Shown here piece by piece: positions 1 through 64,000 of a stretch of 64,000 nt of DNA (the first letter of the stretch is position 1; each line of letters starts with the position of its first letter). The DNA lies in NCBI RefSeq assembly GCF_900185015.1, contig NZ_FXYD01000004.1, forward strand, positions 1 through 64,000. Reading direction: 5' to 3'. The DNA comes from Octadecabacter ascidiaceicola. GTDB lineage: Bacteria; Pseudomonadota; Alphaproteobacteria; Rhodobacterales; Rhodobacteraceae. A program made the translations under genes and the position numbers. Below the pieces are notes generated by a model. It saw only the letters and a list, made by a program, of their open reading frames with translations. It had not been told where the DNA came from and searched no databases.

Positions 1-99
1 TTCGTCGATCACACCAGCCAGTTGCTTGCAAGGAACAGTAGTGACGAACGACACGTCGTTCGCAACCAAATCGTCCACGATTTTCTTGTCAATACTCAA
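1..99 (-). CDS. Sulfopyruvate/phosphonopyruvate decarboxylase-like alpha subunit, N-terminus only
   Basis: Only the first 33 codons are inside the window; the gene continues past the left edge. The start is a TTG preceded by AGGAG seven bases upstream. The peptide reads LSIDKKIVDDLVANDV and then FVTTVPCKQLAGVIDE, which resembles the N-terminus of the TPP-dependent sulfopyruvate (ComD) and phosphonopyruvate decarboxylase family. Its position directly downstream of an hpsN remnant supports a role in C3-sulfonate breakdown (dihydroxypropanesulfonate to sulfolactate to sulfopyruvate to sulfoacetaldehyde). The family call rests on a very short stretch, so the substrate is an inference. Confidence 0.55.
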   Translation of the reverse strand, partial: MSIDKKIVDDLVANDVSFVTTVPCKQLAGVIDE

Positions 100-151
100 G
101 GGCTCGCTCCTGTCAGAGGGGATTAAATTTACATTTTGACACGTTTGGTGA

Positions 152-892
<741 letters not shown>

Positions 893-929
893 TCATACTG
901 CGCAACAAGCACGAGATCAGGATCACTAC

Positions 930-3284
930 CGCATCCAAATCATCCTGCGTGACAAAGTATGCAGCAGTACAAGTGGTCATTTCATCCGGTGAAAGGCGAT
1001 TGTCCGCGGTTGGCAAACAGCTGATGTCACCACTGATTTTGTCGTCGCGGATCACGATCGCATTTTCCAGCGCTGGGCGCACCAGAATTCCACCAACCAC
1101 CGCACCCGGAGACGTATTGGTTACGGTGTAGGTGTAAACGATCGGGTCCCCGACAGCCGAGAATGTCGCAACATCGGCTTCCTTCACCATCGAAATAGAT
1201 GGGTCCACATTCCCAGGGACAGTTTCGTCCACGGGTGGCGATTCTGTGCCATCGCTATCCGTAGCCGTAGCGATGTTTGTAACAGAACCAAGCTCTACAT
1301 CATCGGTCGTGATGGTATAACTCGCGGAACAAACAAGTGGTGGATCAGTCGGCGCAAGATCACCGGCCGGACAGGCAACGGTGCCGATCAGGTTGTCATC
1401 AATTGTAATCGGGCCAGCAAGTGTCGTGTTGCCCGTGTTCGTAATCGTGTAATCGTAAACGGCTACGTTTCCAGAGGCGAAGACAGATGTCGGATTGCCA
1501 AGTGGGTCCTCAAGACCGGTTAATGACTTAACCATCTCCATCGCCGGCGTCTCAATCGCCGTGGCGGTCGCGGTCGCAGGATCGAGAGGGTCAGTAACCA
1601 CTGGATTGCCGGCAAATGTCGTGGCAACCGTTACCGAGTTAGTGAAACTGCCAGCATCAATGTCGCTCTGCTCAGGTGACCATGTGGCCGTACAAGTTAC
1701 CGTTCCGCCTGGGGCAATGTTGACCGGACCCGCCGCAGGACAGGTCAAAGTCGTGGGGGTTAGGTTTAAATCGGTGATTGTTACTATGTCCGTCAGTGTC
1801 ACGTTTCCGGAGTTGGTAATCAAGAAACTATATGAAATAGTTTCCCCAGCGGCCGAATATGTCGTCGGTGTCGGCGTTTTCGTAATTGTGAAAGTCGGAT
1901 CAGCGGCAGGGCCGTTTAGCGTTTCGGTTCCATCAACTGGAACAAGCGCCGTATCATTCGGATCGTTCGCGTTTACAGTCGCTGTATTGTCGAGCGTCTG
2001 ACCCGAGTTAATGTAGTTATCAACGTCGTCTTGCGTGACTTGATTAGCCCCAAAAGAGGTAAACACATTGGTACCTGCATCAACGGGCAACAACGTAGAG
2101 ACCGAGCAAGACAAAAAGGGAATCAACGGATCAGTTACGACCACATCACTGAGTGTTGCGTTGCCAGTGTTCGTAACGGTGAAGTCATATGTGATGGTCT
2201 CGCCAACGGCAGAGAACGTAGACGGCGTCGCGACCTTGTCGAGTGTCATAGCAGGGTTCAGCGCGGGTCCTGTCAACGTAACTGTATCAGTCAATGGGCC
2301 AAGTGATCCGAACTCCGGGTCACCCGTTGCTTGCGCATTATTGGTAAGCGTTTGGGAGTCAAAATCTTCTTGGATGACGATATAGTCAGCAGAACAAAGC
2401 GCTTCGTTCGGTGGTTGCGATGATGACGTTGTGCGATCTAAAGTTGTCGGGCTGCAGGTAACAGCGCCAATCTTATCGTCGGTGACAGCTACATTAAAAA
2501 TATCTACCGAACCGATATTCCTTACAACGTAGTTATAGGTAATCGTCTCTCCGACCTGGAAAAACTCGGTCGCGCCACCAGCAACGGTCTTTTCTAACTC
2601 ATACCCCGGAGCAATGGTTTCGATCGCGCCATTGCCCAGCGTCGGGCCGCGTCGAAAATCCCAATAGTTGTCGTTCGGATCGTCATCATAAACTTGAGAA
2701 ACAGTTTGGCCTGTCGTCAGAATGTTATCCAACAACGCGGTATTGGTCGACGAGAATCAAGCGGTGTTAAAAGTATTGTTCCCAAAGCCAGTCGTAGTGC
2801 CATAGCTGACCGTGCCGTTTGTGTTAGTCCGTTCTGTTGTAATGCCAGACCAACTACCAACGTCAGTACCATTGATGAAAAGGTTGATATCGTTTTCATC
2901 AAACCCACCAGGCTGGGTGTCACCGTCTCACGCTGAATAACGCGCATCCATCCGTGCGATAGACCCACCAAATTAGTTATCGCAATCGGTAAAGCCACAA
3001 TTCAATTCGATCGGGTCATTAACTGTGAATGGGTTTCCCCGAATGCGTGAAGGTTGGCCATTGCTGTTGTAACCGCGGAACGCGCCCGTTGGATCACTGA
3101 ATTGATAATACACATTCCCGTTCGCACCGGTCAGCACAATAACACCACCACCTGCCGCCGGATATTCGGGCGGCAAGGGTAAAGATGTCGGTGCGGGTAC
3201 GTTTTCAGTATATGGCGTTGCCGAGGCCGAGCCAGACCAGAAACTGGTGAGCACGATCGCAGTAACCAAAACAAAGTGCTTCAT
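930..3284 (-). pseudogene. Secreted DUF11-repeat surface protein, three in-frame stops and 3' truncation
   Basis: One reading frame runs from the ATG at 3284 to about 930 and is broken by TAA at 2973–2975, a TGA near 2930 and a TGA near 2760. It begins with a Sec signal peptide (MKHFVLVTAIVLTSFWSGSASA is residues 1–22, cleavage after ASA). A glycine/asparagine-rich N-terminal domain follows, and then about five DUF11 (prealbumin-like/conserved repeat) units with recurring VGETITY and VTQDDLDA motifs, typical of very long surface or S-layer-like proteins. The coding sense continues without frameshift across all three stops (for example [17 protein letters not shown] between stops two and three), which shows recent inactivation. 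Homology ends after the fifth repeat at about 930; the open frame then runs into the hpsN remnant out of frame, stopping at 798. Confidence 0.85.
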
Positions 3285-3515
3285 GAACTCACCTGCCTAT
3301 GACGGCGTTAACTATATCTGGTGTCATGTTAACTGGAGCACGCATTTACGCACAAGGTTTCGACAGGCGAATATTTCCCCCTTAAGTTGAAATCCGCCAA
3401 CCCATTGCGGGCGCTTGTTTTAGAAATTTACGTTTCTGACCTGAACAGTAGCTGACCCTTCGTATTTGGCCTTTGAAGGAGCAATAGCCCCAACTCCTAA
3501 CAAATGCGGAATGCG

Positions 3516-4976
3516 CTAAGTTTCTTGTTCAGAATCAACCGCTTCTTCAACGATCTCCGCTTCAACGATATCACTCTCAGAACTTTCCGCCGGCGCTGTG
3601 ATCTGTCCAACGATTAACGGCAACATCTCAACACCAGCAGGCATTGAAACCTCGCCTTTTGGCGGTTCGCGCCATGATAACGTGTCAAAACCAGAGCAGT
3701 TCGTGCAAACAGGGCCCCACGTAGAATGAATGTGCTGACAATTGTCACAAATCCATTGTGGTCCGCGTGGCGAAGTCAAAGCCTTGGCAAGCCATCCCCG
3801 AACAACCGCATCATCAGATCCTTCTCCACGCTCAATCGCGGCCATGATTGTCAGGCTACGTGACGTCGGCGTTTCAGCGACAAGCTCAGTGATCGCACGA
3901 CGCGCTTCGGGAAAGTCCTCAGCTGCGATGTTTAGCTCAGCCAGCAACATTTTCGTTTCTGGGTTTTCAGGTTGTAGCTTCGTCAATGCACGAAAACGCT
4001 TAAGGCGCGTAACGGGTGTTTCATCTGGTTCGATTGCCGCGAACGTCGCTGCTAGATCAGGGTGAGGCGAAACACCCCACGCTTTTTTCAGAACACGGGC
4101 CGCAGCACGCGCGTTGTTCTTTCCTATATAGGTTTCCGCCGCCATTACCGCAGCTGGGATCAGGTCTGGAGACATTCGGTTGGCTTCAATTGCCGCATCT
4201 TGTGCTTCAGCAGCTTTGCCATCTTCAAACACACCCTTCGCTTCAGACAGTGCAAGTACTGCATCTCGACGCTTGTGAACATTGCGTGGCAATTGTCCTG
4301 TCTTAAGCTTAGCTGACAACGTAGCGCGCGCACCCTTCCAGTCGGAACTTTCTGCCTGCAAGCGCAGCAAAGTATCCTGTGTTTCGACGTGCTTTGGTTT
4401 AATGGCAAACGCCTTCTCGGCAAGCAAAAGCGCCGTATCAGTATCGCCCTCCTCCAGCTTCTGCTTCATAATCCCGCGCACACCTACAAAGCGCGTTTTG
4501 TCGTCTTCCAACAGCTTGCGGTATGTCTGTTCAGCCGTCTTGCGATCACCTGCAAGTTCAGCAGCTTGTGCCGTCAACAAGTTGGTCAGTTCTGGGCGCT
4601 CAAGAAACTTTTCTGCGCGGTTCGCTTTAGCCATTGCCAAACGGCCTTCACCTGACGCAAGCGCCATCATACCCTCAGACAGCGCCTCGAAACCTTTACG
4701 CTCTCGGTTACGAGAAAAATAACGCGAGATAGCAGTTTCATCGCCATTGAGAAATTTGAATGCTGCAACCGCCAACCCGATGAGCTTGAACAGTAGCCAC
4801 ACCAAAGCAACCAAAATAATCAACCCGATCACCATCTCGATCACCGAGAACGAGGCCGCTTTACCGCCGATATCAATCGTGGCGCTGCCGTCCATATCCA
4901 TCAACAAGGTGGCGCCAAATGTGGCAGCCATAATAACGGCTACAAAGGCCAAAATCTTTAAAAGGGACAAGATCAT
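3516..4976 (-). CDS. hemY: HemY-type TPR membrane protein with C-terminal zinc ribbon
   Basis: 486 residues. Two hydrophobic segments (about 1–26 and 44–72) match the HemY_N domain, followed by TPR-like helical repeats over about 95–390. The alphaproteobacterial HemY family is linked by gene neighbourhood to late haem synthesis, but its biochemical role is not established; it is not protoporphyrinogen oxidase of the Gram-positive HemY type. The C-terminus carries a four-cysteine zinc ribbon (C410, C413, C424, C427, in CDNCQHIHSTWGPVCTNC) and an acidic tail. This layout (membrane anchor, TPRs, rubredoxin-like knuckle) resembles LapB/YciM. It lies 18 bp downstream of the mitofilin-like gene and is probably co-transcribed with it and hemD. 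Confidence 0.85.
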   Translation of the reverse strand: MILSLLKILAFVAVIMAATFGATLLMDMDGSATIDIGGKAASFSVIEMVIGLIILVALVWLLFKLIGLAVAAFKFLNGDETAISRYFSRNRERKGFEALSEGMMALASGEGRLAMAKANRAEKFLERPELTNLLTAQAAELAGDRKTAEQTYRKLLEDDKTRFVGVRGIMKQKLEEGDTDTALLLAEKAFAIKPKHVETQDTLLRLQAESSDWKGARATLSAKLKTGQLPRNVHKRRDAVLALSEAKGVFEDGKAAEAQDAAIEANRMSPDLIPAAVMAAETYIGKNNARAAARVLKKAWGVSPHPDLAATFAAIEPDETPVTRLKRFRALTKLQPENPETKMLLAELNIAAEDFPEARRAITELVAETPTSRSLTIMAAIERGEGSDDAVVRGWLAKALTSPRGPQWICDNCQHIHSTWGPVCTNCSGFDTLSWREPPKGEVSMPAGVEMLPLIVGQITAPAESSESDIVEAEIVEEAVDSEQET

Positions 4977-4994
4977 TCGGGAACCGCCTCAGTT

Positions 4995-6200
4995 CTAATT
5001 ATAGGTTTCGGAAAGGGTCGAGATAGCGTCGAGTACGTCCGCGCGTTCGGTTGCGCTTGCCGTCCAGTCGGTCATTTCAGCGCGTACAACTTCGGGCAAC
5101 GCTTCGATTTCAGCCAAAGCGCCTGCAACGCGACCTTCTTTGATAGCAGCTTCGGCACGCGACAATACTGCATCTGGGCCCGGGCCCTCTTGTGGTGCAG
5201 TTGATCGTACGTCGAATTGGTTTCTCAAGAACCCGCCAATTCCGCCAGCATCATCGGAAACACCTTCTGCACGTGCAGTCGCCAACGCAGCGCGCGCTGC
5301 AGCGGGAAACGCGTCGGTCAATTCGGCAGTTGTTGCGACACCCGCTTCAGCCGCGTCAGACAACGCAATCGGCAAATCAATACCTTCAAACTCGGCCAAT
5401 GCATCTGCGAACGGTGCACCGGTTTCAACAGCAGAAGAAACGCGGTTCAATATGGCACGAGACACTGCAGCCTGCGCCGCAGCCATTGCCTCTTCGCGTG
5501 CAGCTTCAAGTTCCGCTTCTGTCTCGGCCGCGGCGCTCATGACAGCTTCTTGCTGCACCGTCAGTTCAGCTCGCAATTCTTCAAGTTCTTGCTGATACGC
5601 AGCAATCGCCGTTTCTGACAGCGTGCCGTCCGCGTTGGGTGCCTTTTCAGCATCTGACATCCGTGTCTCAAGCGCTGACAACCGATCTCCGAGCGCAGTC
5701 GCAACGTTCTCAATCTGTCCAGCAGTGCCAGATATTTGCGCTTCAATTGATGAAAGGTCCACCTCAGGTCCAGCAGACAATTGCGCCTCCAGTGCAGCAA
5801 TCTGTTCAGATTGGGCCGCCAACTGCGCGCCCAATTCGTCAGAACCGCTTCCGAGCGGGAAAAATATCGCGACACCGTAACCAATCGCTCCAGCCAAAAC
5901 CCCACCAAAAAGCAACGGTAAGAAACCCGACGCAGGAGCGTTCTCTGGCTGAGGGATCATTTCAGCGGCAATATCTTCCAATGAAGATTCTGTAACGGTT
6001 TCAACATTGATTTCGTCCTCAACGATTTCCATGTCGAGAACTGCGTCAACTTCAGATTCCAGATTTTCTTGCTCTGCAACGATAGGCGCAGCTTCATCCG
6101 TCGTTTCAATCGCCACATCATCTAGCTCGACGACATCCTCAGCAGACTTGCCGATCTTGGATTTCTTTGATGAACCTTTGGAAGATTTGGCCACGCTCAC
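4995..6200 (-). CDS. Mitofilin/Mic60-like inner-membrane protein (COG4223)
   Basis: 401 residues. An acidic, low-complexity N-terminus (about 1–90) is followed by a single transmembrane helix (about 92–114), a long Glu/Ala-rich coiled coil (about 121–260) and a helical C-terminal domain, the layout of alphaproteobacterial Mic60 homologues. Such proteins sit in the inner membrane with the coiled coil in the periplasm and are implicated in intracytoplasmic membrane shaping, as mitochondrial Mic60 is at crista junctions. The position between hemD and hemY is the location known for these homologues, which strengthens the call more than sequence alone. Confidence 0.8.
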   Translation of the reverse strand: MSVAKSSKGSSKKSKIGKSAEDVVELDDVAIETTDEAAPIVAEQENLESEVDAVLDMEIVEDEINVETVTESSLEDIAAEMIPQPENAPASGFLPLLFGGVLAGAIGYGVAIFFPLGSGSDELGAQLAAQSEQIAALEAQLSAGPEVDLSSIEAQISGTAGQIENVATALGDRLSALETRMSDAEKAPNADGTLSETAIAAYQQELEELRAELTVQQEAVMSAAAETEAELEAAREEAMAAAQAAVSRAILNRVSSAVETGAPFADALAEFEGIDLPIALSDAAEAGVATTAELTDAFPAAARAALATARAEGVSDDAGGIGGFLRNQFDVRSTAPQEGPGPDAVLSRAEAAIKEGRVAGALAEIEALPEVVRAEMTDWTASATERADVLDAISTLSETYN

Positions 6201-6265
6201 CCCTACTCACTTCGTCCAGAGCACGATTGCCCCACGCAATACTCTAGCGTGCGTCCTAGCGGCCC

Positions 6266-6955
6266 TCAAGCGCTCAAACGCGCTGTGGCTGCGGCCATCC
6301 CGCGCATATCTGGACTGTCTGAGACGACTACTTTCGAGGGATTTAGGCCCAGCGCAGAGTTTGCAACCACATCGCTAATTGCCACAATGGTACAACCGTC
6401 CAAACCCAACTTCCAGTCAACCAAAATCGATACTGTTTCAGCAGAAAACAAAGGAACGACAAGTTCCGATGCGTTGCGAATATCACCCGCTACACTCTCC
6501 GGTGGAGCGTTTCGAACTTTGCGGTAAGCGATCACGTCTGAACAATCGATTCCTTGGGCCACCAAACGTTTGGTGACGTCACCGAGCGATTTTTCCCCGC
6601 GAATATGAAGGAGCGAACCCTTCGGTGTCTGCCTTAGAATCAAATCCACCAGCTCATCTGCCGTGCCATTCGCGCTCTGCGGATCATAGCCGGCGTTTTT
6701 CGACATCTGCGCGGTGGCATCACCAACGCAATATGCCACTCTCCCTTTCCCTTCGGGGGCAAAGGAAACTCCAGCCCTAGACGTAAAGACAGCAGCATCG
6801 AAGTGCGGCTTCTTTGCGGGAATTTCCTCAAAACCAAATGCAGGACAAACTATCGCTTCGAACGAACCAGCTTCATCCCGCAACATCGCAAGAAACCTTT
6901 CAGCGTCGACCGCTGGTCTTGTTATCAAGATAGTTGGGTTCTTCAGGCGCGGCAC
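6266..6955 (-). CDS. hemD: Uroporphyrinogen-III synthase
   Basis: 229 residues from a GTG start. HemD closes and inverts ring D of hydroxymethylbilane to give uroporphyrinogen III, the branch point to haem, sirohaem, cobalamin and bacteriochlorophyll. The N-terminal [19 protein letters not shown] stretch and the later [13 protein letters not shown] segment fit the family. A longer open frame reaches 7243, but it would run back across the divergent tsaD start. The GTG at 6955 has GGGAG eight bases upstream and puts ILITRP at the expected place. First gene of the hemD–Mic60-like–hemY group; hemC is not next to it here. Confidence 0.88.
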
Positions 6956-7039
6956 AGCTTGGACTCCCGGGCCATTGTAGCGATTGCATGCAAGTGTTAC
7001 CTGCGAAGTCACCAGACGCAAGCAAACGAGTGCGCCCAA

Positions 7040-8134
7040 ATGTCGACGCCAGTAACTATTCTCGGGATCGAAAGCAGTTGTGATGACACCGCTGCAGCTG
7101 TTGTTCGCGGCACACCAAGAAACGCAGGCATCCTTTCGGACGTTGTGTTCGGGCAAACTGAAATTCACGCAAATTTTGGTGGCGTAGTCCCTGAAATTGC
7201 AGCCCGTGCGCATGCAGAGAAGATAGATTACGTTATTGGACAAGCCCTCGCAGCTGCTAACACCAACGTTACAGACCTAGACGCCATAGCAGTTACCGCT
7301 GGTCCGGGTCTGATTGGTGGTGTTCTTTCGGGCGTCATGTGCGCAAAGGGGCTAAGTGCGGCGTCTGGCGTGCCTCTGATCGGAGTAAACCACCTCGCCG
7401 GTCATGCGTTGACCCCGCAACTCACGGATGGAGTTGAATTCCCATATCTAATGCTGCTTGTCTCAGGCGGGCATTGCCAATTTCTGCTTGTAGAGGGGCA
7501 CGACAGCTATACCCGCCTTGGAGGCACCATAGATGACGCTCCAGGCGAGGCCTTTGATAAAACTGCGCGCATTCTTGGGTTACCCCAACCTGGCGGTCCG
7601 TCTGTAGAGGTCGCTGCGCGGGAAGGCAACGCAACAGCATTTTCCCTGCCGCGGCCGCTTCTCAATCGCGATGATTGCAATATGTCTTTCTCTGGCTTGA
7701 AGACCGCAATCTTACGGGCCCGCGACGATGTGATTTCCGACTGCGGAGGTCTACCGACGCAGGCACGCGCAGATCTTTGCGCGGGATTTCAGACGGCTGT
7801 GACCGATGTTCTCGTTGCGAAGTCGCGAAAGGCGCTAACTGCAGCACGCGCACTTGCCCCGTCAGTCAAAACCATCGCGGTTGCTGGTGGTGTTGCGGCC
7901 AATAGTCAAATTCGGGACGCGCTGAAACAGTTCTGCGTTGAGGAAAGCGTAGAATTTGTGGCGCCCCCTCTTTCACTTTGTACCGACAATGCCGCGATGA
8001 TTGCCTATGCTGGCTTGCTGAGGTTTACTGATGGCATGTTTGACGACCTCACACTTTCAGCGCGCCCTCGTTGGCCGCTAGACCAGAAAAGCGCGTCCCT
8101 TACAGGGAGCGGGAAGAAGGGTGCGAAGTCATGA
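7040..8134 (+). CDS. tsaD: tRNA N6-threonylcarbamoyladenosine transferase subunit TsaD
   Basis: 364 residues. TsaD transfers the threonylcarbamoyl group to A37 of ANN-decoding tRNAs, working with TsaB and TsaE. The start ATG at 7040 gives [20 protein letters not shown], the family's N-terminal signature. The metal-binding histidines are H118 and H122 (NHLAGHA), and a SGGHC motif follows. The longer frame upstream to 6803 overlaps hemD and is rejected. The 84-bp gap to hemD must hold both divergent promoters. The stop overlaps the gpsA start as ATGA, so the two are translationally coupled. tsaE is in the same window at 18.8 kb. Confidence 0.95.
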
Positions 8135-9093
8135 GAATTGCGGTAGCTGGGGCAGGTGCTTTTGGAACGGGCCTTGCGATTTCGCTGGCTGCAAATGGCC
8201 CCGTAACGCTTTGGGCACGCGATCAAGATGCGGCAATGGAAATGTCGAAATCTCGCGAGAATTCTCGCCGTCTGGCCGGTCATGCTTTTCCGGAAAACGT
8301 TCACGTAACTTCCGATCTTGGCACCCTGTTCGAAGCCGAAACCATCCTACTTGCAATTCCTGCACAGAAACTTGGGAACTGGCTAAAAGAAAACGCCAAT
8401 AACCTTGCTGAGAAGCGCCTCGTTGCATGTTGCAAAGGTATCGATCAATCGACGCTGCGCGGACCAGTTGCCCAAATCGAAGCCCACGTTCCAACCGCGA
8501 TCGGCGCGATGCTAACAGGGCCGAGTTTCGCCGCCGATATTGCCAACCACCTACCGACTGCATTGACCTTGGCCTGCAAAGACGCCGACGAAGGCGCCTA
8601 TCTTCAGGCCTGTCTTTCGACGCCAACGTTACGGCTGTACCTTAGCCAAGACGTAATTGGGGCAGAGCTTGGCGGTGCCTTGAAAAACGTTATTGCAATC
8701 GCCTGTGGCGTTTGCATGGGCGCAGGTTTCGGCGAAAGTGCGCGAGCGGCTGTGATCACGCGTGGCTTCGCTGAAATGCGACGGATTGGTAAGGCTTTGG
8801 GGGCGGACCCTGAAACGCTTACAGGGCTTTCCGGCTTCGGCGATCTTGCCTTAACGTGTACCTCTGATGCGTCCCGTAACTATCGGTTCGGCCAATCAAT
8901 TGGTGCCGCCGAGAGCTTCGACACCTCAACGACCGTGGAAGGTGCCGCGACAGCGGTATCTGTCTCTAACTTGGCGGAAAAGCACAATCTTGATCTACCA
9001 ATCTGCCGCGTTGTTGCTGACCTATCCGCCGGCAAGATTGACCCAGAAACCGCCCTAGCCACGCTCCTCGCGCGGCCCCTTCGAAAGGAATAA
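8131..9093 (+). CDS. gpsA: NAD(P)-dependent glycerol-3-phosphate dehydrogenase
   Basis: 320 residues, cytoplasmic. It reduces dihydroxyacetone phosphate to sn-glycerol 3-phosphate for phospholipid synthesis. The N-terminal Rossmann motif is [10 protein letters not shown] (about residues 7–16), and the catalytic region includes [13 protein letters not shown] and the helix with GFGDLALTC. The start ATG overlaps the tsaD stop by four bases, which decides it over the upstream frame opening at 8071. It is followed after two bases by the yciI-like gene, so tsaD-gpsA-yciI-EVE look like one operon. Confidence 0.95.
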
Positions 9094-9095
9094 CT

Positions 9096-9368
9096 ATGCG
9101 CGTTGCCCTTATTACCCGCGACAAACCCGGAGCCCTACAAGTTCGCCTCGACAATCGTGTCGCCCACCTCGCATACATTGAGAAAACCGGTGTCGTAGAA
9201 ATGGCTGGTCCATTTCTGGATGCTGACGGCACGATGTGCGGATCGATGATCATCATGAATGTTGACGGGCTAGCGGATGCGCAAACTTGGGCCGAAAACG
9301 ATCCCTATGCAAAAGCAGGATTGTTTGAAAAAGTCCGGATCGAAGAGTGGAAGAAGGTTATCGGGTAG
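9096..9368 (+). CDS. YciI family protein
   Basis: 90 residues, a single alpha+beta ferredoxin-like YciI domain. The conserved His-Asp-type pocket is suggested by RVAHLAYIEKTGVV and the end of the domain by the NDPYAKAGLFEKVRIEEW stretch. Family members are small dimeric proteins of mostly unknown reaction; some are dehydrochlorinases or muconolactone-like enzymes. It starts two bases after gpsA and shares one base with the next start (TAGTG), so it is part of the operon. No specific substrate can be inferred. Confidence 0.85.
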   Translation: MRVALITRDKPGALQVRLDNRVAHLAYIEKTGVVEMAGPFLDADGTMCGSMIIMNVDGLADAQTWAENDPYAKAGLFEKVRIEEWKKVIG

Positions 9369-9787
9369 TGCGGTACTGGCTTTTCAAATCTGAACCCTCC
9401 ACATGGAGCTGGGATGACCAAGTCGCCAAAGGCGATGTCGGTGAAGAATGGGACGGCGTGCGAAACTACCAAGCGCGAAACTTCATGCGGGAAATGTCTA
9501 TAGGCGATCGCGGACTGTTCTATCACTCGCAAAAAGAAAAAGCCGTTGTCGGAATTGTTGAGATTTGCGCATCAGCACACCAAGACAGCACAACAGACGA
9601 TGACCGCTGGGACTGTGTGGATATCAAAGCAATACGTCCATTCGAAACACCCGTAACGCTTGAGCAGATTAAGGCTGACGAGCGGCTTGTCGAAATGGTC
9701 CTCGTGCGGAATTCCCGTCTGTCAGTCCAGCCCGTTTCAGAACCAGAATGGCTGGCCGTTTGTGCGCTCGGTGAAACAAAGCCGTAG
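9368..9787 (+). CDS. EVE domain protein (DUF55, thymocyte nuclear protein 1-like)
   Basis: 139 residues from a GTG that overlaps the yciI stop by one base; GAAGAAGG lies a few bases upstream. The protein opens with VRYWLFKSEPSTWSWDD, the signature of EVE domains, PUA-like modules that bind modified bases in DNA or RNA. The conserved GVRNYQARNFMREM and GLFYHS segments follow. Bacterial stand-alone EVE proteins are widespread in Proteobacteria; their exact target is not known. The position in an operon with tsaD (tRNA modification) is suggestive but not proof of a tRNA role. Confidence 0.88.
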   Translation: MRYWLFKSEPSTWSWDDQVAKGDVGEEWDGVRNYQARNFMREMSIGDRGLFYHSQKEKAVVGIVEICASAHQDSTTDDDRWDCVDIKAIRPFETPVTLEQIKADERLVEMVLVRNSRLSVQPVSEPEWLAVCALGETKP

Positions 9788-9844
9788 CTTTGTCCGCTCA
9801 ACACTCCCAAACTGGTTCTCATCGGATTCAGATTGGAGAATGAA

Positions 9845-10237
9845 ATGGGTATTTTGTCAGTATTGGTCGCTGCAGCTGCAGGGTACGCGTTTGGCGCTCT
9901 TTGGTACATGTCACTGTCAAAGCCTTGGGTCGAAGCATCTGGGGCCAAGAGCGATGAGAACCGCCGGCCAGAAGGAAGCTCGCCACTTCCCTTCATTTTG
10001 TCAGCAATCGCTATGATTTTGGTTGCTGGAATGATGCGGCACACGTTTGCATTGTCCGGCATCGAGACCCTCGGAAAGGGATTGGTTTCTGGCATGGGCA
10101 TCGGGCTGTTTTTCATTAGCCCGTGGATAATGATTAACAATGCGTACGGTATGCGGCCATTCAAACTCACCATCATCGATAGTGGTTATGCGGTAATTGG
10201 CTGTGCGATTATGGGCGCTGTTCTGGGGGTTTTTTGA
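9845..10237 (+). CDS. DUF1761 family integral membrane protein
   Basis: 130 residues with four predicted membrane helices (about 2–22, 50–70, 80–100 and 108–130). The sequence GYAFGALWYMSLSKPW near the N-terminus is typical of DUF1761. ATG 9845 is chosen because GGAGA sits five bases upstream; an in-frame TTG at 9833 lies before that site. Function unknown. It lies 57 bp downstream of the EVE gene and ends just before a strong terminator, so it may close the tsaD operon or have its own promoter. Confidence 0.8.
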   Translation: MGILSVLVAAAAGYAFGALWYMSLSKPWVEASGAKSDENRRPEGSSPLPFILSAIAMILVAGMMRHTFALSGIETLGKGLVSGMGIGLFFISPWIMINNAYGMRPFKLTIIDSGYAVIGCAIMGAVLGVF

Positions 10238-10249
10238 AGCTGGAAAAAC

Positions 10250-10282
10250 GAAAGGGTCCAGGCAAATTGCCCAGACCCTTTC
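10250..10282 (+). terminator. Hairpin terminator after the DUF1761 gene
   Basis: A perfect nine-base stem, GAAAGGGTC (10250–10258) with GACCCTTTC (10274–10282), lies 12 bp after the stop codon. The 3' arm is pyrimidine-rich (CCCTTTCTCTC) but has no pure T run, so efficiency is uncertain. Confidence 0.65.
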
Positions 10283-10420
10283 TCTCACCTACGTGCACTC
10301 CGAAAAGCCACCACACGTATACTGAAACTGGTCCGGGCCATCCTGGCCGCATCCCGTAGATAGCGCGGCAGGGCTGATTCACGCAAACAAATAGCCCTTA
10401 AAATTCGCTACAAATGCAAA

Positions 10421-10442
10421 CGCCCACCTCAAAGGGTGGGCG
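10421..10442 (-). terminator. Hairpin terminator after the DUF2853 gene
   Basis: A perfect eight-base stem, CGCCCACC paired with GGTGGGCG, with a six-base loop, lies 22 bp beyond the stop of the minus-strand DUF2853 gene. On the minus strand it is followed by TTTGCATTT. Together with the hairpin at 10250 it separates two convergent units; the 138 bp between them shows no further feature. Confidence 0.6.
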
Positions 10443-10464
10443 CCGCGTCAACGTTGTAACTAGC

Positions 10465-10806
10465 TTAGCCGTATACGGACTCTTTACCGAAGTGCTTCGT
10501 CAGCATGTAATAGATCACCGCGCGGTACTTGTTGCGCTCTGATTTGCCATACGTTTCGATGGCCGAGTTGATCGCATCCATCAACTGTGGTCCGTCAGCA
10601 AGGCCCAGCTTTTTGATAAGGAAATTGTTCTTTACCGTTTCCAGCTCGGACTCTTGAGTGCCTGCAACGGTCGATGCATCGGCATTGTAAATGGCCGGGC
10701 CACAACCGATAGTTACCTTTGTAAGAAGGTCCATATCAGGCGACATGCCACACTTGTTTTTCAGGTCATCTGCGTATTTCGCAATTAGATCATCACGTTT
10801 GCTCAT
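10465..10806 (-). CDS. DUF2853 family protein
   Basis: 113 residues, small, soluble and probably all-helical. The start reads MSKRDDLIAKYADDLKNKCG, and the protein contains TKVTIGCGPAIYNADAS and ends with YYMLTKHFGKESVYG, matching the DUF2853 family found widely in Rhodobacterales and other marine bacteria. No enzymatic motif is visible. It is a single gene with its own terminator; a start-proximal purine-rich stretch on the minus strand acts as ribosome site. Function unknown. Confidence 0.85.
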   Translation of the reverse strand: MSKRDDLIAKYADDLKNKCGMSPDMDLLTKVTIGCGPAIYNADASTVAGTQESELETVKNNFLIKKLGLADGPQLMDAINSAIETYGKSERNKYRAVIYYMLTKHFGKESVYG

Positions 10807-10911
10807 GGTATACTCCCACCAAAAATTCGGCCTGTTTAACGGCGCTGTGGGGATGTTAATCTCTGAAACCGGTTCAGCAAAGGAAAAACCTACCCTGCTT
10901 TTCCCCGCAAA

Positions 10912-11694
10912 CTAGCGGCAGGTGCCCCAACCACGTGCTTGAAGATGAAAATGATCGGCATGGAGCCTATTATAATCAGGGCCTAATGCCGTCGCAAACC
11001 ATCTGCAGGCACTATCACGAACCGCCCGCAGAAACTGCGCTTCTTCCGTTCCGTCATTCCAGTCGTTGATCAGTCGAATGCGTCGACCGTCCGCGAAATC
11101 GAACCCCGTAATGTCGATTGCATCCGCAGTGGCATGGGTACTCCAACGACTACTGGCCCCCTGCGACGTTCGAATGGGTCGGCAATTGTAGCTCCCGACT
11201 TGCCGAAGAACCGTTGCGCTCGACCCAAGATATTCTTGCGCGGCTGGCTGTACGCCATGGCGCTCCCACATGGCTAATCGCAACGCGGTCGCGCAAGATG
11301 TTTCAATTCGATCAAGCCTAGACGCGCCAACAGTGGAAATAGCAACACGGTTCCGGATATGGCAATTCTCCGTCTCTTCAAACGAATCCATTGTGCTGAA
11401 TTGCGCTGCGGTTGTTAAAGCGACGAGGCACTGTTCAGGATCACTAAGTGCGTTCCGCAATTTTGATGACGTCAATGGGGTAACCGGATGCGCGACCGCC
11501 AATGGTTCGGTCGGGTTCCATTGCGGCGGCAAAGGCGTATCCGGATGAAAAAACGCCAACAGAACGCCAGTTAAGCCACCGATCAGCATTAACGTGAGAA
11601 GTGCGCTTCCAACAGAGCGAAATATTACCCAACGCCTTTTGCGTCCATTTGGTTTGCCCGAAGAATCTTCCTGATCAGGTTCGTTCGACTGCAC
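10912..11694 (-). CDS. Extensin-like family protein, probable periplasmic peptidoglycan peptidase
   Basis: 260 residues. A basic N-terminus and one membrane helix (about 27–49) anchor the protein, leaving a periplasmic domain of the extensin-like C-terminal family. The motif HATADAIDI (around residue 190) and the late HADHFHLQARGWG resemble the zinc-binding His/Asp/His arrangement of LAS-type D-Ala-D-Ala metallopeptidases. Four or more cysteines in the exported part could form disulfides. It lies between DUF2853 and ahcY on the same strand but is separated from ahcY by a terminator, so it is a separate unit. Confidence 0.8.
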   Translation of the reverse strand: MQSNEPDQEDSSGKPNGRKRRWVIFRSVGSALLTLMLIGGLTGVLLAFFHPDTPLPPQWNPTEPLAVAHPVTPLTSSKLRNALSDPEQCLVALTTAAQFSTMDSFEETENCHIRNRVAISTVGASRLDRIETSCATALRLAMWERHGVQPAAQEYLGSSATVLRQVGSYNCRPIRTSQGASSRWSTHATADAIDITGFDFADGRRIRLINDWNDGTEEAQFLRAVRDSACRWFATALGPDYNRLHADHFHLQARGWGTCR

Positions 11695-11749
11695 AACACG
11701 TCCTACCTCTCACCCCGAGGCTAATATGAACTTACAGATTCTCCAACGC

Positions 11750-11776
11750 AAAACGCCGGCCCGTTTGGGCCGGCGT
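11750..11776 (-). terminator. Rho-independent terminator of ahcY
   Basis: A ten-base perfect stem, ACGCCGGCCC with GGGCCGGCGT, around a four-base loop. On the minus strand it is followed by TTTTGCGTT. It lies 22 bp past the ahcY stop codon. Confidence 0.85.
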
Positions 11777-11797
11777 CTAGGTCTACGATGACTTTTA

Positions 11798-13186
11798 TTA
11801 GTAGCGATAGTGTTCAGGTTTGAAAGGTCCATCAACGGAAACACCGATGTAGTCGGCCTGTTCCTTATCGAGGGAGGACAGCTTTACACCGATACGATCA
11901 AGGTGCAGGCGCGCAACTTTTTCATCCAAGTGCTTTGGCAGGATGTAAACGCCAGGCTGATACTCGTCGCCCTTTGTGAACAATTCGATTTGCGCCAGAA
12001 CCTGGTTGGTAAAGGATGCAGACATCACGAAAGATGGGTGACCAGTCGCATTACCAAGGTTCAACAAGCGGCCTTCAGACAACAGGATCAGACGGTTGCC
12101 GTTTGGCATCTCGATCATGTCGACCTGTTCTTTGATATTTGTCCACTTGTGGTTCTTCAACGCAGCAACCTGAATTTCGTTGTCGAAGTGACCGATGTTG
12201 CCAACGATCGCCATGTCTTTCATCGCACGCATGTGTTCGATGCGAATAACGTCTTTGTTGCCTGTCGTAGTGACAAAGATATCGGCCGTGCCAACGACTT
12301 CGTCCAGCGTTGTAACTTGGAAACCGTCCATTGCAGCTTGAAGCGCGCAAATTGGGTCAACTTCAGTCACGATCACACGTGCACCAGCGCCAGCCAGTGA
12401 CGCAGCAGAACCTTTGCCCACATCGCCGTAACCCATTACGACAGCAACCTTACCAGCCATCATCGTATCAGTCGCGCGGCGGATGCCGTCGACGAGCGAC
12501 TCTTTGCAGCCGTATTTGTTGTCGAACTTTGACTTGGTCACAGAGTCGTTCACATTGATCGCTGGGAATGGCAGTTGGCCGTTCTTGTGCAGATCGTAAA
12601 GGCGGTGAACACCCGTCGTAGTCTCCTCAGAAACGCCTTGAATTTCTTCACGCGTTTTGGTGAACCAACCTGGGGTTTCCTTCATACGCTTTGCGATCTG
12701 CTTTTTGATCGCTTCTTCTTCTTCGGACTGCGGGACTGGAATGATCTCTTCACCAGCTTCCGCACGCGCACCCAACAGGATGTACAATGTCGCATCACCA
12801 CCATCGTCGAGGATCATGTTCGCGCCTTCTGGGAACATGAATGACTTATCGAGGTAATCCCAATGCTCTTCCAAGGATTGACCCTTGATCGCAAACACTG
12901 GCGTACCACCTTCGGCAATCGCTGCCGCCGCGTGGTCTTGCGTTGAGAAAATGTTGCATGACGCCCAGCGCACATCAGCGCCTAGCTCAACAAGTGTTTC
13001 GATCAGCACAGCCGTCTGAATGGTCATGTGCAAGGACCCAACAATGCGCGCGCCTTTCAACGGCTTGCTTTCGCCGAATTCAGCTCGGCACGCCATCAGA
13101 CCCGGCATTTCGGTCTCAGCGATATCCAGCTCTTTGCGTCCAAAAGCCGCCAGAGCGATGTCTTTTACGATATAGTCTTTGGCCAT
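11798..13186 (-). CDS. ahcY: S-adenosyl-L-homocysteine hydrolase
   Basis: 462 residues. The enzyme splits S-adenosylhomocysteine to adenosine and homocysteine, relieving product inhibition of methyltransferases. The NAD-binding motif is [13 protein letters not shown] (about residues 265–277), and the C-terminal KPEHYRY ending is the family hallmark. ATG 13186 is preceded by AAGGAGAGCCGTT and is preferred over the in-frame extension to 13246. Placement close to regA/senC/regB is a known arrangement in Rhodobacteraceae. A short GC-rich hairpin lies in the 5' leader (see 13215). Confidence 0.96.
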
Positions 13187-13214
13187 AACGGCTCTCCTTA
13201 CAAACTTAATTGCC

Positions 13215-13239
13215 GCCCCCTTAACACCACCAAGGGGCC
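13215..13239 (-). promoter_or_regulatory. GC-rich hairpin in the ahcY leader
   Basis: On the minus strand CCCCTT pairs with AAGGGG around a nine-base GGTGGTGTT loop, with an imperfect G-C extension. It lies 28–53 bases upstream of the ahcY start codon. No T tract follows and no SAH-riboswitch core was recognised by eye, so it may be a leader stem or simply GC-rich spacer. Confidence 0.3.
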
Positions 13240-13294
13240 TCGACAATCAAAGCTTGCGCGCCGTAGGGTCACCATCTAACTCGGAGTGCCTTAG

Positions 13295-13885
13295 ATGAAA
13301 CAACCCCGCGCATGGCAGCGCATGCTATCTGGCCGTCGCCTTGACCTGCTTGACCCGACACCGATGGACGTCGAAATCGAAGATATCGCGCATGGGCTTG
13401 CGTTCGTTGCCCGTTGGAACGGGCAAACAATGGGTGATTACGCTTACTCTGTCGCAGAACATTCCCTGTTGGTTGAACAAATCTTTGCAGCAATGAACCC
13501 CAAGACACCCGTTAAATGGCAATTAGCAGCCTTGCTGCACGACGCGCCGGAATACGTCATCGGCGACATGATTAGCCCGGTGAAAGCCGCCGTTGGCCCC
13601 GGTTACGAGACCCTCGATGACCGTCTTATGGCCGCGATCCACATCCGCTTTGGTCTTCCCGCCCAAGTACCTGTCGCGATCAAAAAACAGATAAAGAAGG
13701 CCGACAAGATAAGCGCATGGATGGAAGCCATCCAGATCGCAGGTTTTACTCGATCCGAGGCAGACAAGTTTTTTGGAAAGCCAGACCCTAACTTGGCCGA
13801 ACTCGTCCAAATTCGTCTTCGCGCTCCACTTGAAGTGCGCCGAGACTTCACCGCCCGACACAACGAATTATTGGCCCAATTATGA
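13295..13885 (+). CDS. HD-domain phosphohydrolase (YfbR-like)
   Basis: 196 residues. The metal-binding HD signature is visible as SVAEHSLLVEQ followed by ALLHDAPEYVIGDM and a later Asp in KKADKISAWMEA. Related proteins are 5'-deoxynucleotidases or other phosphohydrolases; the substrate cannot be told from sequence. It is divergent from ahcY across 108 bp and overlaps the next gene by four bases (ATGA), so the two are coupled. Confidence 0.85.
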   Translation: MKQPRAWQRMLSGRRLDLLDPTPMDVEIEDIAHGLAFVARWNGQTMGDYAYSVAEHSLLVEQIFAAMNPKTPVKWQLAALLHDAPEYVIGDMISPVKAAVGPGYETLDDRLMAAIHIRFGLPAQVPVAIKKQIKKADKISAWMEAIQIAGFTRSEADKFFGKPDPNLAELVQIRLRAPLEVRRDFTARHNELLAQL

Positions 13886-14355
13886 CCTTTGAAACCCGAA
13901 AAATGACTGCCGCTGATGTCCCTGCATGCGTCGCCATCCTGAACCCGATCATCGCCGCTGGAGGCACAACGGCCTATGAGGAACCATATACCGAAGCCTA
14001 CTTCCTCGATCACTACTGCAATGAACCGCCCGTCACTAACGTGGTGCTGCATGAAAGCACGGTCATCGGCTTCCAAGCCGCATTTGAGGTGGAACAGGGT
14101 CTATATTCCGTCGGAACCTTCACTGACCGCAACAACCCAATCCGCGGCGCAGGCGCGGCGCTCATGGCCAAAACCAAGGCCGACTGCCGCGCACGTGGTG
14201 GTAATGCCATCCTCGCCAAAATCACCGAAGACAACACCGGCGCTTTGGCCTTTTACTCCAAAATGGGGTTCGAAGATTTTGAGCTCGACAAAGCCGCGCT
14301 AACTCGCAAATCAGGCAAGGTGGTCGATAAGATAATTAAACGGTTTGAGCTTTGA
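13882..14355 (+). CDS. GNAT family N-acetyltransferase
   Basis: 157 residues, a single GNAT fold. The start MTFETRKMTAADVPACVAIL and the GAAEEPYTE-like pocket (TTAYEEPYTEAYF) resemble phosphinothricin-type acetyltransferases, but the acetyl-CoA pyrophosphate loop (RNNPIRGAGAALM) departs from the usual Q/RxxGxG/A, so substrate is open. The last third carries the NTGALAFYSKMGFEDFE motif typical of the family. Its start overlaps the HD hydrolase stop. A tandem 11-bp repeat element begins 22 bp after its stop. Confidence 0.85.
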   Translation: MTFETRKMTAADVPACVAILNPIIAAGGTTAYEEPYTEAYFLDHYCNEPPVTNVVLHESTVIGFQAAFEVEQGLYSVGTFTDRNNPIRGAGAALMAKTKADCRARGGNAILAKITEDNTGALAFYSKMGFEDFELDKAALTRKSGKVVDKIIKRFEL

Positions 14356-14377
14356 TCGCAAAAACGGGGTCTCAGCA

Positions 14378-14421
14378 ATACCAAACCCATACCCGAGCAA
14401 TACCGGACCCATATCGAGATT
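14378..14421. repeat. Four-unit 11-bp tandem repeat element, copy 1
   Basis: Units ATACCAAACCC, ATACCCGAGCA, ATACCGGACCC and ATATCGAGATT follow each other exactly every 11 bp. They lie between the convergent ends of the GNAT gene and regA. The same order of units recurs at 55926–55963 (units one to three match at 9, 8 and 10 of 11 positions), which argues for a shared element and not a chance repeat. Confidence 0.65.
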
Positions 14422-14427
14422 CTGCCC

Positions 14428-14973
14428 CTATCGCGGGCTGCGTTTCGCCAGAATTCGCTGCAACGTTCGGCGGTGCATGTTCAGGCGTCGCGCGGTCTCA
14501 GAGACATTCCGGTCACACAGTTCGTATACCCGCTGAATATGTTCCCAGCGAACCCGATCCGCACTCATTGGGTTTTCTGGCGGCGGCGGAAGCTCAGCAC
14601 CATTCGCCAACAGGGCATTCATAACGTCGGTCGCATCCGCTGGCTTAGATAAGTAATCTGTCGCACCAATCTTTACCGCTGCGACAGCCGTAGCAATCGC
14701 CCCATACCCCGTTAAGACAACAATCCGCGCCTCAGGGCGGTGCTCGCGTATGGTCTCGACGACATCAAGACCAGTGCCATCTTCAAGGCGCAGATCCACA
14801 ACGGCATAAGCTGGTGGGCGCGCTGTCGCGATTGCTTTACCCGCAACGACGCTATCCGCAGTTTCAACTGAGAACCCACGCTTCTCCATTGCCTTGGCGA
14901 GACGGCGCAAAAATGGTTCGTCATCGTCAACCAACAATAGGGACGCATCTTCTCCGATTGGTTCCAGATCCAT
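14428..14973 (-). CDS. regA: Redox response regulator RegA/PrrA/ActR
   Basis: 181 residues. The receiver domain has the acidic pocket DDD (16–18), the phospho-acceptor D60 in AVVDLRLEDG, and K110. A proline-rich hinge (PPPPENP, about 129–135) leads to a Fis-type helix-turn-helix (about 157–175, ending NMHRRTLQRILAKR). This is the standard RegA layout. RegA globally controls photosynthesis, respiration, carbon and nitrogen fixation genes in response to redox state. Its kinase regB is at 15744 on the opposite strand, with senC between them. Confidence 0.96.
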   Translation of the reverse strand: MDLEPIGEDASLLLVDDDEPFLRRLAKAMEKRGFSVETADSVVAGKAIATARPPAYAVVDLRLEDGTGLDVVETIREHRPEARIVVLTGYGAIATAVAAVKIGATDYLSKPADATDVMNALLANGAELPPPPENPMSADRVRWEHIQRVYELCDRNVSETARRLNMHRRTLQRILAKRSPR

Positions 14974-15038
14974 ATACCATCTCTTGTTCTATCCCCCTTA
15001 GACCTATCGCTGGTTAGGGTTACGGTCAAACAGTCTGG

Positions 15039-15668
15039 TTAACTCGCGGCCTCAACGAAACAGCTGAGACTCTCGGCCATTTGCTCGGGCGTCACATCAC
15101 GGCGGTAAAATTCCTGAAATCCATGCTCAGGAAACACGAGGTAGGACATGGTTGTGTGGTCAACGAGATAATACTCATCGTCGGCTTCTTGCTTGGCGTA
15201 GTAAGTACGATACGCCTGCGATGCCGCTCTGACTTGTTCAGGTGATCCGGTAAGGCCAATCATCCGATCGTGGAAATTGTCTGTAAACTCACGAACCACA
15301 TCAACCGTGTCGCGTTCCGGGTCGATTGAGATAAAGACAGGTGTCACCTCAACGCCGTGTTCATCCAATATTTCAATAGCTTGCGCATTTCTCATGTTGT
15401 CGAGCGGACAGACATCAGGACAGAAAGTGTAGCCAAAATAGATCACAGTCGGGCCTGTAATGACATCCTCGTTGGTTACGGTCACACCATTTTCATCCAC
15501 CAACTCAAACGGGCCGCCGATGGCGCCGCCACCTGACTGGCTTGCTCGACATTGGGCGAAAATATCATCGCTTTTGCCAAACTGCGTGGCAGCAAATGTG
15601 CCCCCCAAAAGGGCAACAACAACGGCACCGGCGGCGATAGCGTAGGTTTTAGACATATTAGCATCCAT
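15039..15668 (-). CDS. senC: SCO1/SenC/PrrC copper chaperone for cytochrome oxidase
   Basis: 209 residues. An N-terminal signal anchor (about 8–29) precedes a periplasmic thioredoxin-like domain with the copper-binding CPDVCP (C83, C87) and a conserved His in the DHTTMSYLVF segment. SCO proteins deliver copper to the CuA or CuB site of terminal oxidases; in Rhodobacter PrrC is also linked to redox signalling to RegB. It lies between regA (same strand, 65 bp) and the divergent regB, the canonical arrangement. An alternative start is the ATG at 15656. Confidence 0.93.
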   Translation of the reverse strand: MDANMSKTYAIAAGAVVVALLGGTFAATQFGKSDDIFAQCRASQSGGGAIGGPFELVDENGVTVTNEDVITGPTVIYFGYTFCPDVCPLDNMRNAQAIEILDEHGVEVTPVFISIDPERDTVDVVREFTDNFHDRMIGLTGSPEQVRAASQAYRTYYAKQEADDEYYLVDHTTMSYLVFPEHGFQEFYRRDVTPEQMAESLSCFVEAAS

Positions 15669-15743
15669 ATTTTTGGTCGCGATTGCCCTCTAAGTATGTG
15701 CACCATGAGAAAAGCGTAAGTCACAATCGAGATACCGGTCATT

Positions 15744-17126
15744 ATGGCGCAGATAGAAAACGACGTGTTTCAGAATCAGAACCGCAGCAACTGGGTGCGC
15801 GTTCGAACTTTGGCCTCAATTCGATGGATTGCTGTTTTGGGGCAAGTCGCAGCGGTCTTGGCTGCAATATTCGTTTTCCGACTGGACCTTGAAACGGGCT
15901 TTATCGCCGTCGTTATCGGCCTTTCCGTTCTTCTGAACGTCGTCTCATACTTTATTTACCCCGAGAATCGCCGCCTGTCAGAGAATGAGGCGAACCTGAT
16001 GATCGGTTTTGATCTCGCCCAGCTCGGGCTGTTGTTGTTTCTTACCGGCGGGTTAAGTAATCCGTTCGCCCTTTTACTCCTCGCTCCCGTAACAATCGCG
16101 TCTACGCTCCTCCCTCTGCGTAGTACGCTAATACTAGGCGCTACCACTCTCGCAATCGTAACGTTATTGCGCTTCACGAGCCTGCCAATCATGACAGCGT
16201 CTGGGTTCCCTTTGATGCTACCTGATCTATTCGTGTTCGGCTTTTGGGTTTCGCTTGTGATTGGCGTCATCTTTGTCGGGATTTACGCGCGTCAGGTCAC
16301 CCAAGAAACGCTTTCGATGAGCGAGGCACTTGTCGCAACCCAAATGGCTTTGGCGCGCGAACAGAAGCTTACCGATTTGGGCGGTGTTGTCGCTGCAGCC
16401 GCGCATGAACTTGGAACGCCCCTCGCCACGATCAAACTCGTTAGTAGCGAGCTACTGGATGAACTTGGCGATAACGAAGAGCTAAAGGAAGACGCACTTC
16501 TGATACGCGAACAAGCAGACCGATGTCGTGACATTTTACGATCAATGGGACGGGCAGGAAAAGAAGACCAATTGTTACGCCAAGCGCCAATCGAAACAGT
16601 TATTCAAGAGGCCTGCGAACCACACCTTCACCGCGGCAAATTGGTTCAGGTCAAGATCCAGACGCCAGCGGAAGGCAATCAACGCCAACCTGACATTTTT
16701 AGGCATCCAGAAATCATTCACGGCATCCGGAATTTTGTTCAGAACGCTGTAGATTTTTCCCAGAGCACAGTTCTAGTCGCGATTAGCTGGACAGACGAAT
16801 TCATCACCGTAGACATCGGCGACGATGGCCCGGGGTTTCCGAGTTCCGTACTTCACAGAATTGGTGAACCCTTCGTACGGCGGCGACGGACAGAAGAAAC
16901 GAATGCGAAGCGGCCCGGATATGAAGGAATGGGCCTAGGCATGTTCATCGCCAAGACTCTGCTTGAACGATCCGGTGCAACGTTAAGTTTCGTAAACGGC
17001 CCCTCGCAAGCAAAACCAAAAATGGGCCGCGGAGCAATCGTCACTGTGAATTGGCCTCGAAGTAGCATTGAAGCTTCAAAAGTAACGGCGCGCGGCGCGT
17101 TAGGAGACAATACTCTGATCACGTAA
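15744..17126 (+). CDS. regB: Redox sensor histidine kinase RegB/PrrB
   Basis: 460 residues. Six membrane helices (about 25–182) include the quinone-binding heptapeptide GGLSNPF (102–108). The dimerisation domain carries the phospho-acceptor H221 in AAAHELGTPLATIK, and the redox-active cysteine is C261 in DRCRDILRSMGR. The ATPase domain has GDDGPGF and GMGLGMFIAK. RegB is a kinase under reducing conditions and phosphorylates RegA. The start is 75 bp from the divergent senC start, so this short gap holds both promoters. Confidence 0.96.
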   Translation: MAQIENDVFQNQNRSNWVRVRTLASIRWIAVLGQVAAVLAAIFVFRLDLETGFIAVVIGLSVLLNVVSYFIYPENRRLSENEANLMIGFDLAQLGLLLFLTGGLSNPFALLLLAPVTIASTLLPLRSTLILGATTLAIVTLLRFTSLPIMTASGFPLMLPDLFVFGFWVSLVIGVIFVGIYARQVTQETLSMSEALVATQMALAREQKLTDLGGVVAAAAHELGTPLATIKLVSSELLDELGDNEELKEDALLIREQADRCRDILRSMGRAGKEDQLLRQAPIETVIQEACEPHLHRGKLVQVKIQTPAEGNQRQPDIFRHPEIIHGIRNFVQNAVDFSQSTVLVAISWTDEFITVDIGDDGPGFPSSVLHRIGEPFVRRRRTEETNAKRPGYEGMGLGMFIAKTLLERSGATLSFVNGPSQAKPKMGRGAIVTVNWPRSSIEASKVTARGALGDNTLIT

Positions 17127-17188
17127 CCACTTAACGGGCGGTTAACTAAATTGAACCATCTTGTCCTTCGCATAGTCGGAGATGTGAG

Positions 17189-18790
17189 ATGGCTCAGCTT
17201 GGTTTTCTTGGTGTTCTAGGTGCCGTTCTAACGGGCACTTTTTGTGCTGTGGGAATGATAACGTTTTGGATTCGAACCAACAGAAAATCAGTCGCGACAG
17301 CGCGCACGCTGATGCTTGGTGCGGAAGACACCATTACCTTTCTCTTTGATGACGAAATACTCGTTGACGCTTCCCCACTGGCACGCAGTCTGCTGGAACA
17401 TCGGGGGGCCAATCAGACCCATTGGGAGGCATTTCTTTCTCTCCTCTCCGCCCGCTTCCCTGAACTACGGTCCCAACTCTCAGACCTAGCAGATATCGGA
17501 AAGAAGGCGATAAGGCCCGTCGATGACCATCAAAGCTGGCTCGAAGCTGAATATTGGAATGGGTTAGCGCGAATTAAATTGGTGCAACATGAAGATCATC
17601 CGGATGATACGATTGACCCGCTCACCGCAAACGCGATCGAAAACGAACTTGAGACGTTGCGAAGCATCGGTGAGGCTTCTCCTCAGCTAATATGGAAACA
17701 AGACACCCAAGGCGTCATGACTTGGGCAAACAAATCATACATTGAGCTCTCAGAGTTTCTCTTTCCCGTGGCATCGGACGCGGCGCTTCCTTGGCCCCCT
17801 CGCGCCGTATTCGACAATGTCGCGAGGCCCTCAGGACATGCACCTGTAATCGATATGCATTGCGTCAATCCCGACCCACAGGAAAAACCGATCTGGTTTG
17901 AGGTTACGAGCTTAAGGCGCGGCAGCGAAACAATCCATTTCGCGGTTGATGCAACTGCTGTTGTCTCAGCAAAAGACGCCCAGCGGGATTTCGTTCAAAC
18001 ACTTACGAAAACGTTCGCTCACCTTTCTGTGGGGCTCGCGATCTTTGACGCAGATCGCCGCCTTGTGCTTTTCAATCCCGCTCTCGGCGATCTTAGCCAT
18101 CTACCAGCTGATTTCCTGATCGCTCGTCCAACCTTGTTTTCGTTTCTTGATCGGCTACGCGACAACCGAATGATGCCTGAGCCGAAAAACTATTCATCTT
18201 GGCGAAACCACATGGCGGCATTGGAGTCGGCTGCTGCACAAGGAAGCTATCAAGAAACTTGGGCGGTCCCGAACGGGCAGACATTTCGAGTAACCGGAAA
18301 GCCGCATCCGAACGGCGCAATCGCATTCCTCTTAGAAGACATCAGCGACGAAGTATCACTGACGCGCAAATTCCGCTCACAAATTGACTTGGGCTATGCC
18401 GTAATCAACAATTTGGAGGCCGCTGTATGCGTGTTTTCACCCTCTGGAATTATGGTCATGGCGAACACGGCCTACCGGTCTCTATGGGGAACCGAAATGG
18501 AGGGCGTAATCAACAGTCGCGACTTTTCGGAAGAGTCTGCAAATTGGCAAGAAGCAACGGCGCCGTCGCCTGTATGGGTTAAGCTACACGACGCCATCAG
18601 CCTAGGAAGAACAGAGGCCTCCTGGTGCGGCTCCGTTTGGTTAGACAGTCATATTGAGATCAGTTGCCAGTACAATCCTTTGCCGGACGGGAACCATCAG
18701 GTCACGTTTACCCTCGCGGAAAAAGTAGACTCAGCCTCAAGAGTTGTCGAAACACCGGAATTTGAGCCCCAACGCTCACTGTCCGTCTGA
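17189..18790 (+). CDS. PAS-domain protein without a kinase domain
   Basis: 533 residues. One membrane helix (about 7–27) is followed by several PAS-like units; the clearest runs from about 265 (FVQTLTKTFAHLSVGLAIFD) to about 390 (FLLEDISDEVSL), with another at about 400–520 (YAVINNLEAAVCVFSP). No histidine-phosphotransfer helix, receiver or ATPase domain follows; the protein ends shortly after the last PAS. Such orphan PAS proteins next to regB are seen in Rhodobacteraceae. It starts 63 bp after regB and precedes tsaE by 40 bp. Ligand and partner unknown; a modulator of a kinase is a plausible inference. Confidence 0.75.
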   Translation: MAQLGFLGVLGAVLTGTFCAVGMITFWIRTNRKSVATARTLMLGAEDTITFLFDDEILVDASPLARSLLEHRGANQTHWEAFLSLLSARFPELRSQLSDLADIGKKAIRPVDDHQSWLEAEYWNGLARIKLVQHEDHPDDTIDPLTANAIENELETLRSIGEASPQLIWKQDTQGVMTWANKSYIELSEFLFPVASDAALPWPPRAVFDNVARPSGHAPVIDMHCVNPDPQEKPIWFEVTSLRRGSETIHFAVDATAVVSAKDAQRDFVQTLTKTFAHLSVGLAIFDADRRLVLFNPALGDLSHLPADFLIARPTLFSFLDRLRDNRMMPEPKNYSSWRNHMAALESAAAQGSYQETWAVPNGQTFRVTGKPHPNGAIAFLLEDISDEVSLTRKFRSQIDLGYAVINNLEAAVCVFSPSGIMVMANTAYRSLWGTEMEGVINSRDFSEESANWQEATAPSPVWVKLHDAISLGRTEASWCGSVWLDSHIEISCQYNPLPDGNHQVTFTLAEKVDSASRVVETPEFEPQRSLSV

Positions 18791-18830
18791 TTAACCTTGC
18801 AGGCAATTTAGCGCGGCTTAATGTTGCCGC

Positions 18831-19301
18831 ATGGTGCGTTCGACAACTACTTTACGACTTTCATCTGAAGATGACACAACCCAACTCGGGGAAACACTTG
18901 CGAAATATGCGCAGGCAGGTGATTGCTTTTTGCTACGTGGCCAAATCGGAGCTGGTAAGTCGGCGCTAGCGCGCGCATTTATTCGATCGCTTCTCGGTCC
19001 TGATACCGAAGTTCCATCCCCGACATTCACCCTCGTTCAATCCTATGAATTCGAGAACTGGGAGATTTGGCACGCAGATCTCTATCGTCTTGGAGACACG
19101 CAAGAAGCGGTTGAGCTTGGCCTAATCGACGCGATGATTGATCAAATCTGCCTGATCGAGTGGCCCGAAATACTAGAAGATCTGGCTCCAGAAACCGCAA
19201 TGGATATTGAGCTGACCGTCAAACCCGATTGCCATCTCGCTACGCTCACATATGGCGAAAACTGGAGTAAAAGGCTGGCAGAGACGAATGAGCATGCGTA
19301 G
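18831..19301 (+). CDS. tsaE: tRNA threonylcarbamoyladenosine biosynthesis ATPase TsaE
   Basis: 156 residues. P-loop GQIGAGKSALARAF (about 37–50) and the conserved PSPTFTLVQSY and IWHADLYRL motifs identify TsaE, the ATPase that resets the TsaB–TsaD complex during t6A37 synthesis. The C-terminus overlaps the start of the next gene by about 14 bases, suggesting coupling. It opens the tsaE-amgK-murU-addB-addA run. Confidence 0.95.
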   Translation: MVRSTTTLRLSSEDDTTQLGETLAKYAQAGDCFLLRGQIGAGKSALARAFIRSLLGPDTEVPSPTFTLVQSYEFENWEIWHADLYRLGDTQEAVELGLIDAMIDQICLIEWPEILEDLAPETAMDIELTVKPDCHLATLTYGENWSKRLAETNEHA

Positions 19302-20250
19302 TGAATTGGTTCAAGAATGGTTAGCCACAACTAAGTGGGCCAACTGGAAACGTACGCCACTAGCTGGCGATGCATCCGCACGGCGGTATGAGCGGATTTT
19401 CGGCCCAGATGATCAGTCAGTTATTCTAATGGATGCACCGCTCAAAACCTGTGGCAGGCAATTCCGTTTTGTTGAGATCGCAGCGCACCTTAGCAATCTT
19501 TCTCTCGCGGCCCCCGAAATCCTTGCGTGGAATGAACCCGATGGATTGATGATGCTTACCGACCTCGGCCAAGCCGACTTCGCAACACATCTTCGCGCCT
19601 CTCCAGATGACGAAACCAAGCTATACGCATCAGCTGTTGATGTTCTGAAAACCCTTCAAACGTCGCCTCCACCATCAGGTCTCACACGAATGACGCCCGA
19701 CATCGGCACCGAAATGATTGATCTGGCTTTTGAATGGGCTGCGAAGGATCATAGCCGTGACCTTAAAGCAGACATCACAACCAAAATTCACGCGCTGCTC
19801 GCAGAAGTAGATCCGAACCCATCTGCCCTTTCGCTACGGGATTTTCATGCTGAGAATTTGATTTGGCGCTCGAAGGAAACCGGTGTGAACCGCGTTGGCC
19901 TTCTTGATTTCCAAGATGCTTTCATCACGCATCCTACATACGACCTCGCTTCGCTCCTTCGTGATGCTCGCCGCGACGTTAGCTCTGATTTATTGATCCC
20001 GTTGATCTCCCAACTCGCTGGAAACAAACATGATGCCTCCAAGTTCAAGCGCGCATTCCATGTAATGGCGATCCAGCGCAATTTGCGGATTTTAGGTATC
20101 TTTAACAAGCTCGCGAAACAGGACAGGAAAATAACATACTTGGACCTCATCCCGCGCGTTTGGGTGCACCTACAAACAGACCTAGCAGATGCTGGTTTGT
20201 CAGACCTAGCTCTACTCATAGAACGGGCATTTAGTCCGGTGGAGAAATAG
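19288..20250 (+). CDS. amgK: N-acetylmuramate/N-acetylglucosamine anomeric kinase
   Basis: 320 residues, aminoglycoside-phosphotransferase fold. The catalytic loop LSLRDFHAENLIW and the metal-binding LLDFQDAF mark the kinase active site. AmgK phosphorylates recycled MurNAc at the anomeric position, feeding MurU. The next gene is murU, which supports the specific call. The ATG at 19288 overlaps tsaE; an ATG two codons later (19294) is equally possible, while the frame start at 19252 is less likely. Confidence 0.87.
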   Translation: MSMRSELVQEWLATTKWANWKRTPLAGDASARRYERIFGPDDQSVILMDAPLKTCGRQFRFVEIAAHLSNLSLAAPEILAWNEPDGLMMLTDLGQADFATHLRASPDDETKLYASAVDVLKTLQTSPPPSGLTRMTPDIGTEMIDLAFEWAAKDHSRDLKADITTKIHALLAEVDPNPSALSLRDFHAENLIWRSKETGVNRVGLLDFQDAFITHPTYDLASLLRDARRDVSSDLLIPLISQLAGNKHDASKFKRAFHVMAIQRNLRILGIFNKLAKQDRKITYLDLIPRVWVHLQTDLADAGLSDLALLIERAFSPVEK

Positions 20251-20252
20251 CC

Positions 20253-20939
20253 GTGCCTGAACATCCTTCCACAATTCTTCTGTTCGCCGCCGGTCTTGGA
20301 ACGCGCATGTCGCCGCTGACAAACACGCGCCCAAAGCCACTTGTTGAAGTTGCCGGAAAGCCTCTGCTTGATCATGCTTTGGCGCAGTGTGAGGGCATGA
20401 AAGCGGTTGTGAATGCCCATTATTTCGCCGACCAGATCTACGAACATCTCGAAGGTACCGACGTCCTCGTTTCGGACGAATCCGATCAACTGTTAGAGAC
20501 CGGCGGGGGGTTAAAACGCGCCCTTCCTCTCCTTGATAGCAATCCGGTTTTCACAATGAACACCGACGCTGTTTGGCGCGGCGCCAACCCTATCCGGCCC
20601 TTAAAGAACGCATGGCGACCAGAAAAAATGGATGCCCTTCTGCTGATGATTCCAACGGAGCAAGCCGTTGGTCACACTGGTTCCGGCGACTTTGATATTG
20701 ATGACAAAGGACGTTTGTCCCGCGGTAGCGACTATGTCTATTCCGGCGTTCAGATCATTTGCACGGATGGCCTCGCGGCGGTTTCCGAAAACGCGTTCTC
20801 AATGTGGACCCTGTGGGACGGTATGCTCGCAAACGGAAAAATGTACGGCACAGTCTATGACGGGCAATGGTGCGACGTTGGCCGCCCAGACAGCATTCCG
20901 ATCGCAGAAACGATGCTTGCAGGAAACAACAATGTTTGA
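20253..20939 (+). CDS. murU: N-acetylmuramate-1-phosphate uridylyltransferase
   Basis: 228 residues from a GTG two bases after the amgK stop. The nucleotidyltransferase signature LLFAAGLGTRMSPLT followed by RPKPLVEVAGKPLLDH is at the N-terminus, and the DAVW metal site and late GQWCDVGRPDS follow. MurU makes UDP-MurNAc from MurNAc-1-phosphate, completing the anomeric cell-wall recycling route that bypasses MurA, the fosfomycin target. It overlaps addB by eight bases. Confidence 0.9.
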   Translation: MPEHPSTILLFAAGLGTRMSPLTNTRPKPLVEVAGKPLLDHALAQCEGMKAVVNAHYFADQIYEHLEGTDVLVSDESDQLLETGGGLKRALPLLDSNPVFTMNTDAVWRGANPIRPLKNAWRPEKMDALLLMIPTEQAVGHTGSGDFDIDDKGRLSRGSDYVYSGVQIICTDGLAAVSENAFSMWTLWDGMLANGKMYGTVYDGQWCDVGRPDSIPIAETMLAGNNNV

Positions 20940-23859
20940 TCCGAATGATGGTCCACGAGTTTTCGGTGTTCCCTTAGGGCAGGATTTTTCAACCGCTCTT
21001 CATGATGGTTTACGCCAGTACTTCGAAACCATGTCGCCAACCGATGTCGCCCGCGTCGAAATCTACGTAAATACACGACGCATGCAGAGGCGTCTGACCG
21101 CTTTGTTTCATGCGGGCGGCGCACTGCTGTTGCCGCGTATCCGGCTTGTTACGGATTTGGCGCAGGACAACATTGAACAAAGCCTCCCCCCCGCGATTTC
21201 CCCGCTCCGACGACGACTTGAAGTTGCACAGTTGGTGAAAGGTTTGTTAGAGGCTGACCCCACCTTAGCTTCGCAAGACTCTGCGATTGATCTTGCCGAA
21301 AGTCTTGTTGCCCTCATGAATGAAATGCAAGGCGAAGGCGTTCTGCCAGAAACGATCGCCAACCTCGATGTTTCTGATCAATCCGGGCATTGGGATCGCG
21401 CGTTGTCTTTCATCAAGTTGGTGCAACCCTTCTTTGAAGACGGCCAACTTGACAGCGAGGGCCGTCAACGCAGTGTCGTTGAAGCCCTTATTGATCGTTG
21501 GGCTGAAAACCCACCTTCGCATCCAATTATCGTCGCGGGATCAACGGGCTCACGCGGGGCGACTTCGTTGTTCATGCAAGCCGTCGCCACACTATCCCAA
21601 GGCGCGATTATTCTACCCGGCCTAGACAACGATATGCCCGCAAGCGTTTGGGATAAGATGGAGCAAAAATCAGGTGCTGAAGATCATCCGCAGTACCGCT
21701 TCAAAGCCTTCTGCGATGCCCTCAATATTCATCCGTCTAACATTGGTTCTTGGGGCGCAAACGCTCGGATAAACACTGCGCGAACCCAACTTATTTCCCT
21801 CTCACTTCGCCCAGCGCCTGTGACCCATCAGTGGATCAACGATGGACCCGATCTAGGTGATCTTGTTCAAGCCACCGAAGGCATCACAATGATCGAGGCC
21901 GCGACGCCGCGTGCCGAAGCAGATGCAATCGCTGTCCGGATGCGCCAAGCCGTTGAGGACAATAAAACCGCAGCACTCATCTCACCCGACCGGGTGCTAA
22001 CACGACAAGTGACCGCAGCGTTGGATCGTTGGGGCATTGTTCCCGATGACAGTGCCGGCCTGCCCCTACAGCTAACCGCACCCGGTCGGTTCTTGCGCCA
22101 CATTGCGGATCTGTTTTGCGAGCCGTTAGATGCCGAACAACTCCTTGTTTTATTGCGCCACCCACTTAGCCACTCAGATCGACCCGACCGCGGTGATCAT
22201 GCATTTCGCACCAATGCGTTGGAACTCCACCTTCGTCGATACGGCCCCCCATTTCCAACCGCCGAAAGCCTGACATCTTGGGCGCAGGAAAAACCCGGCG
22301 AAACGTTAGATTGGGTGGGCTGGATCGCCTCAGTTTTAGTTAACCTCAACGACGATGCTCCGAAATCACTGGCTGACCATATCGCGCGCCACATCGATGT
22401 GGCGACGCGTCTTGCAGGCGGACCAAACACCGATGGCTCGGGTGAGCTTTGGAAAAAGGCAGCGGGTCGCGAAGCGTTGCGTGTTATGACCGAATTACAG
22501 TCCCATGCAGATGCGGGCGGTGAAATGTCGGCGCGGGAATACCGGCGCCTTGTGAACAACATCCTGTCCGCTGCCGAGGTACGCGACCGCGATGCTGGAC
22601 ATCCCCAAGTCCTCATCTGGGGTACACTGGAAGCCCGTGTTCAATCCGCCGAACTGGTTATCCTTGCGGGTCTCAATGAAGGAACTTGGCCCGAAGCACC
22701 TACGCCTGATCCGTGGCTTAACCGACCTATGCGAAAGCAAGCCGGGTTACTGCTTCCGGAGCGCCGCATCGGATTGAGCGCACATGACTATCAGCAAGCT
22801 GTGTGCGCAAGTGAAGTTGTCCTAAGCCGTTCAGTGCGGTCCGACGAGGCAGAGACTGTTCCAAGTAGATGGGTCAACCGTCTGACAAACCTATTGGGTG
22901 GTTTGGAAGGCGGTCCTGAATGTCTTAACGCAATGCGCGAGCGTGGTCGTCATTGGCTCTCACTGGCTGCCAGCATCGCCGCACCAACAAAGCAAATCGA
23001 ACCCGCACCACGCCCATCCCCTTGCCCACCAACAGATGCCCGCCCTCAGCAGCTTTCGGTCACGCAGATCAAAACGCTGATCCGCGATCCATACGCGATC
23101 TATGCGCGTAAAGTCTTAGGTTTAAACGCGCTGGATTCACTGGCTCACACACCGGATGCACCATTGCGCGGAACGATTGTCCATAAGATCCTTGAGACCT
23201 TTGTGAAGGCAGACATTGATCCCGCAGACGTAGATGCAAAAGGCGCGCTTCTTTCGATCGCAGCCGAAACCCTTGCCGACTTATGCCCATGGCCCGCCGT
23301 ACGGGCGCTTTGGTTTGCGCGTATCGTCTCATTTGCTCCGCACTTCTTGGCAGAGGAAGCAAAACGACGTGCCTTTTCAAAGAATATCGACACTGAAATG
23401 TACGGTGAACTTGCGCTGACAAACCTTCCGTTCAAGCTCACCGGTACGGCAGACCGCATTGATATGTCAGATGATGGCGAAGCGCTGATCTATGATTACA
23501 AAACCGGTAAAGCGCCGAGTGCGGCTCAACAAAAACACTTCGACAAACAACTGCTACTTGAGGCCGCGATGGTTGAACGTGGCGCGTTCAAGGCCATCGG
23601 GCGCGTCCGCACGCAGGCGGCTGTTTATATCGGGTTGGGAAGCGATCTAAGGGATCAACCCGCCCCACTTAAAGATGAGCCAACCGAAGAGACTTGGTCG
23701 CGATTTGAAGGGCTGATTGCAAAATGGATGGACCCAGGAAAGGGTTACACATCTCGCAGCGCGAACGAAACTTTGGCGTTTGAAGGCACCTATGACCACC
23801 TCGCTCGCTATGGCGAATGGGACGAAACACACGACGCAGCACCGCAGGATTTGTCATGA
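20932..23859 (+). CDS. addB: Double-strand break repair protein AddB (alphaproteobacterial type)
   Basis: 975 residues. An inactive helicase-like N-terminal region is followed by a C-terminal RecB-family nuclease domain with GTADRID and IYDYKTGKAP motifs (about residues 835–870). AddB pairs with AddA to resect double-strand breaks and load RecA. The start ATG at 20932 lies within the end of murU with AGGAAAC upstream; the longer frame from 20668 is a shadow over murU. It overlaps addA by four bases (ATGA), as expected for a stoichiometric complex. Confidence 0.93.
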   Translation: MFDPNDGPRVFGVPLGQDFSTALHDGLRQYFETMSPTDVARVEIYVNTRRMQRRLTALFHAGGALLLPRIRLVTDLAQDNIEQSLPPAISPLRRRLEVAQLVKGLLEADPTLASQDSAIDLAESLVALMNEMQGEGVLPETIANLDVSDQSGHWDRALSFIKLVQPFFEDGQLDSEGRQRSVVEALIDRWAENPPSHPIIVAGSTGSRGATSLFMQAVATLSQGAIILPGLDNDMPASVWDKMEQKSGAEDHPQYRFKAFCDALNIHPSNIGSWGANARINTARTQLISLSLRPAPVTHQWINDGPDLGDLVQATEGITMIEAATPRAEADAIAVRMRQAVEDNKTAALISPDRVLTRQVTAALDRWGIVPDDSAGLPLQLTAPGRFLRHIADLFCEPLDAEQLLVLLRHPLSHSDRPDRGDHAFRTNALELHLRRYGPPFPTAESLTSWAQEKPGETLDWVGWIASVLVNLNDDAPKSLADHIARHIDVATRLAGGPNTDGSGELWKKAAGREALRVMTELQSHADAGGEMSAREYRRLVNNILSAAEVRDRDAGHPQVLIWGTLEARVQSAELVILAGLNEGTWPEAPTPDPWLNRPMRKQAGLLLPERRIGLSAHDYQQAVCASEVVLSRSVRSDEAETVPSRWVNRLTNLLGGLEGGPECLNAMRERGRHWLSLAASIAAPTKQIEPAPRPSPCPPTDARPQQLSVTQIKTLIRDPYAIYARKVLGLNALDSLAHTPDAPLRGTIVHKILETFVKADIDPADVDAKGALLSIAAETLADLCPWPAVRALWFARIVSFAPHFLAEEAKRRAFSKNIDTEMYGELALTNLPFKLTGTADRIDMSDDGEALIYDYKTGKAPSAAQQKHFDKQLLLEAAMVERGAFKAIGRVRTQAAVYIGLGSDLRDQPAPLKDEPTEETWSRFEGLIAKWMDPGKGYTSRSANETLAFEGTYDHLARYGEWDETHDAAPQDLS

Positions 23860-26800
23860 AGCCAAACGACGCAACGGCCCGTCAAATCGAGGCTGCAGAC
23901 CCAACCCAATCCACGTGGCTATCCGCCAACGCTGGGTCCGGTAAAACCCGCGTTCTAACCGACCGCGTAGCGCGTCTATTGCTCGCCGGGACACGGCCCG
24001 AAAACGTCCTTTGCCTGACTTACACAAAGGCAGCCGCGTCAGAGATGCAGAACCGTTTGTTCCAGCGGTTGGGTGAATGGGCAATGATGCCAAAGGCCGA
24101 CCTTCGCGAACAGTTGCGCGAGCTAGGGACAGACGCGCTTATTGATAACGATTATCTCAGCAACGCTCGCACTTTGTTCGCCAGCGCTATCGAAACACCA
24201 GGTGGCTTGAAAATTCAAACGATCCACTCGTTTTGTGCTGGCGTTCTACGGCGCTTCCCATTGGAGGCCGAAGTCAGCCCCCAGTTCAAAGAAATGGAAG
24301 ACCGCACCGCCCAACTTCTTCGCGAAGAGGTCCTTGATGAAATGGCAACAGGTGATCACGCCGATGTATTGGCTGGATTGGCTCGCCACTACACCGGCGC
24401 AGAGATCGGTAGTTTCCTTGCCGCAATCACAGGGCGTAAGGCTACGTTCCTGAAAGACACTGACCAGAACGAATTGGCCAAAGCGTTCAACCTTCCCATT
24501 GGCGCCACCCGACAAGACGCAGCAGCAATCGCGTTCATCGGCGGCGAAGTGGATCTGGTCGATGACCTCGTTGATGCCTGTAAGGACGCCACCAAAAGCT
24601 ATCAAACGGTCGCCGCAAAATTGAAGGCAATCGACCTGTCATCTCCAAATCTCGACACGCTACACGCCGTTGCCCCACTACTCCTTTATGCAGATAAGTC
24701 GAGCAAATCGCGCAACTGGCCCCAGTCAAACCACAAGTCATCCGTTGAGGCAGTCGCCCATATCATCGACGATGTACACGCATGGATGGATAGAACTGCC
24801 GCTGCCTTTGACTACCTGAACAGCGTTGACGCGCTCGAGAAAACCCGCGCCCTCTTCGCCTTCGCCACGCCTTTTGTCCGCGAATACGAGGCCAAGAAAG
24901 CACAGCGTGCCGCTCTCGATTTTGATGACTTGATCGGAAAAGCCAAGACACTTCTTGATGATGCGGACGTCGCGCAATGGGTTCTGTTTCGCCTTGACGG
25001 CGGGGTTGATCATGTCCTTGTGGACGAAGCCCAAGACACCTCGCCCGATCAATGGGACATCGTTCGCCTGCTAACGCAAGAATTCTCCACGGGGGTCGGT
25101 GCGCACCCCGATCGCGAACGTACTGTGTTTGTTGTGGGGGACAAAAAGCAGTCGATCTATTCTTTCCAAGGCGCCGACCCTGAGGGTTTTGACCGAATGC
25201 GCGATCACTTCGATGGCGAGTTGGCGAAAGTTGAAAAGAAACTGCAAGACCGCGAATTGCTTTACTCATTTCGGTCGTCTTCAGCAGTGTTGCAACTTGT
25301 TGATAAAACGTTCGAAGGAGACATGGCCGAAGGGCTCGGCGATCACATTAAACACCTCGCTTTCAAAGATGACATGCCTGGGCGCGTGGATATCTGGCCA
25401 GTTGTTGAACCAACTGACAAACCCGAAGAACGGGAATGGGATGACCCCGTAGACCTGAAAGGCCGCACCAACCACAAAGTAGTTTTGGCCGCCCAGATCG
25501 CATCTGAGATCAAACGAATGATTGCGACTGAAACGCTCCCCGTCAAAGAAAAGGGCGCGGCAGACTGGTCGCGCCGGAAAATCACTCCGGGGGATTTTTT
25601 GATCCTCGTGCAGCGGCGCTCAGATTTGTTCAGCGAAATCATTTCCGCCTGCAAATCGGCCGGCCTTGAAATCGCCGGCGCGGATCGTTTGAAACTCGGC
25701 GGTGAGCTCGCCGTGAAAGACGTATCCGCTCTGTTGCAGTTTATCGCCTTGCAGGATGACGACCTATCGTTAGCCGCAGCGCTGAAATCTCCTCTGTTTG
25801 GGTGGACGGAAAAACAGCTCTACGATCTCGCACAGCCCCGCCCTAAGGGGCAAAGTCTATGGGAAGCTTTGCGTAGATCGAACGACGAAACTGGGGCGCA
25901 CGCCTCCACGATGGACTTGCTCAACGACTTACGGAACAACGCGGACTTTTTGCGGCCGTATGACCTCATCAATCGGCTTTTGGTCCGCCACAATGGACGT
26001 CGGAATCTCCTAGCTCGACTTGGGCACGAAGCAGAGGACGGGATTGATGCGCTGCTATCGCAGGCGCTCGGATATGAGTCATCCGCTGTTCCCAGTCTCA
26101 CAGGTTTCCTCACATGGCTTCAGACAGAAGACGTGACTGTCAAACGCCAGATGGATTCAGCGAGTGATCGAATTCGCGTTATGACCGTCCATGGCGCAAA
26201 AGGGCTTGAAGCGCCGATTGTCATTCTCCCCGACACGACCAAACGTAAACGCGAAGTACGTGGTGATCTTCTGACAAGCGACGGTAACGTGTACTGGAAA
26301 CCCAAGTCAGACGTCATGCCGCAGGTCCTGCGTGACGTTCAGGATGAGATGCTAGACGCACAGGACCGCGAACGCCGCCGCCTGCTTTATGTCGCGCTTA
26401 CCCGCGCGGAAAATTGGCTCATCGTTGCGGCTGCGGGGGATGTTGGCAAAGAAGCGCAAGACAGTTGGCACGGTACAGTCTCAGAGGCTCTCGAAGGGTT
26501 GGACGCTGTCGATCATCTGACTGAACTAGGTGCAGGAAAACGGTTTAGCCGCTGGGATTGGGACGCTGGGCCTCTCATCACTCATGCTGAAACAGTGACT
26601 GATGCACCCGTTCATTCGACGTTCAACGCCAACCTGCCGGAATTGCCGAAACAGCAAACCACACTATCGCCTTCTGATCTCGGTGGCTCAAAGATCTTGC
26701 AAGGCGAGAGCTATACCGATGCATCTGACTTAGCGTTAGCATGGGGCCGAATAATTCACATTCTGCTCGAGCTCTTACCACCGATAGACCCTAAACATAG

Positions 26801-27245
26801 ACGATTGATCGCCGAACGTTTGGTGAGAAACCATCCCGACGCTGGCCTCATCCCCGACGCTGAAGCCCTGATCGACGAGGCACTACTGACATTGGAAACC
26901 CCGAACCTCGCTTGGGTTTTCGAGTCGGGACTGGCAGAGGTTCCGATCTCGGCAACTCTTCCTTCGATTGATGGCGGGCGCGTGTTTGGGATCATTGATA
27001 GGCTGATCGAAACGGAAACCGAAGTTATCGCTGTTGATTACAAGTCAAACCGGATCGTTCCGTCTTCGCCAAATGAAACACCCGAAGGCCTCACGCGCCA
27101 AATGGCCGCATACCGCGATGCCCTGCGCCTCGTTTATCCAAACCACCGTATTCGCACGCTTCTTTTGTGGACCAAAATGGGGACCGTCACCGAATTACCT
27201 GACGACATGCTGGATGCCGCTCTCGAAGCCGTGAGCACGCCTTGA
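23856..27245 (+). CDS. addA: ATP-dependent helicase/nuclease subunit AddA
   Basis: 1129 residues, UvrD/Rep superfamily. Walker A is [15 protein letters not shown] (about 24–38), and the Q-motif precedes it. Motif II is [13 protein letters not shown], motif [18 protein letters not shown], and motifs V/VI are [12 protein letters not shown] and [13 protein letters not shown]. The C-terminal nuclease has IDRLIE and AVDYKSNR. It is the motor and second nuclease of the AddAB complex. The ATG overlaps the addB stop. Confidence 0.96.
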
Positions 27246-27307
27246 CGATACCCATGTGCGTCCATACGTTCCCGTTGCAAATACATACCCATCAAGGAGT
27301 AGAGCCG

Positions 27308-27628
27308 ATGGCCACCGTAGCAGTAACAGACGACACATTTGACGCAGAAGTTCGTCAGTCCGACATCCCAGTAGTGGTTGATTTCTGGGCTGAATGGTGC
27401 GGCCCATGTAAGCAAATCGGTCCAGCGCTCGAAGAACTTTCCGCTGAAATGGACGGCAAAGTGAAAATCGTCAAAGTAAACGTTGACGAAAACCCGAATT
27501 CCCCAGCCCAAATGGGCGTGCGCGGCATTCCGGCATTGTTCTTGTTCAAAGGCGGCGAAGTCGTTTCCAACAAAACTGGCGCGGCACCAAAAGCGGCACT
27601 TCAGGGTTGGATCGAAGAAAGCATCTAA
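27308..27628 (+). CDS. trxA: Thioredoxin 1
   Basis: 106 residues with the active site WAEWCGPCK and the cis-proline loop [13 protein letters not shown]. It is the general cytoplasmic disulfide reductase. ATG 27308 has AAGGAG eight bases upstream, so the in-frame extension to 27242 is rejected. It lies 62 bp after addA and ends at a strong terminator, so it may be read both from its own promoter and with addAB. Confidence 0.97.
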
Positions 27629-27646
27629 GCTGAAGAAATCGAATTC

Positions 27647-27675
27647 AAGGGCGTCCCAATGGGGCGCCCTTTTTG
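27647..27675 (+). terminator. Rho-independent terminator after trxA
   Basis: AAGGGCG (27647–27653) pairs with CGCCCTT (27665–27671), followed by a run of T. It is the cleanest intrinsic terminator in the window and separates trxA from hslVU. Confidence 0.92.
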
Positions 27676-27739
27676 CATGGAACCTTGTGTCACGCCAATT
27701 GCGCCTCCATATAATTCCCAAGCAACGTAAGGACACGAC

Positions 27740-28270
27740 ATGACAACAATTATCGGTGTACGCAAAGGTGACGAAGTGGTCATCGCGGGTGACGGGCAGG
27801 TGTCTGTCGGACAGACAGTTATGAAAGGCACCGCAACAAAGGTGCGTCGCCTTACGGTTGGTGGCAGCGATGTAATTTGCGGATTTGCCGGTTCCACAGC
27901 GGATGCGTTTACTCTGCTTGAACGTCTGGAAAAGAAACTTGAGGCCACACCGGGCCAGCTGGCCCGGGCTTCTGTTGAGCTCGCCAAGGATTGGCGTACG
28001 GACAAGTACCTGCAAAAGCTTGAGGCAATGTTGATCGTCACAGACGGTAAAGACCTGTTCGTGATCACTGGCGCAGGTGATGTGCTTGAACCTGAATTTG
28101 ATGTCACGGCAATCGGCTCAGGCGGAAACTATGCCCTCGCAGCTGGGCGCGCTCTGATGGATATGGATTTCTCAGCCGAAGAAATCGCTCGCCGCGCCAT
28201 GGCGATTGCTGCCGACATTTGCGTTTACACAAACGGAAATCTGACCGTGGAGACCATCAAGCATGACTGA
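27740..28270 (+). CDS. hslV: ATP-dependent protease proteolytic subunit HslV
   Basis: 176 residues. After removal of Met1 the N-terminus is TTIIGVRKG, with catalytic Thr2 exposed, and [16 protein letters not shown] follows. Many alphaproteobacterial HslV proteins carry a 10–15-residue leader before this threonine; here it is absent. HslV forms the peptidase double ring of the HslUV heat-shock protease. It overlaps hslU by eight bases. Confidence 0.97.
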
Positions 28271-29570
28271 CCTGACCCCTCGCGAAATCGTATCCGAATT
28301 AGACCGACACATTATTGGCCAAAACGACGCAAAACGTGCAGTTGCCGTTGCCCTGCGCAACCGCTGGCGTCGTAAACATCTGGACGATGATCTGCGCGAT
28401 GAAGTCTATCCAAAGAACATCTTGATGATCGGTCCAACGGGTGTCGGCAAAACCGAAATCAGCCGCCGCCTTGCAAAACTCGCACGCGCACCCTTTATCA
28501 AAGTCGAAGCCACCAAGTTTACCGAGGTCGGCTACGTTGGTCGTGACGTGGAACAAATCATCCGTGATCTGGTCGAAGCTGCCATCGTCGAAACGCGCGA
28601 CTACATGCGCGATGACGTAAAACAAAAAGCCCACGAAGCCGCCGAAGCCCGCGTGATCGACGCAATCGCTGGCGCAGAGGCGCGTAGCGGCACGCGCGAT
28701 ATGTTCCGCAAGAAACTCAAGACCGGAGAGCTGGACGATACCATCATCGAACTAGAACTCACCGACAATTCCAGCCCGCTTGGCGGCATAGAAATCCCTG
28801 GCCAGCCTGGGCAGATGCCAGGTGGTATGGACCTCGGCGCAATGTTCGGTAAGGCCTTTGGCGGTCGCACCGTTAAGAAACGCGTCACCGTTTCCGAAAG
28901 CTACGATTTGCTGATCGCGGATGAGGCGGACAAACTTCTAGACGACGAAACCATCACCAAAATCGCCCTCGAAGCTGTTGAGCAAAACGGTATCGTTTTC
29001 CTTGATGAGATCGACAAAGTCTGCCGCAACTCCGAGGCACGCGGCGCCGACGTGTCCCGCGAAGGTGTGCAGCGCGACTTGCTGCCATTGATTGAAGGCA
29101 CCACTGTTTCAACAAAGCACGGTTCAGTGAAAACAGACCACATCCTGTTCATCGCATCCGGCGCATTTCACATCGCGAAGCCGTCTGATTTGTTGCCCGA
29201 ATTGCAGGGCCGCCTTCCAATTCGTGTTGAACTGCGCGCCCTGACCGAAGGCGACTTTGTGCGCATCCTGACAGAAACCGACAACGCGCTGACCCGCCAA
29301 TACACCGCATTGATGGGAACCGAAGAGGTCACCGTTTCTTTCAGCGAAGACGGCATCAAAGCCCTAGCCGGTATCGCAGCCGAGGTGAACGAAAGCGTTG
29401 AGAATATCGGCGCGCGACGGTTGTACACAATCATGGAACGCGTTTTTGAGGACCTGTCCTTCAACGCGCCCGACCGTGGTGGCGACGACATTGAGGTCAA
29501 CGCCGCCTTTGTCGAAGAACATCTTGGCGAACTCAGCCGTTCCACCGACATTAGCCGTTACGTGCTTTAA
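28263..29570 (+). CDS. hslU: ATP-dependent protease ATPase subunit HslU
   Basis: 435 residues, AAA+ unfoldase of the HslUV protease. It opens with [20 protein letters not shown]; Walker A is [15 protein letters not shown] (about 57–71), the pore motif is [10 protein letters not shown], and Walker B is [12 protein letters not shown]. The C-terminal sensor region has the [15 protein letters not shown] motif. Coupled to hslV by overlap. The insertion domain is of ordinary length. Confidence 0.97.
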
Positions 29571-29607
29571 CACTTCCCTGTCGCGGGCATCCGGCCAATA
29601 AAGCTGC

Positions 29608-30840
29608 ATGACCCGCGACACTGGATACATCCGTTTCATCCGCGAAAACGCGCCGTTCCTTGCGACGGGCGCGTTGTTGTCGTTTCTGTCCAGCTTCGGG
29701 CAAACCTATTTTATCTCAATCTTCGGCGGTGAAATCCGTGCGCAATACGGGCTCAGCAACGGGGACTGGGGCCTGATCTACATGATCGGAACAGGCGCGT
29801 CCGCCGCCGTAATGGTCTTCGCTGGCGGATTGGCGGACCGTTTCCGCGTCCGGCAATTGGGCATCACCGTGATCCTGTTGCTTGGTCTGTCCTGCGTGTT
29901 GATGGCGCTGAACCCGATCGCGGCTCTACTTCCACTCGTAGTCTTTTTCCTCCGCTTCTTCGGCCAAGGTATGACCACCCAAGTCGCGACCGTTGCAATG
30001 GCCCGCTGGTTCGTTGCCGCACGCGGACGCGCTCTCGCCGTGGCCGCAATAGGTTACATGTTCGCCGAAGCGACATTGCCCCTGCTAATGGTCTGGATGA
30101 AATCAATGGTCGAGTGGCATCTCATCTGGCTCGGCTGCGCCGCCTTCTGCCTTGCCATGATGCCGGTTCTGTACCGCCTATTGCGGCTGGAACGCACGCC
30201 ACAGTCTATGTCGGCCAGCGATCACTCAACAGGATTGTACAACAAACACTGGACAAGAATGGACGCCCTGCGGCACCCGATGTTCTGGGCAATGGCCCCT
30301 GCCGTTATGTCGTTCTCAGGTTTCGGAACGGCCTTCTGGTTTCACCAAGTGCACTTCGCTGAGATCAAGGGCTGGTCTCACCTCGCGCTTGTAGCGGTGT
30401 TCCCACTGGGGACAGCGACAGTTTTCTTATCGACAATTATCTACGGTTGGGCCGTGGATCGCATTGGCGCTGTTCGGCTGCTGCCGTTCTACCTGATCCC
30501 GTTCATCATTGCATTTGTTCTGCACTGGTATGCACCTAGCCTTGGCTGGACCGCACTCGCAATGATCCTGATGGGCGCGGCAGGTGGTGGCCAAGCAACG
30601 CTCCTTAACGCCTGTTGGGCAGAGTTCTACGGCACCCGACATCTGGGTTCGATCAAGGCATCCGCAACCGCCCTTATGGTGCTTGGGTCCGCTCTCGGAC
30701 CGGGGCTAAGTGGATGGCTAATCGACAACGGTATTGGGTTTGAAGCGCAATTGCTTGGCTATGCCGCATGTTTCGCAACTGCTGCGATATGCCTGCTCTA
30801 CCCGGTCGCCCTTATGAAACGTTCAGCGGGTGCGACGTAG
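29608..30840 (+). CDS. MFS transporter
   Basis: 410 residues with about twelve membrane helices. The first loop has the MFS-type GGLADRFRVRQLG signature after helix 2, and a second similar loop (GWAVDRIGAVRLLP) follows helix 8, the two-fold repeat of the superfamily. The substrate cannot be told. It starts 37 bp after hslU and its 3' end overlaps the convergent smr gene by 18 bp. The sequence is GC-richer than the mnmE–parB stretch. Confidence 0.85.
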   Translation: MTRDTGYIRFIRENAPFLATGALLSFLSSFGQTYFISIFGGEIRAQYGLSNGDWGLIYMIGTGASAAVMVFAGGLADRFRVRQLGITVILLLGLSCVLMALNPIAALLPLVVFFLRFFGQGMTTQVATVAMARWFVAARGRALAVAAIGYMFAEATLPLLMVWMKSMVEWHLIWLGCAAFCLAMMPVLYRLLRLERTPQSMSASDHSTGLYNKHWTRMDALRHPMFWAMAPAVMSFSGFGTAFWFHQVHFAEIKGWSHLALVAVFPLGTATVFLSTIIYGWAVDRIGAVRLLPFYLIPFIIAFVLHWYAPSLGWTALAMILMGAAGGGQATLLNACWAEFYGTRHLGSIKASATALMVLGSALGPGLSGWLIDNGIGFEAQLLGYAACFATAAICLLYPVALMKRSAGAT

Positions 30841-31413
30841 ATAGACGTAGTACGCGCCCTGCCCGCCGTGGCGAATGTGGCTTTCTGTGACTTGCATCAC
30901 CAACCCAGCCAACGGTGCCATCGCCAGCCATTGTGGAACCTGATGGCGTAGAACCCCGAACCGCGTTGGGATCGGCCCGCCATCATCACGCTGCTTTCCC
31001 TTACCGGTAATCACCAGAACCAGACGATGCCCAGCGCTCGCCGATCGTAAGATAAATCCCGTCAACGCAGGATGCGCCTGTGCAAGTGTCATTCCGTGCA
31101 GATCGATCCGCGCTTCTGGCTTCAGCTTTCCGCGTCGCAACCGCCCGTAAGCCTTTTGATCCATTTGCACGGGTGCCGCGCGCATTTTCTGGCCAAGCGA
31201 TGGGAGCAGATCATGGTCGGACCGGTGATCCACAGCATCGCCTATATTAAACGACGGAATTGCACGAGGTTTCGGAGAACTGATGTCTGGGTTCGGCTTT
31301 TTGGGGGCCGACCGGATCAATTTCTCCGTCGGCTTCACAAGCGGCTCTGTCCGCTTGGCCACCATATCCCATAACGCCCTTTCCTCGGCCGACAAATGCC
31401 GTGGGCGTTTCAT
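30823..31413 (-). CDS. Smr domain protein
   Basis: 196 residues. A basic, proline-rich N-terminal half is followed by a C-terminal Smr (small MutS-related) domain with ARIDLHGMTLAQAH, VLVITGKGKQ and the terminal HGGQGAYYVYLRR. Smr domains are nucleic-acid endonuclease-type modules; stand-alone versions have been linked to RNA or branched-DNA cleavage. The stop codon region overlaps the MFS gene. It overlaps mltA by four bases, as in many alphaproteobacteria. Confidence 0.88.
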   Translation of the reverse strand: MKRPRHLSAEERALWDMVAKRTEPLVKPTEKLIRSAPKKPNPDISSPKPRAIPSFNIGDAVDHRSDHDLLPSLGQKMRAAPVQMDQKAYGRLRRGKLKPEARIDLHGMTLAQAHPALTGFILRSASAGHRLVLVITGKGKQRDDGGPIPTRFGVLRHQVPQWLAMAPLAGLVMQVTESHIRHGGQGAYYVYLRRTR

Positions 31414-32450
31414 TCGATCACATCAGGAAGCAAGGCATAGGCGCTTTGAATTGGCATCAGCACGACCATCCGCCCGCCGTCCTTAACGCGGCCCGCTTGT
31501 CGTCCTGCCTCGTCGCCCGTACCGAAAAAGATATCCGCTCGTTGCGACCCACGAATTGCCGACCCGGTATCTTGGGCCACCATCAAACGGTTAAGCGGAT
31601 TTGCTCCCTGCTTTTCGATCCAGACAGGCGCACCATAGGGAATGTAAGTCGGATCAATCGCAACGGTGCGCATGGTCGTAACCGACCTATTCATCGCACC
31701 AAGGGGGCCCATGTTAGCGGGCACTTCATTGACCTCACGGAAGAATACAAAGCTGTCATTCGCCCACAATAGCTGAAGACCCTCTTCGCCGTTATTGCGT
31801 ACCCAGTTGCGGATTACGTCTGCCGAAACCTGATGGGATTCGTAAATTCCGCGGCGCACCAGCTCTAGCCCGATTGACGAATACTCGTGCCCGTTCGCGC
31901 CACCATAACCGACACGAATTCCTCCACCGGTATCCAGCGCAACACGGCCCGACCCTTGAACCTGCAAAAAGAACACGTCAACGGGATCATCAATCCACGC
32001 GATCTCAAGCCCCTTGCCGCTCAGCGCGTCGGTTTCCTCAATCTCGCGACGCGTAAGCCAAGGTGACGAAACACCGCTAGGAAGCCGATAAAGCGGATAC
32101 TGATACGGCCCGCCACGGGTCCGCGACCCACGCAATTCAGGCTCAAAATACCCTGTGAACAATGCATCCTTACCGTCCTCAATCAGAACAGGCGTAAAGA
32201 ACCGCTCAAAGAACCCGCGCGCCTCGTGACCTTCATGCGCAACAGCGCATATCGCCTCCCACGCTGGGTCACGCATATCTCCGCAGGTAGACAAGAACAC
32301 ATCAAACGCGGCCTGATGGTCGTCTTCCGCCCAGCCTTCCAGCTCGTCAAATTGCAAAAGTTGATACGTCGGATTGGCCATTGCCGCCTCTGTCGCGAAG
32401 GATGTTTGCAGGATCAGCGACAGCCCAACGGCCGCCGCCCGAACCGTCAT
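31410..32450 (-). CDS. mltA: Membrane-bound lytic murein transglycosylase A
   Basis: 346 residues with an N-terminal signal peptide (about 1–25, ending TEAAMA). It contains the MltA domain motifs FTGYFEPELRGS and VDVFFLQVQGSGRV, and the 3D domain DPTYIPYGAPVW with the catalytic Asp in MVAQDTGSAIRG and in RADIFFGTG. It cleaves the MurNAc–GlcNAc bond, giving anhydromuropeptides. No lipobox cysteine is visible, so it may be soluble periplasmic. Operon with the Tim44-like gene and smr, each overlapping by four bases. Confidence 0.93.
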   Translation of the reverse strand: MTVRAAAVGLSLILQTSFATEAAMANPTYQLLQFDELEGWAEDDHQAAFDVFLSTCGDMRDPAWEAICAVAHEGHEARGFFERFFTPVLIEDGKDALFTGYFEPELRGSRTRGGPYQYPLYRLPSGVSSPWLTRREIEETDALSGKGLEIAWIDDPVDVFFLQVQGSGRVALDTGGGIRVGYGGANGHEYSSIGLELVRRGIYESHQVSADVIRNWVRNNGEEGLQLLWANDSFVFFREVNEVPANMGPLGAMNRSVTTMRTVAIDPTYIPYGAPVWIEKQGANPLNRLMVAQDTGSAIRGSQRADIFFGTGDEAGRQAGRVKDGGRMVVLMPIQSAYALLPDVIE

Positions 32451-33106
32451 TCGCCTGTCGCGACAAGGAACCAGTTGGGGTCGCCGGTGCCCATTGTGCG
32501 GCCAAACGTCCAGATGTCGCGTTGCTTTTTGATGTCGGTGGTCGATCCTTCTTTCAGATCGCCACCCTTGTCGTAAACTGCCGAAGTGCTTTCGCTCACG
32601 AACTTCACCGAAATCTCACCTTCGTTCGTCGCGTTATCAAACTCGGCACCGACAAGCGTCGTCTCTGAAATTCCAACAAAGGTGAAATTTACGCTCAGAC
32701 CATCTTTTTCGCGGGCTTCGACAACACCTGCGAAGGCCTCATAAACGTCATCAGACAGAAACGGTTTGATTTCCGCAAGTTCACCTTTCTCAAATCCGGT
32801 CAGGATCATTTCATACGCACCACGTGCACCGCGCACGAATTCACGGACATTGAAAGTCCGATCAGCAGCTTTCATCGCAGACAAAGCCTTGCCGGTGTCG
32901 CTATCCGCATCAACATAATCGGTCACGTCAGGATCAGGCCCGCCGTCAATCACCTCAAGTGCAGGCCCTGTACGACGTTTCGGCGTTGGTTTCTGCGTTC
33001 TGGGTTTTTCGAAACCCTCACGCGTTCCCAATACACTCCGCAAACGAAGGATCAAAAAGATCGCAATTCCTGCAAGGACCAAAAGCTGGATAACGGGCGA
33101 ATTCAT
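32447..33106 (-). CDS. Tim44/TimA-like membrane-associated protein
   Basis: 219 residues. One N-terminal membrane helix (about 5–22) precedes a basic linker and a Tim44-like domain (about 75–219, starting ADRTFNVREFVRGARGAYEM). It is the bacterial relative of the mitochondrial import motor anchor; in alphaproteobacteria it is linked to membrane protein handling. First gene of the Tim44–mltA–smr operon, divergent from fxsA across 122 bp. Confidence 0.87.
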   Translation of the reverse strand: MNSPVIQLLVLAGIAIFLILRLRSVLGTREGFEKPRTQKPTPKRRTGPALEVIDGGPDPDVTDYVDADSDTGKALSAMKAADRTFNVREFVRGARGAYEMILTGFEKGELAEIKPFLSDDVYEAFAGVVEAREKDGLSVNFTFVGISETTLVGAEFDNATNEGEISVKFVSESTSAVYDKGGDLKEGSTTDIKKQRDIWTFGRTMGTGDPNWFLVATGE

Positions 33107-33228
33107 GTGCGTTTCTTTCGAGATTATTTCTAGACAAGTGGTAACATCGCGGTACCGACCTTATGTAGGGCTGGTATAGGGTCAAGTCCACCTTAGCCCA
33201 CATAATTCATTGGCCCATTGGAGGTTCC

Positions 33229-33714
33229 ATGCTGTTGCTTTTGCTATTTATCGGCATCCCGTTGCTTGAAATCACGCTCTTTATCCAAGTTGGCGGTGTA
33301 ATCGGCCTCGGTTGGACCCTCGCGATTGTGATCGTAACAGCGATCTTGGGCGCATGGATGGTGCGCAGTCAGGGCGCGCGCGCAATGTTGGACCTGCGAA
33401 CGTCCTTTTCCAGCCTGCAAGACCCGACGGAACCGCTCGCACATGGTGCGATGATCCTGTTTTCGGGCGCGTTGCTGCTGACACCTGGATTTTTTACCGA
33501 CTTTGTTGGCTTCGCGTTGCTCATCCCTGGCGTCCGCACGGGCCTTTACAACTATATGCGCAGCCGCGTGAACGTTCAGTCCTTTCAAATGGGCCCGAAT
33601 GGTCACCCAACACACCGTTCCAACCAGAATGATCGCGTCATTGACGGTGAATTCGAAGAAGTTGACCCAAACAATCGACCCAATGACGGCCCTTCCGGCT
33701 GGACTAAACATTGA
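33229..33714 (+). CDS. fxsA: FxsA family cytoplasmic membrane protein
   Basis: 161 residues. Membrane helices at about 1–20, 22–45 and 70–100 are followed by a polar tail. The LFIGIPLLEITLFIQVGG opening and TPGFFTDFVGFALLIPGVR segment are characteristic of FxsA. In E. coli its overexpression suppresses phage T7 exclusion by F; its normal role is unknown. ATG 33229 follows GGAGG at a good distance. It precedes secB by 56 bp. Confidence 0.9.
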   Translation: MLLLLLFIGIPLLEITLFIQVGGVIGLGWTLAIVIVTAILGAWMVRSQGARAMLDLRTSFSSLQDPTEPLAHGAMILFSGALLLTPGFFTDFVGFALLIPGVRTGLYNYMRSRVNVQSFQMGPNGHPTHRSNQNDRVIDGEFEEVDPNNRPNDGPSGWTKH

Positions 33715-33770
33715 GGACCCCACCCGCGCCTGATACACGGGCGTGAATTAATTGAAATCCGGAGGGCCAA

Positions 33771-34289
33771 ATGGCCGAAGAAGAAACAGCACCAACAAAC
33801 GGCGCAGCAGATGCAGCAGCAGCCGCACCACAGATTAAACAGCGCATTCTTGCCCAGTTTGTTCGCGATCTTTCATTTGAAAACGTCATGGCGCAAAAAG
33901 GCGTCGACGGCGAAGTAAAGCCGGAGATCAAAGTTGAAGTGAACCTTGATGCCCGCAAACGCGGCACAGAAAACCAGTACGAAGTCATCACCAAGCTGAA
34001 AGTGTCTTCAACCAACGCTGGCTCTGACAAGAACCTCTTCATGCTTGAGCTGGAATACTCCGGCGTGTTCGAAATCGAAGGCGTTCCTGAACAGCAGATG
34101 CACCCATACCTGATGATCGAATGCCCACGCATGACATTCCCGTTCATCCGCCGCATCGTCAGCGACGTAACACGCGACGGTGGCTTCCCGCCGCTGAACC
34201 TTGAGCAAATCGATTTCGTGGCGATCTACCGCCAGCAGCTCGCGCTTCGTGCGCAACAGCAGCAAGCGGGCAAAACGGCTGACGCTTAA
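33771..34289 (+). CDS. secB: Protein-export chaperone SecB
   Basis: 172 residues. The [18 protein letters not shown] segment, the beta-sheet core and the terminal [19 protein letters not shown] are typical. SecB is a tetrameric chaperone that keeps preproteins unfolded and hands them to SecA. GGAGG is eight bases upstream of the start. Its stop overlaps the stop of the convergent dnaQ by four bases. It lies on the left flank of the origin region, its usual alphaproteobacterial place. Confidence 0.96.
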
Positions 34290-35011
34290 GTTTTTTTCCA
34301 AAGGGCATCATCGCCCAACGTATCAATGAAAGCGGCGTGGGCTTCGGCCTCCGCCGCTTTTATTTTGGACACAAGCGGTGTCGGACGTGGCTGCGGTCGC
34401 CAATCCGTGCCACCCGACTTTGCCTTAGCAGTGGTCTGGCCACCCATCACCAAATCCGGCTGCCGCCCACCAATCAGCTCCAAATAGACCTCTGCCAGAA
34501 TTTCACTATCCAGCAACGCGCCGTGAAGTGTCCGGTTTGAGTTGTCGATCCCGAAACGACGACACAGTGCATCCAAAGACGCAGGCGAGCCGGGGAATTT
34601 CTTACGTGCAATCGCAAGCGTATCAAGCGCTTGATCCATCGGTAGCAAAGTCCGGTTCACCCAACCTAACTCAGCGTTCAGAAACTTCATATCAAACGCA
34701 GCGTTGTGAATGACGAGCTTCGCATCACCAACAAAATCAACGAACGCTTGGGCAATATCCGCGAAAACGGGTTTGTCACGTAGGATCACCTGACCCGGTT
34801 TCGGATCTAGCGGTGGTTCCAAAAGATCCGGACCAATTCCATGAATCTCAAACGCCCCTGCAGGCATCGATCGTTTCGGGTTGATGTACTGATGATACGT
34901 ACGGCCCGTAGGCATATGATTGTGCAGTTCAATTGCACCAATCTCAACAATGCGATCCCCCTCACCTGGCTCAAAACCAGTTGTCTCTGTATCAAGAACG
35001 ATCTCACGCAT
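34286..35011 (-). CDS. dnaQ: DNA polymerase III epsilon subunit (3'-5' proofreading exonuclease)
   Basis: 241 residues. ExoI is [16 protein letters not shown] with Asp/Glu metal ligands, ExoII is [13 protein letters not shown], and ExoIII is the [17 protein letters not shown] stretch. The C-terminal tail would bind the alpha subunit. ATG 35011 is chosen since it gives the [12 protein letters not shown] start; the frame runs a few codons further. It overlaps coaE by eight bases. Confidence 0.95.
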
Positions 35012-35597
35012 CGGGCAGTTCCTTAGCAATCTCAGCCAAAATATCTTTCACGGATTGGCGGGCAGCGTCCAGCGTTTGCGTCAAGATCACCCAACGCGCC
35101 CGCACCCGTTTTTCAGCGTCCGGCATTTGCCGCGAAAGGATAAGTTCAAAGTCCGCTTCTGACATTTCCCCGCGCTCAAGAACACGTGCGCGTTGTTCTT
35201 CTGCAGAAACTGAAACCACCGCGATTCCGTCACAAAGATTGTCCGTCCCTGTTTCAAACAACAACGGAATGTCGAGCAAAACGACAGGTGCTTCCGCGGT
35301 CGCGAGGAATTCAGCCCTGTTCGCGCCGACAAGTGGGTGGACGATCTTCTGAAGATGGTCGAGTACGGCAGGATCATCCGCAATCAATCCGCGCAACTTC
35401 TCACGAGAAACCGCACCGTTTTCCATCGCGTCCGGATAATGTTGTGCGACGATATCAGCGGCCTTACCTCCAACATCATAAAGCTCACGGACAACCGCAT
35501 CAGCATCCCAAACGGACACGCCTTCATCCGCGAACATTTGCGCAGTCGTAGACTTGCCCATCCCGATGGACCCCGTAAGGCCAAGAACAAACGTCAT
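35004..35597 (-). CDS. coaE: Dephospho-CoA kinase
   Basis: 197 residues. The P-loop [17 protein letters not shown] opens the protein, followed by [10 protein letters not shown] and [11 protein letters not shown]. It catalyses the last step of coenzyme A synthesis. ATG 35597 is the start that fits the family and leaves a four-base overlap with aroE upstream. Part of the maf-aroE-coaE-dnaQ operon, transcribed away from the origin. Confidence 0.96.
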
Positions 35598-36427
35598 GCG
35601 AGAACAGCTGCGCGTGTGTCCACGTCCACCTCGGGGCGCACACCAAACCAACGCTCAAACCCAGGAACAGCTTGATGCAGCAACATCCCCAATCCGTCCA
35701 CGACGACACACCCTGCTTCTTCGGCTTCCGCCAATAGCCGCGTCTTTAGTGGATTATAAACAAGGTCCGTCACGACAGTACCACGCCGTAACCCATCAAG
35801 GGGAACGCGAAAATCAGGCTTCCCTTCCATACCCAGCGACGTGGTGTTCACGACCGTCGCCGCATCCTCAAGCATGTTACCGGCCTGCACCCAATCAACG
35901 ACAGTAACCTTAGTTCCAAAAGCAGCCTTTAGCGCTTCGGCTTTGGGCCGTGTTCTGTTGCTGAGGTAGATTTCCTGCACACCCACGTCGATCAACGATG
36001 CAATCACCGCACGCGCGGCCCCCCCCGCGCCCAACACAGCGGCTGGGCCAATAGATGGCGCCCAACCGGGTGCGCCTTGCTTAAGGTTCGCGATAAACCC
36101 GTACCCGTCCGTGTTATCAGCATGGATCTTACCATCTTTACGAAAGATCAGCGTATTCGCCGCGCCGATAAGCGTCGCGCGATCCGTCGCAAGGTCGGCA
36201 ATCTCAAGTACGTCGACTTTGTGGGGTGCAGTAACATTGCAACCAACAAAACCCATTTTTGGCATTGCGCGGATAACTTCTTCCAAATCCCCTTCCGTCA
36301 CGTGAACAGGAACATAGAAACCCGGGCGGTCATATGTCTTTAGCCAATGACGGAATAGCTGTGGCGATCTGGATTGAGAAATAGGGTTCCCAAGAACGCC
36401 GGCGAGTGGGATTTTTCGGTCAGTCAT
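35594..36427 (-). CDS. aroE: Shikimate dehydrogenase
   Basis: 277 residues. The substrate site is in GNPISQSRSPQLFRHW, the catalytic Lys in NVTAPHKVDVLE, the catalytic Asp in NTDGYGF, and the NADP motif in LGAGGAARAVI. It reduces 3-dehydroshikimate to shikimate. It overlaps maf and coaE by four bases each. Confidence 0.95.
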   Translation of the reverse strand: MTDRKIPLAGVLGNPISQSRSPQLFRHWLKTYDRPGFYVPVHVTEGDLEEVIRAMPKMGFVGCNVTAPHKVDVLEIADLATDRATLIGAANTLIFRKDGKIHADNTDGYGFIANLKQGAPGWAPSIGPAAVLGAGGAARAVIASLIDVGVQEIYLSNRTRPKAEALKAAFGTKVTVVDWVQAGNMLEDAATVVNTTSLGMEGKPDFRVPLDGLRRGTVVTDLVYNPLKTRLLAEAEEAGCVVVDGLGMLLHQAVPGFERWFGVRPEVDVDTRAAVLA

Positions 36428-37023
36428 GTTGGCAGTGTTCCGCGCAGAGTGAGATAAGACAAGAGTTCCAATAAAGGCATCCCCTGAATGGTAAAGGTAT
36501 CACCTTGTACCATACGAAATAGGCGAATGCCTTCTTCTTCTATTTTGTACCCGCCCACGGACCAGCGAATGCTATCCCAGTTGCGGTCTATATATTCATC
36601 TAAGTATGCATCTGAAAAATCACGCATAGCCAGACGCGCGACACCAACGTGCCGCCACACTGGTTTAAGGTCTTCATAGATAACCGCCGCGGAAAGCAAC
36701 TGATGCGGCTCACCACGCAACGCTACGAGTTGTTCGCGCGCTTCTTGCGGGGTTTCTGGCTTAGAAAGAACCACTCCCTTAAACGACAAGACCTGATCAC
36801 ACCCCAGCACAAGCCCGCCCAGTCCCTTCTCGGCAACCTTACGGGCTTTCATTTCAGCGAGCGTATCTGCAATGTCGCGTGGCGGAGAATCTTCCGCTTC
36901 CAATGCGCGTTTAATCAAATCTTCATCGATTCGTGCTGGAGTAACACTATGTTCGACACCAGCATTTCTCAGCATTTTGCTGCGAATTTCAGAAGTTGAC
37001 GCCAAAATAATTGGTTCGGTCAT
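36424..37023 (-). CDS. Maf-like nucleoside triphosphate pyrophosphatase
   Basis: 199 residues. ILASTSEIRSKMLRNAG at the N-terminus and the catalytic Asp region VLGCDQVLSFKG define the Maf/HAM1-like fold; it probably removes non-canonical or methylated nucleotides. ATG 37023 gives MTEPIILASTS; the ten-codon longer frame to 37053 reaches into the origin region and is less likely. First gene of the left-facing operon next to the putative oriC. Confidence 0.92.
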   Translation of the reverse strand: MTEPIILASTSEIRSKMLRNAGVEHSVTPARIDEDLIKRALEAEDSPPRDIADTLAEMKARKVAEKGLGGLVLGCDQVLSFKGVVLSKPETPQEAREQLVALRGEPHQLLSAAVIYEDLKPVWRHVGVARLAMRDFSDAYLDEYIDRNWDSIRWSVGGYKIEEEGIRLFRMVQGDTFTIQGMPLLELLSYLTLRGTLPT

Positions 37024-37535
37024 GTGGATATCCCAGTGGGTTACTACGTGCACACGTGATGGGGCGGATTGGGGTTAAGGGCAACTCTTACTGACTAACA
37101 TGAAACTTATGCGAGGTATCCCAATCTTAATCCCTGTTATCCACTTAGGATAAGGAAGAATCTGGTTTGTGGGTAAAAGTGCCGGGGACTCGTTCTATTG
37201 GTTTTTTCAAGCCGCTATTGGTACGTTTAATCTAATATAATCAGTCTCTTATGAAATTTCCAGCGTACTGCTTTTGTCATATTTTTTTTCACACTAGTGG
37301 ATAAAGATGTGGACGCTCAGTCATTTTCAAGTTCCCCACATCCTCACTACAACAACAACCTTTTTATTCTTTTTTATTTAGAAGAAAGAAAACACTCAGC
37401 CTGATCGCTTTAATATCGAACGTCCTGAGCTAATTGACACATGATCTTAGAAAGCTTAGGCAAAGGCACCTTTCATTCGAAAGGCTTTTTCCTGATTAGA
37501 TGACCAATGCTGTGATAACAGCCGGAGACCTATCG
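37024..37535. other. oriC: Putative chromosomal replication origin (oriC)
   Basis: The longest gene-free stretch in the window. It contains DnaA-box-like 9-mers TTATCCACT at 37137–37145 (plus), TTACCCACA at 37168–37176 (minus) and TTATCCACT at 37296–37304 (minus), each one mismatch from TTATCCACA, and weaker ones at 37145–37153 and 37332–37340. An AT-rich tract at about 37350–37400 could be the unwinding element. Two GANTC sites (37158, 37187) would be CcrM targets. Genes diverge from it on both sides, and maf/aroE/coaE/dnaQ/secB to the left with rho/mnmE/mnmG/rsmG/parAB to the right are the known neighbours of alphaproteobacterial origins. Confidence 0.75.
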
Positions 37536-38837
37536 ATGTCCGACGACGTAGTGATTGACGAAAACATCCCGACAGACCGTTTGAACCTAGCCGATCTGAA
37601 GGCGCAAAGCCCGAAAGACTTACTCTCTCTTGCTGAGGAGCTTGAGATCGAGAACGCATCGACGATGCGCAAGGGCGATATGATGTTCTCGATCCTAAAG
37701 GAGCGTGCTGAAGATGATTGGGTTATTGGTGGGGACGGCGTTCTTGAAGTCGTTCAGGATGGTTTCGGGTTTTTGCGTTCCCCTGGTGCGAACTACCTGC
37801 CGGGTCCAGATGATATCTACGTTTCGCCTGACATGATCCGAAAGCATGCCTTGCGTACAGGTGATACTGTCGAAGGTGTTATTAAGGCGCCACTGGAAAC
37901 TGAGCGCTACTTTGCGCTGACCAAGGTTGAGAAAATCAACTTTGAAGAGCCAGAACGCGCTCGTCACAAAGTTGCTTTTGAAAACCTGACGCCGCTTTAC
38001 CCTGAAGAGCGTCTTCAGATGGAAACCGATGATCCGACGACCAAAGATCGCTCCGCGCGGATTATCGACTTGGTTGCGCCTATTGGTAAAGGCCAACGTT
38101 CCTTGATCGTTGCCCCGCCACGTACTGGTAAAACGGTACTGCTTCAGAATATCGCCCATTCCATCGCCGCAAACCATCCTGAGTGTTATTTGATCGTTCT
38201 TCTGATTGATGAACGCCCGGAAGAAGTTACGGACATGCAGCGTTCTGTTCAGGGTGAAGTTGTTTCTTCGACCTTTGATGAACCAGCGTCGCGTCACGTT
38301 GCCGTTTCCGAAATGGTTATCGAAAAGGCCAAGCGTCTTGTTGAACATAAGCGCGACGTTGTGATCTTGCTCGATTCCATCACTCGTCTTGGTCGCGCGT
38401 TTAACACGACTGTGCCGTCGTCTGGTAAGGTTCTGACCGGTGGTGTGGACGCCAACGCGTTGCAGCGCCCTAAGCGTTTCTTTGGTGCTGCCCGGAATAT
38501 CGAAGAAGGTGGTTCTCTGACGATCATCGCGACAGCCCTGATCGACACCGGTAGCCGCATGGACGAAGTCATCTTCGAAGAATTCAAAGGCACGGGTAAC
38601 TCCGAAATCGTGCTGGATCGTAAGATCGCCGATAAACGTGTGTTCCCAGCGATGGACATTCTGAAATCTGGTACCCGTAAGGAAGACTTGCTGGTCGACA
38701 AAGTCGATCTTCAGAAAACCTACGTACTGCGCCGCATCTTGAATCCAATGGGAACAACAGATGCGATCGAATTCCTGATTTCGAAGCTGAAGCAGACTAA
38801 GACGAACTCAGACTTCTTCGACTCTATGAACACGTAG
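37536..38837 (+). CDS. rho: Transcription termination factor Rho
   Basis: 433 residues from ATG 37536. The N-terminal RNA-binding domain begins [20 protein letters not shown], the P-loop is [15 protein letters not shown], and the Q-loop and R-loop regions follow normally ([13 protein letters not shown]). GGAG eight bases upstream favours this start; an in-frame ATG at 37500 has no Shine-Dalgarno site. It is the first gene to the right of the putative origin. Confidence 0.95.
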
Positions 38838-38867
38838 CTATTGTTTTAAAACAATGGGTTAACGGAT

Positions 38868-40154
38868 ATGGATACGATTTACGCCCTTGCATCGGCAGCC
38901 GGCAAAGCCGGTGTTTCAATCATCCGGATATCCGGCCCTGATACACTGCGGATCTGTGCAGATATCGGCGCGGAGATCAGAGAACATGATCGGAGGTTGG
39001 TGAGGCTGACATCCGAAGACGGCAGTTTGATTGATCAGGCTTTTGCGATCAGTTTCGGGCATGGTCGCAGCTTTACAGGGGAACAAGTTGTCGAACTTCA
39101 CATCCATGGCTCACCAGCGATCGTTACAGCGGTTTTGGATCGGCTAAATGGGCTAGGTCTTCGCTTGGCTGAGGCCGGTGAATTCACAAGACGGGCCATG
39201 GATAATGGAATGCTCGATCTGGCGCAGGTCGAAGGCCTTGCCGATCTTATTGACGCCGAAACAGAAAGCCAACGTCGTCAAGCTGTACGGGTGTTTAACG
39301 GTGCACTCGGAAAGCTAGCGGATAGCTGGCGGTCTAAGTTGCTTCGCGCGGCGGCGCTTTTGGAGGCAACAATTGATTTCGTTGATGAGGACGTACCAGT
39401 CGATGTCTATCCTGAAGTTAACGAACTTATTAGTGCCGTCTCGGAAGAGGTCACGCACGAGGCCGCGGGCGTACGGGTTCGCGAAAGAGTCCGTGACGGA
39501 TTCGAAGTCGCTCTCGTTGGGCCACCGAATTCCGGGAAGTCCACGCTACTGAACAGGCTGGCTGGTCGTGAGGCCGCCATTACATCTGACATCGCAGGAA
39601 CCACACGCGACGTTATTGAGGTTCGCATGGACCTAGACGGACTGCCGGTGACCGTATTGGATACGGCAGGGCTTCGAGATTCAGACGATGTTTTAGAAGG
39701 CATTGGTATTGAACGCGGTCGGGTACGTGCCCAAAGCGCTGATGTCCGAATCCACCTGCTTGAGAATGATTTAGCGCAAGCGCCAAAAACCGAAAATGGG
39801 TTAGATATCTATTTGAAATCAAAGGCAGATCTTTCTGATACGACCTCTGAAACTTCCATTTCCGGTTTGACAGGGCTCGGAGTAGATCGCCTTCTTGAAC
39901 AGATTTCGGACTACCTAAAGGAACAAATTGCAGGTGCAGGTGTTGCAACACGTACCCGCCATCAGGTTGCTTTGGAGAAAGCATCGATCGCGTTGGGTAC
40001 GGTTACCTCAGGTTTGGAGAGCGGCGCTTTGCCGGTCGATCTTCTAGCAGAGGATTTGCGTACAGCCACTCGTGCTTTGGATAGTTTGATTGGTCGCGTT
40101 GATGTAGAGAACGTGCTAGGAGAGATCTTCTCGAGTTTTTGCATCGGCAAATAA
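38868..40154 (+). CDS. mnmE: tRNA modification GTPase MnmE
   Basis: 428 residues. The N-terminal formyl-THF-binding domain (MDTIYALASAAGKAGVSIIR) is followed by helical segments and an inserted G domain: P-loop GPPNSGKSTLLNR, G3 DTAGLRD, and G4 reading SKAD where most homologues have NKAD or NKSD. The protein ends FCIGK with the catalytic cysteine. With MnmG it makes the cmnm5 or nm5 group at wobble U34. Confidence 0.95.
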   Translation: MDTIYALASAAGKAGVSIIRISGPDTLRICADIGAEIREHDRRLVRLTSEDGSLIDQAFAISFGHGRSFTGEQVVELHIHGSPAIVTAVLDRLNGLGLRLAEAGEFTRRAMDNGMLDLAQVEGLADLIDAETESQRRQAVRVFNGALGKLADSWRSKLLRAAALLEATIDFVDEDVPVDVYPEVNELISAVSEEVTHEAAGVRVRERVRDGFEVALVGPPNSGKSTLLNRLAGREAAITSDIAGTTRDVIEVRMDLDGLPVTVLDTAGLRDSDDVLEGIGIERGRVRAQSADVRIHLLENDLAQAPKTENGLDIYLKSKADLSDTTSETSISGLTGLGVDRLLEQISDYLKEQIAGAGVATRTRHQVALEKASIALGTVTSGLESGALPVDLLAEDLRTATRALDSLIGRVDVENVLGEIFSSFCIGK

Positions 40155-40158
40155 GGAT

Positions 40159-40174
40159 TGTTTCACGTGAAACA
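40159..40174. other. parS: parS site 1 (ParB-binding palindrome)
   Basis: TGTTTCACGTGAAACA, a perfect match to the bacterial parS consensus. It lies over the translation start of mnmG, which encodes FHVKH from it. It is 2.5 kb from parA. Confidence 0.93.
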
Positions 40175-42035
40175 TACATATGATGTTGTCATTATTGGCG
40201 GTGGGCACGCGGGTTGTGAAGCGGCTCACGCGTCCTCACGGTTGGGCGCTGACACTTTGCTTGTTACGCTGCGCAAAGGTGACTTGGGCGTCATGTCCTG
40301 CAACCCGGCTATTGGCGGGCTTGGGAAAGGCCACCTGGTACGCGAAATTGACGCTTTAGACGGCGTTATGGGTAAAGCCGCCGACTATGCCGGAATACAA
40401 TTCCGGCTTCTAAATCGGAAAAAAGGCCCAGCTGTACAGGGGCCACGTACGCAAGCCGATCGAGTCCTCTATCGTAAAGGGATTCAGGACCTTACTGCGG
40501 CCCGATCAAATTTAAATGTATTGGAAGGCGAAGTAGTTGATCTGAGCTTGGACTCAGGAAAGGTCAACGGAGTTGAGCTTGCCGATGGTTCAGTCATTGC
40601 AGCTCGGGCAGTTGTCTTAACTTCCGGGACTTTTTTACGCGGAACAATTCACATTGGGGATACCTCTCACTCCGGTGGCCGCATGGGGGACGCCCCGTCG
40701 ATCGCTCTCGCTGAACGGCTTGCATCCTACGACCTTCCAATGGGCCGACTAAAGACAGGTACGCCGCCTAGGTTGGATGGCCAGACAATCGATTGGGAAG
40801 GTCTCGATACGCAAGACGCCGATGCGGAACCAGAGCTTTTTTCGTTCTTGCATCGCGCCCCATTCGCCAAGCAGATAGCGTGCGGAATTACTCATACAAA
40901 TGCCCAAACCCACGATATTATTGAAAAAAACTTGGCTCGCTCAGCTATGTATGGCGGTCATATCGACGGGGTGGGTCCACGGTACTGTCCGTCAATTGAA
41001 GACAAAGTTGTTAGGTTTGCGGAAAAAGATTCGCACCAGATCTTTCTTGAACCAGAAAGTCTGACCGGACACACGATTTATCCTAACGGGATTTCCACAT
41101 CGCTGCCTATTGACGTTCAAGAAGACTACGTGCACTCAATTGTTGGTTTGGAAAATGCGAAGATTTTGCAGCCAGGCTATGCAATTGAATACGATTTTAT
41201 CGATCCGAGAAGCCTCAGCTCGCAGCTAGAACTTAAAAATCTCCCCGGCCTGTACCTTGCCGGGCAGATAAATGGGACTACTGGCTATGAAGAAGCAGCC
41301 GGACAAGGTTTGGTTGCCGGTCTTAACGCGGCATCTTGCGCGCTTGATAAATCCCCGGTTTTATTTGATCGGGCGACTTCGTATATTGGCGTGATGGTTG
41401 ATGATCTTACGGTTCGTGGCGTGACGGAGCCCTATCGAATGTTCACATCTCGGGCTGAATTTAGGCTTTCCCTTCGAGCGGACAACGCAGATCAAAGATT
41501 AACAGAATTCGGGCGCACTAGCGGTTTCATCGAAGAAGAGCGATGGAAGGCGTATAGCGAAAAGAAAGAAGCGCTCGAGAGCGGGCGTAACCTTTTAGCA
41601 GCGTCCTCAGTTTCCTCTCGCTCATTGAACGAAGCAGGCGTTAACGTCGGCGTTGATGGACCCAAGCGTACGCTGCTTGATGCCTTGAGCATCGCGGGAA
41701 CTACGGTTGAATGCTTAGCAGTAATTGAGCCGGAACTAACTGTTATTAAAACGGAAATAGCGACCCAGCTAGAAAGAGACGCGCTATATTCGCATTATGT
41801 CGAACGGCAGGCACGTGACATTGAAGCGCTTAACAGGGACCGCGAAAAGTCAATTCCAGCTGACATGGACTACTCTGATATTCCCGGTTTATCCAATGAG
41901 TTAAAGGCAAAATTGCGCGCTGCTCTTCCTGACAATCTTGCCCAAGCGGCGCGGATTGATGGAATTACGCCCGCTGCCCTGATGCTTGTTGCTGCAGAAA
42001 TTAAGAAGCGACAGCTGAAGGCGGTCGCATCATGA
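40167..42035 (+). CDS. mnmG: tRNA uridine-5-carboxymethylaminomethyl modification enzyme MnmG
   Basis: 622 residues from a GTG at 40167, or 625 from a TTG at 40158. AAGGA at 40153–40157 is nine bases from the GTG but next to the TTG, so the GTG is preferred. The FAD motif is [16 protein letters not shown], and the [19 protein letters not shown] and [17 protein letters not shown] segments are typical. It forms a heterotetramer with MnmE to modify U34. Its start region lies inside parS site 1. It overlaps rsmG by four bases. Confidence 0.93.
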
Positions 42036-42652
42036 CAGAAGAAGAATTGCTGGTTGGCGGAACGAGTGTTTCACGTGAAACATTTCAAAAACTTGAACAA
42101 CTAAGCGCACTTATCATCAAATGGACGAAGTCAATTAACTTGATCTCGCCCAATAGCATTGCCGAGATCTGGGATCGCCATATCGTCGACAGCGCGCAGA
42201 TCTATGAACTTGCCCCTTCAAATTGGGTAAACTGGGTAGATTTGGGGAGCGGTGGCGGTCTCCCTGCATTGGTTATTGCCCTCCTCGACCAAGAACGCCG
42301 TCAAATAACGTTAGTAGAAAGCGACCAACGCAAAAGTTTGTTTTTGAACACGGCAAAGCGAGAGCTCGATCTTAACTTGAAAGTCGTGAATAAACGAATT
42401 GAGTCAACGGACCTTAAGAACTTCGACGTTATGAGCGCACGTGCGCTCGCTCCGTTGCCCGATCTTTTAACCTTTGCCGTTCAATACCTTACCCCAGACG
42501 GTACTGCGATCTTGCCAAAAGGCGCGCGCTTCAACGAAGAGCTGGACCAAGCCCGTGAAGATTGGCACTTTGATGTAACGCCCCATCCAAGCCAAACAAA
42601 CACCGACTCCCGAATTCTCGAAATCTCAAGGATACGTCGCCGTGAATCTTAG
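42032..42652 (+). CDS. rsmG: 16S rRNA (guanine527-N7)-methyltransferase RsmG
   Basis: 206 residues. The SAM-binding motif is [15 protein letters not shown], preceded by [20 protein letters not shown]. Loss of RsmG gives low-level streptomycin resistance in several bacteria. The second parS site lies within codons 12–17. It overlaps mnmG at its start and parA at its end. Confidence 0.95.
42067..42082. other. parS: parS site 2 (ParB-binding palindrome)
   Basis: A second perfect TGTTTCACGTGAAACA, inside rsmG, 1.9 kb from site 1 and 0.6 kb from parA. It encodes VSRETF in rsmG. Confidence 0.93.
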
Positions 42653-43460
42653 CCGCACAACGAACCCCAAGATCATTTCGGTTGCGAACCAGAAGGGCGG
42701 TGTTGGAAAGACAACAACGACAATTAACCTAGGTGCAGCACTTGCGCGTTCAGGCCGTCGTGTTCTTCTGATCGACCTTGACCCGCAAGGGAATGCGTCA
42801 ACGGGACTCGGAATAGAACTCGCCGATCGAATTGAAACGACATTTGAGCTATTAACCGGAGACGCACTGCCTAGTGACGCTGCGTTGCCGACAAGTGTCG
42901 AAGATCTAATGATTATTCCCGCAACGACCGATCTTAGCTCTGCGGACATAAATCTAATGTCGAACGAAAAGCGAAGCTACATGCTTCACGATGCCCTCCA
43001 TCAACCGGATATCGACGCACTAGATTTGGACTATATATTGATCGATTGTCCGCCATCCCTCAATATATTGACCGTAAATGCTATGATCGCGTCAGACGCG
43101 GTTGTTGTACCACTGCAAAGCGAATTCTTTGCCCTCGAAGGTTTGTCGCAGCTCATGCTTACCATCAGGGACATACGGCAAACCGCGAACTCGGCGCTCC
43201 GTATCGAAGGAATCGTTCTAACGATGTATGATAAGCGTAATAACCTTTGCCAGCAGGTTGAAGTGGATGCGCGTGAAAACCTAGGAGATCTCGTATTCAG
43301 GACCGTGATTCCAAGAAATGTCAGGTTGAGCGAGGCACCGTCCTACGCGCTTCCAATCATTGACTATGACCCGAATTCTAAAGGGTCTCACGCCTATCTG
43401 GCCTTCGCTGAAGAAATAATTTCACGCGAGCCTAACCCCAAACCCCGGAGAGCATCATGA
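42642..43460 (+). CDS. parA: Chromosome partitioning ATPase ParA
   Basis: 272 residues from a GTG with AAGGA nine bases upstream, overlapping rsmG by eleven bases. The deviant Walker A is NQKGGVGKTTTTINLGAALA, and later motifs are DLDPQGNASTGLG and LIDCPPSLNILT. It drives ParB–parS complexes away from the pole after replication. Operon with parB, four-base overlap. Confidence 0.97.
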   Translation: MNLSRTTNPKIISVANQKGGVGKTTTTINLGAALARSGRRVLLIDLDPQGNASTGLGIELADRIETTFELLTGDALPSDAALPTSVEDLMIIPATTDLSSADINLMSNEKRSYMLHDALHQPDIDALDLDYILIDCPPSLNILTVNAMIASDAVVVPLQSEFFALEGLSQLMLTIRDIRQTANSALRIEGIVLTMYDKRNNLCQQVEVDARENLGDLVFRTVIPRNVRLSEAPSYALPIIDYDPNSKGSHAYLAFAEEIISREPNPKPRRAS

Positions 43461-44347
43461 ACACACCAAAATCACCAAACCGGGGCCTTGGACGTGGGCT
43501 TTCCGCGTTGATGTCTGATGTGAACACGCCGAGTGCCGATACAAAAGAGGCTCCGAAAACAACGGGTCGAACATTGCCGGTCGATCAGATCTATCCGAAC
43601 CCCGACCAACCACGACGGACATTTGATGACCAGGCGATGAGCGATCTCACAGCATCGATCGCTGAAAAAGGGATTATTCAACCTCTCATAGTTCGCAAGA
43701 AAGATAGCAAAAACGGGGCATACGAAATCGTTGCTGGTGAGCGTCGCTGGCGTGCAGCACAACGAGCGAAACTACACGAAGTTCCTGTAATCATACGTGA
43801 ATTCACGGATGTTGAGGTTCTTGAAGTCGCAATTATTGAAAACATTCAACGCGCAGACCTAAACGCAATCGACGAGGCGGCTGGGTACAAGCAACTCATG
43901 GAGAAATTCGGGCGCACTCAAGAAGAGATGGGGAAGGCACTCAGTAAAAGTAGAAGCCACATTGCAAACTCTGTCCGTCTTCTAACGTTACCCGGTTCTG
44001 TTCAAGGGCTTGTGCAGGAGGGAAAACTGTCCGCCGGCCACGCACGGACACTTGTTGGTCACCCTGACGCTGACAGCCTTGCCGCCCAAATCGTAAAGAA
44101 TGGCCTTTCAGTCCGCGACTCTGAGAAACTCACGAAAGCGACAAAGGCACCAACGAAAAGGACTTCTCGCGCCAAAACAGTGTCGAAAGACGCGGATACG
44201 GTTCAGATCGAAAAGGATCTTTCAGCGCACCTTGGAATGCGAGTGAGCATCAACCACGCTGAAGGTAAAGAAAACGGGCAGGTAACCTTAAGTTACCGTG
44301 ATCTCGAACAATTAGATGACCTATTGCGCCTTCTGTCTGGCGGCTAA
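43457..44347 (+). CDS. parB: Chromosome partitioning protein ParB
   Basis: 296 residues. The N-terminal arm RGLGRGLSALM contacts ParA, the CTP-binding GERRWRAAQRA motif is at about 94–104, ENIQRADLNAIDEA follows, and the helix-turn-helix MGKALSKSRSHIANSVRLL binds parS. The last third dimerises. Both target sites are in the window (40159, 42067). The stop overlaps that of convergent hemW by four bases. Confidence 0.97.
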   Translation: MNTPKSPNRGLGRGLSALMSDVNTPSADTKEAPKTTGRTLPVDQIYPNPDQPRRTFDDQAMSDLTASIAEKGIIQPLIVRKKDSKNGAYEIVAGERRWRAAQRAKLHEVPVIIREFTDVEVLEVAIIENIQRADLNAIDEAAGYKQLMEKFGRTQEEMGKALSKSRSHIANSVRLLTLPGSVQGLVQEGKLSAGHARTLVGHPDADSLAAQIVKNGLSVRDSEKLTKATKAPTKRTSRAKTVSKDADTVQIEKDLSAHLGMRVSINHAEGKENGQVTLSYRDLEQLDDLLRLLSGG

Positions 44348-45492
44348 GACCCCAGCAAGTGGGCGATTACGGCGTTCAATACGGGTCGACCGCCTGGCGT
44401 AACAGTTAGGCGTGATCCCATGACCGATAGATGTCCCAAATCTACCAAGTAATTGATTTCGCTAAATTTATCGGCTATCCAACGCTCCGGCAACTCAATA
44501 CCCTCGGCCATCCTAAGGCCCATAAGTACACGTTCGTCAGTCACTTCTGACGCACTAAGAGCGTGCGGCGGAATCTTTGCAATGGCACCTGTTTCGACCT
44601 GCTCAATCCAAAGCCCAGGACTCTTCACACTTACTGTCTCGTGGCGAAGGCCGTTCAAAGTCAGCCTCCCATGCGCACCGGGCCCAATCCCAGCCCAATC
44701 CCCAGATCGCCAGTAAATCAGGTTATGTTTGCTCTCTTCGCCCTTTTTGGCATGATTAGACACTTCATAGGCCGACAAACCAGCCTCTTCACACGTCGCT
44801 TGCGTAATGTCCCACATGTCCGCACCAAGGTCTTCATTCGGCAGCCCCCTCAGCAATCCCCGTTTGAAACGGTCACCAAATGCGGTGCCCTCTTCAATTG
44901 TCAGTTGATAAAGTGACAAATGATCGGGATCGAAAGAAAGCGCGTGATTCAACTCGGCCAGCCACTGTTCAGCCGTTTGATCTTGCCTCGCATAGATCAG
45001 ATCGAAACTAACACGATCAAACGTAGAACGCGCCAACTCAACAGCTGACAACGCCTCTTTGGCCGAATGCAATCGGCCAAGCGCTTTTAGGTCGGGGTCA
45101 TTCAGTGCCTGAACACCAATCGAAACGCGATTCACACCCGCGGCGTGATACCCCGCAAACCGACCAGCCTCAATTGACGTCGGATTTGCTTCCAACGTGA
45201 TTTCAATATCATTCGCAAGACGCCAAGATTTCCGAACTCTGTTCAAAATCCGCTCAACGGTATTGACGTCCATGAGGCTCGGCGTCCCGCCGCCAAAGAA
45301 AACCGAATTCAGAACACGGTCAGGTGTCATAGCTGCGACGCGATCAATCTCGCTTTCAAACGCGCTCGCCCAACGCGCCTGATCAATCGAAGCGACAACA
45401 TGGGAATTGAAATCACAATAGGGGCACTTCGCTTGGCAAAACGGCCAATGAACATAAAGTCCAAAGCCTCCGTCGCGCCATGCTTCAGGCAA
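44344..45492 (-). CDS. hemW: Radical SAM haem chaperone HemW
   Basis: 382 residues. The radical-SAM cluster motif CQAKCPYCDF (C-x3-C-x2-C) is at about residues 19–28, with VFFGGGTPSLM following. HemW-type proteins were long annotated as oxygen-independent coproporphyrinogen oxidase but lack that activity and insert haem into respiratory enzymes. Overlaps rdgB by eight bases at its start; operon rph-rdgB-hemW. Confidence 0.93.
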   Translation of the reverse strand: MPEAWRDGGFGLYVHWPFCQAKCPYCDFNSHVVASIDQARWASAFESEIDRVAAMTPDRVLNSVFFGGGTPSLMDVNTVERILNRVRKSWRLANDIEITLEANPTSIEAGRFAGYHAAGVNRVSIGVQALNDPDLKALGRLHSAKEALSAVELARSTFDRVSFDLIYARQDQTAEQWLAELNHALSFDPDHLSLYQLTIEEGTAFGDRFKRGLLRGLPNEDLGADMWDITQATCEEAGLSAYEVSNHAKKGEESKHNLIYWRSGDWAGIGPGAHGRLTLNGLRHETVSVKSPGLWIEQVETGAIAKIPPHALSASEVTDERVLMGLRMAEGIELPERWIADKFSEINYLVDLGHLSVMGSRLTVTPGGRPVLNAVIAHLLGS

Positions 45493-46093
45493 AACAGCCC
45501 TCGATCAATTTGGCAAAGGCATCTGCGCGGTGGCTGATCTTATTTTTTTCCCAACGGTCCATTTCCCCGAAGGTTTGTGAATATCCGTCAGGCTGGAAAA
45601 TCGGATCGTATCCATGCCCTTGATCACCGCGCATTGGCCAAACCAAACGACCTGGCATTATGCCTTCGAAAACTTCGTCGTGGCCATCCGGCCAAGCCAA
45701 AACTAAACAACACCGGAATTGCGCAAGGCGCGGTTCTGGTGCGTTGCGTGCTTCCAATTCGTCCCACGTACGCGTCATCGCTTTCACGAAATCGCGGCCA
45801 TTCGGGGTCTCGGCCCAATCCGCAGTATAAACACCGGGCGCGCCGTCCAGCCCATCAACAGTAATGCCGCTATCGTCTGACAAGGCCGGCATACCAGTTG
45901 CCTTTACCGCTGCTTGCGCCTTGATCCGTGCATTTCCAACAAACGTCGTTTCGGTTTCCTCGGGCTCTGGCAAGTCGTGGTCAGCATTCGACGAAACAGC
46001 GACCCCAAATGGCGACAACAAATCCGCCATCTCTTCCAGCTTCCCGCGATTGTGCGTCGCGATCAGCAGCTCTGTTCCCTCAAACTTTCGCAT
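45485..46093 (-). CDS. rdgB: XTP/dITP pyrophosphatase (RdgB/HAM1)
   Basis: 202 residues. IATHNRGKLEEMADLL and DDSGITVDGLDGAPGVYTA are the family signatures. It removes xanthosine and inosine triphosphates from the nucleotide pool. Its ATG shares one base with the rph stop (TAATG). Confidence 0.95.
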   Translation of the reverse strand: MRKFEGTELLIATHNRGKLEEMADLLSPFGVAVSSNADHDLPEPEETETTFVGNARIKAQAAVKATGMPALSDDSGITVDGLDGAPGVYTADWAETPNGRDFVKAMTRTWDELEARNAPEPRLAQFRCCLVLAWPDGHDEVFEGIMPGRLVWPMRGDQGHGYDPIFQPDGYSQTFGEMDRWEKNKISHRADAFAKLIEGCFA

Positions 46094-46800
46094 TAGGAAA
46101 CTGCCTCCAACTGCGCTGCCGACAGTTCCGCAATGCCTTTATCGGCTAAGTCCATCATCGCATTCATCTGATCGCGCGAGAACGTAGACCCCTCGGCGGA
46201 CATCTGAATTTCGATCAGCTTGTCACCGGTCATAACGAAGTTCCCATCAACACCGGCCTCAGAGTCTTCGGGGTAGTCGAGGTCCAGAACAGACTGACCA
46301 GCATAAACACCACAGGACACAGCCGCGACCGGAACCAGCAACGGATCAGAAATCACATCGCCCGCTTTCATCAGCTTTTGCACGGCTAGTTTCAGCGCAA
46401 CCCAGCCACCCGTGATAGATGCACAACGCGTTCCACCGTCCGCTTGGATCACATCACAATCAACAACAATTTGACGTTCGCCCAAGGCAACGCGATCAAC
46501 ACCCGCCCGCAATGAGCGGCCAATCAAACGTTGAATTTCCTGCGTCCGTCCACTCTGCCCGTTCTTGGCTTCACGGCGCATCCGCGTGTTCGTCGCACGT
46601 GGCAGCATTCCGTATTCAGCAGTCACCCACCCAAGACCGGAGTTCTTAAGAAACGGTGGTACGCGTTCATCAATCGACGCCGTGCAAAGCACATGGGTGT
46701 CGCCACACTTAATCAAGCACGATCCTTCCGCATGGCGCGTTACGCCTGTCTCAATCGAAATCGTCCGCATTTCATCAATCTGTCGTCCAGAGGGGCGCAT
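46093..46800 (-). CDS. rph: Ribonuclease PH
   Basis: 235 residues. [12 protein letters not shown] at the start, the catalytic region with [29 protein letters not shown] and [12 protein letters not shown]. It is a phosphorolytic 3' tRNA-trimming exonuclease. ATG 46800 has AAAGGA six bases upstream; a longer frame to 46926 would overlap the hrcA start. First gene of the rph-rdgB-hemW operon, divergent from hrcA. Confidence 0.95.
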
Positions 46801-46861
46801 CGCATGTCCTTTCATAGGTTTCCCAACGGTTACGCGCACCCTCACAAAATTCCAACCCCGA

Positions 46862-46889
46862 TTGACCTTTCGTGAGGCTCGTTCATAAC
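46862..46889 (+). promoter_or_regulatory. Possible sigma-70 type promoter for hrcA-grpE
   Basis: TTGACC (46862–46867) and CATAAC (46884–46889) are spaced by 16 bp, ending 25 bp upstream of the hrcA ATG. No CIRCE inverted repeat (TTAGCACTC-N9-GAGTGCTAA) is visible here. Confidence 0.35.
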
Positions 46890-46914
46890 TGTCGATGCCC
46901 ATTGGAATGGATGC

Positions 46915-47979
46915 ATGACCGACCAAACGCCAAAGCTCGACGAAATGAACACCCGCTCACGCGAGGTGTTTCGCCGTGTCGTCGAGGGTTACCTTGAAAC
47001 AGGTGCGCCTGTCGGGTCGCGCACCCTGACGCGCAGCCTGTCCGAACAAGTCAGCGCCGCCACCATTCGCAACGTCATGGCTGACCTCGAACATCTCGGC
47101 CTCATCGGCAGCCCCCACATCAGCGCCGGCCGCATTCCTACCCAACAGGGATTGCGCATGTTCGTTGATGGCATTCTTGAGGTCGGTGATCTCAACGGAA
47201 CGGACCGCGCCAAGATCGATCAAACGATGGGCGGTAACGATGATGATGTCAGCACCCTCCTTGACCGTGTTGGCTCCGCCCTTTCTGGCGTTACGCATGG
47301 CGCCAGTCTTGTTCTCACGCCAAAGCACGAGGAAGCGCCGATCAAACATGTCGAATTCGTAAGCCTTGCAGCAGATCGCGGCCTCGTTGTTCTGGTGTTT
47401 GCTGACGGTCACGTCGAAAACCGCGTCTTCACGCCGCCACCCGGTCAAACCCCCTCCTCCATGCGCGAAGCCACAAACTTTATTAACGCGGTAGCCGAAG
47501 GCCGCACCCTTTCCGAACTCGGCACCGCCATCTCTCGCGAAGTGAACGCCCGCCGACAGGAAATCGATGTCCTCGCACGCGAGCTCATCGATTCAGGCGC
47601 CGCCATGTGGGAGAACAAAGGCGAATCAACAGAACGCCTGATTGTACGCGGCCGCGGAAACCTGATTTCTGACGAAGACACCGAAGACCTAGACCGCATT
47701 CGCACCCTGTTTGACGACCTCGAACGCAAACGTGATATCGCTGATTTCCTTGAATTGACGGACACTGGCGAAGGTGTGCGCATTTTCATTGGCTCAGAGA
47801 ACAAACTTTTCTCACTTTCGGGTTCCTCTTTGGTGGTTTCTCCTTATATGAACGCTGATCGTAAGATTGTGGGTGCGGTCGGGGTCATTGGACCCACGCG
47901 CCTGAACTACGGGCGCATTGTGCCCATCGTGGATTACACTGCGCAGCTGGTCGGGAAACTGATCTCTGATCGCGGATAA
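46915..47979 (+). CDS. hrcA: Heat-inducible transcription repressor HrcA
   Basis: 354 residues. A winged-helix N-terminal domain ([38 protein letters not shown]) is followed by the inserted dimerising domain and a GAF-like core. It represses groESL-type operons through CIRCE sites, none of which is seen in the window. ATG 46915 is 12 bp upstream of an optional second start at MNTRSREVF. Twelve bases separate it from grpE, so the two are one operon. Confidence 0.95.
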
Positions 47980-47991
47980 GGAACGTAAGTT

Positions 47992-48564
47992 ATGGCTGAG
48001 AACGAAAACGAAAACCAATTCCTCGACGACATCATGGCGGATCCGCTTGGCGGACCCGAAGATGAAATGACATTGGATGAAATGGCTGAAGAAGACGATA
48101 ACATCGTCGCCCTGAAGTCCGAGATTTCAGAGGTGAAGGACGCCTACATGCGCGCCCTCGCCGATCTCGAAAACACCCGTAAACGCTCTGAGCGTGACCG
48201 TCGCGAAGCCGAGAACTACGGCGGCTCCCGTTTGGCCCGCGATCTGCTTCCGGTGTACGACAATCTCGAACGCGCGCTTCAAATGGCGAAGGAAGACGGT
48301 AAAGAAGGCGACAAAGCCCTTCTCGAAGGCGTTGAACTCACAATGCGCGCGCTGATCGGGGTGTTCAAAAAGCACGGTATCGACCCTATCGTTGCCGAAG
48401 TTGGCGAAAAGTTCGACGCGCACATCCACGAAGCCATGTTCGAAGCGCCCCTGCCCGGCACGCAAGCTGGCGACATTATTCAGGTCGCTTCAACGGGCTT
48501 CATGTTGCACGATCGCCTCTTGCGCCCTGCGCAGGTCGGCGTGTCTTCTACTCCGAAGTCTTAA
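47992..48564 (+). CDS. grpE: Nucleotide exchange factor GrpE
   Basis: 190 residues. An acidic N-terminus, a long coiled-coil (about 38–95 with ALADLENTRKRSERDRRE) and the beta-wing head (FDAHIHEAMFEAPLPG) match GrpE, which releases ADP from DnaK. Its 3' end overlaps the convergent mutS by 17 bp. Confidence 0.96.
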   Translation: MAENENENQFLDDIMADPLGGPEDEMTLDEMAEEDDNIVALKSEISEVKDAYMRALADLENTRKRSERDRREAENYGGSRLARDLLPVYDNLERALQMAKEDGKEGDKALLEGVELTMRALIGVFKKHGIDPIVAEVGEKFDAHIHEAMFEAPLPGTQAGDIIQVASTGFMLHDRLLRPAQVGVSSTPKS

Positions 48565-51172
48565 CCAAACCACGAAGCTCATAGATCAGATCAAGCGCTT
48601 CTTTCGGCGACAGATCATCGGGCAAAACATCTTTCAACCGCGCCTCCACCTCGGACGGCGCGGTTTTTTGTGGCGCGGGTGCGGGCGTCGCGCTGAACAA
48701 CGGCAAATCGTCGATCACCGCCTTCTGTTTCCCCTCACGTTCCCCCTTCTCCAATGCTTCCAAAACGACCTTGGCCCGTTCAACGACCTTGGATGGCAAC
48801 CCAGCAAGCCGCGCAACCTGCACACCATACGACCGATCCGCAGTTCCACGTTTTACCTCGTGAAGGAAAATCACGTCCCCGTCCCATTCCTTAACAGTCA
48901 CCGTCGCGTTCGCCACGGAATCCAACTTGTCAGACAGGCTGGTCATCTCGTGGTAATGGGTGGCGAACAACGCGCGGCAACGGTTCACGTCATGCAGATG
49001 TTCCAACGTGGCCCATGCAATCGAAAGCCCGTCATACGTCGCGGTCCCGCGCCCGATTTCATCTAGAATGACCAATGCACGGTCATCCGCTTGGTTTAAA
49101 ATCGCAGCGGTTTCGACCATCTCCACCATAAACGTTGACTGGCCTTTGCTCAGATCATCAGACGCACCAACACGGCTGAAAATCTGGCTCACAACGCCAA
49201 TTGTCGCGTCTTTCGCGGGAACAAAGGCCCCCATCTGCGCCAGCACGGCGATCAATGCGTTCTGGCGAAGGTAGGTCGACTTACCGGCCATGTTTGGCCC
49301 CGTCAAAAGCCAGATCGACTCATCGCTAAGGTCGCAATCGTTCGCGACAAACTGCGTCCCGCTCGGCTTCAGCGCCGCTTCAACAACTGGGTGCCGCCCA
49401 TCCGTGATCACAAATTCCCGATCTGCCGTCATAGTTGGGCGCGACCACCCTTCCTCACGCGCCAATCGTGCCAAAGCAGCGGTCAAATCAAATTCCGCAA
49501 GCGCACGGGCCAGCACAAACAATTTCGGCGCTTGATCAAGAATTGCGCCACTTAAGGTGGAATAGAGACGCTTTTCGATCTCCAAACATCGCCCACCAGC
49601 GTTCAAAATGCGCGTTTCCAGCTCAGACAGCTCAACAGTCGTAAACCGAACTTGGTTTGCAGTCGTCTGTCGATGAATGAATGTCTCAGATAGTGGCGCG
49701 GCGAGCATTTTGGCTGAATGAGTCGCTGTGACTTCAATAAAATAGCCTAGCACATTGTTGTGCTTGATCTTCAGGCTCGTAATCTCGGTCTGTTCGGCAT
49801 AACGGCTTTGCAATGCGGCGATCACGGAACGCCCTTCATCGCGCAATGACCTGAATTCATCCAATTCGGCGTCAAAACCCGTCGCAACAAACCCACCGTC
49901 ACGCGTCAACAGTGGTGGATCAGCAATCAACGCCTCATCCAACAGGTTCAGTAACGCCTCCTGCCCGACCAAATCCTGCGCCGCTTTCGACAAAACCTCC
50001 GGCATCTCTTTTGGCAAAGCGTCCGCAATCAATCCAGCCTGCGAAATCGCACTTCTGATCGCCGTCATGTCCCGCGGGCCACCGCGATCCAGCGAAAGTC
50101 GCGACAAAGCGCGGTCCAAATCCGGAACTTCGCGCAATCGATCTTCCAACAACGCAGCTACGTCCCCGTTCTCCAAACAACACGCAACAGCGTCTTGCCG
50201 CGCATTGATTTCGGCCAAATCACGGGACGGCGAAGACAAACGACGCTCCAAAAGACGCGCCCCACCCGCCGTTTGCGTTTTATCAATCACAGACAAAAGC
50301 GACCCCGCACGCCCACCATTCATCCCGTGCGTTAATTCCAACGATTTACGCGTCGACGCATCAATCTGCATCGCCGCTTCGCGTTTTTCGCGGACAGGCG
50401 GGCGCAACAACGGAAGCTTACCCTTCTGCGTGATATCCAGATATTCAACTACAGCCGCCATCGCGGCAACTTCGGCACGATCAAACGCACCAAACCCATC
50501 CAAAGATTTCACAGAATAGAGACTATTCAAGCGCTTTTCGCCGTTTGTGCTGTCAAACGCTGCATTCCCTAAAACCGTCACCGCAGCGCCGGCATCTTCG
50601 ATAACCGACGTAAAATCCGCCTCACCAGCTTCGGATATCAGCACTTCTTTCGGGCTCAGTCGCGCCAATTCCGGCCCCAACGTCCCACCATCGCAGGCCA
50701 TCACCGAAAATGCGCCAGTTGAAATATCGACCCAAGCCAATGCCCCTGCCCCACGCACATTCGCATAGGACGCAAGGAAATTGTGGCGCCGCGCATCCAG
50801 CAAAGAATCTTCAGTCAGCGTTCCGGGCGTCACAACACGCGTCACCCCGCGTTTCACAACCGCCTTATACCCGCGCTTCTTCGCCTCGGCGGGGCTTTCC
50901 AACTGTTCGCAAACCGCAACACGGTGCCCTTTGCGAATAAGCGTCAGAAAATATCCCTCAGCGGCATGATGCGGAACACCGCACATTGCAATATCTTCAC
51001 CAAGGTGCTTACCGCGTTTGGTCAGCGCAATATCCAACGCACCCGCCGCCACAACAGCGTCGTCAAAGAACAGCTCGTAAAAATCGCCCATCCGATAGAA
51101 CAACAACGCGTCCGGATGGTTCGCCTTGATCTCTAGAAACTGCGCCATCATTGGCGTGACTGTGCCGCTCAT
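48548..51172 (-). CDS. mutS: DNA mismatch repair ATPase MutS
   Basis: 874 residues. The mismatch-binding Phe-x-Glu is in LLFYRMGDFYELFFDD near residue 30, Walker A is GPNMAGKSTYLRQNALIA, and Walker B is ILDEIGRGTATYDGLSIAW. The lever and clamp domains are of full length. ATG 51172 follows GGGGGGATTT; the frame extends nine codons further. Single gene, convergent with grpE. Confidence 0.96.
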   Translation of the reverse strand: MSGTVTPMMAQFLEIKANHPDALLFYRMGDFYELFFDDAVVAAGALDIALTKRGKHLGEDIAMCGVPHHAAEGYFLTLIRKGHRVAVCEQLESPAEAKKRGYKAVVKRGVTRVVTPGTLTEDSLLDARRHNFLASYANVRGAGALAWVDISTGAFSVMACDGGTLGPELARLSPKEVLISEAGEADFTSVIEDAGAAVTVLGNAAFDSTNGEKRLNSLYSVKSLDGFGAFDRAEVAAMAAVVEYLDITQKGKLPLLRPPVREKREAAMQIDASTRKSLELTHGMNGGRAGSLLSVIDKTQTAGGARLLERRLSSPSRDLAEINARQDAVACCLENGDVAALLEDRLREVPDLDRALSRLSLDRGGPRDMTAIRSAISQAGLIADALPKEMPEVLSKAAQDLVGQEALLNLLDEALIADPPLLTRDGGFVATGFDAELDEFRSLRDEGRSVIAALQSRYAEQTEITSLKIKHNNVLGYFIEVTATHSAKMLAAPLSETFIHRQTTANQVRFTTVELSELETRILNAGGRCLEIEKRLYSTLSGAILDQAPKLFVLARALAEFDLTAALARLAREEGWSRPTMTADREFVITDGRHPVVEAALKPSGTQFVANDCDLSDESIWLLTGPNMAGKSTYLRQNALIAVLAQMGAFVPAKDATIGVVSQIFSRVGASDDLSKGQSTFMVEMVETAAILNQADDRALVILDEIGRGTATYDGLSIAWATLEHLHDVNRCRALFATHYHEMTSLSDKLDSVANATVTVKEWDGDVIFLHEVKRGTADRSYGVQVARLAGLPSKVVERAKVVLEALEKGEREGKQKAVIDDLPLFSATPAPAPQKTAPSEVEARLKDVLPDDLSPKEALDLIYELRGLVKTSE

Positions 51173-51294
51173 AAATCCCCCCGGATCTGCTTCGTGCAAC
51201 CTACTGCTCCAATGTTAGCGACGAAAGTGCAAAAACCTACCATTGCGGGGGCAATGCCTCGCCCTTATCAAGGCCCGACGCAAGGGAGAGTAAC

Positions 51295-53550
51295 ATGGCG
51301 AACAATCGGATCACGCGCGAAGACGCATTGGCATTCCACCTAGACCCAACACCGGGCAAGTGGGAGATCCAAGCGACAGTCCCAATGACAACCCAGCGCG
51401 ACCTGTCCCTGGCCTATTCACCTGGCGTTGCGGTGCCATGCGAAGAAATCGCCGAGAACCCTGAACTCGCCTATGACTACACTAACAAGGGCAACCTCGT
51501 CGCCGTGATTTCAAACGGCACGGCAGTCCTTGGCCTCGGTAATCTTGGCGCGCTGGGCTCTAAGCCGGTGATGGAAGGCAAGGCGGTCCTGTTCAAACGT
51601 TTTGCCGACGTGAACTCCATCGACATCGAACTTGATACCGAAGATCCAGATGCGTTCTGCAACGCGGTCAAACTGATGGGTCCAACCTTTGGCGGCATCA
51701 ACCTCGAAGACATCAAAGCGCCCGAATGCTTCATCATCGAACAGCGTCTTAAAGAAGAAATGGACATTCCGGTCTTCCATGATGACCAGCACGGCACGGC
51801 CGTTATCTGCGCCGCAGGTCTGATCAATGCGCTGTACATCTCCGGCAAGAAAATCGAAGACGTCAAAATCGTGCTGAACGGGGCAGGGGCCGCGGGCATC
51901 GCCTGTATCGAACTCCTCAAATCCATGGGCGCCAAGCACGAGCATTGCATCGTCTGCGACACCAAAGGCGTGATCTACCAAGGTCGTACCGACGGCATGA
52001 ACCAATGGAAGTCCGCGCACGCGATCAAGACTGAACTGCGCACCCTCGAAGAGGCAATGAATGGCGCGGATGTTTTCCTAGGTGTTTCGGCAAAAGGAGC
52101 GGTTACGCCCGAGATGGTCGCCAACATGGCCGACAATCCTGTCATCTTCGCGATGGCAAACCCTGATCCGGAAATCACTCCCGAAGAAGCCCACGCTGTA
52201 CGCGTCGACGCGATCGTCGCAACCGGCCGTAGTGACTATCCAAACCAAGTGAACAACGTCCTCGGTTTCCCTTACCTGTTCCGCGGCGCACTCGACATTC
52301 ATGCACGTGCCATCAATGACGAAATGAAAATTGCTTGTGCGCACGCGCTTGCCCAACTCGCCCGTGAAGACGTGCCTGACGAAGTAGCCGTCGCTTATGG
52401 ACGCAAACTTACATTCGGTCGCGACTACATTATTCCAACGCCGTTTGACCCGCGCCTTATCCACGTCATTCCGCCAGCGGTCGCGCGTGCAGGCATGGAT
52501 ACAGGCGTCGCGCGTCGCCCGATTGTCGATGTCGAAAGCTACGAAGAATCCCTCAAAACGCGCATGGACCCAACGGCGTCCATCCTTCGCGGGATCAACG
52601 CGCGCGCACGTGCCAACCAGCACACTATCGTCTTTGCCGAAGGTGACGATCCACGCATTTTGCGTGCTGCCGTCCAGTATCAACGGTCCGGCTTTGGCCG
52701 TGCCCTTGTCGTTGGACGCGAAGAGGACGTTAAGGCAAAACTTACTGCCGCTGGGTTGGCGGATGCCGTTCGCGAATTGCGCGTTGTGAACGCGGCAAAC
52801 ACGAAGCACCTCGATAGCTACAAAGACTTTTTGTACGAACGCCTGCAACGTAAAGGCCACGACCGAAGCGACATTCACCGCATGGCGTCGCGGGATCGTC
52901 ACGTGTTCGCGTCACTCATGCTGGCCCACGGTCATGCGGATGGAATGGTCACTGGTGCAACTCGTAAATCCGCCCATGTTCTTGAACTGATCAATCATGT
53001 GTTTGACGCAAGCCCGCATGACGGTGTTGCAGGCGTTACAGCGGTTCTGAACAAAGGGCGCATCGTGTTAATAGCTGATACGTTGGTTCACGAATGGCCA
53101 GATGAAAACGATCTCGCCGACATCGCAGAGCAGGGCGCCTACGTCGCGCGTCGCCTCGGGCTCGAGCCTCGCGTTGCCTTCGTTTCGTTCTCGACATTCG
53201 GTTATCCGGTTTCTGAGCGTGCCGAAAAAATGCACATGGCGCCCGACGTCTTGGACGTGCGCGGCGTCGATTTTGAGTACGAAGGCGAAATGACTGTCGA
53301 CGTAGCACTGAACGCCAAAGCGCAAGAGGCCTACCCCTTCTCGCGCCTCACAGGTCCGGCCAACATTCTCGTCGTTCCAGCACGCCATTCCGCATCTATT
53401 TCCGTGAAACTGATGCAAGAAATGGCTGACGCGACTGTCATTGGCCCAATCCTCGCGGGTATCGATAAGCCAATCCAGATTTGTTCAACCGGCGCGACGG
53501 TCAACGACATCCTGAACATGGCCGTTCTTGCCTCCAGCACATCGAAATAG
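51295..53550 (+). CDS. maeB: NADP-dependent malic enzyme with phosphotransacetylase-like domain
   Basis: 751 residues. The malic enzyme part (about 1–430) has YSPGVAVPCEEIAENP, NGTAVLGLGNLGALGSKPVM and FHDDQHGTAVI; the C-terminal third (about 430–751) resembles phosphate acetyltransferase and is regulatory in this bifunctional-looking class. It converts malate to pyruvate with NADPH formation. The fused architecture is usual in alphaproteobacteria. AGGGAGAGTAAC is upstream. Confidence 0.93.
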   Translation: MANNRITREDALAFHLDPTPGKWEIQATVPMTTQRDLSLAYSPGVAVPCEEIAENPELAYDYTNKGNLVAVISNGTAVLGLGNLGALGSKPVMEGKAVLFKRFADVNSIDIELDTEDPDAFCNAVKLMGPTFGGINLEDIKAPECFIIEQRLKEEMDIPVFHDDQHGTAVICAAGLINALYISGKKIEDVKIVLNGAGAAGIACIELLKSMGAKHEHCIVCDTKGVIYQGRTDGMNQWKSAHAIKTELRTLEEAMNGADVFLGVSAKGAVTPEMVANMADNPVIFAMANPDPEITPEEAHAVRVDAIVATGRSDYPNQVNNVLGFPYLFRGALDIHARAINDEMKIACAHALAQLAREDVPDEVAVAYGRKLTFGRDYIIPTPFDPRLIHVIPPAVARAGMDTGVARRPIVDVESYEESLKTRMDPTASILRGINARARANQHTIVFAEGDDPRILRAAVQYQRSGFGRALVVGREEDVKAKLTAAGLADAVRELRVVNAANTKHLDSYKDFLYERLQRKGHDRSDIHRMASRDRHVFASLMLAHGHADGMVTGATRKSAHVLELINHVFDASPHDGVAGVTAVLNKGRIVLIADTLVHEWPDENDLADIAEQGAYVARRLGLEPRVAFVSFSTFGYPVSERAEKMHMAPDVLDVRGVDFEYEGEMTVDVALNAKAQEAYPFSRLTGPANILVVPARHSASISVKLMQEMADATVIGPILAGIDKPIQICSTGATVNDILNMAVLASSTSK

Positions 53551-53553
53551 CCT

Positions 53554-54420
53554 ATGACGATCTGGAACCTCGGCGGCATCAACGCAGATTACGTTTACTC
53601 GGTGCCACACATTCCGGCGCCGGGTGAAACGTTAGACGCCGCGTCGCGCGAGGTTTTCTTAGGCGGTAAGGGCGCGAACATGTCCGTCGCCGCCGCACGC
53701 GCGGGTGCACATGTGTGCCACATCGGCGCTATTGGTAACGACGGGCGCTGGGCAATTGACCGCCTCACAGAATACGGCGTGGACACGCGTACAATCACCA
53801 CCGTCGAAACCGAAACCGCGCACGCACTGATCTTCGTCGCGCCAGACGGTGAAAATGGCATTGTGGTCTATCCCGGCGCAAACCGTGCAATCCCGGAAAG
53901 CACACTAAAACAGTCTCTAACCAGCGCCAAAATCGGTGATTGGTTTATCACACAGAACGAAGTGAACCTTCAGATCGAAGGCGCAAAGCTCGTCAAGGAA
54001 ATGGGCCTGAACGTTGCCTATGCCGCAGCCCCATTCGACGCTGACGCCACCTTACAGATGCTCCCCTACCTCGACTTTCTGATCCTGAACGAAGTCGAAG
54101 CCGAGCAGCTGAAAGCAGCGACAGGCCAAGGCCCAACCGACCTTCCGGTGAAAGACGTTGTCGTGACCCTCGGCTCAAAAGGTGCGACATTGTTTGGCGA
54201 ACAAGGCGAAGCCCACGTTCCGTCTCACGACGTAACCCCCGTCGACACCACTGGCGCGGGTGATACGTTCACCGGATACGTGATTGCAGGCTTGGATCGC
54301 GGCCAGCCGATCCTGCAAGCGATGCAAACGGCCGCCAAAGCCGCCGCAATCATGGTAACGCGTCACGGCACTGCCGACGTCATCCCTTCACTTGCAGATG
54401 TTCGCGCGTTTAGTGGTTGA
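53554..54420 (+). CDS. rbsK: PfkB family sugar kinase, probably ribokinase
   Basis: 288 residues. The N-terminal PfkB signature GGKGANMSVAAARAGA and the C-terminal DTTGAGDTFTGYVIAG with the catalytic Asp are clear. Ribokinase is the best guess; other ribokinase-fold sugars are possible as no rbs transport genes are near. It starts three bases after maeB. Its end overlaps the convergent msrA by 11 bp. Confidence 0.83.
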   Translation: MTIWNLGGINADYVYSVPHIPAPGETLDAASREVFLGGKGANMSVAAARAGAHVCHIGAIGNDGRWAIDRLTEYGVDTRTITTVETETAHALIFVAPDGENGIVVYPGANRAIPESTLKQSLTSAKIGDWFITQNEVNLQIEGAKLVKEMGLNVAYAAAPFDADATLQMLPYLDFLILNEVEAEQLKAATGQGPTDLPVKDVVVTLGSKGATLFGEQGEAHVPSHDVTPVDTTGAGDTFTGYVIAGLDRGQPILQAMQTAAKAAAIMVTRHGTADVIPSLADVRAFSG

Positions 54421-55075
54421 TGAACGGGGCATCACTCCCCCAAAGCTGCTCAACACGCGCATCTCGCCCACAGGCCTCACGATAAAACGCATAGGCTTCG
54501 GCTTCTGTTTTAATGCCACGGCGCGTCACCACGCGATCTTGCCCTTTGTAGTAATCCTGATGATACTCTTCCGCCTCATAGAACGTTGACGCCGCAAGGA
54601 TTGGGGTAACAATCTGGCGACCTAGCTCAGATTGTGCAGCGGCCAACGCAGCCTGTGCAGCCTGCTGTTGGGCAGAGTTAGAGACGAAAATCGCCGTCCG
54701 GTAACTATCCCCACGGTCGCAAAACTGACCACCAGCATCCGTTGGATCCACAGACCGGAAAAACAGATCGTAAATCTGACGTTCCGAAATCTGATCCGCA
54801 TCAAAACGAATTTCGACAGCCTCATAATGCCCAGTTCCACCGCCCGTCACCTGACGATACGTCGGGTTCGCGGTCGTTCCACCGGTGTAACCAGATGTCA
54901 CCTCGCTTACACCGCGAACTTTCTCAAAATCGCTTTCCACGCACCAGAAACAACCACCCGCAACGGTGATCGTCTGCATGTCGCGCGCTTCAACTTTGCC
55001 CGCTTGCATCATTGTTGCCACTATAATCGCCGCGCCAAGGGCTACGGTCTTTATGTTTCGCGAAACTGTCGTCAT
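54410..55075 (-). CDS. msrA: Periplasmic peptide-methionine (S)-S-oxide reductase
   Basis: 221 residues. A signal peptide (about 1–30, SRNIKTVALGAAIIVATMMQ then AGKVEA) precedes the MsrA domain with the catalytic Cys in GGCFWCVESDFEKVRGV and conserved YTGGTTANPTYRQV. The export signal points to repair of oxidised envelope proteins. ATG 55075 has AAGGAG nearby upstream. The longer frame to 55144 lacks a signal sequence. Confidence 0.92.
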   Translation of the reverse strand: MTTVSRNIKTVALGAAIIVATMMQAGKVEARDMQTITVAGGCFWCVESDFEKVRGVSEVTSGYTGGTTANPTYRQVTGGGTGHYEAVEIRFDADQISERQIYDLFFRSVDPTDAGGQFCDRGDSYRTAIFVSNSAQQQAAQAALAAAQSELGRQIVTPILAASTFYEAEEYHQDYYKGQDRVVTRRGIKTEAEAYAFYREACGRDARVEQLWGSDAPFINH

Positions 55076-55193
55076 GAAATTTCTCCTTTTCACAATAATC
55101 ACGCGCAATGCGGCGACACGCAATTCACTGCACCGTGTGCTCACGCGCAGTTTACCTCTTGGAACAATTCGCGTACCGCCGTAGCGTCACGAT

Positions 55194-55895
55194 TTGGATG
55201 AAAAGGTCACAACACACACCGCAGAAGATGACCCCCGAAATCAGAGCATTCTGATCTGGGTGAATGGAACCCTCAAACCCCGTGCCGATACAACGGTCAG
55301 TGTTTACGACTCAGGCTTCATGCTCGGTGACGGCGTCTGGGAAGGCATGCGTTTGTATGACGGAACTTGGGCCTTCATGGACGAACATATGGACCGTCTT
55401 TTTGAGGCCGCGAAGGTAATCGACCTCGACATCGGCATGGACAAGAATGAAGTGATTTTGGCCTTGTTAGAGACACAAAGGGCCAATGAAATGGAAACTA
55501 CCGTCCATTGCCGCCTTATGATCACACGCGGCACCAAGGTTTTACCGTTCCAGCACCCGTCCCTTAGCCAAACGGGGCCAACGATGGTCATCATCATGGA
55601 GCACTCAAAGCCAAAGCTGCCGCGTCCCATCACCCTCGCGACGGTCCCGCACCAGCGCGGCTTACCGATAACGCAGGACCCGAAACTGAACTCCCACTCC
55701 AAGCTCAACTGCACCCTTGCCTGCATCGCTGCGCATAAGGCGGGCGCGGACGAGGCGTTTCTAAAGGGAACCTTTGGTGCGTAAACGCCGGTCAGCTCGA
55801 TCAACGGGCGTCAAATCGGAACCGGCGACATGGGCCCCGTAACACTTCGGCTACGTAATCTCTACAAAACACTTACCGAACAACAGGTTAACTGA
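55194..55895 (+). pseudogene. Class IV aminotransferase, internal deletion and nonsense codon
   Basis: The frame (TTG start at 55194 or further upstream) gives a normal N-terminal half with VNGTLKPRADTTVSVYDSGF and the PLP-lysine region KLNSHSKLNC, up to KAGADEA. It then jumps directly to FLKGTFGA, which in intact homologues follows a second GADEA about 85 residues later. So the middle of the large domain is missing. A TAA at 55782–55784 stands where homologues have Gln before TPV; the same frame continues TPVSSINGRQIGTGDMGPVT and ends at a TGA at 55893–55895. Without the deletion the gene would be of ordinary length (about 290 residues). It precedes the sulfotransferase-like gene. Confidence 0.85.
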
Positions 55896-55914
55896 TTCTT
55901 TAATAGGACGCCCA

Positions 55915-55963
55915 GTATCGTGCCCATATCAAAACCATACCCAACCCATACCGGAGCCATATC
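55915..55963. repeat. 11-bp tandem repeat element, copy 2, before the sulfotransferase-like gene
   Basis: Units GTATCGTGCCC, ATATCAAAACC, ATACCCAACCC, ATACCGGAGCC and ATATC are in exact 11-bp register and end immediately before the ATG at 55964. The GGAG inside the fourth unit, eight bases from the ATG, serves as ribosome-binding site. Compare 14378–14421. Confidence 0.65.
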
Positions 55964-56653
55964 ATGAAAATTGCCATGTGGTCCGGCCCTCGGAACCTCT
56001 CAACCGCGATGATGTACGCCTTCGGGAATCGCGCTGATTTTACCGCAATGGATGAACCGTTTCACGCCCCGTATCTGGCGAAAACCGGTCTGGATCACCC
56101 GATGATGGCCGAGATTCTTAGTGCCCATGATACGGACCCAAACAAGGTCGCGATTGCCTGTTCCGACGCGGGCGAAAAAACGCATAAGTATATGAAACAT
56201 ATGCCACATCATATGCTTGATGGCTTTCCACTCGACTGGACTTCGGACTGCGTAAACATCCACCTGATCCGCCATCCCGCCCGCGTGATCGCAAGCTATG
56301 CGGCGAAACGGGAAAACCCAACGCTGACGGATATCGGCTATCCGCAGCAAGTGGCTCTATATGATCGGATCGGCGGCATCGTCATCGACAGTCACGATAT
56401 TCGGCAAGACCCTGAAAACGATATTAAAAACCTATGTGAAACGATTGGATTACCGTTCGATCCGGCAATGCTGAACTGGCCCGTTGGCCCGCGATCTTTC
56501 GACGGAATCTGGGCATCCCATTGGTATGGTGCAGTTTACCAAAGCACAGGATTCGTTGGCGGCGAAGGACCGCGTCCAGAATTAGAAGGGGCGGCTGCCG
56601 ATCTGCTCGACGCCGCCCTTCCATATTACGAAAAACTGAAACCTTTCAGCTAG
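55964..56653 (+). CDS. Sulfotransferase-like P-loop protein
   Basis: 229 residues. The phosphosulfate-binding-like loop is WSGPRNLSTAMMYAFG at the N-terminus and a 3'-phosphate-binding-like motif is NIHLIRHPARVIASY. The family is a distinct sulfotransferase-like group often paired with a class IV aminotransferase; plant proteins fuse both domains. The substrate is unknown. Its partner gene upstream is broken here. It ends head to head with the argG stop. Confidence 0.75.
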   Translation: MKIAMWSGPRNLSTAMMYAFGNRADFTAMDEPFHAPYLAKTGLDHPMMAEILSAHDTDPNKVAIACSDAGEKTHKYMKHMPHHMLDGFPLDWTSDCVNIHLIRHPARVIASYAAKRENPTLTDIGYPQQVALYDRIGGIVIDSHDIRQDPENDIKNLCETIGLPFDPAMLNWPVGPRSFDGIWASHWYGAVYQSTGFVGGEGPRPELEGAAADLLDAALPYYEKLKPFS

Positions 56654-57877
56654 TTACTTCAGTCGCTTGTTGCGCGCTGCCAGCAGCTTCAGACGAAGTG
56701 CATTCAGCTGAATGAAGCCTGCCGCGTCTTTTTGATCATAGGCCCCAGCGTCATCTTCAAACGTCACATGCGCCTCGGAATACAGGGAATGATCTGACCA
56801 ACGGCCAACCGTACGTGCGGAACCTTTGTAGAGCTTCAGCTTCACTGTACCGGTTACGTGCTCTTGCGACTTGTCAATCGCCGCCTGCAACATTTCGCGC
56901 TCAGGAGAGTACCAGAAACCGTTATAAATAAGCTCTGCGTAGCGTGGCATCAGCTCGTCTTTCAGGTGCGCAGCGCCGCGATCGAGCGTGATGGATTCAA
57001 TACCGCGGTGCGCTTCAAGAAGCAGCGTGCCGCCAGGTGTTTCGTAGATACCGCGGGACTTCATGCCGACGAAACGCCCCTCAACAAGGTCGAGGCGGCC
57101 ACAGCCGTGCATTCCGCCTAACTCGTTGAGTTTGGTAAGGATTTCAGCAGGCGACATAGCCACACCATCAATCGAAACCGCATCGCCACGCTCAAAACCG
57201 ATATCAACGTACTGCGCTTCATTAGGTGCGTCCTCTGGGGCAACGGTGCGCTGGTAAACGTAATCAGGCGCCATCTCGGCGGGGTCCTCAAGAACCTTAC
57301 CCTCAGACGACGTGTGCAACAAGTTTGCATCAACAGAAAACGGCGCTTCACCGCGCTTGTCTTTCGCGACCTGAATTTGGTGCGCCTCAGCAAACTCCAA
57401 CAGCTTAGTACGAGAAGACAGATCCCATTCTCGCCATGGCGCGATAACTTTGATGTCTGGGTTAAGGGCATAGGCTGCCAGCTCAAACCGCACTTGGTCG
57501 TTGCCTTTGCCAGTTGCACCGTGTGCCACAGCATCCGCACCAACTTCTTCTGCAATCTCAACCAAACGCTTAGAAATAAGGGGCCGTGCGATGGATGTGC
57601 CCAGCAGGTAGAGCCCTTCGTAGACGGCATTTGCACGGAACATCGGGAAAACGAAATCGCGCACGAACTCTTCACGAACATCTTCAATATAGATGCTCTT
57701 TTCAGGAATACCCATGTCGAGCGCTTTGCGGCGCGCTGGCTCAAGCTCTTCGCCTTGACCCAGATCAGCCGTGAACGTGACGACCTCGCAGCCGTACTCT
57801 GTCTGAAGCCACTTCAAAATAATCGACGTGTCCAATCCGCCGGAATAGGCGAGGACGACTTTTTTTGGTGCAGACAT
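56654..57877 (-). CDS. argG: Argininosuccinate synthase
   Basis: 407 residues. The ATP-binding [16 protein letters not shown] is at the N-terminus and conserved [25 protein letters not shown] and [13 protein letters not shown] follow. It joins citrulline and aspartate in arginine synthesis. Single gene; its stop immediately abuts that of the convergent sulfotransferase-like gene with no obvious terminator. Confidence 0.97.
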
Positions 57878-57925
57878 GGTACGCTCCTGAAGTTGAATTA
57901 TTGGCGCATTAACGCGATTTGAGTG

Positions 57926-58366
57926 CTAGAGCAAGCTGGCCACGAACGCTGCATCGCCTTCGTTTGAAAGCAGGGCAGGGGCGTCGCGTATCGGAACCCA
58001 AATTGGCGTGTGCAGCTCTTCCGTTGGGAGGCCTAAACAACGCACCGGCCTTGACCAATAGATCGCGCAAACCTTTTCGGCCCAAAGGTCATAATCGGAC
58101 ATAAAAACAAAGCGTCTGTAAGCACCGATGCGCACAGGCCGGCCCATGGTCCAACCTGTTTCCTCCATCACTTCGCGGTGCAAAGCAGGCAGAACGTGCT
58201 CACCAGCGTCGATTCCACCTCCCGGAAGCTGTAGTTCGGGGTGTTCTAAGCGGTCGCCATCCTGTTCTGTCAGCAGCAAATTTTGCCCCCGTTGAAGGAT
58301 CACATAGGCCCCTGGCCGCAGCGTGTAACGCATAGCTGGGTCAACTCGTTCGCCGTAACGTCTCAT
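57926..58366 (-). CDS. NUDIX hydrolase
   Basis: 146 residues. The Nudix box runs GGGIDAGEHVLPALHREVMEE, with E residues in the REVMEETG core. ATG 58366 (MRRYGERVDPAMRYTL) is chosen because the longer frame to 58561 runs into the divergent hslO gene. Substrate unknown (ADP-sugar or nucleotide pyrophosphatase types are close). Confidence 0.85.
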   Translation of the reverse strand: MRRYGERVDPAMRYTLRPGAYVILQRGQNLLLTEQDGDRLEHPELQLPGGGIDAGEHVLPALHREVMEETGWTMGRPVRIGAYRRFVFMSDYDLWAEKVCAIYWSRPVRCLGLPTEELHTPIWVPIRDAPALLSNEGDAAFVASLL

Positions 58367-58441
58367 ATCGCCCCTTTTCCCCCGACTTGTGGCACCTATA
58401 TGGACGCGGTATGCCCATCCTCGACTTGTTAGGAAAGCCCC

Positions 58442-59452
58442 ATGACTAAAACCAAAACCACTGCGTCTACGATCGCTTGGGATGATACCGTCCTGCCGTT
58501 CCAGCTCGACCGTTCCGATATTCGCGGCCGCGTCGCGCGTCTTGATGGCGTTTTGGACCAAGTATTGTCACAGCACGACTACCCTCCGGCGGTTGAAGCG
58601 TTGGTGGCTGAAATGGCTTTGCTAACCGCACTTATCGGCCAGACCATTAAGCTGCGTTGGAAATTGTCGTTGCAAGTGCGCGGTGACGGTCCTGCGCGTC
58701 TTATCGCTACGGATTACTACGGCCCAACCGCTGACGGGAAGCCTGCCAGCATTCGCGCCTACGCGAGCTATGACAAAGATGAGATCGACCCAACGGGCGA
58801 CGGTTTCTCTCAGGTTGGCAAAGGTTACTTTGCGATTCTGATCGATCAGGGCGAGGGGAATACCCCGTATCAAGGTATCACACCGATCGCTGGTGGCTCC
58901 TTGGCGGCTTGTGCCGAAGCCTATTTCGCGCAGTCTGAACAATTGCCAACAGCGTTCCAGCTGACTTACGGCAAGGCGCAGGTTCCTGGTAGCGCTGAAT
59001 CGTGGCGTGCGGGTGGGATCATGATGCAGGCAATGCCGAAAGCGTCACCGTTGGCCAATCCGGATGGTGGAACAGATGAAGGTTTGACCGCGGTTGAAGA
59101 CCTGATGAACGACGATGAAGGTGAGAACTGGAACCGTGCGACCACGTTGATGCGGACTGCCGAAGAACTGGAACTGATCGGGCCGTCCGTTCAGCCAACC
59201 GAATTGCTGGTGCGCCTGTTCCACGAAGAAGAGCCGCGCGTGTTTGACCCGCAGCCAGTGAGCTTTGGCTGTTCGTGTTCGCCCGCAAAGGTCCGCCAAT
59301 CGTTGTCGATCTATTCCGCTCGCGACATCGGCCATATGACGACTGCCGAGGGTACAGTAACGGCAGATTGTCAGTTTTGTGGTGCGCATTACGTGTTCCA
59401 GCCAAACACGCTGGGGTTCGAGGCGACAGAAGGACCAGATGCAAAGCCATAA
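58442..59452 (+). CDS. hslO: Redox-regulated chaperone Hsp33
   Basis: 336 residues. The C-terminal zinc centre is CSC (C277, C279) and CQFC (C310, C313); oxidation releases zinc and activates holdase function. The N-terminal core has the family's VEALVAEMALLTALIGQTIK. It protects against oxidative heat stress. It overlaps the next gene by 14 bases. Confidence 0.94.
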   Translation: MTKTKTTASTIAWDDTVLPFQLDRSDIRGRVARLDGVLDQVLSQHDYPPAVEALVAEMALLTALIGQTIKLRWKLSLQVRGDGPARLIATDYYGPTADGKPASIRAYASYDKDEIDPTGDGFSQVGKGYFAILIDQGEGNTPYQGITPIAGGSLAACAEAYFAQSEQLPTAFQLTYGKAQVPGSAESWRAGGIMMQAMPKASPLANPDGGTDEGLTAVEDLMNDDEGENWNRATTLMRTAEELELIGPSVQPTELLVRLFHEEEPRVFDPQPVSFGCSCSPAKVRQSLSIYSARDIGHMTTAEGTVTADCQFCGAHYVFQPNTLGFEATEGPDAKP

Positions 59453-60044
59453 ACCTTGGATTGAAGATCTGAAAATGACGCTCTGCCGTACGATTGAAAA
59501 CGTGCGGCAGGCGTCCTCTGATTTTGATCTCAATTCAGGTGTCGTGTTGCCGAAAGGTAGGGTGTTGAAGCCCGCCGCGGTGTTGATCGCGATCACGGAG
59601 GCAGGGGAGGTTATCCTCACCAAACGCGCAGCCCATCTGAAGCACCACCCGGGGCAAATTGCGTTTGCCGGCGGGCGTATGGATGACACGGATACCGACC
59701 TAACACACACCGCGCTGCGCGAGGCACAAGAAGAAATCGGGCTCGACCCGTCTGTCGTTACGGTTCTTGGAAATCTCCCGTCGCATGAAACGGTGACCAG
59801 TTATTCGATCACACCGATCGTCGCGATGGTTCCAACGGGCCTTAAATTCACCCCCGAACCAGGCGAGGTAGACGAAGCGTTCACAGTGCCGTTGTCTCAC
59901 GTTCTGTCACCGTCAAATTACCGGATTGAAGGTCGTGTATGGCAGGGTCAAAAACGTTTCTACTACGCAGCCCCATACGGTCCGTATTACATCTGGGGCG
60001 CAACTGCGCGTATCTTGCGCGGGATGGCCGAGGCGTTCCAATGA
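59439..60044 (+). CDS. NUDIX CoA pyrophosphatase
   Basis: 201 residues. The CoA-pyrophosphatase-type sequence LKHHPGQIAFAGGRMD precedes the Nudix box (ALREAQEEIGLD). It resembles NUDT7/8 and E. coli YeaB/NudL. ATG 59439 lies within hslO; the longer frame from 59379 would overlap more. Coupled to the CCA enzyme by ATGA. Confidence 0.9.
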   Translation: MQSHKPWIEDLKMTLCRTIENVRQASSDFDLNSGVVLPKGRVLKPAAVLIAITEAGEVILTKRAAHLKHHPGQIAFAGGRMDDTDTDLTHTALREAQEEIGLDPSVVTVLGNLPSHETVTSYSITPIVAMVPTGLKFTPEPGEVDEAFTVPLSHVLSPSNYRIEGRVWQGQKRFYYAAPYGPYYIWGATARILRGMAEAFQ

Positions 60045-61282
60045 CTAACAATGCAGGATCTCTTTGGGGCGCTGATGGCACCTTGCGCCACGTCGGGGAA
60101 CCGAGCTGGCTAACGAACGATTTTCTCCAAACCCTGATGAAGGCATTTGAGGACGCAGGTTTTCAGATTTACGCCGTGGGTGGCTGCGTGCGTGATACCA
60201 TTTTCAACCGCCATGTAAGCGATGTAGATCTGAGCACTGACGCTTTGCCAGAAGACACAACGAGGATCATCGAAAGTCTCGAATTCAGACGGGAGGCTTG
60301 GAAGGCGATTCCAACAGGAGTGGAGCACGGGACAATTACCGCCGTCGCGCCATATGGTGGTGGAACGTTTGAGATCACCACGTACCGAACAGATGCACAA
60401 ACAGATGGCCGGCACGCCACCGTCGCGTTCTCCAAGAACATCGAAGACGACGCGATGCGCCGCGATTTCACGATCAATGCGTTCTATGCGGATCGCGAAG
60501 GGCGCGTGCGTGACATTGTAGGTGGTTCCACTGACCTTGCGGCGCGAATGGTGCGCTTTATCGGTGATCCGGTTGAGCGCATCCAAGAAGACTACCTGCG
60601 CATTCTACGGTTCTTTCGTTTCATCGCGACGCTTGGGACGTACAAAAACGGCATCGATCGGGATGGCCTCGCGGCCTGCGCGATGCTTGCGGATGGGCTA
60701 AAGGGGGTTTCGCGGGAACGCATCGGCGCAGAGATGACCCGTTTGATTGCGGACCCCGATGCGGCCCCCGTTTTAGGTGCGATGGAACAGTCCGGCGTCC
60801 TGCTGCGCATTCTGCCCGGCGCCAGCGTTCTGACCCTTGCGCGGTTGATCGATCTTGAAGAACAGTATCTCATTGAAGGGCGCATGATTCCCCCGAGCGA
60901 TGTCGCGACACGGCTGGCCGCATTGGGTTGCGAAGACGTCGCGGACCGCCTGCGCCTTTCTAAAGCGGACGCCAGGAAAGTTGAGCTTGTGAAATTGGAG
61001 GCGGGCAAGACAACACCCCCGCATGAGCTCGGGTATCGGTATGGGTATTGGACGGCGGTGCATTGTCTCTTGTTGCGCTGGGCGTCATTGCTTCAGCCGT
61101 TTGATGAGGCTGCGCTTGAGGACATAAGACTGGGCGCAGAAGCAACGTTTCCTATCGTTGCCGCGGACCTAATGCCAGCCATCTCAGGCAAGGCGCTTGG
61201 CGACAAGTTAAAGCAACTCGAGGCTCTATGGATCGAGGCTAGGTTCTCTGTCTCGAAAGAAGAGTTGTTGAAAAAGCTATGA
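60041..61282 (+). CDS. CCA tRNA nucleotidyltransferase/poly(A) polymerase family protein
   Basis: 413 residues. The head domain has YAVGGCVRDTIFNRHVSDVD with the metal-binding DVD and RRDFTINAFYAD; the neck has EDYLRILRFFRF. It adds or repairs the 3' CCA of tRNAs; a poly(A) polymerase role cannot be ruled out from motifs alone. The ATG overlaps the NUDIX stop, and its own stop overlaps the LysE start by four bases. Confidence 0.9.
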   Translation: MTNNAGSLWGADGTLRHVGEPSWLTNDFLQTLMKAFEDAGFQIYAVGGCVRDTIFNRHVSDVDLSTDALPEDTTRIIESLEFRREAWKAIPTGVEHGTITAVAPYGGGTFEITTYRTDAQTDGRHATVAFSKNIEDDAMRRDFTINAFYADREGRVRDIVGGSTDLAARMVRFIGDPVERIQEDYLRILRFFRFIATLGTYKNGIDRDGLAACAMLADGLKGVSRERIGAEMTRLIADPDAAPVLGAMEQSGVLLRILPGASVLTLARLIDLEEQYLIEGRMIPPSDVATRLAALGCEDVADRLRLSKADARKVELVKLEAGKTTPPHELGYRYGYWTAVHCLLLRWASLLQPFDEAALEDIRLGAEATFPIVAADLMPAISGKALGDKLKQLEALWIEARFSVSKEELLKKL

Positions 61283-61851
61283 CGGCATTGTTTGGGTTCG
61301 TCTTCTTTGGACTATTTTCACCCGGTCCAAATGTCATTCTTCTCACATCCTCAGGCGCACGGTTCGGATTTCGCGCGACATCGCCCCACCTTTTCGGGGT
61401 CGCACTTGGCGTCGGCGTCATCGCGTTTGTTACTGGCCTCGGGCTTGGCACCCTGATCGAGGCCTTTCCAATTCTGCGCATGGTTCTAATGGTCATCGCA
61501 TCCCTGTGGATTCTATGGATGGCATGGAAGCTGTGGCACGCAAAACCAGCGCAAGCCCGAGATACGGACAGGCCATTCACCTTCGTCCAAGCGGTTCTCT
61601 TTCAATGGGTAAACCCGAAAATCTGGGCTGTTGCGACATCAGCATCTGCGATGTTGACCGACCTCGCGCCGTTGGACCAAGCTGTAATACTTGGGCTCAC
61701 CTTCTCAGGGGCGAACCTCGGCGTTTGTTTGTTTTGGACCTACGCTGGCAGCCTTCTGAAAAGCCTGCTTGCGGACCCGAAGAAATGGCAGGTTTTCATG
61801 CGAATGATGGCCGTCGCCCTCGCATTCTTTTCTGGTCTGGTATTCCTATGA
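61279..61851 (+). CDS. LysE/RhtB family exporter
   Basis: 190 residues with about six membrane helices. FSPGPNVILLTSSGARFGFR at the N-terminus is the LysE/RhtB signature. It exports an amino acid or derivative not identifiable here. Overlaps the CCA gene by four bases. Confidence 0.87.
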   Translation: MTALFGFVFFGLFSPGPNVILLTSSGARFGFRATSPHLFGVALGVGVIAFVTGLGLGTLIEAFPILRMVLMVIASLWILWMAWKLWHAKPAQARDTDRPFTFVQAVLFQWVNPKIWAVATSASAMLTDLAPLDQAVILGLTFSGANLGVCLFWTYAGSLLKSLLADPKKWQVFMRMMAVALAFFSGLVFL

Positions 61852-61890
61852 CCTAAAGCGGACTATGTGTGGCAGGAAAGGAGTCCACGC

Positions 61891-63738
61891 GTGTTTCGCT
61901 TTTTTGAAAACCTAGTCGATCCATATGAAGCTTACGCCGAGGATGACACCCCTCCGACGCGCCTTTGGCCGTTCCTGAAAACCTACGTGCGCCCGTTCAA
62001 GCGTGTGTTCTGGGCAGCTGGAATTATGTCCGTCGTCGTTGCCCTGGTTGAGGTTTGGCTGATCGCATATATGGGACGCTTGGTTGATCTGATTGCCCCC
62101 GGAAGCGAGGTAACGTTCTGGGCCGACTACGGTTGGGAATTCATCGCGATGGGTGTTTTCCTTTTGGCGTTGCGGCCCATCTTGCAGGTTGTCGATGTTG
62201 CGCTCCTTAACCAGTCTATTGTCCCGAATTTTGGAACGATTGTGCGGTGGCGTTCGCACCGCCACGTGCTGCGCCAGTCTGTTGGGTGGTTCGAAAACGA
62301 CTTTGCCGGACGTATCGCCAACCGGATTATGCAGACTCCGCCAGCGGCTGGCGAAGTCGCGTTTCAGGTTTTCGATGCTGTTACGTTTTCACTGGCTTAC
62401 GTTATTGGCGCAGGTGTTTTACTTATGGGCGCGGACCCGCGGTTGCTGCTGCCCTTGGTGATTTGGTTTGTCTTATACGCCTACCTAATGCGCTGGACGA
62501 TTAAACGGGTCGGGCCAGCGGCGAAGGCATCTTCTGATGCGCGCTCAGAGGTCACAGGGCGCGTCGTGGATAGCTATACCAACATCCATTCCGTCAAAAT
62601 GTTCGCGCACCATGATCGTGAGATCAGCTACGCGCGCGAGGCAATCGAGAAAACCCGTTCGGCCCTTCAACGCGAAATGCGGCTCTATACAATTATGGAC
62701 GTGGCTTTGGTCCTGCTGAATGGTTTCTTGATCGTGGCTGTTGTTGGCTGGTCGCTTTGGCTTTGGTCTGGCGGGTTGGCGACGGCTGGTATCGTTGCCG
62801 CGGCCGCCGCGATGACGTTGCGCCTGAACGCGATGACGGGGTGGATAATGTGGGCGGTGACAAACCTGTTCCAGAACCTTGGTGTAATCTCCGAAGGCAT
62901 GGAGACAATCGCGCAACCGATCAGCTTAACGGACTCCGACACAGCGACTGAACTGGTAGTGACTGGCGGTAGCTTGCAGCTTGAAAACCTGAGCCACCAT
63001 TACGGGCGTTCTACGGGAGGCATCGATGCACTTTCGCTAAATGTACAAGCAGGCGAAAAGATCGGATTGATCGGGCGTTCTGGCGCTGGGAAGTCGACAC
63101 TCGTGAAGCTTTTGTTGCGATTCTACGATGCGGAGGCGGGTCGGATTTTGTTAGATGGGCAGGACATCTCAAACGTCAGCCAAGATTCACTGCGTCATGC
63201 GATTGGGATGGTGCAGCAAGACAGCTCACTTCTTCATCGATCCGTTCGCGAAAACATCTTGTATGGGGACCCAACGGCGACTGAAGAACAAATGATTGCG
63301 GCCGCCAAGCAAGCCGAAGCGCACGACTTCATTCTTGATCTTGAAGATGGAGAAGGCCGCAAAGGGTACGACGCGCAGGTTGGCGAACGTGGTGTTAAGC
63401 TGTCCGGTGGTCAGCGGCAGCGGGTAACGCTGGCACGCGTGATCCTGAAAGATGCGCCGATCTTGTTGTTGGATGAGGCAACGTCCGCACTAGATTCAGA
63501 AGTTGAGGCGACAATCCAAGCAACACTTGCCGAATTGATGGAGGGTAAAACCGTCATCGCAATTGCGCACCGTCTGTCAACGATTGCACAGATGGATCGG
63601 ATCGTCGTTATGGACGCTGGCACGATAGTTGAAGACGGCACCCACCAAGAACTCCTTGCGCTGGGCGGTCAGTACGCGGGCTTCTGGGAGCGTCAGTCAG
63701 GCGGTTTTATCGATACCGAAACCGAGGGTGAAACGTGA
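61891..63738 (+). CDS. ABC exporter, fused permease–ATPase half transporter
   Basis: 615 residues from a GTG with AGGAG seven bases upstream; an in-frame GTG at 61867 lies before that site. Six membrane helices (about 35–310) are followed by the nucleotide-binding domain: Walker A GRSGAGKSTLVKLL, signature LSGGQRQRVTLARV and Walker B ILLLDEATSALDSE. Next comes a second half transporter whose GTG overlaps this stop, so the two likely form a heterodimer. Substrate unknown. Confidence 0.9.
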   Translation: MFRFFENLVDPYEAYAEDDTPPTRLWPFLKTYVRPFKRVFWAAGIMSVVVALVEVWLIAYMGRLVDLIAPGSEVTFWADYGWEFIAMGVFLLALRPILQVVDVALLNQSIVPNFGTIVRWRSHRHVLRQSVGWFENDFAGRIANRIMQTPPAAGEVAFQVFDAVTFSLAYVIGAGVLLMGADPRLLLPLVIWFVLYAYLMRWTIKRVGPAAKASSDARSEVTGRVVDSYTNIHSVKMFAHHDREISYAREAIEKTRSALQREMRLYTIMDVALVLLNGFLIVAVVGWSLWLWSGGLATAGIVAAAAAMTLRLNAMTGWIMWAVTNLFQNLGVISEGMETIAQPISLTDSDTATELVVTGGSLQLENLSHHYGRSTGGIDALSLNVQAGEKIGLIGRSGAGKSTLVKLLLRFYDAEAGRILLDGQDISNVSQDSLRHAIGMVQQDSSLLHRSVRENILYGDPTATEEQMIAAAKQAEAHDFILDLEDGEGRKGYDAQVGERGVKLSGGQRQRVTLARVILKDAPILLLDEATSALDSEVEATIQATLAELMEGKTVIAIAHRLSTIAQMDRIVVMDAGTIVEDGTHQELLALGGQYAGFWERQSGGFIDTETEGET

Positions 63739-64000
63739 TCAAAACCCAGTACCATCGCGCGATTCAATGGCTTGGTGGCTTGATCGATAGCCGTAAGGAA
63801 TCGAACGACCCACCCCCATCGACACTCGTTCGATTTTACAATTGGGCGCTTTCAGGTGCGTGGCCGATTATCGGGCTGGCTGCACTTTTTTCTGCGTTCT
63901 CGGGCGCAACAGAAGTCTTGGCCATGTATTTGTTGGGCCAAGTCGTCGACATTGCGGCATCAACGCAGCCCATAAGTGAAAACCTTGGGGTCCTCATACT
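63735..64000 (+). CDS. Second ABC exporter half, N-terminus only
   Basis: The GTG at 63735 overlaps the previous stop by four bases. About 88 codons are visible, reading MIKTQYHRAIQWLGGLIDSR and then a first membrane helix (SGAWPIIGLAALFSAFSGAT) and a second (VLAMYLLGQVVDIAA). The gene runs past the right edge. The type of opening matches the partner of the preceding half transporter. Confidence 0.8.
   Translation, partial: MIKTQYHRAIQWLGGLIDSRKESNDPPPSTLVRFYNWALSGAWPIIGLAALFSAFSGATEVLAMYLLGQVVDIAASTQPISENLGVLI

Follow-up and report, generated by a model that had tools for sequence, protein, structure and literature searches.

A family of polar four-unit, 11-bp direct-repeat arrays at conserved chromosomal sites in Octadecabacter and other Rhodobacteraceae

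We have found that two short repeats in a 64,000-nucleotide stretch of Octadecabacter ascidiaceicola DNA (the window) belong to a family of chromosomal arrays that share an architecture of four 11-bp units, a preferred strand with respect to replication, and sites that are kept between genomes while the word repeated at a site may be replaced. The preliminary description of this DNA, which had noticed the two repeats and their period, made a real observation and understated it. Our preferred reading, to which we would give a probability of roughly 0.45, is that the arrays are dispersed docking sites for a protein that binds DNA cooperatively and has a part in marking or organising the chromosome; we infer the protein, its cooperativity, a specificity that coevolves with the word and the chromosome-organising role from the form and placement of the arrays.

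Architecture of the arrays

Array 1 (14376..14415, + strand; CATAC word) consists of the units CAATACCAAAC / CCATACCCGAG / CAATACCGGAC, which start at 14376, 14387 and 14398, and a last core, CCATATC, at 14409-14415. It lies between convergent genes, namely, a GNAT-family acetyltransferase ORF upstream (13882..14355, +; Pfam PF00583) and a RegA-like response regulator ORF (14428..14973, -; Pfam Response_reg and a weak HTH_8). Array 2 (55924..55963, +; CATAC word) consists of CCATATCAAAA / CCATACCCAAC / CCATACCGGAG, starting at 55924, 55935 and 55946, and CCATATC at 55957-55963; the ATG at 55964 that directly follows is the start codon of a Sulfotransfer_5 ORF (55964..56653, +; Pfam PF19798). 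The ATAYC-led 11-mers in register, the convergent genes and the sulfotransferase-like gene had all been described correctly, and the full-unit bounds are 14376-14415 and 55924-55963. A stretch in register at 55913..55923 (+; CAGTATCGTGC), with 5/7 core positions, may be a weak fifth, leading unit of array 2; such units are present in other arrays. Just upstream of array 2, the class IV aminotransferase ORF at 55194-55784 covers profile positions 1-140 of 223 only and seems to be cut short at its C terminus or to carry a frameshift.

Five copies of the two-unit pattern ATAYCNNNNCCATAYC are present in the window, always inside arrays 1 and 2, and 100 dinucleotide shuffles gave none. In the whole genome, the 18-mer CCATACCGGACCCATACC, allowing up to 3 mismatches, gave 33 matches, against 4 for the reversed pattern. 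For looser first patterns based on ATAYC, the reversed-pattern controls were no lower than the matches (30 against 7; 20 against 19); these controls are uninformative because the reversed pattern reads CYATA at 11-bp spacing and matches the CCATA units themselves. In a family model that had both arrays among its building sequences, array 1 scored 54.2 bits (E 1.9e-14) and array 2 scored 46.9 bits (E 3.6e-12). The preliminary description had allowed that the two places might be chance similarities with no more copies and no conservation; a model search yielded 17 matches in this genome, and both further copies and conservation exist.

The consensus unit of the CATAC word is CCATACC-NNAC, in which the free dinucleotide is mostly AG, GG, AA or CG and the junction between units has a linked alternative, AG/CA in place of AC/CC; the core CAATACC is a frequent variant (57 of 257 units). 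This consensus is a direct repeat without dyad symmetry. The GTGCAC cores of a sister word are palindromic, yet their arrays are direct repeats as well.

Copy number was determined in 80 arrays. From seven genomes of the genus, 80 stretches were taken, 78 of which had an array by pattern, and the two window arrays complete the set. When a unit was counted if at least 5/7 core positions matched, 60 arrays had four units, 17 had five, two had three and one had six; nearly all of these loci were chosen for three units, so that smaller arrays were excluded by selection and only the upper end of this distribution is unselected. The fourth unit is not an artefact of selection, since the seeds had three units and the next core (6/7 positions) was tested at offsets 7 to 16: it was found at exactly 11 bp in 74 of 78 seeds and at offsets 7-10 or 12-16 in none. 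Trimmed to equal length, 75 arrays align over 56 columns (ungapped by construction). Beyond the array columns, the linker in front of the array and a short A/T-rich tail are the sole features to stand out; a TTT or AAA run is present just after the array (+40) at 76 of 102 loci, at the next step at 51 of 102, and at seven other offsets at 25-43 of 101-102 loci.

Neighbouring units tend to be different. In 49 of 75 arrays, no two of the three variable dinucleotides are the same, compared with 37.5 expected from column shuffles (P about 0.002). Among the matches listed, the 27 arrays of Puniceibacterium sediminis contain no adjacent pair with identical linkers (3.3 expected; P 0.018), and the 10 arrays of Pseudooctadecabacter jejudonensis contain one (3.8 expected; P 0.037). 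The unit order reported as common to the two window arrays does not extend to a general rule: the variable dinucleotides are mixed among arrays, and adjacent units tend to differ. Simple slippage, as in a minisatellite, was rejected as the origin of arrays in which four units prevail and adjacent units differ. A separate TATACGCCGAC repeat with identical units, at C10:4485-4522 of the same genome, is probably a minisatellite unrelated to the arrays.

Distribution, words and conserved sites

An initial search by pattern recovered three-unit arrays from 7 of the 19 genomes of the genus. A sequence model, R1, was then built from the 75 arrays, which therefore match by construction; at E 0.01, it matched 9 of the 19 genomes, with 35, 31, 31, 26, 17 (own genome), 16, 13, 6 and 4 matches. 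Two of these genomes, G005 (31 matches) and G013 (13 matches), had contributed nothing to the model, and their inspected arrays (ten and seven, respectively) carry the variant unit CCATACG-NNNN. Three genomes of the genus, G006, G010 and G014, gave no matches in the model search or in the search for the TRTAC word described below; with this patchy distribution across the family, the arrays are dispensable or replaceable.

In the family, the pattern CMATAYS-N4, repeated three times, matched 15 of 394 genomes (one with 144 overlapping matches), with four control matches in total, and the model alone at E 0.001 matched 10 of 295. On inspection, the single weak model matches of G028 and G172 were not four-unit arrays, that of G102 was one only in part, and the single CMATAYS match of G371 had identical units. 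A scan of named genomes yielded at least 120 stretches, of which at least 80 loci were listed; the matches listed include Octadecabacter, Pseudooctadecabacter, Puniceibacterium, Maritimibacter, Pararhodobacter, Marinosulfonomonas, Amylibacter, Xinfangfangia, Cognatishimia and other Rhodobacteraceae records. Matches in Lolliginicoccus, a Gemmatimonadetes MAG, a Prochlorococcus record and a Balneolales MAG were rejected as chance minisatellites, with identical neighbouring linkers in 8 of 8 pairs among the matches listed.

The same 11-bp form is found with other words. A second word, TGTAC (TATAC in G018), was searched for as TRTAC repeated three times and occurred in 11 of the 19 genomes of the genus, with one control match. 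The own genome (G000) is among them, so the two words coexist in it; its second-word sites are C2:861400, C2:1011521, C3:85366, C5:242795, C5:502565 and C7:227601, and one example reads TGTACAGGTTG TGTACGCATTG TGTAC. GTGYAC repeated three times matched 28 of the 394 family genomes, three of them with at least 50 matches, where palindromic cores count on both strands; there were three control matches. United, the CMATAYS and GTGYAC sets comprise up to 41 of 394 genomes, within which the single-match genomes G057, G246 and G371 may be chance. A 41-base composite array query gave no blastn match among the plasmids of PLSDB, a weak test for a word this degenerate, and the window gave no Rfam match at the gathering score. 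At the level of listings and abstracts, no description of such arrays was found in the open-licence literature.

Many sites are shared between genomes: 56 of 102 loci fall into 19 groups in which both flanks match in register. The sulfotransferase site recurs in another genus (G067), where CCATATC, CCATACG, CCATACG and CCATATC stand directly before the corresponding ATG with different linkers; the array that was assigned to this locus in G004 has another position nearby and, as far as seen, does not precede that ATG. For the site of array 1, the RegA-like ORF, which had a match at E 1e-40 or better in 30 of the 41 genomes compared, served as the anchor. CATAC arrays occupy this site in G000, G001, G004, G005 and G011, and TGTAC arrays occupy it in G002, G012, G016 and G017; one or two residual units are left in G003 and G008. 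In this comparison, which left out G010 and G014 of the genus, no array was visible by eye in G006, G007, G015 and G018 or in eight parsed genomes outside the genus. Upstream of serS, a TGTAC array in G009 (locus L462, followed by a start codon and the serS-like codons M-H-D-I) corresponds to CATAC arrays in G000, G013, G016 and G017.

Arrays also lie within coding sequence. The valS array reads AHTGPISDPYPTHI in the own genome, and by eye the equivalent codons spell other words elsewhere: TATAC in G018; GTGTAC in G003, G008 and G015; CCATACG in G005; GTGCACGCCCG units in G036; and TTTCATAACTC units in G019. Several of the 22 valS loci parsed (of 30; G016 and G017 left out) have no array. At the valS and regA sites that have no array, both length and sequence vary, with no duplication recognisable by eye. 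Another case is an array that covers the final codons of a cysG-like ORF. Different reading frames give different encoded peptides; because these coding arrays are read in different frames, it is the DNA rather than the peptide that is kept. The neighbours examined, namely, valS, regA, the cysG-like ORF, serS, argG, the acetyltransferase and the sulfotransferase, have no common theme. By the calls of a home-made codon-score gene caller, the genes flanking the 80 arrays are oriented ++ in 32 cases, +- in 18, -+ in 17 and -- in 13, and some arrays lie 0-40 bp before predicted starts.

Orientation and placement on the chromosome

All loci were oriented with the CATAC strand as the forward strand, and the GC skew was then determined. 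Negative GC skew marks the lagging strand, and the skew of the C-rich CATAC strand was negative in 73 of the 80 loci (about 5 kb each), irrespective of the flanking genes (30 of 32 ++, 12 of 13 --, 15 of 18 +- and 16 of 17 -+). After excision of the array and 150 bp on each side, the skew was negative at 92 of 102 loci from nine genomes and of opposite sign at 10. Orthologous arrays and arrays of one genome are not independent, and these raw counts overstate the polarity; with each orthologous site counted once, 61 of 65 sites (both-flank grouping) or 50 of 52 (one-flank grouping) were negative. The G-rich word therefore sits mostly on the leading strand.

This polarity extends beyond the genus. 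Among the matches listed in the named-genome scan, 70 of 76 Rhodobacteraceae arrays had negative skew, as did 49 of 53 outside Octadecabacter and Pseudooctadecabacter, of which 27 are from one species. The sister words agreed in polarity at 24 of 30 loci (3-kb loci, some listed twice). Orientable GTGTAC arrays, one of which is common to both sets, agreed in 13 of 16 cases; a further 13 arrays with palindromic GTGCAC cores, which cannot be oriented, were left out.

On a larger scale, the strand of the arrays follows the sign of the skew, with some exceptions. Ten of the 13 arrays sampled in G067 agree with the 20-kb skew; those at 2528 and 3224 kb oppose it, the one at 222 kb lies at the sign change, and a fourteenth (3266 kb) is outside the skew sample. 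Ten of the 11 arrays listed for G018 agree, the exception being at 2817 kb, and an additional mixed-word array at 615 kb opposes the skew direction. In G320, five of six arrays agree although the skew switches several times. On contig C7 of the own genome, which carries the window, the arrays are on the + strand at 14 and 56 kb and on the - strand at 117 kb; the three bin averages in the window are -0.045, -0.044 and -0.050, and beyond it the skew is positive in all nine samples between 64 and 420 kb and negative in the one at 438 kb. The skew turns from negative to positive near 59 kb (window about 58000-60000), a candidate for a replication origin or an inversion boundary. We do not claim a replication origin within the window: the DnaA boxes between 50 and 64 kb are scattered and have one mismatch each, this region has no AT-rich stretch, and no origin marker was present among the ten ORFs tested.

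In the two near-complete chromosomes, G018 and G067, the terminus as defined by skew falls within the longest arc that is free of arrays. For G018 (3.23-Mb contig), the sampled skew puts the origin near 0.2 Mb and the terminus near 1.3-1.45 Mb, and the 11 listed arrays leave 0.79-2.32 Mb empty (random P 0.018). In G067 (3.33-Mb contig), the skew switches near 0.22 and 1.4-1.65 Mb, and 14 arrays leave 0.65-2.03 Mb empty (random P 0.013). These data, from pattern-defined arrays and sampled skew in two chromosomes, are suggestive of array depletion around the terminus.

Other sequences were counted in 433 kb of DNA from G000 and G004. The word GGGNAGGG, which we take to be the KOPS word of Escherichia coli, was biased 44:13 toward the leading strand and is a candidate FtsK-orienting sequence separate from the arrays. 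Single units were rejected as KOPS-like words: GGTATGG had a mild strand bias of 30:14, with the arrays included in the count. GGTTAAC, possibly a CtrA-type half-site, recurs by eye near arrays (for example, at L026, L059 and L073) and had no strand bias (14:16).

Possible function and relation to known systems

The one-turn phase, the polarity, the fixed places and the lineage-specific spelling are read most simply as the mark of a cooperative, coevolving protein that senses direction. Such a protein would bind double-stranded DNA sequence specifically and head to tail, with one monomer (or dimer) per 11-bp unit; it would lie along a single helix face, with a unit for every turn and four units per site, and would sense the direction of replication. 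The idea of a protein array on one helix face, already raised in the preliminary description, fits the exact 11-bp spacing, the conserved core and the free linkers; the polarity with respect to replication and the lineage-specific words across the family lay outside what that description could show. Tens of fixed sites, sparse around the terminus, would most likely serve to mark or arrange the origin side of the chromosome and thereby control segregation or division, in a role akin to that of nucleoid-occlusion or other architecture sites; the terminus gap favours a part in the timing of division or segregation like that of nucleoid occlusion. Alternatively, the arrays may act as a directional boundary or a loader for chromosome-organising machines.

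The strongest competitor of the docking model is a mobile or selfish repeat. Such an element would be inserted whole, favouring one strand at the replication fork as elements that target single-stranded DNA do, and would then decay. The strong polarity, the arrays inside coding genes, the patchy distribution with two word classes in one genome, and the linkers that listed arrays of one genome share by eye would all suit such an element. However, the sequence beside the array shows no sign of a longer body or of terminal inverted repeats. Adjacent units resemble one another less than expected by chance, whereas recent tandem duplication would make them alike; the four minisatellites from unrelated phyla that fit the pattern have identical linkers (8 of 8 pairs among the matches listed). 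The conserved sites with replaced words also speak against it: sites are common to several species and another genus while the word at the site changes. We consider this explanation unlikely, and the mobile interspersed repeat, which had been the other option of the preliminary description, fits less well than the protein array.

A DNA-mechanics element would need no reader of the word. Phased, flexible pyrimidine-purine steps (YRYAC once per turn) could pin supercoils or form a preferred site for gyrase, SMC or topoisomerase, and by inspection CATAC, TATAC, TGTAC and TGCAC do share a YRYAC-type core in register; the A/T run at +40 (76 of 102 loci, against 25-51 of 101-102 at eight other offsets) is also in keeping with this. 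Mechanics alone, however, requires neither direction nor lineage-specific spelling, and the arrays are strongly polar with a word that is narrow within any one genome; we regard this explanation as distinctly unlikely. Very unlikely, in our view, is an ordinary transcription regulator with head-to-tail boxes of the PhoB/OmpR type that controls the adjacent genes. It would share the 11-bp direct-repeat geometry and would account for arrays shortly before predicted starts, but not for the mixed gene orientations, a polarity that is equal in all orientation classes, arrays inside valS and at the end of the cysG-like ORF, or neighbours without a common theme. C-rich Rho-utilisation sites that end upstream transcripts, to which a G-poor strand with YC dimers every 11 nucleotides might point, are hardly credible, given that both predicted neighbours lie on the opposite strand at 13 of 80 arrays, that 17 of 80 arrays lie between divergent genes, that the sister words are not C-rich and that Rfam had no match in the window. 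A G-quadruplex on the G strand seems improbable, as the frequent CAATACC variant interrupts the G-run.

It can be envisioned that the Rhodobacteraceae possess a chromosome-wide, replication-oriented address system: four-unit arrays that stay in place over long times and whose word (CCATACC, CCATACG, TATAC, GTGTAC or GTGCAC) is rewritten by lineage, with words that can coexist in one genome and a coevolving reader. Such a pair of word and reader would be a bacterial analogue of rapidly evolving centromere or PRDM9-type pairs. We put this forward tentatively. The arrays already supply candidate sites whose positions, direction and natural variants of the word are on record, and hence a route to the reader protein, and the replacement of words at conserved sites would be a natural experiment in which a DNA-binding protein coevolves with many sites at once. 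To our knowledge, few models are known to have polar marks dispersed over the chromosome.

For KOPS, nucleoid-occlusion operators, REP/BIME sequences, STRR, PhoB boxes and parC alike, the arrays lack at least one of the defining features tested. ParR/parC plasmid centromeres are 11-bp head-to-tail direct repeats that seed a protein array, and parC-type centromeres and iterons are found once in each replicon, next to par or rep genes. The arrays are likewise head-to-tail repeats of about one helical turn; however, they form many polar chromosomal sites, and the neighbours examined are unrelated. PhoB/OmpR-type boxes are also 11-bp head-to-tail direct repeats, like the arrays, in which the fourth core follows at 11 bp (74 of 78 loci), but the arrays occur in all gene orientations and inside coding sequence and are not oriented to promoters. 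STRR are heptamers of variable copy number. The arrays resemble them as short tandem repeats scattered through intergenic DNA and differ in having mostly four units (60 of 80), unlike adjacent units, orthologous sites and a biased orientation. Unlike REP/BIME or MITE sequences, the arrays show no apparent inverted repeat or palindrome in the aligned columns, where the linker in front and the A/T-rich tail are all that stands out beside the array.

Among systems that give the chromosome direction or position, KOPS are a G-rich word on the leading strand, far more numerous than tens per genome and denser toward the terminus. The G strand of the arrays is similarly the positive-skew strand at 92 of 102 loci; however, their density does not rise toward the terminus, whose arc is array free in G018 and G067. 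KOPS and AIMS are given as 8-bp words in the literature, whereas the arrays are 4x11 bp and number tens per genome. RefZ-binding motifs, a handful of palindromic sites, differ from the 4x11-bp polar arrays in form. In Bacillus, according to PMC6657595, they are chromosomal positional information that is read by a DNA-binding protein to tune division, and KOPS are oriented from origin to terminus on each chromosome arm (PMC2680272). Palindromic nucleoid-occlusion sites, as given in PMC4726725, number about 24-52 (SlmA SBS, E. coli) or about 70 (Noc NBS, B. subtilis) per chromosome and are unevenly spread. The arrays may resemble them as tens of dispersed sites (4-35 matches per positive genus genome) with a gap around the terminus in two chromosomes (P 0.018 and 0.013), but nucleoid-occlusion sites, being palindromic, are not polar, whereas the arrays are four direct repeats with a direction and a CATAC consensus that is not palindromic.
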